From positions 1 through 52,508 of the forward strand of contig JACCZE010000098.1 of NCBI GenBank assembly GCA_013696105.1: a stretch of 52,508 nucleotides of DNA, in the 5' to 3' direction. The notes beneath the pieces are model-generated. The model did not search any database. It worked only from the letters and a program-made list of their open reading frames with translations, and had not been told where the DNA came from. Source of the stretch: Planctomycetota bacterium (lineage in GTDB: Bacteria; Planctomycetota; UBA11346). The translations under genes and the position numbers were made by a program. Position 1 is the stretch's first letter. Each line of letters starts with the position of its first letter. Of this stretch, positions 1 to 52,508 are shown one piece after another.

Positions 1-38
1 GTCTGAGGGGGCGTCTGTCCCCTCATGTAGAAAGTTGA

Positions 39-127
39 GATCACGAAAACCCGGAAAATAGCGGCCGCATGTCGCGCCGGGGTTTCGTGATCGCTACCAG
101 GCTGCGTTTTTCCGCAGCCTGGTAGCG
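39..127. repeat. Two adjoining hairpins 3' of the GH2 gene: stem 39-54/77-92 (15 of 16 pairs) and perfect 15-bp stem 92-106/113-127 with 6-nt loop
   Basis: gatcacgaaaacccgg...ccggggtttcgtgatc, then cgctaccaggctgcg-tttttc-cgcagcctggtagcg read directly. Confidence 0.85.
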
Positions 128-155
128 CTCGATGGTCACTCGCGCCTGAGTGCCA

Positions 156-2885
156 TCATCCGGGTCGCGGACCCTCCACGAGATGTGCGAACAACCGTTC
201 AGCGACGGGATCGTGCGTGGTCGCATCGGTCGGATCGAGACGGCTGACGAGCGGGATCTGGCAGGCGTAGGCGTCGCCCCGGCCGGCGCTGCGATGGGCG
301 AGCGCCCAATCCGGACTTTCGACTCCGCGCGTGTAGGCGACGATCAGCGGCTTCCACGGTGACTCCCCCGAGGTCGACGCTGCCACTGCGACGCCTGGCG
401 ATGACGCCACCACATGGTCGGGCTGTCCGGTGCCGATCGCGGTGCGCGCGAGCGCCGTGATCGCGGCCGGCGGTGCGATGCGCACGCGCAGCCCGACGCC
501 GTCCTCGCCCGTGAGTCGACGGTAGTCCTGCCAGGTCCCGATGCGCTCGGACGACCCGGGCAGCGGGTGCAGCGGCTCCACCGCGACCTGCAGCGACGAC
601 GATTCGAGTCCCGCGACCACGAGACCCGCCATGATCTGCGTGTTCCAGGCCCGCTGCTCGAGCACGATGAGTCGCGTGCCCGATTCGATGCGGCGCGCGA
701 GGCCGAAGCCATGCACGCGCATGCGCGCATCGACCAGCATGCCCTCGCCGACCACCACCGCGTGCGGCGGCTCGTCGCCGTACGGCAGCACCAGACGGTG
801 TCCGCGCGCGCGCAGCCACGCGGCGATCCGCCCATCCTGTTCGATCACGCCGATCGCGAGCGATCGCGTCTCGGGAAGCGGCGCGTACAGCCGCAGCGGA
901 CGGTGGCTCACCACTGCCGCGCGGCTATCGCGCCGCGGCAGCAGGGCGACGATGGCGTAGTCGCCGGCTTGAGCGGGGAGCCGCAAGCGCACCGTCGTAC
1001 GCACTGCTCCCCAAGGTTCGCACGCCACCTCGATCCGCGCGTGCGTCACCGCTCGGACCGTCGCCAGGTCACCGTTCCAAGCGAATCCGGGATCGCCGGC
1101 GACCACCGCCACATCGATGGTCACTGACCCGGCGGCGTCCGCGGCATCGCTCATCAACCAGATCGGCACGTCGATCTCGACGCCCGCGCGCGCATGCCGC
1201 CAACGCCAATCGATGCTGACCGCGAGAGGGGCGTAGGCGTTGCGCAGCGCATGCCACGCCGGCTCGACGTCCACGACGTTTCCGGTCTGATAGGCTTTGG
1301 CGACGGGATAGTTGAACGGCATCACCATGTCGAAGCGGTTCCGACGCAGGGCCTCCGACTGCTCGAGCGCGATGCGCGCCGCGTCCTGCAGCAGCTCGTC
1401 CGCGGTGGGCGTGCGTTCGCCGTACCAGACCGGGCCGCCCTGGTACTGGGCGAATTCCGAATTGCCGACCGGGCGGACTCCGCGGAAAGCCGTGGCGAGG
1501 GCCTCGGCGCCGCGTTCGAAATCACCCGCAGTGCCGTACCAGTTGCCCGAGAAGCTGTGCTGGTCGGCGAAGTCGGGGGTGATGTCGCCGGAGAACAGCA
1601 CCGGCCGGGTCGGGTCCTGCCCCTTCACGAAGGGGAACAGGTGCTGACGTTCCCAATCGCCGAAGCCGTTGCCCTCGTTGGAGGGCGTCCAAGCGATGAT
1701 GCACGGATGGTTGGCGCGCGCGGCGATCAGCGCTGCGATCTCGCGCCGCAGGTTCGTCCAGAACTCCTCGCGCTCATAGGGGCTCTCGAGCGACCACATC
1801 GGCAGACGCTGGACGTCGGGGAAGTTGGGCATCTCGCAGAACACCAGCATCCCGGTGCGATCGCAGGTCTCGAGCCACGCACCATAGATCGGATCCATGT
1901 GCGGCTGGCAGACGTTCGCGTTCATGCCCCTCAACCAGGTGCCGGCGTAGGCCGTAACCAACGCGCCGTCCGCCACCAGAGCCGGATCGCGGATGCGGAA
2001 CATGGTCGACGCGCCGAACAGACGCGTGCGCTTGCCATCGATGCACACGTGCCCGTGCGAGATGGCGATGACGCGCAGACCGAATTCTGTCTCGAGCGCA
2101 TGCGCGACGCCGCTGTCGTCGACCAGCCAGGCGACCACGCGCAGGAGATCCGGATCCTCGGGAGACCAGCGCGGGGCGCCGGGAAGCTCGAGTTCGACCA
2201 CCTCCTTCAGGGTCTGACCGGCAGCGATGGCCAGTGGGCGGGCTGGCATGCGCGCGAAGATCCTCCGTCCGTCCTCGGAGGTCACCGCTGCATACAGCAT
2301 GCAGTTCAACTGCTCTCCGCCGACGATCTCGATCGCCAGGTCGCACGACGCGTCTGGGTGCGGAGTCGCACGGATCGCGGCGATGCGCGCACCACGGTAG
2401 CGATAGAGCCGTACCCGACCGGGCAGGCCGCCGCTGGCGTCGTAGAACCAGTTCGCCGCGCTGCAGGGAATGGTCGGATCACCGGTGTCGAATCGCGGCA
2501 GCGACGGCCAGCCGCGCGCGGTGATGGCGATCGCATGCTCGCCCGGAGCCATCGCGCCCAGCTCGACGGTGACCGGCGCGAATCCGAGATCATGAGTGCC
2601 GACGACGCGCTCGTCGCAGCGCACCTCGCCGCCCCAGCGGATGGACTCGCAGGAGAGCGTCGCCCGTGTCGCTCCCGCGTTGGTGATCGTGCGCGTGAAC
2701 GTGCCGCTACGCCAGGCCTTGGCCGCGGCCTGGTCGCGCGCCTGCGGGGACGTCCTCCAGGTGCACGGCACCGTGACGTCCTGCGCGGGACCACCGTCAG
2801 GAGCGGTGAACCGCCACGCTCCGTCGAGCGCTTCGCACCATGCTGATGCGTCTGGGATGTCGGCAGCCGCTGGGGTAGTCGCCAT
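156..2885 (-). CDS. Glycoside hydrolase family 2 (beta-galactosidase/beta-glucuronidase-like)
   Basis: 909-aa ORF; GH2-like motifs GMNANVCQPHMDPIY, NHPCIIAWTPSNEGNG, GNSEFAQYQ. Confidence 0.85.
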   Translation of the reverse strand: MATTPAAADIPDASAWCEALDGAWRFTAPDGGPAQDVTVPCTWRTSPQARDQAAAKAWRSGTFTRTITNAGATRATLSCESIRWGGEVRCDERVVGTHDLGFAPVTVELGAMAPGEHAIAITARGWPSLPRFDTGDPTIPCSAANWFYDASGGLPGRVRLYRYRGARIAAIRATPHPDASCDLAIEIVGGEQLNCMLYAAVTSEDGRRIFARMPARPLAIAAGQTLKEVVELELPGAPRWSPEDPDLLRVVAWLVDDSGVAHALETEFGLRVIAISHGHVCIDGKRTRLFGASTMFRIRDPALVADGALVTAYAGTWLRGMNANVCQPHMDPIYGAWLETCDRTGMLVFCEMPNFPDVQRLPMWSLESPYEREEFWTNLRREIAALIAARANHPCIIAWTPSNEGNGFGDWERQHLFPFVKGQDPTRPVLFSGDITPDFADQHSFSGNWYGTAGDFERGAEALATAFRGVRPVGNSEFAQYQGGPVWYGERTPTADELLQDAARIALEQSEALRRNRFDMVMPFNYPVAKAYQTGNVVDVEPAWHALRNAYAPLAVSIDWRWRHARAGVEIDVPIWLMSDAADAAGSVTIDVAVVAGDPGFAWNGDLATVRAVTHARIEVACEPWGAVRTTVRLRLPAQAGDYAIVALLPRRDSRAAVVSHRPLRLYAPLPETRSLAIGVIEQDGRIAAWLRARGHRLVLPYGDEPPHAVVVGEGMLVDARMRVHGFGLARRIESGTRLIVLEQRAWNTQIMAGLVVAGLESSSLQVAVEPLHPLPGSSERIGTWQDYRRLTGEDGVGLRVRIAPPAAITALARTAIGTGQPDHVVASSPGVAVAASTSGESPWKPLIVAYTRGVESPDWALAHRSAGRGDAYACQIPLVSRLDPTDATTHDPVAERLFAHLVEGPRPG

Positions 2886-2926
2886 GGGCGGACGCTACCG
2901 TGCCGCCCGGCGAGTCCACGGGACGA

Positions 2927-4012
2927 TCACAGCAGATCGGTGCGGCCCTCGGACTTCAATCGCTCGACGGCTTGCTTCACCTGCTGGCTCTTGCCCTTGG
3001 GAACGATCAGGATGGCATCGTCGGTCACGATCACGCTCATGCGCTCGACGCCGATCGCCGCGATCACCTGCTTGGTCTGGGACATGAACAGGCTGTCCGC
3101 GCAATCGATGGCGAGGACATCGCCGCGCGCGATGACCTTCTTCTCGTCTCCGGGCAGGTGGTCGTAGAGCGAATCCCAGCTGCCCACATCATCCCAGGCG
3201 AAACGGCCGGTGACGACGCAGATGTCCTTCGCGTGCTCCATGAGCGCGAAATCGATGCTGATCTTCTTCAGCGGCTGATAGATCTCGGCGAGCGCACGAT
3301 CGAAGCCGGGGGTTCCCCACACCGCCGTCAATGGCCGCAGCGCATTGGTCAGCCAGCTGCAGTGCTTTCCCAATTCGGACAGCACGACATCCGATCGCCA
3401 GGTGAAGATACCGGCGTTCCAGCGGTAGCTGCCGTCGTCGAGGTACGCGCGCGCGGTCGCCTCGTCCGGCTTCTCGACGAAGCGCTCGACGCGGTCCACC
3501 ACCACCCCGTCCACATCGCTCATGCGGCTGCCGACCTTGATGTAGCCGTAGCCGGTCGCGGGGAACCGGGGAGAAATACCGTACGTGACCAACGATCCAG
3601 CACGGGCGACATCGATGCCGGCGCAGAGCGCTTGCTGGAAGTGGTCGAGCGGAGTGATGGTCTGGTCCGCCGGCAGCAGGATCATCGTCGCGCCGGGGGC
3701 CATGTGCTCGACCACCAACGCGGCGAGCGCCACGCACGCGGCGGTGTCGCGGCCGACCGGTTCGGCGATGATGTGATCGGGCTTCAGCATCGGCAGCTGA
3801 CGCCGGGTTTCGACGGCGAGCGCTGCGGTGGTGATCACCAGCACGCGTTCAGCAGGGATCAGCGGCTGCAGGCGCGCGACCGTGGCCTGGATCATCGTCG
3901 TCTCGCCGATGATACGCACGAGCTGCTTGGGGAAGGCGTTGCGGCTGACGGGCCAGAAGCGGGTGCCGGAACCACCGGCCATGATCACCGCGTAGACGGG
4001 GGCATCGGGCAT
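2927..4012 (-). CDS. manC: Mannose-1-phosphate guanylyltransferase
   Basis: MAGGSGTRFWPVSRNAFPKQ nucleotidyltransferase signature, FVEKPDEATA, WNAGIFTWR; start set at MPDAPVYAVIMAGG. Confidence 0.9.
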   Translation of the reverse strand: MPDAPVYAVIMAGGSGTRFWPVSRNAFPKQLVRIIGETTMIQATVARLQPLIPAERVLVITTAALAVETRRQLPMLKPDHIIAEPVGRDTAACVALAALVVEHMAPGATMILLPADQTITPLDHFQQALCAGIDVARAGSLVTYGISPRFPATGYGYIKVGSRMSDVDGVVVDRVERFVEKPDEATARAYLDDGSYRWNAGIFTWRSDVVLSELGKHCSWLTNALRPLTAVWGTPGFDRALAEIYQPLKKISIDFALMEHAKDICVVTGRFAWDDVGSWDSLYDHLPGDEKKVIARGDVLAIDCADSLFMSQTKQVIAAIGVERMSVIVTDDAILIVPKGKSQQVKQAVERLKSEGRTDLL

Positions 4013-4053
4013 GGCGGAAGTGTGGACCGAAGCGGCCGAGGGCACAACACTGA

Positions 4054-4280
4054 ACGTGCTACGTGCTACGTGCTACGTGCTACGTGCTACGTGCTCCGTC
4101 CTCCGTCGACGGCATCGAGATCAGGCGCCGCTCCGGAGGCGCGACGGGCTGTCCGACGGAGGACGGAGCGCGCTGGACGCAGCAAGTGGCGTGCCGTCCT
4201 CAGTCAACGGCATCGCACAGGCGCCGCCTCCCCAGGCGACGGGCTGTCGACGGAGCACGAAGGACGGAGGACGGAGCACG
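4054..4280. repeat. Heptad-phased intergenic element, locus A: six perfect ACGTGCT units (4054-4095) plus two imperfect hairpins (4091-4169, 4191-4280)
   Basis: Direct reading; arms gtgctccgtcctccgtcgacggc / gctgtccgacggaggacggagc and gtgccgtcctcagtcaacggc / gctgtcgacggagcacgaaggacggaggacggagcacg. Confidence 0.9.
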
Positions 4281-4286
4281 TGGTGC

Positions 4287-5201
4287 CTATCGCTTATCCG
4301 CGTGCAGCGCGACGAGCAGCCGATTCAGCGGCAGGTGGGCGGGCTCCGCGGTCGTGCATTCGACCAGGGCGCATGCGCGGCTGCGCGCGGCCTTCTGCAG
4401 TTCGAGCCGATGCTTGGCGACCTCTTCGACGTAGGCCGCACGCAATGCGCGCGGCTCGGTCGCGATGGTGTCGGTCCCTTCGAGGTCCTCGAAACGGCTC
4501 ACGGTTGCGACGCCGAGATCGGTCTCGTCCGGATCGAGCACCCACACCAGGGCGCAGTCGTGGCCGCGCCGGCGGACCCGATCGATCGCGCTGGTGATCG
4601 CCTGCGGGTCGGCGATGAGATCGGAGATCAGGATCACCAATCCCTTGCGCACCGACGGGGCGAGCAGGTGCTCGAGCCCCTTGACCGCATCCGTGCCGCC
4701 CTTGGGCACATGCGCCTCGAGCGCGCGGCAGATGCGTTCGAGCTGCGACTGATGCGCGGGCTTGTATTCGACCGACGCCTGCTCGTCGAACAGGATGAGC
4801 CCAGCTCGGTCCTGCTGGCCGAGGACGAGATACGCCAGGGAAGCAGCCAGGATCGATGCGTAGCGGTACTTGGTCAGCCCGGCGCGTTCGCCCTGGTAGG
4901 ACATGCTCGCCGACCCGTCCACCGCCAGAGTGCATCCGAGGTCGGTTTCCGCCTCGTAGCGTTTGAGCACCAGGCGATCGCTGCGGCCGAGCACCTTCCA
5001 ATCGAGGTGGCGGATATCGTCCCCCGCAACGTACTGCCGATGGTCGGCGAAGTCGACCGAGTGGCCCTTGTGGGGGCTGCGGTGCGCACCCGTCTGCAGA
5101 CCCTCGACCACCAGCCGCGCGGCGACCTCCAGACTGTGCAACCGCGCGAGATCGGCGGGCCTGATCAGCGGCGAGGCGGTGGCGTGCAGCATGGCGCCCA
5201 C
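4287..5201 (-). CDS. DUF58 domain-containing protein
   Basis: GDDIRHLDWKVLGRSDRLVLKRYEAETDLGCTLAVDGSASM is characteristic of DUF58. Confidence 0.88.
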   Translation of the reverse strand: MGAMLHATASPLIRPADLARLHSLEVAARLVVEGLQTGAHRSPHKGHSVDFADHRQYVAGDDIRHLDWKVLGRSDRLVLKRYEAETDLGCTLAVDGSASMSYQGERAGLTKYRYASILAASLAYLVLGQQDRAGLILFDEQASVEYKPAHQSQLERICRALEAHVPKGGTDAVKGLEHLLAPSVRKGLVILISDLIADPQAITSAIDRVRRRGHDCALVWVLDPDETDLGVATVSRFEDLEGTDTIATEPRALRAAYVEEVAKHRLELQKAARSRACALVECTTAEPAHLPLNRLLVALHADKR

Positions 5202-5308
5202 GGTAGGCGCCGGGCCTGGGCGGCAACCGGCCGGCCCCGACCCCCTCCCCGTAGCGATTGCGACCGCCCAACCCGGTCCTACAACGTCGCTCCACTCCGA
5301 GGAATTCC

Positions 5309-6250
5309 ATGTCCCGCTACATCACCGAGCGTCTCAACCCGAACTTCGGCTACTTCTACAAGCTCGGCAAGAGCCTGCATCAGGGCCAGACCGAATGGCA
5401 GAAGATGGAAATCGCGGAATCCGAGGAGTTCGGCAACGTCCTGCTGCTCGACGGCGTCACGCAGGTGACCAGCAAGAACGAGTTCCTCTACCACGAGCCG
5501 ATGGTCCACCCGGCGTTGACCAGCCACCCCAACCCCAAGGACGTGCTGATCATCGGCGCGGGCGACGGCGGGATCCTGCGCGAGGTACTGAAGCACCCGG
5601 TCAAGAAGGCGGTGATGGCCGAACTCGACGGCGGCGTCGTCGACTTCTGCGACAAGCTCATGCCCGAGATCAATGCCGGCGCGTTCAAGGACAAGCGCTA
5701 CCGCCTCGAGGTCGGCGACGGCCGCAAGTTCGTCGAGACCACGAAGGAGAAGTTCGACGCGGTGATCATGGACATGACGGACCCGTTCGGGCCGTCGGTG
5801 ATGCTCTACACCAAGGAGTTCTTCCAGAAGGTGAAGAAGACCTTCAAGGACAAGCGCGCGATCTTCGTGATGCATACCGAGAGCCCGGTCGCACGCCCCA
5901 ACACCTTCATGCAGTGCAACCGCACGCTGTCCGAGGTGTTCAAGTTCCGCCGCACCTTCTACCTGTACATCCACATGTACGCGGTGCTGTGGTCGATCAC
6001 CGTCTGCAGCGACGGCACCGACGTCGCCGACCTGTCGGTCAAGAAGCTCGCGAAGCGCCTGCAGAAGCGCAAGATCAAGGGCCTCCAGGCGTACACCCCC
6101 GAAACCCATCATTCGATGCTCGGCGAGTTCCCCTTCATCGGCAAGCTGCTCAAGGACATGAAGAAGGTGCCGGTCATCACCGACGCCAACCCCAAGGTCC
6201 TCGACGACATCGACATCAACCGCGGCTCCGTCGAGCTGCGCGAGGTCTGA
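5309..6250 (+). CDS. speE: Polyamine aminopropyltransferase (spermidine synthase family)
   Basis: VLIIGAGDGGILREVLKHP, DAVIMDMTDPFGPS; GAGGA upstream of ATG 5309. Confidence 0.88.
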   Translation: MSRYITERLNPNFGYFYKLGKSLHQGQTEWQKMEIAESEEFGNVLLLDGVTQVTSKNEFLYHEPMVHPALTSHPNPKDVLIIGAGDGGILREVLKHPVKKAVMAELDGGVVDFCDKLMPEINAGAFKDKRYRLEVGDGRKFVETTKEKFDAVIMDMTDPFGPSVMLYTKEFFQKVKKTFKDKRAIFVMHTESPVARPNTFMQCNRTLSEVFKFRRTFYLYIHMYAVLWSITVCSDGTDVADLSVKKLAKRLQKRKIKGLQAYTPETHHSMLGEFPFIGKLLKDMKKVPVITDANPKVLDDIDINRGSVELREV

Positions 6251-6258
6251 TGCTTCCG

Positions 6259-6297
6259 CCTGTCCGACGTAGGACAGCGGACGGAGGACGGAGGACG
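6259..6297. repeat. Heptad-phased intergenic element, locus B (half element)
   Basis: cctgtccgacgtaggacagcggacggaggacggaggacg; reverse complement reads gtcctcc gtcctcc gtccgct gtcctac gtcggaca ggc. Confidence 0.75.
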
Positions 6298-6305
6298 TTT
6301 TCTCG

Positions 6306-7439
6306 ATGACCCAGCCCCTGCTGCCCGACCCCGCCCGCATCCGCGCGCTCGCCGCGGAGCATGGCACGCCACTGCTGCTGCTGTCGACGCAGGTCATCCG
6401 GCAGCAGTACCGCATCCTGTCGCAGGCCCTGCCGGGCGTGCAGCTGCACTACGCGCTGAAGCCCCTGCCGCGGGCCGAGGTCGTGGCCGCGCTCAAGGAC
6501 GAGGGCGCGTACTTCGACCTCGCGTCCAATGGCGAGGTCGACGTCGTGCGCTCGGTGGGCATCGACGCGACGCGCTGCATCCAATCGCACCCGATCAAGC
6601 GCGACGAGGACATCCGCTACACCCTCGCCTACGGCACGCGCACCTTCGTCTTCGACAATCCCTACGAGTTGCCGAAGTTCCTGCCCTACAAGGATCAGGT
6701 CGAGCTGCTCATGCGCCTGAGCTTCCGCAACAAGGAAGCCCAGTGCGACCTGTCGGCGAAGTTCGGCGTGCAGCCGTCGGACGCGCACGAACTGCTGCGC
6801 AAGGCCATCGGCATGGGCCTGAAGGTGCGGGGCCTGAGCTTCCACGTCGGCAGCCAGATGCTCAACGCCTTCAAGTTCATCGAGGCGATCGGCTTCTGCC
6901 GCCAGCTCTTCAACCTCGCGGCGCTCGACGGCGTGCGCCTGGACACCCTGGATATCGGCGGCGGGTACCCGGTGCCATACATCGAACCGGTGATGCCGAT
7001 CACCTACTACTGCCACCCGATCGCGGCCGAGCTCGAACGCCAGTTCCCCGGAGTACGCCTCATCGCCGAGCCGGGCCGCTTCGTCGCCGCCCCGTCGATG
7101 ACGCTGGTATCATCGGTCATGGGCAAGGCCGAGCGCCAGGGCCTGATGTGGTACTACCTCGACGATGGGCTGTACGGCAGCTACTCGGGCAAGCTGTACG
7201 ACCACTGCGACTACCAGTTCATGCCGCTGTCCAAGCTCGAGGGCAAAGCCGGACCGGACCGTCTCAGCGTGGTCGCCGGCCCCACCTGCGATTCGATCGA
7301 CGTGGTCTACGACAACATCCTGCTGCCCGAGATGGAGTGCAACGACCTGGTGGTCAGCCCCATGATGGGCGCGTACACCTGGGCCTCGGCCACCGACTTC
7401 AACTTCTTCCCCAAGGCCAAGATCGTCGTCATCGATTGA
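6306..7439 (+). CDS. Type III PLP-dependent ornithine/lysine/diaminopimelate decarboxylase
   Basis: HYALKPLPRAEVVAAL (PLP Lys), SFHVGSQ, DIGGGYPVPY, AEPGRFVAAPS, GPTCDSIDVV. Confidence 0.87.
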   Translation: MTQPLLPDPARIRALAAEHGTPLLLLSTQVIRQQYRILSQALPGVQLHYALKPLPRAEVVAALKDEGAYFDLASNGEVDVVRSVGIDATRCIQSHPIKRDEDIRYTLAYGTRTFVFDNPYELPKFLPYKDQVELLMRLSFRNKEAQCDLSAKFGVQPSDAHELLRKAIGMGLKVRGLSFHVGSQMLNAFKFIEAIGFCRQLFNLAALDGVRLDTLDIGGGYPVPYIEPVMPITYYCHPIAAELERQFPGVRLIAEPGRFVAAPSMTLVSSVMGKAERQGLMWYYLDDGLYGSYSGKLYDHCDYQFMPLSKLEGKAGPDRLSVVAGPTCDSIDVVYDNILLPEMECNDLVVSPMMGAYTWASATDFNFFPKAKIVVID

Positions 7440-7463
7440 TCAGCCGCGACTGCAGGACGACCC

Positions 7464-8315
7464 ATGGCGACTGAGAACCTGAACCTCTGGCTCGAGGATC
7501 TGTATGGCGATCAGGCGGGCATCCGCCTGCGTCTGCGCGAGTGCCTCTACAGCGCGACCTCGCCGTTCCAGCGCATCGCGGTCTACGACAGCGTCGCCTT
7601 CGGCAAGGTGCTGACCCTCGGCGGCGCGATCGCGCTCACCGACTTCGACGAGGCGCTGTATTCCGAGTGCCTGGTGCATCCGGCGCTCAGCGTGGTGCCC
7701 ACGGCCAAGCGCGTGCTGATCCTGGGCGGCGGCGACGGCGGCGTCGCGCGCGAGGTTCTGCGCTATCCCGGCGTCGAGCGGGTCACCGTGGTCGAGATCG
7801 ACCGCCAGGTCGTCGATGTCTGCAAGCAGTACTTCCCGCGCGCCGCGGATGCGCTGGGCGACAAGCGCGTCGAGCTGGTGATCGACGATGCGCACCGGTT
7901 CCTGCGCGACGCCACCACCGCCTACGACGTGGTGATCGTCGACGCCTGCGAGCTGACCAGCACCGCGAGCGACGCCTTCCACGCCGTGGGTTTCGCGGAT
8001 CTGGTCTTCAAGCGCCTCGCCGACGGCGGGGTGCTCGTCGCCCCCCTCGGCTGTCCGACCTTCGATGCGGACCACTGCCGTGGCACGCTGCGCAAGCTGG
8101 GCGAGAAGTTCGCGCATCCGCACGTCTACCTGATGACCATCCCGAGCTTCCCCGGCGGCCAGTGGGCCGTGGCGTGGTGCAGCACCAAGCAGCCGCCCAC
8201 CGCGGTCGCGACCACCGCCATCGGCGGGGATCTGCGCTGCTGGCATCCCGGGCTGCAGGCCGGCATGTTCGCGCTGCCGCGCAACGTGCAGTCGCAGCTC
8301 GGTCTCAGCCGCTGA
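7464..8315 (+). CDS. Second, divergent spermidine synthase family protein
   Basis: VLILGGGDGGVAREVLRYPGVERVTVVEIDRQVV; downstream motif VDACELTS instead of D(S/T)(S/T)DP. Confidence 0.85.
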   Translation: MATENLNLWLEDLYGDQAGIRLRLRECLYSATSPFQRIAVYDSVAFGKVLTLGGAIALTDFDEALYSECLVHPALSVVPTAKRVLILGGGDGGVAREVLRYPGVERVTVVEIDRQVVDVCKQYFPRAADALGDKRVELVIDDAHRFLRDATTAYDVVIVDACELTSTASDAFHAVGFADLVFKRLADGGVLVAPLGCPTFDADHCRGTLRKLGEKFAHPHVYLMTIPSFPGGQWAVAWCSTKQPPTAVATTAIGGDLRCWHPGLQAGMFALPRNVQSQLGLSR

Positions 8316-8327
8316 GCGGACCCGGGG

Positions 8328-8684
8328 TCACGGAGCCGCGGTTGCGGGCTTCGCCGGCGCCTTGGTGCCGAAATCCACTTTCGGCACCTCCCGCGCGGCT
8401 TCGGAGGTCTGGAAGTATTCCCGCGCCTTGACGTGGGCGAACATGTTCGCGAAACCGCCCATCGGCGTGCGGATGTAGGTGTTCAGCGCACGGACCGCGT
8501 CGTTGTAGCGCAGACGCTCGACCGAGAGCCGGTTCTCGCTGCCTTCGAGCTGATCCTGCAGTTTGAGGAATCCCTCGTTCGCCTTCAGGTTGGGATACGC
8601 CTCGCTGATCATAAGCAGCCTGCTGAGCGCAGATTCGACCCGACCGGCGGCGCGCGCCTGATCGTCCGGTGATTTGGCCTGCAT
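8328..8684 (-). pseudogene. LemA family protein, C-terminal portion only (5' end missing)
   Basis: SEAYPNLKANEGFLKLQDQLEGSENRLSVERLRYNDAVRALNTYI is LemA-like; the N-terminal membrane helix and first helices are absent and the frame is closed by TAG upstream, inside the neighbouring gene. Confidence 0.6.
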
Positions 8685-8709
8685 GTAGGCGCGTTGCGCC
8701 GGGTTTGCA

Positions 8710-10002
8710 TCAATAGATGACCAATACCCCTACGGACACGACGTTGCGGTCGTACGAGAACACGTCGATGTTCGAGCGGTTGGCGTCGTGCTCGACGTTC
8801 ACCTGGACGATCAGCCAGTCCGTCAGTGGGCGCGATACGGTGGCATCGATGCCCACATGATGGTCCTGGCGGGACTCGCCGAACGCCGGGTGCGTCGCCG
8901 CGTAGAAGCGCGTGCGGTAACGCGCGCCGAGATCGACGCCCAGGCGCCACCCGGCTTCGATGTGCACCCCGGCCGCCAGGACTACCTCGTTCCAACCGAG
9001 GTACTCGTCGCGCGCCTGGAAGACGTCGCCTCCGAGCGCTGCGTATGCGCTGCGCAGATGCGTGCGATCCACGTACCGCGTCAGCCGCGTATCGACCCCA
9101 GCCACCCACCCGTCCTCGCCGGAGTAGTCGGCTGGATGGGTCTTGTAGGCGGCATAGGGCGTGACGTCGCTCTCGAATTCCTCGTTCCAGCGCCGGTTCC
9201 AGCGCAATGACAGGTCGTGCCTGGTCTCGTAGAACTCCTGCTCGAGCAGCAGCATCCGCACGGAGTAGCGCGGCACGTAGGAATCGCGTTCACCGACATA
9301 GAAAGCGCGATCGGCGAGCAGGCGCAGGCTGTCGGCATCGAGGCGATCGACCGTGAAATAGTCGACATGCGTGTACGAGGCGCGCAGATGGATGGGGCGG
9401 AAGCGCATGCCGATGGCGAAATATGCGAGGGCATAGGCGCTCGCGTCGGCCGTGCTGCCATCGGACTGGTCCGAGATGTCGTCGGGGTGGTCATCGTATC
9501 CGAGCAGACCAAGCGCTGCGAATTCGCCCGTGTGCGCAGCGATGCCTGTGGGCTCCTCGCGCTTGAGGGTCAAAGCGCCGGCTTCGCCGACTTTCCGTGC
9601 TTCCGGGGAGTCTTGGTGCCGCTCAACGAGGCGCGCGAATACGCGGTCGGCCTCGGCGCGATCCCCCAGATCCATCGCGGCCATGCCGAGATAATAGAGA
9701 GCACGCGCCTCGTAGCGTGTCCCCTTCGACAGCGCGCGCCGCAGCAGATCGCGGCTGTCTCCGGAGCGGCCTTGGTGGTAGAGCGAGATCGCGAGCAGCA
9801 CCTGGATGTCCGGGTCGTTGGGCCACACCACCAGGGCTTGCCGGAGGTGGTCCTCCGCTTCGCCCCATGCGCGTTCGCGCAGCGCCTGGGCTCCGGATTC
9901 GACCGGCAGCGTGGCATCCGATGCCCACGCTGCCGGTGCGACGGCGGAGAGGACCACCGTCAGCGCCAGCGTCATCCGCACCAGTCCGAGGCCGATATGC
10001 AC
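8710..10002 (-). CDS. Secreted TPR protein with C-terminal outer-membrane beta-barrel-like domain
   Basis: Signal peptide MTLALTVVLSAVAPAAWA; TPR-like ALRERAWGEAEDHLRQALVVWPNDPDIQVLLAISLYHQGR; C-terminal half rich in alternating aromatic strands, ending VSVGVLVIY. Confidence 0.65.
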   Translation of the reverse strand: MHIGLGLVRMTLALTVVLSAVAPAAWASDATLPVESGAQALRERAWGEAEDHLRQALVVWPNDPDIQVLLAISLYHQGRSGDSRDLLRRALSKGTRYEARALYYLGMAAMDLGDRAEADRVFARLVERHQDSPEARKVGEAGALTLKREEPTGIAAHTGEFAALGLLGYDDHPDDISDQSDGSTADASAYALAYFAIGMRFRPIHLRASYTHVDYFTVDRLDADSLRLLADRAFYVGERDSYVPRYSVRMLLLEQEFYETRHDLSLRWNRRWNEEFESDVTPYAAYKTHPADYSGEDGWVAGVDTRLTRYVDRTHLRSAYAALGGDVFQARDEYLGWNEVVLAAGVHIEAGWRLGVDLGARYRTRFYAATHPAFGESRQDHHVGIDATVSRPLTDWLIVQVNVEHDANRSNIDVFSYDRNVVSVGVLVIY

Positions 10003-10101
10003 GTCTCCTGGTTACCTCCTCGCACCCAGACAGCACGTACGCGGACCGATGGATTCCACAGGACCGTCAGTGGCGGTCCCGATCGCGGTCACGATCGCGG
10101 T

Positions 10102-10614
10102 CTATAGTGACCGGCAGCGTCGATCCGTGATCGTCATCATCATCGCGACCGCGCCGCTCGAGCCGGCCGCGTCACGGGCCTGCTTCGCGGCTTGCCGCGC
10201 ATCGGCGAGCTCCTGTTTGCGCAAGGCCTTGAGTTCGCCCCGGATCTTCTGGTATTCATGGCCGTGACGCGCATGCCGGGAGTCCCGGTGGCGTCCATGG
10301 CTGTCGTCGCTGATCGGAATCGGGTCGGCCTCGGTGGTGGCGACCGTGCCGGATTCCGATCCGGCGGTAGTGGTGCGAGCGGGAACGCCGGGGGTCGGCG
10401 GTTCGACGCTGGCTGCGCGGGCGTGATCACCGGCCCTCGAGTCCACCTCTCCCGTCCAGTCCGGGAGATCCGGGAGATCCGGAAGATCGACCTCCGGTGG
10501 TGCCGACGGCGTTACCGACGGCGGTGCGGGCTGGGCCGCTCCGTATCCGGACGCGGTGATGACCATCAGGGCCGTGGCGATGGCTCCTGGGATTGCGTAC
10601 CTGAATGACCTCAT
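10102..10614 (-). CDS. Small secreted hypothetical protein, Pro/Asp-rich with LPDLPDLPD repeat
   Basis: Signal-like MRSFRYAIPGAIATALMVITASGYGAAQ; strong GAGGAGGGG upstream of the start at 10614. Confidence 0.6.
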   Translation of the reverse strand: MRSFRYAIPGAIATALMVITASGYGAAQPAPPSVTPSAPPEVDLPDLPDLPDWTGEVDSRAGDHARAASVEPPTPGVPARTTTAGSESGTVATTEADPIPISDDSHGRHRDSRHARHGHEYQKIRGELKALRKQELADARQAAKQARDAAGSSGAVAMMMTITDRRCRSL

Positions 10615-10725
10615 GACCCCTCCTCGGCGAGACCTGCGGCCATCGCCCATCCCGCCATTGTCGGGGGAAAACCCAGACACCAACCGCGTCCCTCGGGATC
10701 TTGCACGATTCAGGAGGCGGCCTGT

Positions 10726-10769
10726 CTCCACCGGACCTCCACCGGACCTCCACCGGCATCCATCCGACA
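10726..10769 (+). repeat. 11-bp direct repeats CTCCACCGGAC (about 3-4 degenerate copies) upstream of araC-type gene
   Basis: ctccaccggac ctccaccggac ctccaccggca tccatccgaca. Confidence 0.8.
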
Positions 10770-10802
10770 TTGGTAATCCCCTGTGCGCCCCGACCATACG
10801 GC

Positions 10803-11636
10803 ATGAAGCCGTTCCGGACCTTCTACGTCGAGCCGCCGATCGACACCGCGGAGCTGTCGATCCATGCCCTGGGCCTGCAGGAATGGATGAGCCCACGCCA
10901 CATCGATCGGCCTGCCGGGACGGGCGATCACCTGTTCATGCATTTCCACCAGGAGACGTTCATCGGATCCGACGCGCAGGCGCGCGTCTGGCCAGCGCAC
11001 ACCCTGATCGTGTGGCCTCCCGGTCATGGTCAGTTCTACGGATCGCTGACCGGCCGCTGGTGCCACTCGTGGATGCACTGCGATGGTGACGCCATCGCGC
11101 GGGCGCTGAGCGCGGCCGAGGTGCCGCTGTCGACGCCCATCGTCGGTGTGGATCCTGACATCCTCGAGACCGGCGTCCACGCGATGCACGAGGAGATCCG
11201 CGGTCATTCCCCTCCGGACGCGGTCATCGTCGACAGCTTCGTCCAGATCCTCGTCCGCGGACTCGGACGCGTCGCTCGCGCGCGCTCGCTTGGTCCATCC
11301 ATCCCGACGCGCTGGCTGGAGATGCGCCGCCACCTGGAAGCGCATTTCGCCGAACCGTTGCGTCTGGCCGATCTCGCCCAGCGCGCACGGTGCTCGGTGC
11401 CGCATTTCTGCAGCGAGTTCAAACGGCACTTCCGCATCTCGGCGATCGAATTCGCCATCCGCCTGCGCGTCCACCGCGCGACCATCCTGCTGCGCGATCG
11501 CAACCTGGATGTTGGTGAGATCGCGGCGTTGGTCGGCTACGAGGACGTCCACCATTTCTCGAAGCTGTTCAAGAAGCACACCGGGAGCTCGCCCATGCGC
11601 CTGCGCGAGCGCTGGGCGGACGAGTCGCAGCGCTGA
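10803..11636 (+). CDS. AraC-family transcriptional regulator
   Basis: C-terminal double HTH: LADLAQRARCSVPHFCSEFKRHF...VGEIAALVGYEDVHHFSKLFKKHTGSSPMRLRE. Confidence 0.92.
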   Translation: MKPFRTFYVEPPIDTAELSIHALGLQEWMSPRHIDRPAGTGDHLFMHFHQETFIGSDAQARVWPAHTLIVWPPGHGQFYGSLTGRWCHSWMHCDGDAIARALSAAEVPLSTPIVGVDPDILETGVHAMHEEIRGHSPPDAVIVDSFVQILVRGLGRVARARSLGPSIPTRWLEMRRHLEAHFAEPLRLADLAQRARCSVPHFCSEFKRHFRISAIEFAIRLRVHRATILLRDRNLDVGEIAALVGYEDVHHFSKLFKKHTGSSPMRLRERWADESQR

Positions 11637-12410
11637 TCAGCCCGGATCGCGCCAGATGCGCGTCGGGCACATGGCATGGAGCCTGCCCGCGTCGATCCAC
11701 CGTGCGGGAGCCGGTGCACCATCACCGACCACGCCGGTTCCACCGATATCGGCACCGATGATCCCGTAGTAGTCGCGCACGCTCAGGCGCCGTGGCGAGG
11801 CAGCATTCAGCATGCCAGATCCGAATGCGCCGACGAGCGCATCGGCACACAGTTCCGCGCAGTCCTGCTCGTGCAGGAAGCTGAATGGCCGCTCCAGCGA
11901 TCCGCGCACCGAGGTCTCACCGCGCTCGAGGCGTTCGCGCGCATGCGAGCGCGTGGGCCCGACCAGCGCCGGACAGCGCAGCACCAGGGCGTCGCCGTGC
12001 GCGATCACCGCGCGCTCGATCGCGAGCAAGGCGACCGTCGCGGGATCGCCGAGGTCGACCGGTCCGTCCTCCTGGACGTCGGACCCGCCGGCGTCGGCGT
12101 AGACCGCGGTGGTGCCGGTGTAGATCAGCCGGACGTGCGGCAGGTGCCGATTCACCAGCGCCGCCCCGGCCGCGAGACGGTTGTCGCGCCCGCGTCGGAT
12201 CCCGGGATTCGCCGCGAGCAGCACGGCGTCGAATCGTTCGCTGGCGATATCCGCGTACAGCTCGGGAGCCGCGAGGTCCCCCATGATCACGCGATCGGCA
12301 CCGTGCGCACCTGGGCTCCGTCTCACGCCGACCACCCGGTGCCCGCGCTCGCGCAGGATCGCAGCAGTCAGCGTGCCGACGGTGCCGAATCCGAGGATGA
12401 GGATGTTCAT
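11637..12410 (-). CDS. NAD-dependent epimerase/dehydratase family protein
   Basis: MNILILGFGTVGTLTAAILRERGHRVVGV Rossmann motif. Confidence 0.75.
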   Translation of the reverse strand: MNILILGFGTVGTLTAAILRERGHRVVGVRRSPGAHGADRVIMGDLAAPELYADIASERFDAVLLAANPGIRRGRDNRLAAGAALVNRHLPHVRLIYTGTTAVYADAGGSDVQEDGPVDLGDPATVALLAIERAVIAHGDALVLRCPALVGPTRSHARERLERGETSVRGSLERPFSFLHEQDCAELCADALVGAFGSGMLNAASPRRLSVRDYYGIIGADIGGTGVVGDGAPAPARWIDAGRLHAMCPTRIWRDPG

Positions 12411-12441
12411 GCGGCCGGGCGGCACGGCGGCATCTGCACGA

Positions 12442-13758
12442 TCACCACGCCTGCAGCTTCTCCATCACCGTGCGTGCACGATCGGCATCGCCGCGCAGGA
12501 CGTAGGTGTGGCGCAGATCGATCGGGCGGTTGAAGCTCGCCAGCAATTCGGAATGGGCGGTCACCGACTCGACGATCTGCCGACCCAGCACCCGGCGCTC
12601 GCACAGCAGGCGGGTGCCGGCTTCGGCAGCGCCGGCTCCGACCAGGTTTGTGAAGGTCTGACGCGAGTGCCGCTGGAAGACGTGGCAGCTCGCTTCGTTG
12701 AGCGCACCGACCAGTTCCTGGGCGAGGAAGTTCTCCTGTGCGTCCGCACCCACGCGCTCGCGCAGCACCAGCTTCGCGGGTTCGCGGTCAAGGATGCGCC
12801 GACTCCACGGCAGGCCCTTCGCCCGCGCCGCGTACAGACGGGTGAGAATCGAGTCGTCGCGCAGATCGACCAGGTCCTCGAGCCCGCGCGCGAGCGAGAA
12901 GTCGACCTCGCCCTCGGCGATGGCCCGATCGAGGTAGTACTCGAACGCCGGCGGCGTCTTGTGGAAATAGACCTGGAGAAACATGTGGTAACGCGCGAGC
13001 AGCAGCCCTTCGAGCGCGTGCACGCCGTGCACGTCCATTCCCAGCTCCGGTCCATCGGGGCCCACGAGCACGGTCTCGGTCGCGATCAGGCGCTGCAGAT
13101 CGTAGATCCCGTAGGTGACGCCAGAGAAGTGGCTGTCGCGCAGCAGGTAGTCGCAGCGATCGGCATCGAGTTCGCCGCTGACCAGCGCGCGCAGGATCCC
13201 GACCAGATTGCCGAGCGCGTTCAGGCGACGGCTGCGGCGGATGGACTTGGACAGCACCGCCGCCACGTCGCGCGCCAGGTCTTCGGGAAGCGTGCCGTCG
13301 GCCGCCAGGCCCTGGATCAGGGCGAGCGAGAAATCCTCGTGCGTCGCCTGTCGACCGGTCGGGCGCATTCCCTCGCGGTACCAGGACTCGGGCAGCGCGA
13401 CGCGCTCGACCTCGGGCAGGTAGGGTTCGGCGGTATGGCTGAACGGCGGATGCCCGGCGTCATGCAGCAGGCCGGCGAAGCGCAGCACCAGGTAGGCGTA
13501 TTCCAGATCGCTGCGATCGTACCCGGCGAGGGCGGGCGGAGCCGCGTCGATCAGGTGCCGGAATCGCACCCCGGCCAGGTGCATGACGCCGAGCGAATGC
13601 TGGAAGCGGTCGTGGACCGCGCCGGGGTAGACCATGCTGACGAAGCCGAGCTGACGGATGTGGCGCAGCCGCTGGACCCAGGGGTGGTCGACGACCGGCC
13701 GCTCATCCTCGGTGATGACGATGGTGCGGTGGATCGGATCCCGGATCTCGTAGGTCAT
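12442..13758 (-). CDS. HD domain phosphohydrolase
   Basis: RDPIHRTIVIT, YLVLRFAGLLHDAGHPPFSHTAE, LDADRCDYLLRDS. Confidence 0.88.
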   Translation of the reverse strand: MTYEIRDPIHRTIVITEDERPVVDHPWVQRLRHIRQLGFVSMVYPGAVHDRFQHSLGVMHLAGVRFRHLIDAAPPALAGYDRSDLEYAYLVLRFAGLLHDAGHPPFSHTAEPYLPEVERVALPESWYREGMRPTGRQATHEDFSLALIQGLAADGTLPEDLARDVAAVLSKSIRRSRRLNALGNLVGILRALVSGELDADRCDYLLRDSHFSGVTYGIYDLQRLIATETVLVGPDGPELGMDVHGVHALEGLLLARYHMFLQVYFHKTPPAFEYYLDRAIAEGEVDFSLARGLEDLVDLRDDSILTRLYAARAKGLPWSRRILDREPAKLVLRERVGADAQENFLAQELVGALNEASCHVFQRHSRQTFTNLVGAGAAEAGTRLLCERRVLGRQIVESVTAHSELLASFNRPIDLRHTYVLRGDADRARTVMEKLQAW

Positions 13759-13947
13759 GGGGCCCATATCGACCTACTCTCGCGTTCCAGACGGTGGATA
13801 CCCGTCTCCTGCGTCCACGACCAGCCATGCATTCTGCCAGTGCATGAAGTTTGCGCCATCGATGCACAGGGCGGAGGTAAAGGTGGGGTCCACGTTTGAC
13901 ATCATCATGCCTCGACCGACACCCTGGAGGCAAAGAGGGGCAACGAC

Positions 13948-15519
13948 ATGGCAAAGATTCTGGTCGCCGACGGCATGGCGCCCGAGGGCCTCGAGATCCT
14001 GAAACAGGGCGGCCATACCGTCGACAACCGCAAGCTCGGCGTCGACGAGCTGATGCGCATCATCGGCGAGTACGATGGCCTGGTCATCCGCTCCGCCACC
14101 CAGGTCACCGAGAAGGTGATCCGCGCCGGAGCCCCCAATCTCAAGGTCGTCGGCCGCGCGGGAGTGGGCGTCGACAACGTCGACCTGCCCTCGGCGACCG
14201 TGACCGGCGTCATCGTCATGAACGCTCCCATGGGCAACATCGTGTCCGCCGCCGAGCATACCATCGGCATGGTCTTCGCCGTGGCGCGCATGATCCCCCA
14301 GGCGCACGCCAAGCTGGCGAAGGGCGACTGGGACAAGAAGAGCTTCACCGGTATTGAACTCGACGGCAAGACCCTGGGCATCATCGGTCTGGGGAAGATT
14401 GGCAAGCACGTCGCCCTGGTGCTGCAGGCCGCGGGCATGAACGTCATCGCGAGCGATCCGTTCCTCAGCCCCGAAGTGGCGAAGGAATTGCGCATCGAAT
14501 CGGTGACCCTCGACCAGCTGCTGCCGCGCGCGGACATCATCACCGTGCACACGCCGCTGACCGAACAGACCCGCAACATGATCAACGCGGCTCGCTTCAA
14601 ACAGATGAAGAAGTCCGCGCGCATCGTCAACGTCGCCCGCGGCGGGATCATCGACGAGGCTGACCTCGCCGAAGCCCTGAAGTCGGGGACCATCGCCGGC
14701 GCAGCGCTCGACGTGTTCGCAGAGGAGCCGCTGCCCGCATCCAGCCCGCTGTTCGGCCTGCCGAACATGATCCTCACGCCCCACCTGGGAGCGAGCACCG
14801 AGGAGGCGCAAGTCAAGGTATCGGTCGACATCGCCAACCAGTTCAATGCGTATTTCGCCAGTGGGAAGATCATCAACGCGGTCAACGTGCAATTGCGCGT
14901 GGATCCGGCGATCGACGGCTACCTGTACGCGGCCGAGGCGCTGGGCGCCGCGGTGGTGCAGACGCTCGACGAGCCGCTGATGGGTCTCGAGGTGATCGCG
15001 CGCGGCGATCTCGCGCGCTACGACACCAAGCCCCTGGCGACCGCCGCGCTCAAGGGCGCGCTCGCCAAGATCAGCGCCCAGGTGGTGAACTTCGTCACCG
15101 TCAGCCAGATCGCCAAGGACCGCGGCATCACCATCACGAGCTCGTCGAGCGAGCAGGGCAGCGCCGAGGGCGGCGAGCTCACCGTCAAGGCGACCACCGC
15201 GAACGGCATGCACCTGATCGGGGGAGGCCTGGTCCACGGCCAGCTGCGCGTGCTGCGTTACAACGAGTGGCCGATCGATCTGCCGATCGGCGGACACCTG
15301 CTGGTCATGGAATACCCGGATCGGCCGGGCATGGTCGGCAAGTACGGCTCCATCCTGGGCGCCAACAACATCAACATCGCGCGCATGGAAGTCAGCCGTA
15401 TCGACGGCCGCGGCGACGCGTTGGTGATCCTCACGCTCGACGATCCCATCCCCGTGACGGTGTTCGACGAACTCGTGAGCCTGGTGAAGCCGAACAAGGC
15501 CTACAAGGTTTCGCTGTAG
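13948..15519 (+). CDS. serA: D-3-phosphoglycerate dehydrogenase with C-terminal ACT domain
   Basis: GRAGVGVDNVD, LGIIGLGKIGKHVA, ARIVNVARGGIIDEADL, ACT-like YPDRPGMVGKYGSILG. Confidence 0.95.
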   Translation: MAKILVADGMAPEGLEILKQGGHTVDNRKLGVDELMRIIGEYDGLVIRSATQVTEKVIRAGAPNLKVVGRAGVGVDNVDLPSATVTGVIVMNAPMGNIVSAAEHTIGMVFAVARMIPQAHAKLAKGDWDKKSFTGIELDGKTLGIIGLGKIGKHVALVLQAAGMNVIASDPFLSPEVAKELRIESVTLDQLLPRADIITVHTPLTEQTRNMINAARFKQMKKSARIVNVARGGIIDEADLAEALKSGTIAGAALDVFAEEPLPASSPLFGLPNMILTPHLGASTEEAQVKVSVDIANQFNAYFASGKIINAVNVQLRVDPAIDGYLYAAEALGAAVVQTLDEPLMGLEVIARGDLARYDTKPLATAALKGALAKISAQVVNFVTVSQIAKDRGITITSSSSEQGSAEGGELTVKATTANGMHLIGGGLVHGQLRVLRYNEWPIDLPIGGHLLVMEYPDRPGMVGKYGSILGANNINIARMEVSRIDGRGDALVILTLDDPIPVTVFDELVSLVKPNKAYKVSL

Positions 15520-15555
15520 ACGTCCGACGTCCGAGGTCCGACGTCCGAGGTCGGG
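15520..15555. repeat. Heptad-phased intergenic element, locus C (half element)
   Basis: acgtccgacgtccgaggtccgacgtccgaggtcggg = GTCCGAC GTCCGAG GTCCGAC GTCCGAG; begins at the serA stop codon. Confidence 0.8.
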
Positions 15556-15568
15556 AGAGGAAGGCGGG

Positions 15569-16111
15569 ATGCAGACGGAGCGAGGGAAGCTGATCGAGCT
15601 GCTGCGGCTGGCTCATGCGGGGGAGCGGGCGGCGGCGTTCGCGTATGCGGGGCATTGGCGGTCGGTCCGGGACCCGGATGAGCGCGCGGCCATTCGGGCG
15701 ATCGAGGACGAGGAGTGGGCGCATCGTCGCTGCCTGGCGGGAATGCTCGCGGGATTGGGATCGCGGCCGGCGCTGGTGCGCGAGCCGATCATGGCGACGA
15801 TCGGGCGGCTCCTGGGTCTGGGCTGCTTCGTCAGTGGCTGGTTCCTGCCGATGTACGGGGCGGGGTGGATCGAGCGGCGCAACGTCTGGGAAAACGTGAC
15901 CGCTGCCCGGTACGCCGCCGCGGCCGGCGAAGACTCCCTGGTCGAGCCGCTCCTGCGCATGGCCGAAGTCGAATGGGACCATGAGCAGTACTTCCGCACG
16001 CGCGTGCGCGCCTCGTGGCAGGTACGCCGACTGCGCATCCCGCTGTGGCGCGGGCTCCCCCCACGAGACGAGCTGCGGAGCGGGTTTATACCCCTGAAGG
16101 CCGCCTCCTGA
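15569..16111 (+). CDS. COQ7-like ferritin-superfamily di-iron protein
   Basis: LAHAGERAAAFAYAGHW, EDEEWAHRR, AEVEWDHEQYF spacing typical of COQ7/ferritin-like proteins. Confidence 0.6.
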   Translation: MQTERGKLIELLRLAHAGERAAAFAYAGHWRSVRDPDERAAIRAIEDEEWAHRRCLAGMLAGLGSRPALVREPIMATIGRLLGLGCFVSGWFLPMYGAGWIERRNVWENVTAARYAAAAGEDSLVEPLLRMAEVEWDHEQYFRTRVRASWQVRRLRIPLWRGLPPRDELRSGFIPLKAAS

Positions 16112-16231
16112 TCCGGATCCCGCCTGGGGCGCCGACCCGCTGCGCAGTGCGATCCACGGCTGCTCGCCCAAGCGGCATTCGCGCATGAATCACCCCCTCC
16201 TGCTCGGCATGCTTCCCACTGTGTACCTGGC

Positions 16232-17476
16232 ATGACCGACCCCCTCGCACATCACGACGCAGCCCTGCGGACCCCGGATACGGTCGCTCGCTACGGCTTC
16301 AGCGTGCCCTTCGAGCTGGTGGTCCATTCGACCCGCGACGCCTTCGCGCCGGACAACGATTGCCTGACGCGGGTGATGACCGCTCCGTCCGGCAAACCGG
16401 CGCGCGCCCTGGTCTACCTCGACGAAGGCGTGGTGCGGTCGATCCCGGATCTGCCGCGCCGGATCCACGCCTGGTTCGCCGCGAACGAGGCGCGCGGCGT
16501 GCAGCTCGCCGCGGTGCCCGACATCGTCAGCGGCGGCGAGGTCGCCAAAGGCGATCTCGCGATCCTCGACCGCGTCGGGCGGGCGGCATTCGACCACAAG
16601 ATCTGCCGCCATTCCTACGTGGTGATCGTCGGCGGCGGCGCGGTCCTGGATGCGGTCGGTTGCGCGGCTTCCCTCGTGCACCGCGGTCTGCGCCAGATCC
16701 GCCTGCCCACGACCGTGCTCGGCCAGTGCGATGCAGGCCTCGGGGTGAAGAACGGCCTCAACCGTTTCGGAGCGAAGAACTTCTTCGGTACGTTCACGCC
16801 ACCGGCGGCGATCATCAATGACGCGCGCTTCCTCGAAAGCCTCGACGAGCGGTCGTGGCGCGCCGGCATCAGCGAGGCGGTGAAGGTGGCGATCATCAAG
16901 GACGCGCCGTTCCTGGATGAACTGATCCAATCCGCGCCGGCACTGGCCGCGCGCGACATGCCGGCGATGGAGCGCCTGATCGCGCGCTGTGCGACCCTGC
17001 ACCTCGAGCACATCACCCAGGGCGGTGACCCGTTCGAACACGGCAGCTCGCGGCCCTTGGATTTCGGGCATTGGTCGGCGCATCGCCTGGAAGTCATCAC
17101 CAATCACAAGCTCATGCACGGCGAAGCGGTCGCGATCGGCGTCGCGATCGATTCGCTCTACGCGGTCGAGATCGGACGGCTCACCCGTGACGAGGTGGAC
17201 GGCATCCTGGGTTGCCTGCATACCTGCGGATTCCGCCTATGGCACGAAGCCTTGGACCTCAAGGACGTATCCGGGCGACGCAGCGTGCTCACCGGACTCG
17301 AGCAGTTCCGCGAGCATCTCGGCGGCGAATTGACCTTGGCCATGCCCGATGGACTGGGACGCCGTCGCGACATCACCAGCTTCGACGAAGCCGCGTTCGA
17401 ACGCGCGTTGGCCGCTCTGCGTCGTTGGCGCCGGCGCGCCTCGACCGAGCATCCGCAGAGCTCCCGCCAGTCCTGA
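16232..17476 (+). CDS. 3-dehydroquinate synthase-like sugar-phosphate cyclase, resembling EboD
   Basis: VVIVGGGAVLDAVGCAAS, LGVKNGLNRFGAKNFFGTFTPP, ISEAVKVAIIKD, HGEAVAIGVAID. Confidence 0.75.
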   Translation: MTDPLAHHDAALRTPDTVARYGFSVPFELVVHSTRDAFAPDNDCLTRVMTAPSGKPARALVYLDEGVVRSIPDLPRRIHAWFAANEARGVQLAAVPDIVSGGEVAKGDLAILDRVGRAAFDHKICRHSYVVIVGGGAVLDAVGCAASLVHRGLRQIRLPTTVLGQCDAGLGVKNGLNRFGAKNFFGTFTPPAAIINDARFLESLDERSWRAGISEAVKVAIIKDAPFLDELIQSAPALAARDMPAMERLIARCATLHLEHITQGGDPFEHGSSRPLDFGHWSAHRLEVITNHKLMHGEAVAIGVAIDSLYAVEIGRLTRDEVDGILGCLHTCGFRLWHEALDLKDVSGRRSVLTGLEQFREHLGGELTLAMPDGLGRRRDITSFDEAAFERALAALRRWRRRASTEHPQSSRQS

Positions 17477-17522
17477 GCGTGCAGCGCTTGCCGCCACGTG
17501 CGCGACCTGAGACTCGGCGCCC

Positions 17523-19010
17523 ATGCGCTCTCCACTGATCGTCGCGCTCGTCCTGATGGCTGCTCTCCGGCTGGAAGCGGCGCAAGCCCTCGGCGAACAG
17601 GTGAACGCTCGGGCGAGCGACTACGAGCGACGCCTCCACCGCGCATTCGCGGGCGTAGTCGTTGGCCTGGACCAATGGGTGGAGCAACAGAAGCGCGCAG
17701 CGATCAGTGGCCTCGCGAGCCTGATGGCATCCTGCCAGGGTCTCGATCGCCGCTTCGTCGCTCACCACCTGCTGCGACTCGATCCAGCGCACGCGCTGGC
17801 GCGCGCCGAGTTCGATGGCCATCCGCAGGGGGCGCCGTTCGACACCGCCGGCCGCGAACTCAGTGGATGGTCGCTCGGCGGGGTCGTTGCCGACCCGGAG
17901 CTCGCTGCGCGCGTGGCTGCGCTCATCCATCCCCCGTTCGACGTCGTGCGCGACGTGGTCGCGGTCACATCTCCCGTGGTCGCGTCGTACTGGGACGCGC
18001 AGCGCAGCGAATTACAGGCGCTCAAGACCGATCTGCTCGCGCTCAAGCAGGATCCTCAGGCCGATCTCGTGTTCCAGATGCTCGCCTATTATTATCCGCA
18101 GTCGAAGGATGTGGTCGCATATTACCGTTCGAGGAACCGCCGCGTGCCCACCAGCCGCTGGTGGATCGACCACATCGACCAGTACCTGCTCGACCACGAA
18201 CTCGCCGGCGTGGATTGCCTGGCCTGGAAACCGAAGGTCGGCTCGGCTCCGTCGAAATCCAAGGACGGGTTCTGGACCCTGGGATCGTCGAGCTGGAGCT
18301 TCCCCTCGTGCGTGCGGGCGCTGCGTGTCGAAGCGATCCTCTCGTGTTCCGGGGTCAGCACGCCGATCATCACCCTCACCGATGGCAAGGCGCGCGGGGT
18401 CTCGGTCATGCTGTCCAAGACCGCCATCACCGCGCTCGAGCTGCCCACGCGCAAGGCGATCGCCGAGGTCCCCGCCCCGGCCGTCGTCTCGACCGCGCAG
18501 ACGCCGCTGGATGTCGAGATACGTGACCGACGCCTGCGGATCTCGGTGGGCGGCCTCGTGGTCATCGACCAGGAGGTCTCATCCGCGCACGCATATACCA
18601 CCATCGCGATCGACGGTCGCAGCGCGCCCGCCAGACAGATGCGCGTGCGCTTCATCGGCGCCGGACGGCCGCAGATCCAGGCTCCGCCGGCGGCATCCGC
18701 TCCCCCGGCCGAGAAGCCAGTGGATGGGCCCGTCGCCGAACCGTGGGTCGCAGATCGGGCCAAGGATCTCGACCGGGTTGTGAGCGCCGCCTTCAACGAC
18801 ACGCCAGTGGACGAGGTGGTGGCGTTCCTCGCCAAGGTCAGCGGCACGCAACTGAGCCTCGACGAGTCTGGCGCGCTGCTCAAGGAGCTGCCGGTGACGC
18901 TCACCGCCAACGATATGCGCCTGGGCAGCGTCCTGGATTGCCTCGAACGGCTGGCCGATCTCGCGGCCACGCCGACGGCGACCGGCTTCACCCTCAGCTG
19001 GAAGCATTAG
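17523..19010 (+). CDS. Secreted hypothetical protein with STN/secretin-N-like C-terminus
   Basis: Signal-like N-terminus; C-terminal AFNDTPVDEVVAFLAKVSGTQLSLDES...LGSVLDCLERLADL resembles STN/secretin N domains. Confidence 0.55.
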   Translation: MRSPLIVALVLMAALRLEAAQALGEQVNARASDYERRLHRAFAGVVVGLDQWVEQQKRAAISGLASLMASCQGLDRRFVAHHLLRLDPAHALARAEFDGHPQGAPFDTAGRELSGWSLGGVVADPELAARVAALIHPPFDVVRDVVAVTSPVVASYWDAQRSELQALKTDLLALKQDPQADLVFQMLAYYYPQSKDVVAYYRSRNRRVPTSRWWIDHIDQYLLDHELAGVDCLAWKPKVGSAPSKSKDGFWTLGSSSWSFPSCVRALRVEAILSCSGVSTPIITLTDGKARGVSVMLSKTAITALELPTRKAIAEVPAPAVVSTAQTPLDVEIRDRRLRISVGGLVVIDQEVSSAHAYTTIAIDGRSAPARQMRVRFIGAGRPQIQAPPAASAPPAEKPVDGPVAEPWVADRAKDLDRVVSAAFNDTPVDEVVAFLAKVSGTQLSLDESGALLKELPVTLTANDMRLGSVLDCLERLADLAATPTATGFTLSWKH

Positions 19011-19027
19011 CGCTCGTGGAGCCGTCC

Positions 19028-19063
19028 GTCTCGGCTGCGCCGTAGGACGATGCGGGCCGAGAC
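19028..19063. terminator. Putative hairpin between convergent genes
   Basis: gtctcggc ... gccgagac, 8-bp stem with 20-nt loop; no clear T tract. Confidence 0.4.
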
Positions 19064-19090
19064 CCCCGCTACGCGGCGCAATCGGGCAGA

Positions 19091-20320
19091 CTACCCGCGA
19101 TACCTGCGGCGGCGGCGGATGCGCTTGGCCGGAACCGTCCGCGCCGAACGCGTCTTCGACATGATGATCATCTCGAGCTTCTGCGACACCTCGCCGGCAT
19201 TCGCGGGGCGCTTCTCCGGCGTCTTCTCGAGCATCGACAGGATCAGCGCGACCGCGCCATGCGACAATTTCGGCGCGAGCTTGCGCAGGTCCGGCAGTGG
19301 CTCGTTCATGTGCGCCGCGATGATCTGCCGGCTGGTGCCGCTGAACACCGGTTCGCCCGTCGACAGGTGCCACGCGGTGGCCCCCAACGCATAGATGTCC
19401 GCCCGGCCGTCGATCGAACTGCCCCGCGCCTGTTCGGGAGCGACGTAGTGCGGGCTGCCGTAGATGCGCTCCTGCTTGGCCTGACCGTTCTCGGCCATCG
19501 GAGTGGCGATGCCCAGGTCGGCGAGCTTGTAGACGCCTTCGTCGTTCACCAGGATGTTGTCCGGCTTGACGTCGCGATGGACCAGCCGCTGGCTCTCGGC
19601 GTAGGCGAGGGCCTTGGCGGTGTCCTTCATCAGCTTGAGCAGATCGTCCTCGTCGAACGGACCCTCTTCGCGCAGCAGGTCACCCGCGCTCTGGTTCATC
19701 ATCTCCATGATCAGCAGATACTGGTCGTCGATCTGGCAGACGTCGTGGACCTGGACCAGATTGGGATGGTTCAGGCGGCCGGCGCGCCGCGCCTCGGTGA
19801 GGAAGGCCTGCACGCGTTCGGGATCCTTGCGGCACTCCTCGGACAGGACCTTGACGGCGACGGGTCGGCTGAGCGCGATCTGCATGCCGCGGTAGACCGT
19901 CCCGTAGGTGCCTTTGCCCAGCGCCTCCTGCAGTTCGAAACCGCCGATGCGCTTGCCTTCGAGCGGCCCCGGTTCGCCCGCCTCGGCTTCCTCGAGCATG
20001 ATCTGGCTGGTGCCGATGCGCAGGACGTCGCCCGGTTTGAACACGCCCTTGGAGATGCGCTGACCATTGAGCCAGGTGCCGTTGCGGCTGGCGAGGTCCT
20101 CGATCGAGAAGCCCCCCTCGGCATCGGCGAGCTTGGCGTGGGCGCGGCTGATCTGCGAATCCGGAACGACGATCTGCGAGAATTCGGAGTCACGACCGAT
20201 GACCGCCGGCATCTTGATCGCCTTGAGATCGACCTCGGTCGGCTTGCCGTCGGATGTTCTGATGGTCAGGTAGAAGGGCACGGTCGGACCTGGCTCCACC
20301 GTAGTGCCGAGCCAGGGCAT
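19091..20320 (-). CDS. FHA domain-containing serine/threonine protein kinase
   Basis: FHA: VIGRDSEFSQIVVPDSQISRAHAKL...SRNGTWLNG; kinase: GKGTYGTVYRG, VAVKVL, HRDVKPDNIL, GSPHYVAPEQ; basic tail KRIRRRRRYRG. Confidence 0.93.
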   Translation of the reverse strand: MPWLGTTVEPGPTVPFYLTIRTSDGKPTEVDLKAIKMPAVIGRDSEFSQIVVPDSQISRAHAKLADAEGGFSIEDLASRNGTWLNGQRISKGVFKPGDVLRIGTSQIMLEEAEAGEPGPLEGKRIGGFELQEALGKGTYGTVYRGMQIALSRPVAVKVLSEECRKDPERVQAFLTEARRAGRLNHPNLVQVHDVCQIDDQYLLIMEMMNQSAGDLLREEGPFDEDDLLKLMKDTAKALAYAESQRLVHRDVKPDNILVNDEGVYKLADLGIATPMAENGQAKQERIYGSPHYVAPEQARGSSIDGRADIYALGATAWHLSTGEPVFSGTSRQIIAAHMNEPLPDLRKLAPKLSHGAVALILSMLEKTPEKRPANAGEVSQKLEMIIMSKTRSARTVPAKRIRRRRRYRG

Positions 20321-20349
20321 TGCCAGGGCTCCGGAAGCCCTTTTCCGGT

Positions 20350-21018
20350 TCACATCGGTCGGCAGGTCACGCGCATCGATAGCTGTCCCCTGGCTGGCAA
20401 CGCGAAGCGCAGCAGCAGCACGGCGTTCTCGATTCCCAGCCCGGTCCGGCCCGGAAGGCGGACATTGACCGGCTCGATCGGCCACCGGTACGCGCAAGGG
20501 CTGGCGCATCGCACCTCGATGCGGTAACCACCGTCGCGACCGGCTCCCTCGATGTCGCAGCCACCCGCGAACATCCCGGTGACGGGTGCCGCGTCAAAGC
20601 GGCTGATGACGTGGCCGTCCGCGAGCAGGCGCGTCCGGGTGCCCAGCAGGCAGAGGTCGAGCTGGAACCAGGCGGACGCCTCGGTGGCATCGAGCACATC
20701 GACGGTGATCGACGCCTCTTCGTCCGAGAGCGCGCGCTGTGCGACGGCGATGCGCCAGCCGCTGTTGGACAGTTCCAACCGCTGGCGGTCCTCCTGGCTG
20801 TCGGTGATCGTGACCGCATCGCACAGGTGCGATCCGCCGACCACCAGGGTCGAGAATTCCTCCTGGGCGAGCGCGTTGCCCCCACCGAAGACGATCCCGG
20901 CATTGCGATGATGCAACGACGCATGTTGCTGCAGCTCACGATGCCACATGCCCTGGGGATCGAGCGGGCCAGTGCGGAAGGCATGGCCGGCGATCAGCCA
21001 GGGCTCACGCACGCTCAC
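20350..21018 (-). CDS. Hypothetical protein
   Basis: 222-aa ORF whose start overlaps the upstream gene stop; no family recognised. Confidence 0.5.
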   Translation of the reverse strand: MSVREPWLIAGHAFRTGPLDPQGMWHRELQQHASLHHRNAGIVFGGGNALAQEEFSTLVVGGSHLCDAVTITDSQEDRQRLELSNSGWRIAVAQRALSDEEASITVDVLDATEASAWFQLDLCLLGTRTRLLADGHVISRFDAAPVTGMFAGGCDIEGAGRDGGYRIEVRCASPCAYRWPIEPVNVRLPGRTGLGIENAVLLLRFALPARGQLSMRVTCRPM

Positions 21019-21278
21019 CGCCGAATTCCGTCCGGCGTGATGGAAACGCGGGTCGGCGGTGGACGCTCCGGCCGGCGCGCGAGCCGATCGTGCACGGCGA
21101 GCAGCTGCTTGATCCGGTAGGTCGACCCGAACACGCCAGGCCAGGTGCCCACCAGCGACGCGTCGATCGGGGGCGGTTTCCAGTCCGGTGCCGCGAGTTC
21201 GCCCAACGCTGCGCGCGCGGTGGCACCGAACGCCTCATCCAGGTGCGCCTTGATACGTGCGGCCTCGATCGCGCTCAT
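21015..21278 (-). CDS. Hypothetical protein
   Basis: MSAIEAARIKAHLDEAFGATARAALGELAAPDW...; ATGA-type overlap with the next gene. Confidence 0.45.
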   Translation of the reverse strand: MSAIEAARIKAHLDEAFGATARAALGELAAPDWKPPPIDASLVGTWPGVFGSTYRIKQLLAVHDRLARRPERPPPTRVSITPDGIRR

Positions 21279-21382
21279 ACCCGACCATCGCCCGGGAGTC
21301 GACGGAGGCAATCGGGGCAGTTCTTGCAACTTTCCCCATCGGTCCGGCGCATATCGTCTGCACTCCACGCCGAGGATGCGCT

Positions 21383-22720
21383 ATGAGATACGATGCCTGG
21401 TTCCGAGATGCCGACACCGGGAACGGGCGCTGGGAGCTCGACGAGATCATCTACCGCTCGCCCACCGGCGCGTTGCTGGAAGTCGCCCATGACATGGAGG
21501 CGTTGAAGCACCGCTCCGCCGCTGGCTGGATGAAACTGTGGGATTCGCGCTACAAGCGCACGCAGTGGCCCTTTTCCAGCGGGGTCTGGGGCAAGAAGGA
21601 GATGGTGCTGCCCAACATCCCTGACGAGGACATCGTCAGCCTGGACGAAGGCGGCACCAACCTGTTCTGGGCCGAGCGCTTCGGCAAGGAGATCGGCGTT
21701 CCCGAACTGTGGGTGAAGCAGTGCGGCGTCTCGCACACCGGATCCTTCAAGGATCTGGGCATGACCGTCCTGGTCAGCCAGGTCAACCACATCATGAAGC
21801 GCAAGAAGCACGATATCATCGGCGTGGCGTGCGCGTCGACCGGCGACACCTCCGCGGCGCTGTCCGCATACTGCGCCGCCGCCGGCATCACCAGCGTGGT
21901 GCTGCTGCCGCGCGGCAAGATCTCGCCGACGCAGCTGATCCAACCACTCGCCAACAACAGCCTGACGCTGGCGCTGGACACCGACTTCGACGGCTGCATG
22001 GACCTCGTGCAGCAGCTGACCGAGGACAAGAAGCTCTACCTCGCCAACTCGATGAACTCCCTGCGCGTCGAAGGCCAGAAGACCGTGGCCATCGAGATCG
22101 TCCAACAGTTCGATTGGGAGATCCCCGACTGGATCTTCATCCCGGGCGGAAACCTCGGCAACGTGTCGGCGCTCTACAAGGGTTTCGAGGAGATCCGCGA
22201 ACTCGGCATCATCACGCGCATCCCCAAGATCGTCTGCTGCCAGGCCGAGGCCGCCAATCCGCTGTACCTCGCCTACAAGAGCGGCTGGAAGGAGTTCCAC
22301 GCGGTGCTCGCCGGCGACACCCAGGCCAGCGCGATCCGCATCGGCAATCCCGTGAGCCGCTCCAAAGCGATCAAGGCGATCATGCGCCACGACGGCAAGG
22401 TCGAGCAGGCCAGCGAACAGGAGCTCGCTGACGCGGTCGCCCGCGCCGACCGCACCGGGCTATTCAACTGTCCGCACACCGGCGTCGCGCTGGCTTCGCT
22501 GCTGAAGTTCATCAAGCGCGGCGAGATCAAGCCCAATGAGCGCGTGGTCGTGGTCTCGACCGCCCACGGCCTCAAGTTCGGCAACATCAAGGCAGACTAT
22601 CATACCGGCAAGATCCCGGGCATCACCCCGACCTACGCGAATCCCCCGGTCGAACTCGCGCCGCAGCGCCAAGCGGTTTACGACGCGGTCATGCGCCACA
22701 TGGAGAAGAGCCTCGGATGA
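21383..22720 (+). CDS. thrC: Threonine synthase
   Basis: HTGSFKDLGMT (PLP Lys), ACASTGDTSAALSAY, IPGGNLGNVSALYKGF; GAGG upstream of ATG. Confidence 0.9.
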   Translation: MRYDAWFRDADTGNGRWELDEIIYRSPTGALLEVAHDMEALKHRSAAGWMKLWDSRYKRTQWPFSSGVWGKKEMVLPNIPDEDIVSLDEGGTNLFWAERFGKEIGVPELWVKQCGVSHTGSFKDLGMTVLVSQVNHIMKRKKHDIIGVACASTGDTSAALSAYCAAAGITSVVLLPRGKISPTQLIQPLANNSLTLALDTDFDGCMDLVQQLTEDKKLYLANSMNSLRVEGQKTVAIEIVQQFDWEIPDWIFIPGGNLGNVSALYKGFEEIRELGIITRIPKIVCCQAEAANPLYLAYKSGWKEFHAVLAGDTQASAIRIGNPVSRSKAIKAIMRHDGKVEQASEQELADAVARADRTGLFNCPHTGVALASLLKFIKRGEIKPNERVVVVSTAHGLKFGNIKADYHTGKIPGITPTYANPPVELAPQRQAVYDAVMRHMEKSLG

Positions 22721-23928
22721 TGATGCGGATGCGGATGCGGTGTCTGGCCCGCCGTCATCCCCCGACCGCAGCGCGACCCGACGTGTGCGGGCAGCACCGA
22801 CGGAGGTCTCAGCACCGAGCACCCCGCTCGCGATCGTTACCCGCGGTCCTTGTCGCATGCCTGTTCCTGTCTCCCGTCAGCGCCGCCGCAGAGGCGCCTG
22901 GCACGGTAACCTTCACCGCGATCGACGCCGCTGCCGCCGATGTGCTCGGCGCGATGGTGGAGCTATCGCACATGCCCCAGCACCTGGACACCCGCTCCAT
23001 CGGGCGGGTACCGCGGGTATCCCTCAGCCTGATCGCCGCGACTCCCGCTGCGATGCGGCAGGCCTTCGCATTCTCGACCGGCTGCTGGTGGGCGCGCGCT
23101 GCCGACGGTCCTGAGGTCGTCTACACCACCGATACTCACCTGCCATCCGGACCGCAGAGCGTACGCTGGGTGACCAGTGGCTTGGTCGACCAGCCCGCGC
23201 TCGAACCGCTGGTGGCGGGATTGATGCTGCCCTGGCTCGGCGGTGATGCCGGCCTGTCGTACCAGAGCGACATAGGCCGCTGGCCCGCCACGCTCGATCG
23301 CGCGGGCCACGCCCAGCTCACCGAGATCCTGACCCTGCTCGAGCGACCGCGACCGCACGCACCGTCGTGGCTGCCCGATCCCGATTGCCCGGATCTGGAG
23401 ATCCGCATCGCAGCACCGTTGCGTGCGGCTGTCTGGGGTGGCATGGCGCGGGCGATCAGCCAGGCGACCGGGATCAGCGTCGCCCTCGCGCCGGATCTAC
23501 CGGCGCGGGACGCAGCCGACACCATAGACGTGCCTCCTGGCTCCGTCTCCACGCTCATCGCCGGTTTGAATCGCCAGGGCGTTTCCGCACGCTGCATCCG
23601 CGGCGTCCTGTGCCTGGGCCGCGCGGCGGTGTCCGATCTCGAGCATCCCGGGTCGGCACGCCGCACCGCAGTACTGCCGATCGGGCAGCTGGTGCGCAGC
23701 GACGTGGATGGAGAGCTGATCACCGCGGTGCTCACCCGGCGGGTGTCGACGAACTCCTGGAAACGTCCGGGGTACTGCCTGTCGTACCTCCCGCAGCACC
23801 GGTCCCTGTTGATCGCCGCGGATGTACCGGCCATCCATGCCGTGATGGAGGCCATCGAACGGTTGGATCGGCTCGGCATCGACGATGGGCTCGCCTCGCT
23901 CGATGCTTCCACGTCGGCGGCCCCGTGA
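22717..23928 (+). CDS. Secreted hypothetical protein with STN-like segments
   Basis: Starts over the thrC stop; signal-like LPAVLVACLFLSPVSAAAEA; two stretches resembling secretin/STN folds. Confidence 0.5.
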   Translation: MMMRMRMRCLARRHPPTAARPDVCGQHRRRSQHRAPRSRSLPAVLVACLFLSPVSAAAEAPGTVTFTAIDAAAADVLGAMVELSHMPQHLDTRSIGRVPRVSLSLIAATPAAMRQAFAFSTGCWWARAADGPEVVYTTDTHLPSGPQSVRWVTSGLVDQPALEPLVAGLMLPWLGGDAGLSYQSDIGRWPATLDRAGHAQLTEILTLLERPRPHAPSWLPDPDCPDLEIRIAAPLRAAVWGGMARAISQATGISVALAPDLPARDAADTIDVPPGSVSTLIAGLNRQGVSARCIRGVLCLGRAAVSDLEHPGSARRTAVLPIGQLVRSDVDGELITAVLTRRVSTNSWKRPGYCLSYLPQHRSLLIAADVPAIHAVMEAIERLDRLGIDDGLASLDASTSAAP

Positions 23929-24644
23929 CCGATCGCATCGCTCGCCGCTCGGCGACCGTGTCGCTGGTCTTCCATGGGATCCTGTGCGCGTTAGCGCTCG
24001 TGCCCGCGGTGCTGTTCGTCCCGGTCGATGATCCCGAATCCCCCGCAGCGCCGGCGGAACCACCACAACCGCAGCGTCTGGTGCTCGCACCGCTGCCCAA
24101 GCCGCCTCCGCCACCGCCGCTGCCGTCGCTCGGGGCTTCGGCGATGCCCGGCGCTGCGGACCAGGGAGGAGCACCGCTACCGGTGGACATCACCGTGCCC
24201 CGCAACACCGATAAGCCCGCGCGCAAACGCGATCGCGGCGGCGAGGGGCAGGACGTCGCCGAGGTCGAACTGCCGACCCTCGCCCAGGATGCTGCAACCA
24301 TGGCGGGGCGGCTCAACGGCAAGCGCTGGACCAACCTGGAGCTGACGGTCGAGCAGAAACGCCTCACCGATGCCACCAACCTGCTCGAATTCTTCATCCG
24401 CCGGGAATACCGCGTGGCGTGGTTCCGCCTCAAGACCCCGTCCACGCGCCCCCGGCTGTATCTGCGCGTGGCGGTCGATGAACGCGGAGTCGTGATCGAT
24501 GCCCAGCGTGGCAATTCGACAGGTTCCACAGAGCTGGACGAAGCCGTCGATCGCTGGCTGCGTCAGAGCGAGCCGCCGGTAAGCTTGCCGTCGATCTCAC
24601 CCAGGGTCCCCCACTTCCTGGCGGTGACCTTGTACGATCAGTGA
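23925..24644 (+). CDS. TonB-like single-TM protein (Pro-rich linker, TonB C-terminal-like domain)
   Basis: GTG start overlapping previous TGA; N-terminal TM, PLPKPPPPPPLPSLG linker, C-terminal LRVAVDERGVVIDAQRGNSTGSTELDEAVDRWL. Confidence 0.6.
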   Translation: MTDRIARRSATVSLVFHGILCALALVPAVLFVPVDDPESPAAPAEPPQPQRLVLAPLPKPPPPPPLPSLGASAMPGAADQGGAPLPVDITVPRNTDKPARKRDRGGEGQDVAEVELPTLAQDAATMAGRLNGKRWTNLELTVEQKRLTDATNLLEFFIRREYRVAWFRLKTPSTRPRLYLRVAVDERGVVIDAQRGNSTGSTELDEAVDRWLRQSEPPVSLPSISPRVPHFLAVTLYDQ

Positions 24645-25630
24645 TGGAGACAATGTCCTTCTTCGGCTGGTCTTTTCCGCTCGCGCGCATCTTCGGCATT
24701 TCGGTGCGGATCAACTGGACCCTGCTCGTCATCATGGTCTTCGATGTCGTGATCTTCGCGCGCGGAGGGCGACCGGACCTGCTGTGGTTCGCGCTGGTCG
24801 TGCCCCCGATCGCGGTGGGGCTGCACGCCTTCGCGCACGTGATGATGGCGCGCATCACCGGCGGGCGCGCCGATACCACCACCCTGTGGGCTCTGGGCGA
24901 TTCGACATCTTTTGATCTGCCCTTCCGTGCCGGCAATCATTTCGCCGTCGGAATCGCCGGTCCCTTCGCGAGCATGGTGCTGTGGCTGATCTGCGAGCTC
25001 ATCGCCCGCTCGACCATCCCCGCGTGGAGCGCGTGGATGTGGCTCCTCGGGCCCGCAGGCGTGCGAGTGTTCGATCCTGCGGTGCCGATGGGCGCTCTGC
25101 TCGCCGGATACGCTGCGATCTTCAACCTCCAGGTCATGGTCCTGAACCTGATTCCGAGCATCCTGCTCGATGGCGGGCGCATCTGGCGTGCGCTCCTGTG
25201 GCCAATGCTGGGCCTGCGGCGCGCGGTGAAGACCACGATCATCATGGGCTTCGTGGCGTCGTTCGCGATCACCGGCTTCGCGGTCTACCACACCAGCTTC
25301 TCGCTGCTGATCTTCGGCATCTGCCTGCTCATGGCGTCGTTCAGCGAACACCGTTCGTTCGCCACCGGATACGATGTGGTCTTCGAAGCCGAACCGGGAT
25401 TCGCATCGCATCGTCCCGCGAAAACCTCCTGGCTGTCGCGCTGGCGCGAACGGCGTCGCCAGGCGCGGGATGATCACGAAGCCCAGGAGCAGGCGCGCGA
25501 GCAGGAGATCCTCGATCGTCTGCTCTCCAAGGTCGGCGAGCACGGGTTGCCGTCGCTCTCGCCACAGGAACGCGACACGCTCCAGGCGATCTCGCGTCGG
25601 CAGAAGGAACGTGTCGCAGATCGCGCCTGA
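24641..25630 (+). CDS. M50 (site-2 protease)-like membrane protein with degenerate HExxH
   Basis: LHAFAHVMMARITGG in place of HExGH; LNLIPSILLDGGRIWRALL retained; multiple TM segments. Confidence 0.75.
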   Translation: MMETMSFFGWSFPLARIFGISVRINWTLLVIMVFDVVIFARGGRPDLLWFALVVPPIAVGLHAFAHVMMARITGGRADTTTLWALGDSTSFDLPFRAGNHFAVGIAGPFASMVLWLICELIARSTIPAWSAWMWLLGPAGVRVFDPAVPMGALLAGYAAIFNLQVMVLNLIPSILLDGGRIWRALLWPMLGLRRAVKTTIIMGFVASFAITGFAVYHTSFSLLIFGICLLMASFSEHRSFATGYDVVFEAEPGFASHRPAKTSWLSRWRERRRQARDDHEAQEQAREQEILDRLLSKVGEHGLPSLSPQERDTLQAISRRQKERVADRA

Positions 25631-25721
25631 GCGGCTGATTCCGCCGCCCTGTGCTGCGATCCAGCGCCCGGGGGCATCGATGTGCCGCTTGGCTGCTGTT
25701 GCGTGCTGGTAGACTCGAGCG

Positions 25722-27665
25722 ATGTCCGCCCCGCTCACATACGTACCCCATCGTCTCGGGTATCGCCGCCGCCTCAGCCGCGCGGTCATGGTCGGTTCGG
25801 TCCAGGTCGGCGGCGCGGCCCCCATCGCACTGCAGAGCATGTGCACGACCAAGACCACCGATGTCGATGCCACCGTGCGCCAGAGCTGCCTGCTCGCGGA
25901 TGCCGGGTGCCAGATCGTGCGCATCACCGCACCGGGCGTGAAGGACGCGCAGGCGCTCAAGGCGATCCGGGCCGGATTCTCTGCCGCTGGATTCGCCCGC
26001 ATTCCGCTGGTCGCCGACATCCACTTCATGCCGCCCGCGGCGATGGAGGCGATCGAGCACGTCGAGAAGGTGCGCATCAATCCGGGCAACTTCGCCGACA
26101 AGAAGCGTTTTGCGGTCAAGGACTACACCGACGCGCAATACGCCGAGGAGCTCGAGCACGTCGCCGAACGATTCCTGCCCCTGGTGCGGCGGGCGAAGAC
26201 CCTCGGCCGCGCCCTGCGCATCGGCACCAATCACGGCTCGCTGTCCGACCGCATCATGAATCGCTGGGGCGATTCGCCCGCGGGCATGGTCGAGTCGGCG
26301 CTCGAATTCATCCGCATCGCCGAATCCGAAGGCTACCGCGACCTGATCATCTCGATGAAATCGTCGAATCCGAAGGTCATGGTCCAGGCCTACCGTCTGC
26401 TGGTCGCCCGGCTGGATCAGCATGGTGACGCCTATCCGCTGCACCTGGGTGTCACCGAGGCGGGCGACGGCGAGGATGGACGCATCAAGAGCGCATCCGG
26501 TATCGGCGCGCTGCTCGAGGACGGCATCGGCGACACCATCCGCGTCAGCCTGACCGAGCCACCCGAGTTCGAGATTCCGGTCGCACGCGCCCTGGTGGCG
26601 CGGTACACGACCTGGAATGCCATCGCGCCTCCTCCATCCTCGCCGGTGGAAGCGATCGATCCCTTCCGCTTCACCAAGCGCATCGCCGAGATCGTGCGCA
26701 TCGGCGCGGACCTGCCGATCGGCGGCGGGCTCACCCCCCGCGTGCTGGTCCCCTCCGGGGCGCCAGGGCCGCGCGGCGCAGAACCCTTCGCCGATGCGAT
26801 GGTCGACGATCAGCAGCTCTGGTTCCTGCAGGCGCACAGCATTCCAGGCGCCGAACGGTGCCAGAACAAGACGACCGCCGCCGCCCGTGCAGCTGCCCCG
26901 CGGTCATCCGCGCTGCCGCTGGTGCACCTGCGGACCGGCGCCTGCGCCGCGGAAGCCGCGATCGCCTCGGGCTCGCTCGTGCTGCTGCGCCTGGGCGATG
27001 ACGATCCCGCATCCGCTTTGCGCACCACCATTCCCGCCATCCCCGATGGCTGCGTGGTCGGCATCGCCGAACCCGGCATCATCGGCGAGACCCGCGCGTA
27101 TCGCCTCCTGGCCGCGGTGATCGAAGAATCCTTTCGTTCACACGAGGCCGGTTCGCCCGGAAGCGGACGCCGCCTGCCGATCTGCATCGCGCTGCCATTC
27201 CAACGCGACGAACTGGGGATCGCGGCCATCGCCGGCGGACTGCTGGTGGATGGCATCGGTGATTGCGTGTATCTGCCCGCCTGCGCGGATCCGCGCCGCC
27301 TGTCCTTCACCCTCCTGCAGGCGGTCAAGGCGCGCATCACGCGCGCGGACTTCGTCGCCTGCCCGAGCTGTGGACGCACCCAGTTCGACCTGATGGAGGT
27401 CACCGCGCACATCAAGGAGGTCACCGCGCATCTCGACGGCGTGACCATCGCGATCATGGGCTGCATCGTCAACGGGCCCGGAGAGATGGCCGATGCCGAT
27501 TTCGGCTACGTCGGCTCGGGACCCGGCAAGATCGATCTCTACCGCGGCAAGGACGTGGTGCGGAAGAACCTGCCGTTCTCGCAGGCGCGTGACGAGCTCG
27601 TCGCTTTGATCAAGGAATCCGGAAAGTGGAAGGAACCGGCTCCGGCTCCGGCACTGACGCACTGA
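25722..27665 (+). CDS. ispG: 4-hydroxy-3-methylbut-2-enyl diphosphate synthase, long form
   Basis: VGGAAPIALQSMCTTKTTDVDATV, CPSCGRTQFDL, MGCIVNGPGEMADADFGYVGSGPGKIDLYRGK; 647 aa with central insertion. Confidence 0.95.
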   Translation: MSAPLTYVPHRLGYRRRLSRAVMVGSVQVGGAAPIALQSMCTTKTTDVDATVRQSCLLADAGCQIVRITAPGVKDAQALKAIRAGFSAAGFARIPLVADIHFMPPAAMEAIEHVEKVRINPGNFADKKRFAVKDYTDAQYAEELEHVAERFLPLVRRAKTLGRALRIGTNHGSLSDRIMNRWGDSPAGMVESALEFIRIAESEGYRDLIISMKSSNPKVMVQAYRLLVARLDQHGDAYPLHLGVTEAGDGEDGRIKSASGIGALLEDGIGDTIRVSLTEPPEFEIPVARALVARYTTWNAIAPPPSSPVEAIDPFRFTKRIAEIVRIGADLPIGGGLTPRVLVPSGAPGPRGAEPFADAMVDDQQLWFLQAHSIPGAERCQNKTTAAARAAAPRSSALPLVHLRTGACAAEAAIASGSLVLLRLGDDDPASALRTTIPAIPDGCVVGIAEPGIIGETRAYRLLAAVIEESFRSHEAGSPGSGRRLPICIALPFQRDELGIAAIAGGLLVDGIGDCVYLPACADPRRLSFTLLQAVKARITRADFVACPSCGRTQFDLMEVTAHIKEVTAHLDGVTIAIMGCIVNGPGEMADADFGYVGSGPGKIDLYRGKDVVRKNLPFSQARDELVALIKESGKWKEPAPAPALTH

Positions 27666-27695
27666 TGCATTGCCACCTCCGCGCGCCCGCCCATC

Positions 27696-28604
27696 TCATC
27701 GGGTGATCGCGATCGCCATCATGCCGACCCAGCCCACCGCCGCGCACAGCATCCAGCGATCGCGGCCGAGCAGCCGTTCGGGTTCTCCGCCATCTCCACG
27801 GCGCGTGACCAGCCAGACGTAACGCCAGATGCCCAGAGCGACCGGAGCGACGGTGATCGCCAGCAGCGGATGCGTCGCTGCGGTCGGCGATCGAGTCGCA
27901 GCCAGGGCGTAGCACGCGATCGTCGCCAGCGCGATCGCCACCAGCACGCGCCGCCATGCCACCGCCTGATAGCTGCGCAGCACCACGCGATGCACCTGGT
28001 TGGTCGTGGACAGCAGCTCCGCCTCGCTCAGCCGCTTGCCCAGAGCCAGCAGCAGCGCGAGGAAGCCGACGCTGGCGAGGAAGAGGGTCGAGATGTCCGC
28101 TTCGATCGCGATCACCCCCGCGACGGCCCGCATCACGAACACCAGGGCGATGACCAGGATGTCGAGCGCGACCACGTGCTTGAAGACCAGCGAATAGCCG
28201 AGCGCGATCGCGAGATAGGCCCCCAGGAGCACGGCGAGCGCCGGTGAGATGATGTGGGCGAGCACGATGCCCGATCCTCCGAGCAGCGCCGCCGCCACTC
28301 CCGCGCTCGAGCGGCTGATCGCCCCGGAAGCGATGGCCCTCTGCCGCTTGCGCGGGTGCAGCTGGTCGCGTCTGACGTCCAGGATGTCGTTCACCAGGTA
28401 ACCGCTGGCAGCGGCCATATGGAACAGCACCGCGGCCGCACAAGCGATCAGCACCGGGCCCGGATGCAGGAATTGCCCGGTCGGCAGCAATCCGACCAGC
28501 ACGACCGCCCCCTTGGGCCATTGTCGCAGCCGCAGTGCCGAGCCCCAATGCGCGACGCTGGTCCACCTCGAAGGAGCGGCAGGTTCTCCGACAGGTGCCG
28601 ACAT
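27696..28604 (-). CDS. UbiA-family prenyltransferase, decaprenyl-phosphate phosphoribosyltransferase-like
   Basis: LRLRQWPKGAVVLVGLL, GYLVNDILDVRRDQLHPRKRQRAIASGAIS, KHVVALDILVIALVFVMRAVAG. Confidence 0.85.
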   Translation of the reverse strand: MSAPVGEPAAPSRWTSVAHWGSALRLRQWPKGAVVLVGLLPTGQFLHPGPVLIACAAAVLFHMAAASGYLVNDILDVRRDQLHPRKRQRAIASGAISRSSAGVAAALLGGSGIVLAHIISPALAVLLGAYLAIALGYSLVFKHVVALDILVIALVFVMRAVAGVIAIEADISTLFLASVGFLALLLALGKRLSEAELLSTTNQVHRVVLRSYQAVAWRRVLVAIALATIACYALAATRSPTAATHPLLAITVAPVALGIWRYVWLVTRRGDGGEPERLLGRDRWMLCAAVGWVGMMAIAITR

Positions 28605-28771
28605 CCCCGGATGGTGATGCGCAGCGGTCGAAGACAAGTCGGCTTCGAAGCGCTCCTCCCGGCGACGTTGCCGACCCCACAACCGTCAAATCGGGCTTCG
28701 CGGCCCCGGATACGAGATGCGTGTGGTCACCCTTGCTCGTTCGGTGGCATCACGTACCACCCGATGTGCCG

Positions 28772-29893
28772 ATGATCAGATCGCAGCTGTGCCATGAGCG
28801 CGACTTCCAACAACCGTGGTATCGCGGCTGGGTCGAGGCGATGCGACAACAGGTCAGGCTTCACCGTAAGCAATGGGAGCATGTCGTCATCGCCCAGGCT
28901 CTGTCGGAGCGTGGAATGCTCGCGCCCATGATGCGTGGACTCGGCTTCGGGGTCGGGCTGGAGCCCCTCCCGGCGCTCTTCGCCAGCAAAGGATGCACGA
29001 TCGTCGCGACCGACCAGTCGTCCGAACGCGCGCAGGCGGGTTCATGGGCGAGCACGGATGAGCACTGCTCCAGTTCCGCCCGACTGAACACCGCTGGGAT
29101 CTGCCCTGATGATCTGTTCTCCAGCCGGGTTTCGTTCCGCGCCGAGGATATGAACGCGATCTCCGACGACCTCACGGATTTCGATTTCACCTGGTCCTCA
29201 TGCGCATTCGAGCACCTGGGATCGCTCGAGGCCGGGCTGCGGTTCCTGCTCCGCCAGAGCGAATGCCTCAAGCCCGGCGGTTGGGCGGTGCACACCACCG
29301 AATTCAACGTTTTCTCAGATGCGAAGACCTGGACGTCGGGATCCACGGTGCTCTATCGCCGTAGGGATCTCGACGCCCTTCGCCGGGCAGTGGGCTCGTC
29401 CGGCCTCGAGATCGAAGCCTTCGACTTTTCGCTCGGCGATCTGCCAAACGACTGGTTCATCGACCATTGGCCCTACCATGACGAACCGCACCTGAAGCTG
29501 CTCGTCGCCGATGAACTCGTCACCACGTCGATCGTGCTCGTGTTGCGCAAGGTGGGCGGAACCTCGGCACCACGCGAGCCGATCCTGGATGTCCGGGATG
29601 GTATCACCGCTCCGGTCGTGGACGGCATCCCCACCAAGGCCACACCCAGTGACGAGACGGCTGTCTCAACCGAGCGCCTCATCGCCGATCGGGACGCGTG
29701 GCGTCGGCGCTATGAACAGATCTTCGGCACCGATGATGCACAACGGTCGCTCGAGATCCTCCGTCTCGAGCAGACGTGCCGCCATTGGCGCAACCAGTAT
29801 GAGCGAATAGCGCGGGTCTTCCCGATCAAACAGGCGCTGTGGCTGCGACGCCGCATCCTGGGACTGCCCGACCCGTCGACGACCTCGGAATGA
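28772..29893 (+). CDS. SAM-dependent methyltransferase with C-terminal helical extension
   Basis: GFGVGLEPLPALFASKGCTIVATDQS, FDFTWSSCAFEHLGSLEAGLRFL, CLKPGGWAVHTTEF. Confidence 0.75.
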   Translation: MIRSQLCHERDFQQPWYRGWVEAMRQQVRLHRKQWEHVVIAQALSERGMLAPMMRGLGFGVGLEPLPALFASKGCTIVATDQSSERAQAGSWASTDEHCSSSARLNTAGICPDDLFSSRVSFRAEDMNAISDDLTDFDFTWSSCAFEHLGSLEAGLRFLLRQSECLKPGGWAVHTTEFNVFSDAKTWTSGSTVLYRRRDLDALRRAVGSSGLEIEAFDFSLGDLPNDWFIDHWPYHDEPHLKLLVADELVTTSIVLVLRKVGGTSAPREPILDVRDGITAPVVDGIPTKATPSDETAVSTERLIADRDAWRRRYEQIFGTDDAQRSLEILRLEQTCRHWRNQYERIARVFPIKQALWLRRRILGLPDPSTTSE

Positions 29894-29905
29894 CCCATAC
29901 GCTGT

Positions 29906-31024
29906 TTGGATGAACCCTCGCAACGGCAGAGCATCGGAGCCGATGGATGGGGTCCGGGCGTGAGCATTGCCCTCGATGTCAGTCCTGCTTGTGGCCAATG
30001 GACCGGAGTCGGTCGGTATGTCATCGATCTGGCTCGTGGCCTCGCGGACGCGGACAAACCTGTCGCCGGTGTCTATCAGGGTCACCATGGTCCACCCGAT
30101 GGCGTCCTAGCGCACAGCTGCACGGCGCTACGTCGCTATGACCTGCTCGGCGGCCGTCCCGGTCTGTGGCTGCGGCTACCCCGTCACCTGCGAGCGCTCG
30201 GGGCGGATGTCTACCATGCGCCAACCACTATCGGAGTTCCCGGACGCTCGTGGTCCGGGCGCATCGTCGCCACCGTCCAGGATTGCTATCCACTGATTCC
30301 TGGATCGCAGGTGACCCCCCGCAGCCGACGGCTGTTCACCCGACTTCTGGGAGCCATCTGCAGCCGCGCTGCGGCGATCATTTGTCCGAGCCGCATGAGC
30401 GCCGACGCGGTGCGGTGCTTCGGATGGTCCGGACCGATCGAGATCATCCACTACGGAATCGCCTCGGTGAAGGTTGGCCCGCGGCCAGCCACCGCGGTCG
30501 ACCGTCCATACCTGCTGACCATCGGAGCGATCGAGCCCCGCAAGGGCCTGGACGTGATCGCCCGCGCCATCGCCAGAATGGGCGCTTCCGCGCCACCATG
30601 GGTTCACATCGGGCCGGACCGCCACGACCCGGGCGGCGCCATCCGAGCGGCGATGCGGGCGAGCGGATGCCGGATGCTCGGCTACGTGCCCGATGGTGAA
30701 CGCATGGCCTGGCTGGCCCATGCCGCGCTACTCGCGCAGCCAAGCTCGCTCGAAGGCTTCGGCTATCCGCCGCTCGAAGCGATGCATGCCGGGGTGCCGG
30801 TGGTGGCACGGTCGATCGACGTGATGCGCGAGGTCCTGGCCGACGCGGCGCAGTGGGTGGAAACTGCTGAGCCCGAGGCATGGGCATCGGCGATCGCAGA
30901 AGTGATGAGGGACGAGCGGGCACGCCGCGATCTGGCTGCGCGCGGTCGAGAACGCGCCGCACGCTTCACGCTGGCGCGCATGGCCTCCGAACACCTCGCC
31001 GTCTACCACGGTCGGAGCACGTGA
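29906..31024 (+). CDS. Glycosyltransferase family 4
   Basis: TIGAIEPRKGLDVI, QPSSLEGFGYPPLEAMHAGVPVVA. Confidence 0.85.
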   Translation: MDEPSQRQSIGADGWGPGVSIALDVSPACGQWTGVGRYVIDLARGLADADKPVAGVYQGHHGPPDGVLAHSCTALRRYDLLGGRPGLWLRLPRHLRALGADVYHAPTTIGVPGRSWSGRIVATVQDCYPLIPGSQVTPRSRRLFTRLLGAICSRAAAIICPSRMSADAVRCFGWSGPIEIIHYGIASVKVGPRPATAVDRPYLLTIGAIEPRKGLDVIARAIARMGASAPPWVHIGPDRHDPGGAIRAAMRASGCRMLGYVPDGERMAWLAHAALLAQPSSLEGFGYPPLEAMHAGVPVVARSIDVMREVLADAAQWVETAEPEAWASAIAEVMRDERARRDLAARGRERAARFTLARMASEHLAVYHGRST

Positions 31025-32109
31025 TGCGCGTCGCGCTCGTCACTCCCGAATTTCCCGGCTGCGGACCGAGTTACGGAGTCGGCCAGTACGGGTCGGCTCT
31101 CGCGCGCGGCTTGGCCGAGCGCGGCGCCGAGGTGCTGGTGCTGACCGCCGACGGCGGCGGTGGCCATGCCATCGCGCCAGGCGAGCCGCCTCGGCGCGAT
31201 GCGACCTGGAGCTGTCCCGCAGTGCTCACACCCTTGCGCGCTGCGCCCTGGTTGACCTCGTCTCTCGAACGCTGGCAGCCAGAAGTCGTCGAATTCGCCA
31301 ACTGGGGCGGCCTCGGCGCATGGGTGAGAGGGCCATGGACGACGGTGGTGCGGTTGTCGACCTCTGTACACGCGATCCGTCCCGGGTCGCCATTGCGCCG
31401 CGCGGCGCAGCAGCTGCACTTTGCGTCGGAAGCGCGCACCGTCGCGAAGGCGCGCCGGCTGATCGCGCACAGCGGCGCGATGGCCGTGCTCGGGCAGCGG
31501 CTCTATCGGCGCCGAACGGACTATGTCATCCCACTTCCCTGGTCCGGGCAGCGTCTCGTCGCCGATGTGCTGAGCGACGATGTCCTGTTCGTCGGCAGGC
31601 TGGAGCATCGGAAGGGGATCGATGTACTGCTGGCGGCGTGGCGCCTGGTGCGACGGCAAGATCGGCGAGCGCAGCTTCATCTCGTGGGAGCCGACCACGA
31701 CGGGTTCGGCGCGCGCGCGCTGAGTATCTGGGGAAGCGATGGTGTCGTCGTCCATGGCCGCCTCGAGGAACCCGACCTGATGGCGCTGCGCGCGCGCTGC
31801 CGCATCCAGGTGGTGCCATCGCGCTACGAGAGCTTCGGCCTGACGGCACTCGAAGCGTGGGGAGCGGGGTTGGCGGTGGTCGCCAGCGATACCGGCGGAT
31901 TGTCCGAAGTGGTCGACGACGCGGGCCTGCTGGTTCCTCCCGGCGATGCGCGGGCCTTGAGCACGGCGATCCTGCGGCTGCTCGCGGATCGGCGGCTGTG
32001 CGCCAAGCTCGCGGAGCAGGGAGTCGAGCGGTTGCCGCTGCACACCGTACAACGCTGCGCCGAGCTGACCCTCGCCGCTTACGCCTCGGCCCGCACGAGG
32101 GGCATATGA
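31024..32109 (+). CDS. Glycosyltransferase family 4
   Basis: VGRLEHRKGIDVLLAAW, VPSRYESFGLTALEAWGAGLAVVAS; TGATG overlap with upstream gene. Confidence 0.87.
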   Translation: MRVALVTPEFPGCGPSYGVGQYGSALARGLAERGAEVLVLTADGGGGHAIAPGEPPRRDATWSCPAVLTPLRAAPWLTSSLERWQPEVVEFANWGGLGAWVRGPWTTVVRLSTSVHAIRPGSPLRRAAQQLHFASEARTVAKARRLIAHSGAMAVLGQRLYRRRTDYVIPLPWSGQRLVADVLSDDVLFVGRLEHRKGIDVLLAAWRLVRRQDRRAQLHLVGADHDGFGARALSIWGSDGVVVHGRLEEPDLMALRARCRIQVVPSRYESFGLTALEAWGAGLAVVASDTGGLSEVVDDAGLLVPPGDARALSTAILRLLADRRLCAKLAEQGVERLPLHTVQRCAELTLAAYASARTRGI

Positions 32110-32915
32110 AGCTGGATTTCCTCATTCCAACCAAGGATCGGCACGTTTGCCTCGCCCGCACGCTGACTAGCGTCCGCCGCGCCGCAGCCGCTTGCAAGGC
32201 GGGGATCCTGGTCTGCGACCAATCAGCTGCGGCATATCCGAGCGACGTCGCGGTGACTGTGCTGCACCGCCCGGACATTCGCGGCCTTCCCGCGGCGCGC
32301 AACGCGCTTCTCTCACAAACGCGCGCGGATATCGTCTGTTTCCTCGACGACGACGTGGATGTCGGTGGAGATCTGGGCGCCGAACTTCTGCGATTGGCCC
32401 AGTCGGAAACGGGAATGATGGGTTGGGGTCCTGTGGTCGAAACTCGGGCGAGCCAAATCCGCCGACTCCATCGTCTATCCCAACACGGTGTATTCCGTGA
32501 TCCTCGTCGCCTTCAAGCTCGTCGAAATGATAGGATGACCCCATTCTTGTACGGATGCTGCTTCGCCATCCGTCGACGGCAGGCGCATGCGACCGGATTC
32601 GACGAAAGGCGAGTCGGTTACGCACTGGGAGAAGATCTGGATTTTTTCAGACGCTTGAACCTGCCTCTGCGATTTGACTCGAAGCTGCGGGTCATTCATC
32701 GTCGCGATGGTGGCGGCCGCAGTGATGCCCGCGCGCGCGGTCGGAAGAAAGGGGAATTCCTCGTGTGGTTGGCCCATCGTCATGGTCGACAAAATCCCGT
32801 GACTCCAATCCACCTCGTCCTCGCGGTCGTCGCGGCCATGAGCGGAAGAGGCGATGAACCGGCCGCACCGATTTCCGTGATGACAGCAGCTGCCCGGGCA
32901 TGGTTACGAACATGA
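32106..32915 (+). CDS. Glycosyltransferase family 2
   Basis: DFLIPTKDRHVCLARTLTSV, NALLSQTRADIVCFLDDDVDV; ATGA overlap with upstream gene. Confidence 0.8.
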   Translation: MKLDFLIPTKDRHVCLARTLTSVRRAAAACKAGILVCDQSAAAYPSDVAVTVLHRPDIRGLPAARNALLSQTRADIVCFLDDDVDVGGDLGAELLRLAQSETGMMGWGPVVETRASQIRRLHRLSQHGVFRDPRRLQARRNDRMTPFLYGCCFAIRRRQAHATGFDERRVGYALGEDLDFFRRLNLPLRFDSKLRVIHRRDGGGRSDARARGRKKGEFLVWLAHRHGRQNPVTPIHLVLAVVAAMSGRGDEPAAPISVMTAAARAWLRT

Positions 32916-34255
32916 CCATAGGTGACGCGCGTCTCCATCCGCCATCACCGCACGAGCCATACGCCCGTCAGCGATTGAAGATCCTCTATGACGCATCCAC
33001 CTTCGGATCCGGCATCGGATCCACCCTGCGAGGAGGGATCTTCCGCGTGGTCGACCGCATCGTTGCCGAAGCGATCGATGACCCTGACGTCGATGCGCTC
33101 ATCACCGCCCTATCCTCCGAATGGGCATCCATCAGCACGACCCTCTATTGCAATCAGGTAGGCGAGCCTCTCAAGAGCCGCTTCCGGCGCGGATGGAGGT
33201 CTCTCGCACTTCCCATGTCCGTTCACATCCGGGTGCGCGAGCACCTCTACGCGTGGGAGCAGGCGGGCAGGCCGCGCAGCCTCTCGGCATTTTTCGTGCG
33301 TGCAGCCTGGTTCGCAGCCAAACACACGATCATCCGTTCACCCATTGCCGGCTCATTCGATATCTTCCACTCGCTGTTCCATGCGCTGCCGCCTCATCCT
33401 CACCTGGACTGCAGGGCGAGAGTGATCACCATCTACGATCTCATTCCGATGCTGAATCCTGAATATTTCACGCCGGATATGGTCGCCTATTTCAAGCAGA
33501 TCCTGAAATCGATCGATCCGCTCAGTGACTGGGTCGTTTGCGATTCGGCTTCGACCAAGAGGGATCTGCTTCGCTATGTGGACATCCGGCCAGAACGCGT
33601 CGAAGTCATCCACCTGGCCGCTGACCCGACATTTAGGCGTGTGGATGATGAACAGCGCATCTCCGATGTGCGCGCCCGATACGGCATTCCCGATGGCCGC
33701 TACCTGCTGAGCGTCTCGACGCTCGAGCCGCGCAAAAATCTACCGTTCCTGTTGCGATGCTTCGCACGGCTCCTGGAGTCCGACGCCTTGGCGGGCGTGA
33801 ATCTTGTACTCGCCGGGCCGAAGGGCTGGATGTCCGACCCTATCTATGCCTCCCTGTCGGACCAACGGCTGAAGGGTCGGGTGCATGCGACTGGATTCGT
33901 CGCCGATGAGCATCTCCCAGCTCTGTACACGGGGGCGCTGGCCTTTGTCTATCCTTCGCTCTATGAAGGTTTCGGCCTCCCTCCGCTTGAAGCCATGAGC
34001 TGCGGAACCCCGGTGATAACATCGAACACGAGTTCGCTGCCGGAGGTCGTCGGCGATGCCGGACTGATGGTCGATCCGACCGATGAGTCAGCCCTATGCG
34101 CAGCAATGCGATCCGTGGTCGATGATTGCCACCTGCGCTCGGCATTGTCTGAAAGAGCGCTGGCTCGGGCAAAACGATTCACTTGGCGCTCATGCATGCA
34201 AGATCATGTCACATTCTACCGTCGGATTCTCGACTCCACACAAAAGAATGCATGA
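32912..34255 (+). CDS. Glycosyltransferase family 4
   Basis: VSTLEPRKNLPFLLRCFARL, YPSLYEGFGLPPLEAMSCGTPVITSNTSSLPEVVGDA. Confidence 0.9.
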   Translation: MTIGDARLHPPSPHEPYARQRLKILYDASTFGSGIGSTLRGGIFRVVDRIVAEAIDDPDVDALITALSSEWASISTTLYCNQVGEPLKSRFRRGWRSLALPMSVHIRVREHLYAWEQAGRPRSLSAFFVRAAWFAAKHTIIRSPIAGSFDIFHSLFHALPPHPHLDCRARVITIYDLIPMLNPEYFTPDMVAYFKQILKSIDPLSDWVVCDSASTKRDLLRYVDIRPERVEVIHLAADPTFRRVDDEQRISDVRARYGIPDGRYLLSVSTLEPRKNLPFLLRCFARLLESDALAGVNLVLAGPKGWMSDPIYASLSDQRLKGRVHATGFVADEHLPALYTGALAFVYPSLYEGFGLPPLEAMSCGTPVITSNTSSLPEVVGDAGLMVDPTDESALCAAMRSVVDDCHLRSALSERALARAKRFTWRSCMQDHVTFYRRILDSTQKNA

Positions 34256-34316
34256 TCCAGCAACCGATGACTCCAGCTGAATCCGCACTCTGCCCCGCCA
34301 TCAGCAGCACAGGCCG

Positions 34317-35165
34317 ATGGACGTGAACCAGGACCGGAGGCCAAGCCCACGCATCACCATCCTGCGGAGCCAGCAGTCGACCGGGGAGTATCTGCGGGAA
34401 TGCTGGCAGCGCCGCGAGATCCTGCTGTTTCTCTCACGGCGCGACTTCGTCGTTCGATATCGGCAAACCCTTCTCGGTATCGGGTGGGTGGTGGTCAAGC
34501 CGCTCGCTGCGATGGCGATCTTCACCATCATCTTCAGTAAGATCGCCGGATTACCGAGCCATGGGACTCCATACCCGCTGCTGGTCTTGATCGGGATGAT
34601 CGCGTGGCAACTCTTCGCCACGGTCGTCAACGAATGTTCCATCAGCATCGTCAACAATCCGAGCCTGGTGACGAAAGTCTATTTTCCGCGTATCCTGATG
34701 CCTGTAAGCACGCTTCCGCCCAATCTCGTGGACTTGATCGTCAATACGGCGCTTCTCGCCTTGGTCATGTGCTGGTATGGCATCGTTCCCCCGCAACAGG
34801 TTCTCCTGGCGCCCGTGGCGGTCATGCTCGTAGCCCTGTGTTCGCTCGGCGTAGGATTATGGGCCTCTGCGCTAATGGTGCGGTATCGGGATTTCAAGAA
34901 CATCATTCCAGTGGTCCTGCAATTCGGAATGCTGGTGACCCCTGTGGCATACGCCACCACCGCGGCCCCACCAATATATCAACACTGGCTATGGGTGAAC
35001 CCGTTGTGCGGCTCGATCGACGTCTTGCGTTGGTGTTTGATCCCGGAATCCCAGCCTCCCAGCGCTGAGGCCGTCTTCATCTCGATCTCTGTTTCTCTTG
35101 TGCTCCTTGGGAGCGGCTTTTGGTATTTCAAGAATGCTGAAGCAGGTTTCGCCGATGTCATCTGA
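34317..35165 (+). CDS. ABC-2 type polysaccharide export permease (Wzm-like)
   Basis: LSRRDFVVRYRQTLLGIGWVVVKPLAAMAIFTIIF, VTKVYFPRILMP, RYRDFKNIIPVVLQFGMLVTPVAY. Confidence 0.9.
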   Translation: MDVNQDRRPSPRITILRSQQSTGEYLRECWQRREILLFLSRRDFVVRYRQTLLGIGWVVVKPLAAMAIFTIIFSKIAGLPSHGTPYPLLVLIGMIAWQLFATVVNECSISIVNNPSLVTKVYFPRILMPVSTLPPNLVDLIVNTALLALVMCWYGIVPPQQVLLAPVAVMLVALCSLGVGLWASALMVRYRDFKNIIPVVLQFGMLVTPVAYATTAAPPIYQHWLWVNPLCGSIDVLRWCLIPESQPPSAEAVFISISVSLVLLGSGFWYFKNAEAGFADVI

Positions 35166-35934
35166 CGAAGATGCAATCCCTTCGCAGATCGCAGTGCGCG
35201 TGCGCGGCGTGAGCAAGTTATACCATCGTGAAGCGGATAAACCGGAGCGGTCCACCCTCCGTGACGACTTGGCCGACATGTTGCGATTCGGATGGCTGCG
35301 CCGCGGCGATCGCCGCAAGCCATTCCTCGCGCTCGACCAGTTGTCATTCGATGTCGCTCGGGGGGAGCGTATCGGAATCATCGGGCGCAATGGGGCGGGA
35401 AAATCCACATTGCTCAAGGTCCTCTGCCGCATCAGCCAGCCATCCTCGGGATGGGTGGCGATGCGCGGTCGGGTTGCATGCCTGCTGGAAGTCGGAACCG
35501 GTTTTCATCCAGAATTGAGTGGCCTCGAAAATATCCATCTCAATGGCGCGATCTTGGGACTGTCTCGCGATGAAATCATCCAGCGACTTCCTCAGATCAT
35601 CTCATTCGCAGACATTGGGCCATTCCTGAGCTCACCTGTGAAGCACTACTCTTCCGGGATGTATGTCCGACTCGCCTTCGCGATAGCAGCACACCTCGAT
35701 CCCGACATCCTCATCATCGACGAGGTCCTGGCCGTAGGGGATGTGCAGTTCCGAGAAAAATGCATTGGAACCATGCGGGCGACAACCCATCAATCCAGAT
35801 CTGTCATTTTCGTGAGCCATGATGTGGCCGCAGTGCGAGAAGTCTGTTCCCGGGTTATTCTCATCGAGGATGGCAAGGTCGCATTCGACGGTGCGGTGGA
35901 AGATGGAATTGCGCGTTATGTCGCCAGTGAGTGA
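35155..35934 (+). CDS. Polysaccharide ABC transporter ATP-binding protein (Wzt-like, no C-terminal carbohydrate-binding domain)
   Basis: GIIGRNGAGKSTLLKVLCRI, YSSGMYVRLAFAIAAHLDPDILIIDEVLAVGD, SHD. Confidence 0.92.
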   Translation: MSSDEDAIPSQIAVRVRGVSKLYHREADKPERSTLRDDLADMLRFGWLRRGDRRKPFLALDQLSFDVARGERIGIIGRNGAGKSTLLKVLCRISQPSSGWVAMRGRVACLLEVGTGFHPELSGLENIHLNGAILGLSRDEIIQRLPQIISFADIGPFLSSPVKHYSSGMYVRLAFAIAAHLDPDILIIDEVLAVGDVQFREKCIGTMRATTHQSRSVIFVSHDVAAVREVCSRVILIEDGKVAFDGAVEDGIARYVASE

Positions 35935-35952
35935 AGGCTCCTCGCTTTCCTT

Positions 35953-36966
35953 ATGACCAATGTGATCGCGCTTTCCATTTGCATCCCCACCTATCGCATG
36001 GGGGCCTTCCTGCCAAAGCTGCTCGATTCGATCCTGACGCAGCTCGAGGACGACGTGGAGATATGCATCAGCAATAATGGATCGGATGATGACACCGACT
36101 TGGTGATAGGCCGATATGCCACCAGATTCAGAAATTGGAGGTATTTCCGCTGGCCGCAAAACATGGGCATCGATCTCAATATCGAGAAGAGCGTAGAACT
36201 GGCAACCGGACCCTGGTGCTGGTTGATGGGCAGCGACGATGTAATCGCCCCGAATTCCCTACGCCTGGTCAAGGAGCGGCTGCAGTCGGCAACGCCGGAT
36301 TGCGACATAATCCTCGCCAATCGACGAAAGATCTCGGTAGATGCCCATCCCATTGAATCCGAGGACGAGCAGTGGTTTCCGTCATACGCGGATGGAGACA
36401 TCGTATCGCTGCGCGGTTCCTTGTCGGGAGATTACTACTCGCGCAGCCCGAGCCTTGGATGCGTATTCAGCTACCTGAGCACCATCGTGCTGCGGAAGAG
36501 TGCATGGATGGCTGCGGAGGGTTTCCGGCGCTTCCAGGGAAACCAATACATGCACACGGCTAGATTGGTTGCAATCGTAGAAGGAGGCTCACGCCTCATG
36601 ATCTGCAAGCACACGATCGTTCACTGCCGTTACTGCGCGATTCCCCTCGATCGCACGCTCGATCGACTGCTTGTGGATTTCCGAGGCTTTCACGAGATCG
36701 GCGAGGCGTTGGTCCCTGACCCGACGAATCGGAAGCTCCTATGGTCGATCCTCGTACGTGAGCATCCCTTCCGATCCTTCATACGCCTGCGCGAACTCGC
36801 AACGGATGATCAATGGAAGGAGATCCGCCGCCTACTGCGTTCGCTCTGCTTCTCGCGGTGGCGAATCCTGGGGATCGTGGTCGGGGCGCGATGGGTCCGT
36901 GTGCGGTCACGCTATTACCTGATCAAGCACCACATCAAAATGAAGCTCAGGGGTCTGGTGGTCTGA
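35953..36966 (+). CDS. Glycosyltransferase family 2
   Basis: LSICIPTYRMGAFLPKLLDSIL, ISNNGSDDDTDLVI, WLMGSDDVI. Confidence 0.85.
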   Translation: MTNVIALSICIPTYRMGAFLPKLLDSILTQLEDDVEICISNNGSDDDTDLVIGRYATRFRNWRYFRWPQNMGIDLNIEKSVELATGPWCWLMGSDDVIAPNSLRLVKERLQSATPDCDIILANRRKISVDAHPIESEDEQWFPSYADGDIVSLRGSLSGDYYSRSPSLGCVFSYLSTIVLRKSAWMAAEGFRRFQGNQYMHTARLVAIVEGGSRLMICKHTIVHCRYCAIPLDRTLDRLLVDFRGFHEIGEALVPDPTNRKLLWSILVREHPFRSFIRLRELATDDQWKEIRRLLRSLCFSRWRILGIVVGARWVRVRSRYYLIKHHIKMKLRGLVV

Positions 36967-36983
36967 CGACCCGCCAATCGCCA

Positions 36984-37550
36984 TCAACGGTCAGCCAGCT
37001 CGACCGGCCGGCTCTTCCTCCACAGCGACTCGAACGAGCCGACCATGCGCTTCGCGAGGTCCGGGTCTTCAAGCAGGACGCTCTGCTCGCGGTTCTTGCG
37101 CAGGGCGGAATACGACCAGTTGGTCGAGCCGATGAGGCACCAGCGCCCATCGACGACCATGGATTTTGTGTGGGTCGTGCGGTCGTCCTCGTCCCAGCGC
37201 ACATTCACGCCTTTCGAAGCCAGGTATTCGCCCGCCAGGGCGCTCGGCCACTTGGCGCCGTCCTCCGGCGTACCGGCGTCCAGGACGACCTTCACGGCGA
37301 TGCCGGCCTTCGACCTCGCCACCAGCCGGTCGAGCATCTTGCGCACCGGGTGACGGTCATCGGCGTTGTCGGGCAGGTTCGCCTGGTACATGGTCAGTTC
37401 GATCGATCGTTGCGCACCGTCGATGAGGGCTGCGACGCGGGCCTCGTAGCGCTCCGTCAACAATTCCACCCGGGGTGGTGCCTCGGCAGCAGGGACCGCC
37501 CCGGGGACGAGCCAGGCCAGGAATGCGCCGATCAGGAGGGTCTTTGGCAT
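36984..37550 (-). CDS. Secreted phospholipase D-like protein, single HKD motif
   Basis: Signal peptide; HTKSMVVDGRWCLIGSTNWSYSA (HxKxxxxD). Confidence 0.85.
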   Translation of the reverse strand: MPKTLLIGAFLAWLVPGAVPAAEAPPRVELLTERYEARVAALIDGAQRSIELTMYQANLPDNADDRHPVRKMLDRLVARSKAGIAVKVVLDAGTPEDGAKWPSALAGEYLASKGVNVRWDEDDRTTHTKSMVVDGRWCLIGSTNWSYSALRKNREQSVLLEDPDLAKRMVGSFESLWRKSRPVELADR

Positions 37551-37829
37551 CGCGAGACCCTGCCGGAGCGATGGTCGGCGGCAAGGCGCTGGCGCCCGGA
37601 TGCCCCTTGGAGGCCCTGCAGCCTCCTTAAACCCTTGAACAATAAATGGCTGAGACGGCCCTCAAGCGAAAACCGGCTTGAAAACAGGTGGTGGCACTTC
37701 TATGCTCGCAGCCCACCAAAATCACCTCGGTGCGGCGGCCTCGCCGGGTCGGGAGCGCGGGAATTTCAGCGGCCAGCCGCTCATTCCCACGGCCCCCGGA
37801 CGCGACGACCGCCGGCACGTGGAGCAGGA

Positions 37830-39224
37830 ATGAGCCTCACTCTCGATTTCACCAACTGCCTTGCCGAGGCGATCGGCGCGACCCATGGGCTGACCAAGTC
37901 CGAGGTCGATACCTTGGTGGCGAAATTCCCCAAGCACCACGAGAACATCGAGGAGCTGCGGTCCACCGGCGAGAGCTCGTTCTTCGACCTCCCCTACCAG
38001 AGCCCGGCGGAGCTCAAGGCGCTGATCAAGAAGCACCAGGGTGCCTGGGAGAACCTGGTCGTCATCGGCACCGGCGGCAGCATCAGCGCGCCGCGCAGCC
38101 TGTTCATCACCCTGGGACACGGCGAATTCAACCAGCTCGACCCCAAGGTCCGCAAGGGCGCCCCGCGGGTGTTCTTCCTAGCCAATCCGGATCCCAAAGG
38201 GCTGAACGACCTCTTCGACGTGATCGACATCAAGAAGACCCTGTTCCAGGTCGTCAGCAAATCGGGCACCACCGTCGAGACGCTCGCCGCATTCATGTGG
38301 CTGCAGGACGCGCTCAAGAAGAAGTCCGGCAAGGGAGCGCTCTCGGCCCAGGTGGTCATCACCACCGACCGTGAAAAGAGCCCCTTCGCCGAGATCGCCA
38401 AGCTCGAGAAGATCGACACCCTCAACATCCCCAACAACCTCGGCGGCCGCTTCGGGGTACTGGGGAACGCCGGCCTCTTCCTGGTCGGCATGTGCGGGTT
38501 CAACGTCGACCAGCTGCTCAAGGGCGGCGCCGACATGGACAAGCGCTGCCGCCACGGCGATCCGCACAAGAACCCGGCGTACATGCATTCGCTGGTCCAC
38601 TACCTGCTGACCCGCAAACGCCGCAAGACCATCCACGTGATGTTCCCGTTCAACAACCGGCTCTACGGCCTCGCCGAGTGGTATTCGCACCTCTGCGCGG
38701 TCAGCCTCGGCAAGATGCTCAATCGCAAGGGCAAGGCCGTGCACGTCGGGCCCTCGCCCGCGGCGGCGCTCGGATCGTTCGATCAGCACGGCCAGCAGCA
38801 GCTGTACGCCGAAGGCCCGTTCGACAAGGTCGTGACCTTCCTGACGGTCAAGGATTCCGGCGCCAAGGCGACGGTACCCGCCGTCTATCCCAAGATCGAG
38901 GCCGCCGCCTACCTGGCTGGCGCGGAATTCTCGACCATCCTCGACCACGGATACCTGGGCGCCGAGCAGCACATCACCGCGAGCGGACGGCCGAACATGG
39001 CCATCCACCTCGACACCGTCGATGAATCCCATGTCGGCGGCCTGTACTTCATGCTCCAGCTCTCGACGACCATGAGCGCCGAACTCTACGGCATCGACCC
39101 GTTCGACCAGCCCGGCGTCGAGCATGGCAAGCAGGCGACGTTCGCCCAGTTCGGACGAGCGGGGTTCGAGGATTTGGCCAAGAAGCTCAAGGACTATCGC
39201 ACCAAACCGCGCAAGACCTGCTGA
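37830..39224 (+). CDS. pgi: Glucose-6-phosphate isomerase
   Basis: VVIGTGGSISAPRS, VSKSGTTVETLAAFMW, PNNLGGRFGVLGNAGLF, FDQHGQQQLYAEGP. Confidence 0.93.
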   Translation: MSLTLDFTNCLAEAIGATHGLTKSEVDTLVAKFPKHHENIEELRSTGESSFFDLPYQSPAELKALIKKHQGAWENLVVIGTGGSISAPRSLFITLGHGEFNQLDPKVRKGAPRVFFLANPDPKGLNDLFDVIDIKKTLFQVVSKSGTTVETLAAFMWLQDALKKKSGKGALSAQVVITTDREKSPFAEIAKLEKIDTLNIPNNLGGRFGVLGNAGLFLVGMCGFNVDQLLKGGADMDKRCRHGDPHKNPAYMHSLVHYLLTRKRRKTIHVMFPFNNRLYGLAEWYSHLCAVSLGKMLNRKGKAVHVGPSPAAALGSFDQHGQQQLYAEGPFDKVVTFLTVKDSGAKATVPAVYPKIEAAAYLAGAEFSTILDHGYLGAEQHITASGRPNMAIHLDTVDESHVGGLYFMLQLSTTMSAELYGIDPFDQPGVEHGKQATFAQFGRAGFEDLAKKLKDYRTKPRKTC

Positions 39225-39352
39225 CATCGAGCCGATAGCCTTCGCGGCCACCGGGTGAAAGCCGCGGCCAGGCCGCGAGGACACGGCCTGACAGACCCTT
39301 GCGCTGCCACCGTCCGTTCGGGATAGTGGCCGCGAGCCGAGGCGGAGGATCC

Positions 39353-40309
39353 GTGATCGACACCTTACACGAGTATCGCTGGGTCATCCTGGTCGTCGAC
39401 ATCCTCGCGTGGGTGTGGCTGTTCTGGGCCCTCAACCGCAGCCCGACGTTGCCGGCGACCGCGCTCGCATCCGGACCGTCGAGCAAGCCGCTGGGACGCA
39501 AACCAGGCGACATCGTCCCCCAGCACCGCACCACCACCGGCCCCCTCGCCCCGTCGATCGAGGCCGGCAAGGCCGAGCACCACCTGCGCAGCGCCGCGGC
39601 CACCGCCAAGCTGCAGCCGATCACCGACGGGGGAGCCAAGGCCAAACCGACCGAGTCGCTCAAGGCCGTCCCGCCACCGCCGCCGACGCCCGAGCAGCTG
39701 AAGCTCGCCGAACAGAAGCTGCCGAGCTCGCCGCGTCCGACCACGACCAGCGGCGACGACAACGATGCGATGGAAGGGCTCTTCGCCAGCCTCAAGCCGA
39801 CGCCCGAAGCCAGCACGAACCCCGGCACCGGCGTGATCAAGAAGGCGAATCGCCTCGAAGAGCTCGGCTTCCACCACGAGATCCAGAGCGATCGCCTTCC
39901 GGCGAGTCCGGCAGAACCACCCAAGCCCCGATCGCAGACCGCCGAACTCGACGACATCCTCAAACGCATAGATCAGGTGCTCGCGGACAATCCCGCGCCG
40001 GCAGCACCGGCAGCACCGGCAGCGCGCACACCCGATCCGGTGACTCCCAAATCGCCCGCAGCGATCGCTCCGGCATCGCCCTCGGCTCCCGCCCAGATCC
40101 CACCGGCTGCGCCGGTCGCGAAGAAGACCCCGTCGTGGGCCCGCGCGGACATCCAAGACGAGGATCTCGAGCCCAATGCGCAGCGGAATGCGCCGACCGA
40201 GGATCTCAGCGTCACCCCGGATCCGCCTAAGCCGCCGCCGAAGCGGGACGACAACACCGGCGACGGTGAGGCCAAGAAGCCGGACGACACCCAGCAGAAG
40301 CTGTTCTGA
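39353..40309 (+). CDS. Membrane-anchored Pro/Ala-rich hypothetical protein
   Basis: GTG start with GGAGG upstream; N-terminal TM YRWVILVVDILAWVWLFWAL then low-complexity Pro/Ala-rich region. Confidence 0.55.
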   Translation: MIDTLHEYRWVILVVDILAWVWLFWALNRSPTLPATALASGPSSKPLGRKPGDIVPQHRTTTGPLAPSIEAGKAEHHLRSAAATAKLQPITDGGAKAKPTESLKAVPPPPPTPEQLKLAEQKLPSSPRPTTTSGDDNDAMEGLFASLKPTPEASTNPGTGVIKKANRLEELGFHHEIQSDRLPASPAEPPKPRSQTAELDDILKRIDQVLADNPAPAAPAAPAARTPDPVTPKSPAAIAPASPSAPAQIPPAAPVAKKTPSWARADIQDEDLEPNAQRNAPTEDLSVTPDPPKPPPKRDDNTGDGEAKKPDDTQQKLF

Positions 40310-40364
40310 GGTCCAGGCTGCCGCGAGCAGCCATCAGCTCGGATTCAACGACTCGTCAGGCCCC

Positions 40365-40381
40365 TCATCCGTCTCGGATGA
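40365..40381. terminator. Putative hairpin between convergent genes
   Basis: tcatccg-tct-cggatga, 7-bp stem with 3-nt loop. Confidence 0.45.
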
Positions 40382-40387
40382 CCGAGC

Positions 40388-41758
40388 TCAGAAGCTCAGA
40401 CCATACGCGACGTTGACCGCGAATTGCTCGCGTGACCAGCCGAGATCGCAACGGAACACCGCGGTGCGTTCGAGTTCGGCGCGCAAGCCGACACCGAAGC
40501 TCTCGTGCACGCGACTGTCGCGCAGACGAGCAACCGCGGATGCGACCGATCCCAGCTCGTAGAACGGCGCCAGGCCGAGGCGTTCGATGCGGATGGTATC
40601 CGAGATCGCGAAGCCGCGCGGCATCACCCACATGCGGTATTCGATACCGGCATGCCAGGCCGCGCGGTCGGTGAAGCGATCGCCGATGTAGCCGCGCAGC
40701 GTATCGGACCCGCCCAGGCTCGGCAGGTGGTAGAACGGGACGTCGCCCATCGTCCACTGCACGAATGCTCCGATCGCGATGACGTCCGTGGGAGGATTCT
40801 CCTCGTCGCTGCTGCCGCCGTCGTGGAAGAGGCCGGGAACGGTGATCACCCCGACCGTCCTCACCTCGCCGATCGCGCCCGACTGCTCGCCGGTCTGCAG
40901 CGGAGCGGCGTCGACGAGCGCGGACAGCATCCAGCCGCGGTAAGGATTGTGCTGGCTGTCGCGCGTGTCGTAGCGCAGGCCTGCAGTCAGCCACAGGCTG
41001 TCGATGCTGTCTCCGTCAGCTACCAGCTGCGGATAGACGGTCTCGGTGCTGGGCCGGCCGCTGATGCGCCCGCGGGCGAGGTTGTGGTGCTCGCCCCGCA
41101 CGCCGAACGATCCCACCACGTCGTCGCCCGGATGCGGCAACGAGACCTGGTACATGGTCTGCAGGTAGGCGCTCTCGTCGGTGTAGCTGGTCTCGTCGCG
41201 TTCATGCGTGTCCGGCCCGATGCCGAAGAAGCGACGCGTGAGCGTGCGGTTGTAGCCGAGCACCCCGCGCAGCCACGTGCGCTCCTCCTGGATGACGCCG
41301 CCGCCGGCGAGATCGCGGTGCGCCAACCAGCGCTGCCAGACCAGCGAGTAGCGCTCCTGGCCCTCGGTCGAGTGCGCCGCGAAGATGCCGGCGAATTCGC
41401 GCCGGCGCTGTTCGCGGAAGTCGATGTCGGTGATCGACACTCCGCCCCCGGCGCCGATCGCCTCCTCGAAATAGAAGATGGGCGTGATGAAGGACGACAC
41501 CATGAAGCGCTGGAGGATGTTGCCGGGCTTGATGCGTCCTTCCGGGATGTAGCGCCAGCGCTCGGGATGCGCGACATCCGCGGGCAGCCGCACCTTGGGG
41601 ATACGTCCGTCGCGGTCCATGCCGCGGAACGGATCGAATTGCGGGATCTGGGCGGCTTCCGGCCCGGCTTCGCTGACCGGTGGATCCTCGGCGCCGACGG
41701 CGCAGCCGACCCACGCTCCGAAGCACCAGCTCGCCAACGCGCACGACGTACGCCGCAC
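40388..41758 (-). CDS. Omp85/BamA-type outer-membrane beta-barrel protein without obvious POTRA repeats
   Basis: GLRYDTRDSQHNPYRGWMLSA, LGGSDTLRGYIGDRFTDRAAWHAGIEYRM, terminal aromatic strand VNVAYGLSF; GTG start chosen. Confidence 0.7.
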   Translation of the reverse strand: MRRTSCALASWCFGAWVGCAVGAEDPPVSEAGPEAAQIPQFDPFRGMDRDGRIPKVRLPADVAHPERWRYIPEGRIKPGNILQRFMVSSFITPIFYFEEAIGAGGGVSITDIDFREQRRREFAGIFAAHSTEGQERYSLVWQRWLAHRDLAGGGVIQEERTWLRGVLGYNRTLTRRFFGIGPDTHERDETSYTDESAYLQTMYQVSLPHPGDDVVGSFGVRGEHHNLARGRISGRPSTETVYPQLVADGDSIDSLWLTAGLRYDTRDSQHNPYRGWMLSALVDAAPLQTGEQSGAIGEVRTVGVITVPGLFHDGGSSDEENPPTDVIAIGAFVQWTMGDVPFYHLPSLGGSDTLRGYIGDRFTDRAAWHAGIEYRMWVMPRGFAISDTIRIERLGLAPFYELGSVASAVARLRDSRVHESFGVGLRAELERTAVFRCDLGWSREQFAVNVAYGLSF

Positions 41759-41787
41759 GCGGGTCGCCCGGGCCGGATCGCGGTGGC

Positions 41788-42585
41788 TCAACCCTTCTTG
41801 ACCTTGCCCGGCTTCTTGTCGGGAGCGGGACGGGCGAAGTACGCCTGCGTATTCTCGTCCTCGTCCTCTTTCACGACCGGATAGGTCGGACCGACGTAGA
41901 GGTCCTCCTCGTTGGTCGGCGTACCGAGCGCACTGCTGTCGCTGTCCAGCAGCGGATCGCGGTAGAGGGCTTCGTCGCCGTCGCGCGCGCGCTTCTCGAG
42001 CGCTGTGGTCGACGCCGCCGTCGAGGGCGCATTGCTCTGCGGCGTCAGCACGGTCTGGTGGGAATCTGCGCGGCGCGTGGTCAGTCGATGCACGCTGAGG
42101 TTCACCTGCACGGCGGTCTGCTCGGGCATCAGCTCCGCGAAGCGCCGACGCAGCAGGCGTTGGCAGAAGCGGTTGCGGTCGGTGACGTTGGGGACCTCCC
42201 ACAGGGTCATCACCGATTCGATGATGATCGTGCGCTTGACCCGGTCCTCGTACACGCGGACGTGCGCCTTCTTGACCTCGGGCTCGCCCTCGATGGCGCG
42301 GGTCAGCGCTTCCTCGACTGCGATCAGGTTGACCGAGATGCGCCCGTTCTCGGTCTGGTAGCTGATCTCGCGCGCGCGCCGCATGACCTGCATCCAGCGC
42401 AGGAATATCGCCATCGGGCTGAGCATCAGGATCACGGCGATCCCGGAGGCCACCAGGCGGCCCTCTTCGGTCTTCAGGAACGTCACGATCACGTCGGCCA
42501 CGCCAGGGCGGAAATTGTTCGCCACCAGCAGCGTGCCGATCGCCATGGCGGCGATGTACATCATCATGCGCAAGGCGGCTCGCAT
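41788..42585 (-). CDS. AmaP/Asp23-like membrane protein
   Basis: Two N-terminal TMs, then REISYQTENGRISVNLIAVEEALTRAIEGEPEVKKAHVRVYEDRVKRTIIIESV. Confidence 0.6.
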   Translation of the reverse strand: MRAALRMMMYIAAMAIGTLLVANNFRPGVADVIVTFLKTEEGRLVASGIAVILMLSPMAIFLRWMQVMRRAREISYQTENGRISVNLIAVEEALTRAIEGEPEVKKAHVRVYEDRVKRTIIIESVMTLWEVPNVTDRNRFCQRLLRRRFAELMPEQTAVQVNLSVHRLTTRRADSHQTVLTPQSNAPSTAASTTALEKRARDGDEALYRDPLLDSDSSALGTPTNEEDLYVGPTYPVVKEDEDENTQAYFARPAPDKKPGKVKKG

Positions 42586-42685
42586 GCTGGGATTGTGCCT
42601 CGGAGCCGGGCGCGCGCAATCGCTCGGCCCGGGCATGGACCATGGCTGTGCTTGCATGCATCCGGGTTGGTCCAGAGTCCGCACC

Positions 42686-43894
42686 ATGTCATCGGATCAG
42701 CGCCACGACGAGCGCTACCGCGCGCGCGGAGTCTCGGCCAGCAAGGCCGAGGTCCACGCCGCGATCGCGACCCAGGATCCCGGGCTCTTTCCGGGCGCGT
42801 TCTGCAAGATCGTCGACGACGCCCTGACCGGCAGCGCCGAGCATTGCCTGGTCATCCACGCCGATGGCGCCGGAACCAAATCGAGCCTCGCCTACCTGGC
42901 CTGGATGGAGGGGTTAGGCGACCAGGTCTGGGCGGGGATCGCGCAGGACAGCCTGGCGATGAACCTCGACGACTGCGCCTGCGTCGGCGCCCTCGGCCCC
43001 TACCTGGTGTCCAACACCATCGGCCGCAACGCCAAGCGCGTCCCGGGCACGGTCATCGCCGGGATCGTCAACGGCTATCAGCGCATGTGCGACCTGCTCA
43101 GCGACCACGGCATCGACTGCCGCATGACCGGCGGAGAAACCGCCGACGTCGGCGATCTGGTGCGCACGGTCATCGTCGACAGCACGGTCACCACCCGGCT
43201 GCGCCGCGACCGCGTCATCGACGCGGCGCGCATGGCCCCGGGCGATGTGATCGTCGGCTTCAGCTCGACCGGCTTGGCCGCCTGGGAGGACCTGCCGAAC
43301 TCGGGCATCGGATCCAATGGCTTGACGGGTGCCCGGCACGAGCTGCTGGGCGCCGTCTACCGCGATCGTTATCCCGAATCCTACGCGCCTGAGATCGACC
43401 GCGCGCTGGTGTACAGCGGCACCCACTCGCTGCACGATCTCCTCCCCGGCGACGTGGTGACGGTCGGGGCCGCGCTGCTGTCGCCGACCAGGACCTACCT
43501 GCCGCTGGTGAAGCGCCTGCTCGACGAAATCCCCGCAGCGGATCTGCACGGCCTGATCCACTGCTCCGGAGGCGGCCAGAGCAAAATCGTGAAGTTCGGT
43601 GCCCTCGGACGCGCCACCGGCAATCGCTACGTCAAGGATGGCCTGTTCCCCATCCCACCCTTGTTCCAGGCGATCCAGAGCGCATCCCAGCAGGGCTGGG
43701 CGGGCATGTACGCGGTCTACAACATGGGCCACCGGCTCGAGGCAGTGGTGCCGCCGAGCCGAGCGGACGCGTGCCTCGCGGTCGCCGCTTCGTGCCGGAT
43801 CGACGCGCGCATCGTCGGCCGGGTCGAGGACCGCGGCCTGCCTGGAAACGAGGTCGTAGTCCGCACCTCTCACGGCGAATTCCGTTACACCTGA
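42686..43894 (+). CDS. purM: Phosphoribosylformylglycinamidine cyclo-ligase-like (AIR synthase)
   Basis: RYRARGVSASKAEVHAAI, HADGAGTKSSLAYLAWME, IAQDSLAMNLDDCACVGA, GGETADVGDLVRT. Confidence 0.88.
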   Translation: MSSDQRHDERYRARGVSASKAEVHAAIATQDPGLFPGAFCKIVDDALTGSAEHCLVIHADGAGTKSSLAYLAWMEGLGDQVWAGIAQDSLAMNLDDCACVGALGPYLVSNTIGRNAKRVPGTVIAGIVNGYQRMCDLLSDHGIDCRMTGGETADVGDLVRTVIVDSTVTTRLRRDRVIDAARMAPGDVIVGFSSTGLAAWEDLPNSGIGSNGLTGARHELLGAVYRDRYPESYAPEIDRALVYSGTHSLHDLLPGDVVTVGAALLSPTRTYLPLVKRLLDEIPAADLHGLIHCSGGGQSKIVKFGALGRATGNRYVKDGLFPIPPLFQAIQSASQQGWAGMYAVYNMGHRLEAVVPPSRADACLAVAASCRIDARIVGRVEDRGLPGNEVVVRTSHGEFRYT

Positions 43895-45261
43895 TGGCGC
43901 GGCCGCTCGTCGTCCTCTGCTGCGTCGGGATCACCCCCGCCCACCTCGGTTCCGACACGCCGCACTTGACCGCGCTGGCATCCGAGGGCTTCGCCGCGCC
44001 GATGACCGGCGTCACCCCGGCGGTGACCACCACCGCGCAGACCACCATGCTCACCGGCACCCTGCCGCAGGCGCACGGCATCGTCGCCAACGGCTGGTAT
44101 TTCCGCGAGCTCGGCGAGGTCTGGCTGTGGCGCCAGAGCCAGGGCCTGGTCCAGGCGCCGCACGCCTGGCAGACCGCGCGCCGACAGCGTCCCGCTCTGA
44201 AGGTGCTGAAGCACTTCTGGTGGTACGCCATGAACACCGACGCCACCGCATCGGTGACGCCGCGACCGGCCTATCACCAGGATGGCGCGAAATCCCCCGA
44301 CTTCTACGCCGCGCCGGCGGGACTGAAGGACCACCTGATCTCGAGCCACGGCGAATTCCCGCTGTTCTCGTTCTGGGGCCCCAAGACCTCGATCGCGGCC
44401 ACGCGCTGGATCGCCGAGAGCTTCCGCACCGCCTTCGATCACGTCGAGCCGGATCTCGCGCTGTGCTACCTGCCCCACCTCGACTACGACCTGCAACGCT
44501 TCGGACCGACCGGTGCCCACCTGTCGCGCAACCTGCGCGAGCTCGACGCCGAAGCCGGCAAGGTCATAGCCCATGCACGCGCACGCGGAGCGGCGGTGCT
44601 GGTAGTCAGCGAATACGGCATCGAGCGCGTCGACCGCGCGGTGTTCATCAACCGTGCGTTGCGCGAGGCGCGCCTGCTGTCGGTGACCCGCAACGCCACC
44701 GGCGAGCTGCTCGATCCGGGCACCAGCCGCGCGTTCGCCGTGGTCGACCACCAGCTCGCGCACGTATACTGCCGCGACGCTGCCGCCGCGACCGAAGCCG
44801 CGGCGATCCTCGCGCGCCTGGACGGCATCGAGCGCGTGCATGCCGGCGCCGAGCGCGCGACGATCGGACTCGACCACGCGCGCTCGGGCGAGCTGGTCGC
44901 GCTCGCCTCCCCCGGCGCCTGGTTCGCGCACGACTACTGGCTCGATCCGGCCATGGCTCCCGATTTCGCGCGCTGCGTCGAGATCCACAAGAAGCCGGGC
45001 TACGATCCGCGCGAGCTGCTGTTCGATCCGCACGGCGGCAAACTGCGCGCCGCGCGCGGTCTCCTGCGCAAGAAGCTGGGGCTGCGCTACGTGATGGACG
45101 CCATCACCCTCGATGCATCGCTGATCCGAGGCAGCCATGGCCGCGCGCCGACGCGCCCGGAAGACGGCCCGATCGTCATCGCCTCGGACAAGGCCTGGGC
45201 CCGCGACGCCTGGTCGATGCTCGACATCGCGCCGCTTATCGTGAACGAGATGGTGAAGTAG
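43894..45261 (+). CDS. Alkaline-phosphatase-superfamily phosphodiesterase, resembling EboF
   Basis: GVTPAVTTTAQTTMLTGTLPQAHGIVANGWYFRELGEVWLWRQS, LPHLDYDLQRFGP; TGATG overlap with purM. Confidence 0.75.
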   Translation: MARPLVVLCCVGITPAHLGSDTPHLTALASEGFAAPMTGVTPAVTTTAQTTMLTGTLPQAHGIVANGWYFRELGEVWLWRQSQGLVQAPHAWQTARRQRPALKVLKHFWWYAMNTDATASVTPRPAYHQDGAKSPDFYAAPAGLKDHLISSHGEFPLFSFWGPKTSIAATRWIAESFRTAFDHVEPDLALCYLPHLDYDLQRFGPTGAHLSRNLRELDAEAGKVIAHARARGAAVLVVSEYGIERVDRAVFINRALREARLLSVTRNATGELLDPGTSRAFAVVDHQLAHVYCRDAAAATEAAAILARLDGIERVHAGAERATIGLDHARSGELVALASPGAWFAHDYWLDPAMAPDFARCVEIHKKPGYDPRELLFDPHGGKLRAARGLLRKKLGLRYVMDAITLDASLIRGSHGRAPTRPEDGPIVIASDKAWARDAWSMLDIAPLIVNEMVK

Positions 45262-45373
45262 CACGTCCGACGTCGACAGCAGCCCCACGACACGCACTCA
45301 CTGTTTACCCGCCTGACCCGACATCGGAGGCGCGCCGTGGCTCGGATGCGCGGCTGTCCCGACGTCGGACGTT
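45262..45373. repeat. Heptad-phased intergenic element, locus D, filling the gap between two convergent genes
   Basis: Left arm acgtccgacgtcgacagc (45263-45280), right arm gctgtcccgacgtcggacgt (45353-45372). Confidence 0.85.
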
Positions 45374-46878
45374 CACCTCCGCCCCACTCCCGCAGCCAGC
45401 AACGCTCCCGCGCCGAGGCCGACCAGATGCGCCGTCCCACTCACCTGCGGGTGCGTGAGATCGAAGGCGATCTGCAGGATGACCATCACCACCACCACCT
45501 CGACCTGGCGACGAGATCCCACGCCGGCGCGCCAATCGCGCAGCGCGAGGATGCCGAGCGCGCCGACCAGTCCCATGACCGAGCCCGATGCGCCGACCAG
45601 CAGCTCGAGCCGCCCCGGCTCGGCCAGGTAGAGGACGTAGGCCATCCAGGTACCCGCGAGTCCGCATGCGCCATAGAGCGCCGCATACCGGGCCCGACCG
45701 AGCCGCGGTTCGATTCCTCGGCCGAGCAGGTACAGACCGAGCATATTCATCAGCAGGTGGAGGCTGTTCGCGTGCAGGAACAGGCATGAACCGAGGCGCC
45801 ACCACTCTCCGCGATTGACCGCCGACGGTTCGAACACGCCCAGCGTGAACAGCATCTGCGCACGCTCGTGGTCCCACCCCATGGTGATCAGGAACACGAT
45901 CAGGTTGGTGGCGATCAGGCCCAGGGTCACCCACGGGCGACCATGCACCGGAGGCATGGCGGCGACGACACGCTCCATGCGGCCCGCGAGCTCGTGCAAT
46001 GGTCCCTCGGTCGCTGCGACCGACAGATGCGCGAGGCGGTTGACGATGGCTGCGCGGATCGCCGGACCGGCCTCTGCATCGAGCGCGGCGAGTTCCGCTC
46101 GTGCGCCATCGGCGTCGCCGGCGGCCCAGCTCGCGGTGGCGAGCCAGAACGCCGCACGATCCGCGTGCGCGGTCGACGGATGCCGCAGCATCAGCTTCGC
46201 CAGCGCCGCGCGACGCCCACCGAAGGCGAGCACGCTGACCCACACCAGATGGCGGACGCGCGGATGGGCCAGGGCTCCGCTCGCCTCGAGGACGCCATAC
46301 TCGCGGACGAGGTCGTCTGGGCGCCCCATCTCGCCCAAGGCGCGGATGCGGTACATGGACAGCACCGGCTCGGCGATCCGATCGCCAGCGTCCACCGCAT
46401 CGACGAAGGACAGCAGCTCCTCCCACCGCTGGGTCAGGTGCAGCCGCCAGACCTCGGTCGCGCGATTGCCCGCGGTCGGGGCGTTGGGAGCGGCGCGCAG
46501 CAGTCGCTCGGCCCCAGTGAGGTCTCCGACCTCGGCGCGCGCGGTCGCCAGGCCCATGCCGGTGAACAGGCGCATCGCGGCGGTCGGGCGCACCAGCCGC
46601 AGGAGGATGGCGACGAGCCGGACGGTCCTCCAGCGGCGGCGATCGATCGCGCTCTGGAAGGCCGCAGCGAGCACTCCCGGCAGCAGGATCACCACGCCGT
46701 AGAGCGCGAAGGCGACATACCCGGCGACGCCCGGCGCGATCAGGTAGCACGTCGCCGAGGCGATGGCGATCCCGACCGCCATCGCGATCAGCTCGCTGCC
46801 CTGCGAGCGCGATGCCTGCAACGCCGTCAGGATCAGCGAGATCCCCGCGACCCACAGCAGGACCTCGTTCGCGTCCAT
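45373..46878 (-). CDS. Rhomboid family intramembrane serine protease with long N-terminal region
   Basis: WWRLGSCLFLHANSLHLLMNMLGLYLLG, LLVGASGSVMGLVGALG (Ser), VSGTAHLVGLGAG (His). Confidence 0.88.
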   Translation of the reverse strand: MDANEVLLWVAGISLILTALQASRSQGSELIAMAVGIAIASATCYLIAPGVAGYVAFALYGVVILLPGVLAAAFQSAIDRRRWRTVRLVAILLRLVRPTAAMRLFTGMGLATARAEVGDLTGAERLLRAAPNAPTAGNRATEVWRLHLTQRWEELLSFVDAVDAGDRIAEPVLSMYRIRALGEMGRPDDLVREYGVLEASGALAHPRVRHLVWVSVLAFGGRRAALAKLMLRHPSTAHADRAAFWLATASWAAGDADGARAELAALDAEAGPAIRAAIVNRLAHLSVAATEGPLHELAGRMERVVAAMPPVHGRPWVTLGLIATNLIVFLITMGWDHERAQMLFTLGVFEPSAVNRGEWWRLGSCLFLHANSLHLLMNMLGLYLLGRGIEPRLGRARYAALYGACGLAGTWMAYVLYLAEPGRLELLVGASGSVMGLVGALGILALRDWRAGVGSRRQVEVVVVMVILQIAFDLTHPQVSGTAHLVGLGAGALLAAGVGRR

Positions 46879-46916
46879 GCCCTGGTCAACCGGCGGGTCG
46901 TGCGGACGGCATCATC

Positions 46917-47936
46917 CTAGCCCGCGGCCGCGAGCTTCCCGAGCATCGCGACCTCGGCGCACTGCACGGCGTTCAGCGCCGCGCCCTTGAGCAGCTGGTC
47001 GCCCACCACCCAGATGTCCAGGGTGTTGTCCTGGCTGAGGTCCTTGCGGATGCGCCCGACGTACACGTCGTCCTTGCCGGCCACGTCGGTGGGCATGGGC
47101 CAGCGGTTCTTGGCGCGATCCTCGAGCACAGTGACGCCGGGAGCCGAGCGCAGGATCTCGTACGCGCGCTCGACGCTCATCGGCTTGGTGAATTCCACGT
47201 TCAACGCCTCGGCGTGGGTGCGCAGCACCGGGACGCGCACGCAGGTGCCGGTGATGCGGATCGTATCATCGGCAAGGATCTTGCGTGACTCCTTCAGCAG
47301 TTTGATCTCTTCTTCGCAATACCCGTTATCGGTCATCGGCGAATTGTGCGGGAAGAGGTTGAATGCGTACGGATGCGGCAGGACCTTGGGCGTGAACTCC
47401 TTCCCTTCGAGGTAGGCCTTGGTGCCGTCCTTGAGCTCCTCCATCGCCGCGTGCCCGGCCCCTGAGGCGGCCTGGTAGGTCGCCGCGACCAGACGCCTGA
47501 TCGGCACCACGCGATGCAGCGGCGCGAGCGCCATCAGCGCGATGATGGTGGTGCAGTTGGGATTGGCGATCACGCCCTTGTGGGCGCGCGCGGCATCGGG
47601 GTTGATCTCGGGCACCACCAGGGGGACGCCGTCCTCCATGCGGAAGGCCGAGCTGTTGTCGACCATCAGGCAGCCAGCCTTCACGCACGACGCGCGGTAC
47701 TCGCGCGAGATCTTCGCCCCGGCGCTGAACAAGGCGAGGTGGCAGCCGGCGAAGCTGTCGTGGTTCAACTCGGTGACGGTGATGTCCTTCCCCTTGAAGG
47801 CGAGCTTGGTGCCGGCGCTGCGCTTGGACGCCAGCAGCACGAGCTTGTCGACGGGGAAATTGCGGCGTTCGAGCACGCGCATGAACTCGACGCCCACGGC
47901 GCCGGTCGCGCCGACGATGGCAACGGTGTAACCCAT
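46917..47936 (-). CDS. asd: Aspartate-semialdehyde dehydrogenase
   Basis: YTVAIVGATGAVGVEFMRVLERRNFP, VIANPNCTTI, AATYQAASGAG. Confidence 0.94.
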   Translation of the reverse strand: MGYTVAIVGATGAVGVEFMRVLERRNFPVDKLVLLASKRSAGTKLAFKGKDITVTELNHDSFAGCHLALFSAGAKISREYRASCVKAGCLMVDNSSAFRMEDGVPLVVPEINPDAARAHKGVIANPNCTTIIALMALAPLHRVVPIRRLVAATYQAASGAGHAAMEELKDGTKAYLEGKEFTPKVLPHPYAFNLFPHNSPMTDNGYCEEEIKLLKESRKILADDTIRITGTCVRVPVLRTHAEALNVEFTKPMSVERAYEILRSAPGVTVLEDRAKNRWPMPTDVAGKDDVYVGRIRKDLSQDNTLDIWVVGDQLLKGAALNAVQCAEVAMLGKLAAAG

Positions 47937-48075
47937 GTGATCCGATCCTTCAGCCGCGGGAAAACCAGGTCCGCGAGCGGCGCACATGGTGCTCGACCGG
48001 TGCACGCGGGCAAGCGCCCAAGAGCGGTCGCAGGGGGCGTTTCGACCGCTGACTGCGAGCGACGCGGCGAGAAAC

Positions 48076-49986
48076 TCAGGGCGCCGGGTCGCCGGGGAAG
48101 AACGACTCGATGGTGCCCAGGTTGTTGCCGCACAGGCCCGATCCCATCCACAGCGCCAGGACTAGGAACGACAGCGAGACCAGCACCCGGCCGGTGCTCA
48201 TCTGGTCGATCGCGCGGTCGCCGGGCCAGCGGATCAGTCCGAGCAGGTAGATGGCGATGACCAGCGCGCAGGCTGACCAGCTGGCGAGGGTGAACGAGCG
48301 GCCGATGATCCCCCAGCCCCAGGCGTAATCGCAGATGGCCAGGAACTTCAGCGCCGCCGCCAGCTCGACCAGACCCCCCACCACCTTGAACTCGTTCATC
48401 CAGGCGCCGGCGCGCGGCAGGCGCTGCAGCACCGACGGGCTCATGGCCAGGACGAAGAACGGGATGGCGATGGTGCCGCCGTACACCGCCATGCCTTCGA
48501 CCGCGCGGATCCACTTGCCGGAGGCGACCGCCTCGGCGAGCACGGTGCCGGCGAAGGGCGCAGCACAGCTGAACGCGGTGATCGCGAAGGTCAGGCCCAT
48601 GACCAGCGCACCGACGTAGCCCGCCTTGCCGCCGCCGACCTTGGATTCGATATTCCCCGGGAGCCGCAGCAGGAAGGCGCCGAGTAGGCTGAGCCCGAGC
48701 ACGACGAACAGCAGCGCGATCACCAGGTTCGTGATCGGATGCCCCGCGATGGTCGACAGCGACTGCCCGAAGATGCCGGTGATCAGCACGCCCAGGCCGA
48801 CGAAGCACAGGACGATGCCGGCGGCATAGAACGCGGCCAAGGGCAGCACGCTCCTGCCGGTAGCCGCCTGCTTGGCGAAGAAGTTCAGTGAGAAGGGGAT
48901 CATCGGATAGGTGCAGGGCATGAGCAGGGTGATCAGGCCCCCGAACACCGCGAGCAGCCAGAATCCGGCGCCGCCGCCGGTGCCCGCATCGGAACCCGTG
49001 CCACCGGCGAGGAACTCGTGGAAGCGCGCGAGCGTCGCGGTGTCGTCGGGCGAGAACACCTCGCTCCAGCGCATCTCGGGCGCGCCGGCTTCGATGCGCA
49101 CGTAGAGCGGACGGTTCTGCGACTGGAAACGCTCCTGCTGCCAGTTCGCGAGGTCGTCGTGCGGCGGATCGGTGTCGATGGCGATCGGCGCGACCGATGC
49201 GAAGGCCTTCACCACCGACGGCACGCGGAACACCGTCTTCTCCATCTTCTGGCAGTTCACGCACGAGGGTCCGGTGAAGTCCAGCAGAGCGGCCTTGCCC
49301 GCGGCATGCGCCTCTGCGATCGCCGCCCCGGCCTCGGCGACGGTCTTCGGTCGCACCCAACGGATGGATCCGCGATCCGTCTCGCCGCGCGCGAGCTCCT
49401 CGCGCACGATGGCGCGGATCGATGCCAGATCCGCACGCTCCGGAGCGACCACGGCGGCGGTCGCCGACGCGGTCGTCGACGCCGGCGGCGCCGCTCCGGC
49501 CACGACCGGCAGGACGATGGACAACCGCTCCGAGATCACCGGGATGCGGCAATTGGTCTTGGTGCAGGCCATGTAGCTGACCAGCACCGCAGTAGTCACC
49601 GACCCGGCCCGGTCGGCGGTCGGCAAGGTGATCGGCAGGCGCACGGTCACGGGACCTTCGGGATAGACCGGCAGACCGGCCAGCTGGTGCGATGTCCGGT
49701 CGGCGGTGAGCGGACCACGGGCGGCGGCGGGGCTGCCGGGGGCGAGTGCGAGCCGGGTCGCCACGCCGCCATCGGCGTCGTCGGATAGCGCGATGTCGTA
49801 GATGTGCAGGTCACGGGCGTCGGGCGTGAACACGCCGACCAGGGTGGCATCGCTTCCCGCGCCGCGCTCGAGAGAGATCTCCACGTGGACGTTGTTCTTG
49901 GTCGCCTCGACCAGCGGCTCGGCGGCCTGGGCGGCCGGCAGCCAGATGATCGACGATAGCAGGACCAGCGACAGCAGCGTGCGCAT
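48076..49986 (-). CDS. DsbD-like thiol:disulfide interchange protein with thioredoxin-like domain N-terminal to the TM domain
   Basis: GPSCVNCQKMEKTVF precedes LMPCTYPMIPFSLNFF and TAFSCAAPFAGTV. Confidence 0.82.
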   Translation of the reverse strand: MRTLLSLVLLSSIIWLPAAQAAEPLVEATKNNVHVEISLERGAGSDATLVGVFTPDARDLHIYDIALSDDADGGVATRLALAPGSPAAARGPLTADRTSHQLAGLPVYPEGPVTVRLPITLPTADRAGSVTTAVLVSYMACTKTNCRIPVISERLSIVLPVVAGAAPPASTTASATAAVVAPERADLASIRAIVREELARGETDRGSIRWVRPKTVAEAGAAIAEAHAAGKAALLDFTGPSCVNCQKMEKTVFRVPSVVKAFASVAPIAIDTDPPHDDLANWQQERFQSQNRPLYVRIEAGAPEMRWSEVFSPDDTATLARFHEFLAGGTGSDAGTGGGAGFWLLAVFGGLITLLMPCTYPMIPFSLNFFAKQAATGRSVLPLAAFYAAGIVLCFVGLGVLITGIFGQSLSTIAGHPITNLVIALLFVVLGLSLLGAFLLRLPGNIESKVGGGKAGYVGALVMGLTFAITAFSCAAPFAGTVLAEAVASGKWIRAVEGMAVYGGTIAIPFFVLAMSPSVLQRLPRAGAWMNEFKVVGGLVELAAALKFLAICDYAWGWGIIGRSFTLASWSACALVIAIYLLGLIRWPGDRAIDQMSTGRVLVSLSFLVLALWMGSGLCGNNLGTIESFFPGDPAP

Positions 49987-50115
49987 AGGCTCTCCGACCC
50001 GATCGTTCACCGTCCGGTACGGGCACAAGATGCGAACGGATGCACCGGGCCCAGGGTATCCGGGGTTGCCGCTCCTGGGCGTGGGTCTAGCATGCGCCTC
50101 CCCCACGGAATCGCC

Positions 50116-51891
50116 ATGAAACGCACCCATACCTGCGGCCAACTGCGCGCCGCGCACATCGACAAGACGGTCACGCTCTGCGGCTGGGTGCAGAACTACC
50201 GCGACCACGGCGGCATCATCTTCCTCGACCTGCGCGACCGCGACGGCATCACCCAGCTGACCTTCGACCCGGATCTCTGCGGCAAGCCGGCGCACGAAGC
50301 CGCGAGCCGCGCGCGTTCGGAATGGGTGCTGCAGGTCAGCGGCACGGTCAAGAGCCGGGGCGATCGCAAGAACCCCAACCTCGACACCGGCGAGATCGAG
50401 GTCTTCGCGCAGGAGATCACCGTCCTCAACAAGGCCGAGACCCCGCCGTTCGAGATCGACGCGCACGCCCAGGTCGGCGAGGAAGTGCGCCTGAAGTACC
50501 GCTTCATCGATCTGCGTCGTCCGCAGATGCAGAAGAACCTGATCACCCGCCACCGCGCGGTGAAGCTGGTGCGCGACTACTTCGACGCCCACCGCTTCCT
50601 CGAGATCGAGACCCCGATCCTCTGCAAGTCCACCCCGGGCGGCGCGCGCAACTACCTGGTCCCCTCGCGCGTGCATCCCGGTTCGTTCTACGCGCTCGCC
50701 GAGAGCCCGCAGCTGTTCAAGCAGCTGCTGATGGTCGGGGGATACGACCGCTACATGCAGGTCGCGCGCTGCTTCCGCGACGAGGACCTGCGCGTCGACC
50801 GCCAGCCGGAATTCACGCAGATCGACATCGAGATGAGCTTCATCGACATGGACGACATCATGGCCATCGGCGAAGGCATGGTCTCGAAGCTGTGGAAGGA
50901 GCTGCTCGGCGTCGAGCTGCCGATGCCGAGCAGGCGCATGACCTGGACCGAGGCGATGCTGACCTACGGGTCCGACAAGCCCGACCTGCGTTTCGCCCTG
51001 CCGATCGTCGACCTCACCGACTGGGCGCCGTCGAGCGGCTTCACCGTCTTCCAGAACGCGGTCGCGGCCGGCGGCGTGGTGCGGGCGCTCAACGCCAAGA
51101 AGGCCTTCGAGACGCTGTCGCGCCGCACTCTCGACCAGCTGACCGAGTTCGTGAAGGGTCACGGAGCCAAGGGCCTGGCCTGGATCAAGGTCCAGAACGG
51201 CGAATGGCAGGGTCCCGCGGCCAAGAACATCACCGAGGCCGCGCGTGCGGAGCTCGCCAAGCGCCTGGACGTGGGCGACGGCGACGTGCTGTTCTTCGGA
51301 GCCGACACCGTGAAGACCGTGTGCGCGGCGCTCGGCGCCCTGCGCGTCGAGCTCGGCGTCAACAAGCTCGGGCTGGCCAAGCCCGGGGATTGGCAGTTCC
51401 TGTGGGTGCACAGCGCGCCGTTGTTCGAGTGGTCGGACGAGGCCAAGGCCTTCGTCGCAGTCCACCATCCGTTCACCGCCCCGTACGACGAGGACGTCGA
51501 CCGCATCTCGACCGACCGCGCGAACGCGCGTTCGAAGTCGTACGATATGGTGCTCAACGGCATCGAGATCGGCGGCGGCTCCATCCGAATCCACGACAGC
51601 CCGACCCAAGGCAAGGTCTTCGCCGCGCTGGGGATCAGCGAAGAGGACGCGCAGCAGAAGTTCGGCTTCCTGCTGCACGCGCTCTCCTTCGGCGCGCCTC
51701 CGCACGGCGGCATGGCCTTCGGCCTCGACCGGCTGATGATGCTCATGGCCGGCGCCGAATCGATCCGCGAGATCGTCGCCTTCCCCAAGACCCAGAAGGC
51801 GCGCGACGAGATGGTCGACGCCCCGAACGCGGTCACAGAGCGGCAGCTGAAAGAGCTGCACATCGTGACCTCGGCGGCGGCGAAGGCGTAG
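50116..51891 (+). CDS. aspS: Aspartyl-tRNA synthetase, bacterial type
   Basis: VTLCGWVQNYRDHGGIIFLDLRDRDGITQ, RFIDLRRPQMQKNL, FRDEDLRVDRQPEFTQIDIEMSF, GMAFGLDRLMMLM. Confidence 0.96.
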   Translation: MKRTHTCGQLRAAHIDKTVTLCGWVQNYRDHGGIIFLDLRDRDGITQLTFDPDLCGKPAHEAASRARSEWVLQVSGTVKSRGDRKNPNLDTGEIEVFAQEITVLNKAETPPFEIDAHAQVGEEVRLKYRFIDLRRPQMQKNLITRHRAVKLVRDYFDAHRFLEIETPILCKSTPGGARNYLVPSRVHPGSFYALAESPQLFKQLLMVGGYDRYMQVARCFRDEDLRVDRQPEFTQIDIEMSFIDMDDIMAIGEGMVSKLWKELLGVELPMPSRRMTWTEAMLTYGSDKPDLRFALPIVDLTDWAPSSGFTVFQNAVAAGGVVRALNAKKAFETLSRRTLDQLTEFVKGHGAKGLAWIKVQNGEWQGPAAKNITEAARAELAKRLDVGDGDVLFFGADTVKTVCAALGALRVELGVNKLGLAKPGDWQFLWVHSAPLFEWSDEAKAFVAVHHPFTAPYDEDVDRISTDRANARSKSYDMVLNGIEIGGGSIRIHDSPTQGKVFAALGISEEDAQQKFGFLLHALSFGAPPHGGMAFGLDRLMMLMAGAESIREIVAFPKTQKARDEMVDAPNAVTERQLKELHIVTSAAAKA

Positions 51892-51900
51892 GAAGACACC

Positions 51901-52110
51901 GTCCTCAGTGCTCCGTCCTCCGTCCTCTGTCGACAGCATGACAGCCGCCTACCTCCGGCTGTCGACGGAGAACCGAGGACGGAGCACGGAGCACAGAGAC
52001 GTGAAGAAAAACGTTCTTCGTTCTCAGTCCTCGTCCTCCGTCGACAGCATGACCGCCGCGTGTCTCCGGCTGTCGACGGAGCACCGAGGACGAAGCACGT
52101 AGCACGTTTT
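51901..52110. repeat. Heptad-phased intergenic element, locus E: two consecutive hairpins
   Basis: Cores gtcgacagc-(20 nt)-gctgtcgac at 51929-51966 and 52041-52078, each flanked by GTSCTCC-type heptads; T6 follows at 52107. Confidence 0.92.
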
Positions 52111-52124
52111 TTCGAAAGGATCCC

Positions 52125-52508
52125 ATGCCCGACATCGAGCTTCCTGGCGCGTTCTACCTCGGGCGCGTGCGCGACGTCGCCTCCGGAGCCACCTCCGCCG
52201 AGCCGGTGCTCCTGGATGCGCGCGATCTGACCACGCATGCGGTGTGCATCGGCATGACCGGCAGCGGCAAGACCGGGCTATGCCTGGGGCTGATCGAGGA
52301 GGCGACGATCGACGGTGTGCCGGTGATCGCCATCGATCCCAAGGGCGACATCGCCAACCTCGCGCTCGCCTTTCCCGGGCTCACGGCTGGCGAATTCCGC
52401 CCGTGGATCGACGAGGACGAAGCCAGGCGCAAGAGCCTGACGCCCGATGCGCATGCGGCCGCGGTCGCCCAACGCTGGAGCGCGGGCATCGCGTCCTGGG
52501 GCCAGGAC
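52125..52508 (+). CDS. HerA-like/DUF853-type ATP-binding protein, truncated by window end
   Basis: MPDIELPGAFYLGRV...AVCIGMTGSGKTGLCLGLIEEA (Walker A), VIAIDPKGDIANLALAFPGL; AAAGGA upstream. Confidence 0.75.
   Translation, partial: MPDIELPGAFYLGRVRDVASGATSAEPVLLDARDLTTHAVCIGMTGSGKTGLCLGLIEEATIDGVPVIAIDPKGDIANLALAFPGLTAGEFRPWIDEDEARRKSLTPDAHAAAVAQRWSAGIASWGQD

Follow-up and report, generated by a model that had tools for sequence, protein, structure and literature searches.

An ACGTGCT array between a DUF58 gene and manC in a Planctomycetota genome, read as a slipped arm of a dispersed heptad-armed repeat

In a Planctomycetota bacterium (assembly GCA_013696105.1), a perfect tandem array of a seven-base unit sits between a DUF58 gene and a manC-like gene and leads into two hairpins. 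The question is whether such an array belongs to manC, whose expression its length might tune, or to something more general that happens to lie there. Here we follow the locus, called locus A, through the window (the whole stretch analysed, 52,508 nt of contig JACCZE010000098.1), the rest of the genome and its relatives. The best reading, to which we give a probability of about 0.6, is that locus A holds a pair of elements of a palindromic intergenic repeat that is present in high copy and has heptad arms, one arm having slipped locally, and that the repeat, if functional, is a 3′ mRNA hairpin.

The array and its hairpins

The features of the locus are as follows (no strand is assigned to the repeats).

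4287 to 5201, minus strand: DUF58 (VWA-like) gene, which precedes the element on that strand (PF01882, E 1.8e-42)
4194 to 4280, no strand: element A2, with a short left arm CCGTCCTCAGTC, a loop and a right arm of about four heptads (CGACGGAGCACGAAGGACGGAGGACGGAGCACG)
4093 to 4169, no strand: hairpin A1, arms 4093-4108 and 4154-4169, with a 45-nt loop containing GCTGTC
4054 to 4095, no strand: ACGTGCT x6, the apparently expanded outer part of the left arm of A1
2927 to 4012, minus strand: manC-like nucleotidyltransferase gene, start ATG at 4012 (PF00483, PF22640)

A sequence-only reading had described six perfect ACGTGCT units at 4054-4095 in the same 7-bp register as the hairpin arms, and both statements hold. 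All six units are perfect in the window sequence, TRF calls a period of 7 over 4054-4099 with 97% match, and a single lag-7 run from 4054 to 4107 carries the array into CTCCGTN heptads and on into the hairpin arms with its phase unbroken. ACGTGCT is itself a CTCCGTN heptad with one base changed (variant unit CTACGTG). Three-unit matches to it with up to two mismatches number six in the window against none in 100 shuffles. The spacer holding the locus is 274 nt long; the edge of the block at 4280 is 6 nt from the DUF58 stop, which ends at 4287, and the array is 41 nt from the manC ATG, in agreement with the spacing given earlier. Codon-based gene calling did not pick the long plus-strand open reading frames that cross the array, and we take them to be spurious.

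The two hairpins proposed for the locus are both present, A2 being the weaker (its arms, 4194-4205 and 4263-4274, are short and 92% complementary), but the predicted RNA does not keep them apart: its minimum-energy structure is one long hairpin in which the outermost arm of A1 pairs with that of A2. As RNA, the locus beats all 200 shuffles in predicted folding (z -5.0). ACGTGCT units past about the second do not lengthen the main stem in these folds and only fold on themselves. Most of the array thus lies outside the main stem, which weakens the idea that arm length tunes the stem, and the hairpin is probably little affected by how many units the array has.

A repeat dispersed at gene ends

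The genome is a draft of 4.33 Mb, and the genome-wide figures given here are extrapolations from samples of its contigs. Locus A used as a query matches the genome at 86 places, some palindromic sites being counted twice, once on each strand. A targeted sample, consisting of the window and about 540 kb of contigs picked because they had matches, contains 106 arrays of period 7, compared with 0, 9, 4, 1 and 2 at periods 5, 6, 8, 10 and 11. An evenly spaced sample of 35 contigs (about 207 kb readable) holds 15 period-7 arrays against 0-6 at other periods, the harmonic 14 aside, from which we estimate about 300 arrays per genome.

The arrays share an architecture. The element has the form (CTCCGTB)n-loop-(VACGGAG)n, and adjacent arrays of this main class face inward in 57 cases and outward in two, most neighbours being 26-100 nt apart. 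The commonest array length is 27-34 nt, or about 4.5 units per arm, a mode that is absent at lags 6 and 8-10. The outer ends of the arms carry ACGTT, and loops often start with GACAGCC or similar. Beyond these edges the loops are mostly unrelated, with only four of 946 pairs exceeding the shuffle maximum. At the variable base of the main unit, C occurs 194, G 146 and T 106 times, and A is absent from all 446 positions in the own-genome sample. Further unit classes in the genome are GTCCGAC, GGTTGGT and GGCGGAT. Arms of different classes can be combined with the inward polarity kept, as when ACGTGCT faces GACGTCG; four such pairs were found (contigs L009, 9848-9957; L015, 3539-3651; L023, 6352-6471; L028, 2997-3081). 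A different kind of palindrome, a perfect 18-bp inverted repeat (gcagtgaattctgcaggg) with a 21-nt loop and no heptad basis, occurs at 18666-18722 of contig L025 and is missing from the aligned site in the congener described below.

The window holds further examples, and an Rfam search of the window gave no match.

6267 to 6300, no strand: single inward array of the CTCCGTB family (GGACGGAGGACGGAGGACGTTTTC), between speE and a decarboxylase gene
15519 to 15552, no strand: GTCCGAC/GTCCGAG array of a second heptad class, beginning directly at a stop codon
51900 to 52107, no strand: locus B, made of B1 and B2, complete tandem elements of the CTCCGTB family

The array at 6267-6300 has no partner arm and is followed by GTTTTC.

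The elements keep to particular places. By the codon-based calls made in this analysis, in which about 88% of the sequence is coding, 108 of 118 arrays fall in the remaining 12%, outside genes. Their median distance is 17 nt to the nearest 3′ end and 70 nt to 5′ ends. Codirectional gaps hold 53 clusters. Of these, 24 begin no more than 15 nt past the upstream stop, where uniform placement predicts 12 and none of 5000 placements reached 24; 37 are closer to the stop than to the start against 16 expected. Divergent gaps are under-represented: they make up 94 of the 364 gaps that are 60 nt or longer but hold 7 of the 70 clusters with known neighbours. Since the elements prefer the upstream stop over the downstream start, a role at 3′ ends, or no role, is likelier than one specific to manC.

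Only one sampled genome, G001, is from the same genus. It is 61% complete, and its manC and DUF58 proteins are 80% and 94% identical to those encoded here. Neither of the two genomes yielded a 16S gene. The 16S of one family member matches the planctomycete probes PLA46 with one mismatch and PLA886 with none, and across this member and relatives in the phylum the mismatches to PLA46 number 0-3, which makes Planctomycetota the likely phylum. Its DUF58-manC spacer has orthologous but diverged elements with heptads of the GTTCTNN type and no ACGTGCT array. At locus B it has a diverged pair of elements that can be aligned with B1 and B2; the left arm of its B2 counterpart is longer by one heptad, as counted by eye on the alignment. 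Unit number therefore differs between the two species. In nine further family members that have DUF58 beside manC, the spacer, short in most of them, carries no heptad element. Inverted heptad pairs recur elsewhere with other units: GTTCGGC and GGCTGGA in G013; GAGCTAC, GTCCGAT and GTCCGGT in G016; and GTGCGGA in G020. In G013 and G016 several arms abut stop codons, at distances of up to about 30 nt from the end of a gene. Such pairs were not seen in the remaining samples of the family and phylum, several of them small. A scan of genome contigs for an exact two-unit hairpin pattern, from which the own and very near records may have been excluded, returned one match, in a Nesterenkonia MAG: one short hairpin with two units per arm, flanked by AAAACCCTCC and GGAGGGTTTT, which we judged unrelated.

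Pairing, slippage and a possible role

Locus B, like locus A, beats all 200 shuffles when folded as RNA (z -9.6). Between the two arms the variable base shows weak covariation (98 of 218 pairs against 84-90 expected; p 0.03-0.09), and in the single alignment of locus B with G001, pairing survives in seven changed pairs and is lost in 18, which falls short of proof that selection acts on pairing. A TTTT tract follows 5% of outer ends compared with a background of 1.6%, which argues that most elements are not classical terminators, and we rejected intrinsic termination as their general role; locus A has no U-tract after its hairpin, and B2 has a T6 tract.

The arms themselves bear signs of turnover. 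Adjacent units within an arm have the same variable base in 159 of 332 cases, against 120.7 ± 7.9 in shuffles, and several arrays are long runs of a single variant unit. Both observations fit slippage. The earlier proposal that arms grow and shrink by whole heptads gains indirect support from homogenised neighbours, one-variant runs and the different unit number in G001. Replication slippage would lengthen, shorten and homogenise the arms, and the six ACGTGCT units would be a local expansion of this kind in the arm of A1. Among longer simple repeats, heptamers have been described as the commonest in many bacterial genomes, and polymerase slippage has been suggested as their source (PMC4679880). 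Where transcribed, the element would, if it has any role, act as an mRNA hairpin at the 3′ end: a stabiliser, a processing signal or a partial terminator. Such roles have been proposed for REPs and for hairpins of the cyanobacterial STRR (short tandemly repeated repetitive) heptamers, among them the one between hupS and hupL. We favour a 3′-end mRNA hairpin or a tolerated repeat, its arm length set by slippage.

Known relatives in form and alternative readings

Several known repeats resemble the element in part. The STRR heptamers of filamentous cyanobacteria form hairpins, e.g., between hupS and hupL and, upstream of hoxW, near the 3′ end of the preceding gene; these hairpins have no known function, and it was proposed that they serve transcript stability, couple translation or terminate transcription (PMC2670836). 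The points in common are 7-bp units at many intergenic sites, a capacity to form hairpins, and a location between genes near the 3′ end of the upstream one (PMC2670836). Our elements likewise have tandem 7-bp units at many intergenic sites and hairpin potential, at the two loci that were folded. They differ in their units, in their phylum and in being inward-facing inverted arrays of about 4.5 units with mostly unique loops. Common descent is untraceable on 7-mers, and we therefore class the element as STRR-like rather than as a member of STRR.

The tRNA-Leu(UAA) intron of Nostoc has a P6b stem-loop built on the heptad motifs TDNGATT or NNTGAGT (PMC4476775). Its stem also consists of degenerate heptads and gains or loses entire heptads on either side or on both, and two motif classes yield a similar structure (PMC4476775). 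P6b is, however, a single locus in a group I intron, whereas the present element is dispersed at gene ends. REPs and MITEs tagged with GTAG or CGTC are short dispersed palindromes, mostly 3′ of coding regions and species-specific, and are found in Planctomycetes too (PMC3733652). REPs are palindromes of 20-40 bp that end in GTAG or CGTC, with conserved sequence and no heptad arms (PMC3733652); here CGTC occurs inside the heptads, yet whole elements are about 100 nt long.

The likeliest alternative is that the element is a selfish or neutral palindrome of MITE type with no function in the cell, amplified by a past transposase, tolerated just after stop codons as the least harmful place and kept alike by slippage or conversion. 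The inward arms with ACGTT at their outer ends are defined terminal inverted repeats. The patchy distribution in the family, the manC spacers of other genera that lack the element, at least one site apparently occupied in this genome and not in G001, the scarcity in divergent gaps and the few loop pairs that are homologous beyond shuffles would all suit such an origin. Against it, loops are mostly unrelated, the sampled sequence has no gene enclosed by inward arms that could be an autonomous relative, and neither a target duplication nor a clean empty site was seen, the flanks being too diverged. Nor does a drive of the REP/REPIN type by RAYT (Y1_Tnp) fit: counts of this transposase do not follow heptad abundance, with no match in element-bearing G001 (61% complete, as noted) and 13 in G010, where arrays were not detected. 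We regard this origin as unlikely, though it has to be taken seriously.

It is also conceivable, and to our minds doubtful, that heptad-armed hairpins are a distinct repeat class. Period, arm length and polarity would then be constrained, and the species-specific units would change together in the two arms and from locus to locus. Such a class would imply a co-evolving factor able to read tandem heptads, or else a replication process that templates one arm from the other. As observed, the bacterial family holds several heptad families of the same geometry and different sequences. The orthologous loci with diverged arms in the two congeners make concerted evolution of heptad arms testable.

A protein might instead read tandem heptads on opposite strands, the loop being a mere spacer. 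This reading is modelled on the paired tandem-repeat sites of Geobacter metallireducens, which fall into classes 1-3 (class 2 TCTCCGTS[Y], class 3 MTYCTGA; PMC2700814). Those sites, too, are opposite-strand pairs of 7-8 nt tandem repeats at variable distance and in many copies (PMC2700814); they differ in being fewer and partly octamers, and are read as sites for unidentified global regulators (PMC2700814). Fixed inward polarity, arms of about 4.5 units whatever their sequence, unrelated loops, the four mixed pairs and the missing A at the variable position would all be expected of paired sites. But no candidate protein was found, the unit sequence changes between species, and the arrays adjoin stop codons, not promoters; we hold such sites to be improbable.

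The sequence-only reading had suggested that the block could tune manC expression. A contingency-type VNTR, in which manC would be switched or tuned by how many ACGTGCT units are present, now seems very improbable. A perfect array so close upstream of the manC start invites the idea, and unit number does differ from that of G001, which is a difference between species only. The predicted main stem, however, is insensitive to units beyond about two, no promoter-like match adjoins the array, and the same heptad families follow many unrelated genes, the element being one of many copies in the genome.

An artefact of short-read assembly, which a draft in 481 contigs with some ends in or near heptad arrays might suggest, can scarcely explain a 42-nt array that has unique flanks, is below the usual read length and has orthologous elements at the same spacer in the independent assembly of G001. 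The contigs concerned (L161, 16186-16237; L024, 1-25; L162, 10-32) end or start in or near heptad arrays, which suggests that heptad repeats break the assembly. The longest array seen, 13 near-perfect ACGGAGA units at 45-137 of L029, likewise lies near a contig end.

Follow-up and report, generated by a model that had tools for sequence, protein, structure and literature searches.

The window, meaning the whole 52,508-nucleotide stretch of DNA that was analysed, is contig 167 of a 4.33-Mb Planctomycetota MAG comprising 481 contigs. Toward its right-hand end, aspS and a gene for a HerA-like ATPase lie on the same (+) strand and flank two hairpins, E1 and E2, the parts of which were delineated from the sequence:

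50092–51891, + strand: aspS (aspartyl-tRNA synthetase; Pfam PF00152, PF02938, PF01336), upstream neighbour
51901–51928, + strand: left arm of E1, four heptads (GTCCTCA, GTGCTCC, GTCCTCC, GTCCTCT)
51929–51966, no strand assigned: E1 core GTCGACAGC (51929–51937), 20-nt loop (51938–51957) and core GCTGTCGAC (51958–51966)
51967–51994, − strand: right arm of E1, four inverted heptads
52013–52039, + strand: left arm of E2, four heptads, the third of which (GTCCTC) is one base short
52040–52077, no strand assigned: E2 core GTCGACAGC (52040–52048), 20-nt loop (52049–52068) and core GCTGTCGAC (52069–52077)
52078–52105, − strand: right arm of E2, four inverted heptads
52125–52508, + strand: HerA-like ATPase gene (Pfam PF01935, PF05872), downstream neighbour, running off the contig

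E1 and E2 are 89% identical over 74 nt at a spacing of 111 bp, and their RNA folding z-scores range from −6.1 to −7.6, with no shuffled sequence reaching equal stability. The initial annotation had described two consecutive hairpins between these genes, each with a 9-bp core around a 20-nt loop and with arms of in-register 7-bp units; the sequence and the fold z-scores bear this out, save for the shortened unit in E2. The same core and heptad grammar had been attributed to four further loci in the window (A–D), which is the case only in part: locus A has both arms (plus extra units), whereas the other three are reduced or carry heptads of another type:

4056–4279, no strand assigned: locus A, five GTGCTAC units and two GTNCTCN heptads, a spacer, and four inverted heptads (4252–4279)
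6283–6296, − strand: locus B, a remnant consisting of one arm with two inverted heptads
15522–15549, + strand: locus C, a single arm of four GTCCGAN (second-type) heptads
45265–45370, no strand assigned: locus D, a GTCGACAGC...GCTGTCccGAC core with a single GTCCGAC-type heptad to either side

Across the whole genome the pattern GTNCTCNGTNCTCNGTC has 412 matches, compared with 0 for the reversed pattern used as a control, which places the hairpin family far above chance. Sampling of 730 kb yielded 57 element clusters, or ~141 in the genome when scaled by matches, the sampled contigs having mostly been picked for carrying matches, such that density is biased upwards and placement is unbiased. 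The proposal that these hairpins belong to a dispersed family with further copies is thus upheld, at ~140 clusters by extrapolation.

The element consists of two inverted arms, each approximating (7-mer)x4-GTC, around a spacer of ~30–100 nt. Exactly four heptads are present in 128 of the 177 arms that have at least two units; the three bases inward of the arm are GTC in 50/51 left arms and 47/51 right arms, and the outer boundary is often AAC/GTT. The arms are not self-complementary, and the hairpin arises solely by pairing of arm with arm. Heptads of this genome conform to GTNCTCN, with positions 1, 2, 4, 5, and 6 (G1, T2, C4, T5, C6) almost fixed; because the search tolerated one mismatch per unit, this scarcity of mismatches is informative. 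Across 392 units, position 3 is never A, being C, G, or T throughout. A second heptad type, GTCSGAN, has the same core as the first, and the arms are almost always of one type (161 pure type 1, 14 pure type 2, 2 mixed). Formation of G-quadruplexes by the arms is unlikely: ~27% of units have a base other than C at position 7 and so no longer contain the GG of GGAGNAC, making four intact GG tracts the exception.

The covarying base pairs envisaged in the initial annotation are absent from the variable columns within this genome, with no arm-to-arm covariation at position 3 (0.423 versus 0.386 expected, p 0.18) or position 7 (0.564 versus 0.572), and none between the inner cores of the two arms. 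Since positions 3 and 7 vary independently between arms, what is conserved is not base pairing, and a structured RNA with a conserved helix was rejected on the basis of positions 3 and 7 and the cores. As judged from these sequence patterns, each arm would act as a copy of a recognition motif, and compensatory change would not be holding a helix together. Between species, both arms change heptad dialect together, and a change of motif also accounts for such a shift.

Based on a home-made gene caller (coding 90%), the 57 clusters comprise 34 in tandem gaps, 13 in convergent gaps, 4 in divergent gaps, 4 within genes, and 2 at edges, with one of the four divergent calls being the aspS–herA locus, where the caller chose an antisense ORF over aspS. 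The gaps of at least 90 bp that are available number 176 tandem, 32 convergent, and 73 divergent; divergent gaps are under-used. Most elements lie 4–13 bp from the stop codon (median 3′ distance ~10 bp), and distances to the start codon are broadly spread.

Contrary to the forecast, placement is not strictly intergenic: 4 of the 57 clusters lie in frame within genes, as elements of 92–111 bp in mnmG, uvrA, mfd, and a HrpA-like helicase gene (an example of the predicted peptide spanning the insert in MnmG/UvrA/Mfd is SVLRPPSSVDGR). The insertion site is occupied by ~30–40 residues in the UvrA and MnmG of this genome, compared with ~5 in solved UvrA and MnmG, and the insert is missing from the UvrA of genome G012 and from other MnmG of the family. 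Only a single copy of mnmG is present in the genome, and the element-interrupted gene is therefore presumably functional. Element lengths are evenly spread over the three frames (18, 16, and 17), which indicates that the in-frame cases reflect selection against frameshifts.

A position just after stop codons would be accounted for if the element were a functional RNA 3′-end element, the transcribed hairpin of which ends or protects mRNAs as a terminator, processing stop, or exonuclease block; the ~10-bp median 3′ distance, the broad start-codon distances, the under-use of divergent gaps, and the very stable folds are consistent with this. However, TTTT occurs at only 3/60 downstream ends of elements, and an intrinsic terminator (a GC hairpin followed by a T-tract) was rejected for the rarity of the T-tract. 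Four copies also lie midway in translated genes, the variable positions lack covariation, and REP elements have an equal 3′ bias (PMC3733652). In addition, one element (L097:18883–19078) stands beside a separate, apparently canonical terminator hairpin (recognized by eye, L097:19040–19080), which the congener G001 keeps without the element. We therefore consider a role at RNA 3′ ends unlikely, although it is the most credible of the alternatives and protection of mRNAs may still be among the effects of the element.

The genus was compared in two genomes, the present one and G001, both of which are fragmented MAGs. The closest named relatives of MnmG place the present genome in Planctomycetota; the best match is isolate MGR_bin361, apparently the G001 genome itself, as the MnmG region is identical. 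At the matching aspS–herA locus, G001 has two hairpins with four-heptad arms, the units being mostly GTTCTGN as opposed to GTNCTCN; identity between E1 and E2 is 86–87% within species and 76–78% across species. Six orthologous elements together show a strong heptad shift, both at position 3 (T, p ~2e-10) and at position 6 (p ~9e-7); the search pattern prescribed positions 1, 2, 4, and 5, which are therefore uninformative. In uvrA, the GTNCTCN arms correspond to GTCCGAC x4 / GTCGGAC x4 in G001, placed at the same nucleotide on the right-hand side, and in mfd to a single GTCCGAC x4 arm; in both genes the arm type is switched as whole blocks between the species. Orthologous elements with altered heptads occur at aspS–herA, mnmG, uvrA, mfd, and other sites. 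Among G001 arms, 50 are pure type 2, 6 are pure type 1, and none is mixed; hairpins with GGTGGTT-type heptads, a third dialect, were also seen in G001 (L233:2285–2385). Nine clusters of the present genome were mapped on both sides, and G001 carries an element at eight of these sites, which indicates that recent mobility is low; one further site has the element in the present genome only, and another in G001 only. The elements thus persist in place with concerted heptad change, and one dialect per genome combined with a constant unit number is not predicted by simple decay or by locus-by-locus slippage.

Period 7 dominates tandem arrays in Planctomycetota, and at loci of other phyla nine tandem arrays have period 7 compared with at most one at any other period. 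Neighbouring arrays are predominantly inverted rather than direct in the present genome (36:5), G001 (11:2), and G017 (19:1); this excess is absent in the distant genomes G033 (5:7) and G130 (2:6). Inverted heptad pairs occur in G017 and also, in smaller samples, in G023 and G014 (heptads GTCCGAT, GTCCGGG, GAGCTAC, and GTTCGAN). The first three of these types coexist in G017 (L271–L278), where some elements have a left arm uniform for one variant and a right arm uniform for another. The planctomycete G033 (L239–L244) has arrays of period 7 (45) and period 8 (17), with units such as GTACTCG, GAAGTAT, and GAGTAAC, and the complete AT-rich Planctomycetota genome G109 (L249–L250) has arrays of GTCCTCA and GGCAGTC heptads. 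At a Lentisphaerae locus near mnmG (L164:3232–3315), two degenerate heptad arrays (CCAAAGT / ACTTTGG) form an inverted pair, a hint of inverted-heptad architecture beyond Planctomycetota.

The dominance of period 7 in this phylum and at loci of others would be expected if replication slippage had expanded a heptameric simple-sequence repeat and quasi-palindrome template switching had kept the arms alike. The greater homogeneity within than between arms in some G017 elements points in this direction, as do the heptamer excess reported elsewhere and the four-unit preference in Xanthomonas/Nostoc (PMC4692102). Nevertheless, the prevalence of exactly four units, the unmixed heptad types, the conserved cores common to the arms, and the single dialect across the elements of a genome, orthologous ones included, argue against slippage, which we likewise regard as improbable. 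It is very unlikely that, by analogy with telomere repeats, which are set by a template and not inherited, a dedicated templated process would write arms as whole 28-nt blocks of four heptads and overwrite the dialect genome-wide while the element keeps its place. Uptake sequences have fixed motif positions, dialects, and inverted pairs at 3′ ends, all of which resemble the present element, but a DUS/USS-like signal maintained through uptake drive, its dialects differing between species and its inverted pairs lying close to gene ends, is hardly credible and DUS/USS identity was rejected, as isolated heptads outside arrays are not enriched (GTCCTCC average, GTGCTCC low).

With respect to known systems, a search of Rfam gave no match above the cut-off and only sub-threshold miRNA-like matches. 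The statement that no named element fits therefore stands for Rfam and for the literature searched. The stronger claim of a previously undescribed system requires narrowing: placement matches that of REP and RPE elements (PMC3733652, PMC2229807), and heptamer arrays are known elsewhere (PMC4692102), whereas the four-heptad arm architecture and the concerted, in-place dialect switching at orthologous sites remain new, no description of either having been found in the literature searched.

REP elements lie near 3′ ends in tandem and convergent gaps, with few in divergent gaps (PMC3733652), and also occur inside repair or RNA genes, uvrA and helicase genes included (PMC3733652, PMC3116915). The heptad element similarly lies within ~10–20 bp of 3′ ends in tandem and convergent, and rarely divergent, positions, has copies within uvrA, helicase, and repair/RNA genes, and lacks a flanking transposase; many dispersed inverted doublets with a spacer are common to it and REP/REPIN. 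However, REP units are stem-loops of 20–40 bp tagged GTAG or CGTC (PMC3733652, PMC3116915), whereas the arm described here strings together four 7-bp units and is not self-complementary, and the element fails the structural definition of GTAG/CGTC REPs. Heptad phasing and arm-type switching are not described for REPs in the literature searched. Of the two REP/REPIN super-families, GTAG and CGTC, the latter has members without a known transposase (PMC3733652, PMC3116915). For the heptad element, no link to RAYT was found: PF01797/Y1 counts across 41 genomes do not follow heptad content, and the flanks examined of Y1/RAYT-like ORFs in the present genome and G001 contain no heptads. Two RAYT-like Y1-transposase ORFs of the present genome (L315 and L316; open frames of 413 and 352 aa) are without heptads nearby.

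Rickettsia palindromic elements (RPE), as summarized in PMC2229807 (Ogata 2000), are palindromes of ~100 bp found both in intergenic regions and, in frame, within conserved genes. By that description, the in-frame copies in mnmG, uvrA, mfd, and the HrpA-like gene resemble RPE; heptad arms do not feature in that summary, and the elements belong to another phylum with an unrelated lifestyle. Bacterial MITEs such as Correia, RUP, ERIC, and YPAL are short, with inverted ends, no ORF of their own, and some in-frame fusions (PMC2229807), and these features recur here, with inverted arms as the ends; neither a parent transposase element nor a target duplication was found for the heptad element. The intergenic heptameric repeats, comprising cyanobacterial STRR, TAACTGA (PMC4679880), and GGGNATC (PMC4692102), are comparable in their 7-bp units, intergenic location, and few units per array, but STRR-type repeats are direct arrays, and no fixed element with inverted arms and a conserved core is described for them; here, period 7 is clear, but the arms are inverted and mostly (128/177) of four units.

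Placement, in-gene targets, and the lack of a flanking transposase indicate that the element works like REP and RPE (PMC3733652, PMC2229807, PMC3116915). We hold at about an even chance that it is a non-autonomous, REP/RPE-like palindromic repeat with heptads that are read by a putative trans factor; its likeliest function is that of selfish or neutral DNA recognized by such a sequence-specific factor. Copies may formerly have owed their spread to a transposase that worked in trans on both ends, and the absence of any transposase found to bear heptad-arm ends counts against this origin. A sequence-specific trans factor (that transposase or a host protein) would recognize the heptads as repeated sites, with this recognition keeping the fixed heptad positions fixed while positions 3 and 7 drift. 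If the specificity of this factor changed, the copies could be re-standardized by recombination or conversion between elements, which would have only short homology to act on. The hairpin would be harmless after stop codons and in protein loops, allowing survival at these sites. This scheme is weakest as to the identity of the factor, how the copies would have spread, and how they would have been rewritten.

These findings extend to Planctomycetota the occurrence of protein-coding palindromes, which were mainly known from Rickettsiales and some REP-rich bacteria. In two sister species the element occupies the identical nucleotide (at aspS–herA, mnmG, uvrA, and mfd) and keeps its number of arms while all of its heptads have changed, which provides a clean natural experiment in the maintenance of uniformity among short bacterial repeats. 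With elements that remain in place and change their heptads, what standardizes dispersed bacterial repeats becomes testable, with possible relevance to the unexplained heptamer-repeat excess of bacteria.
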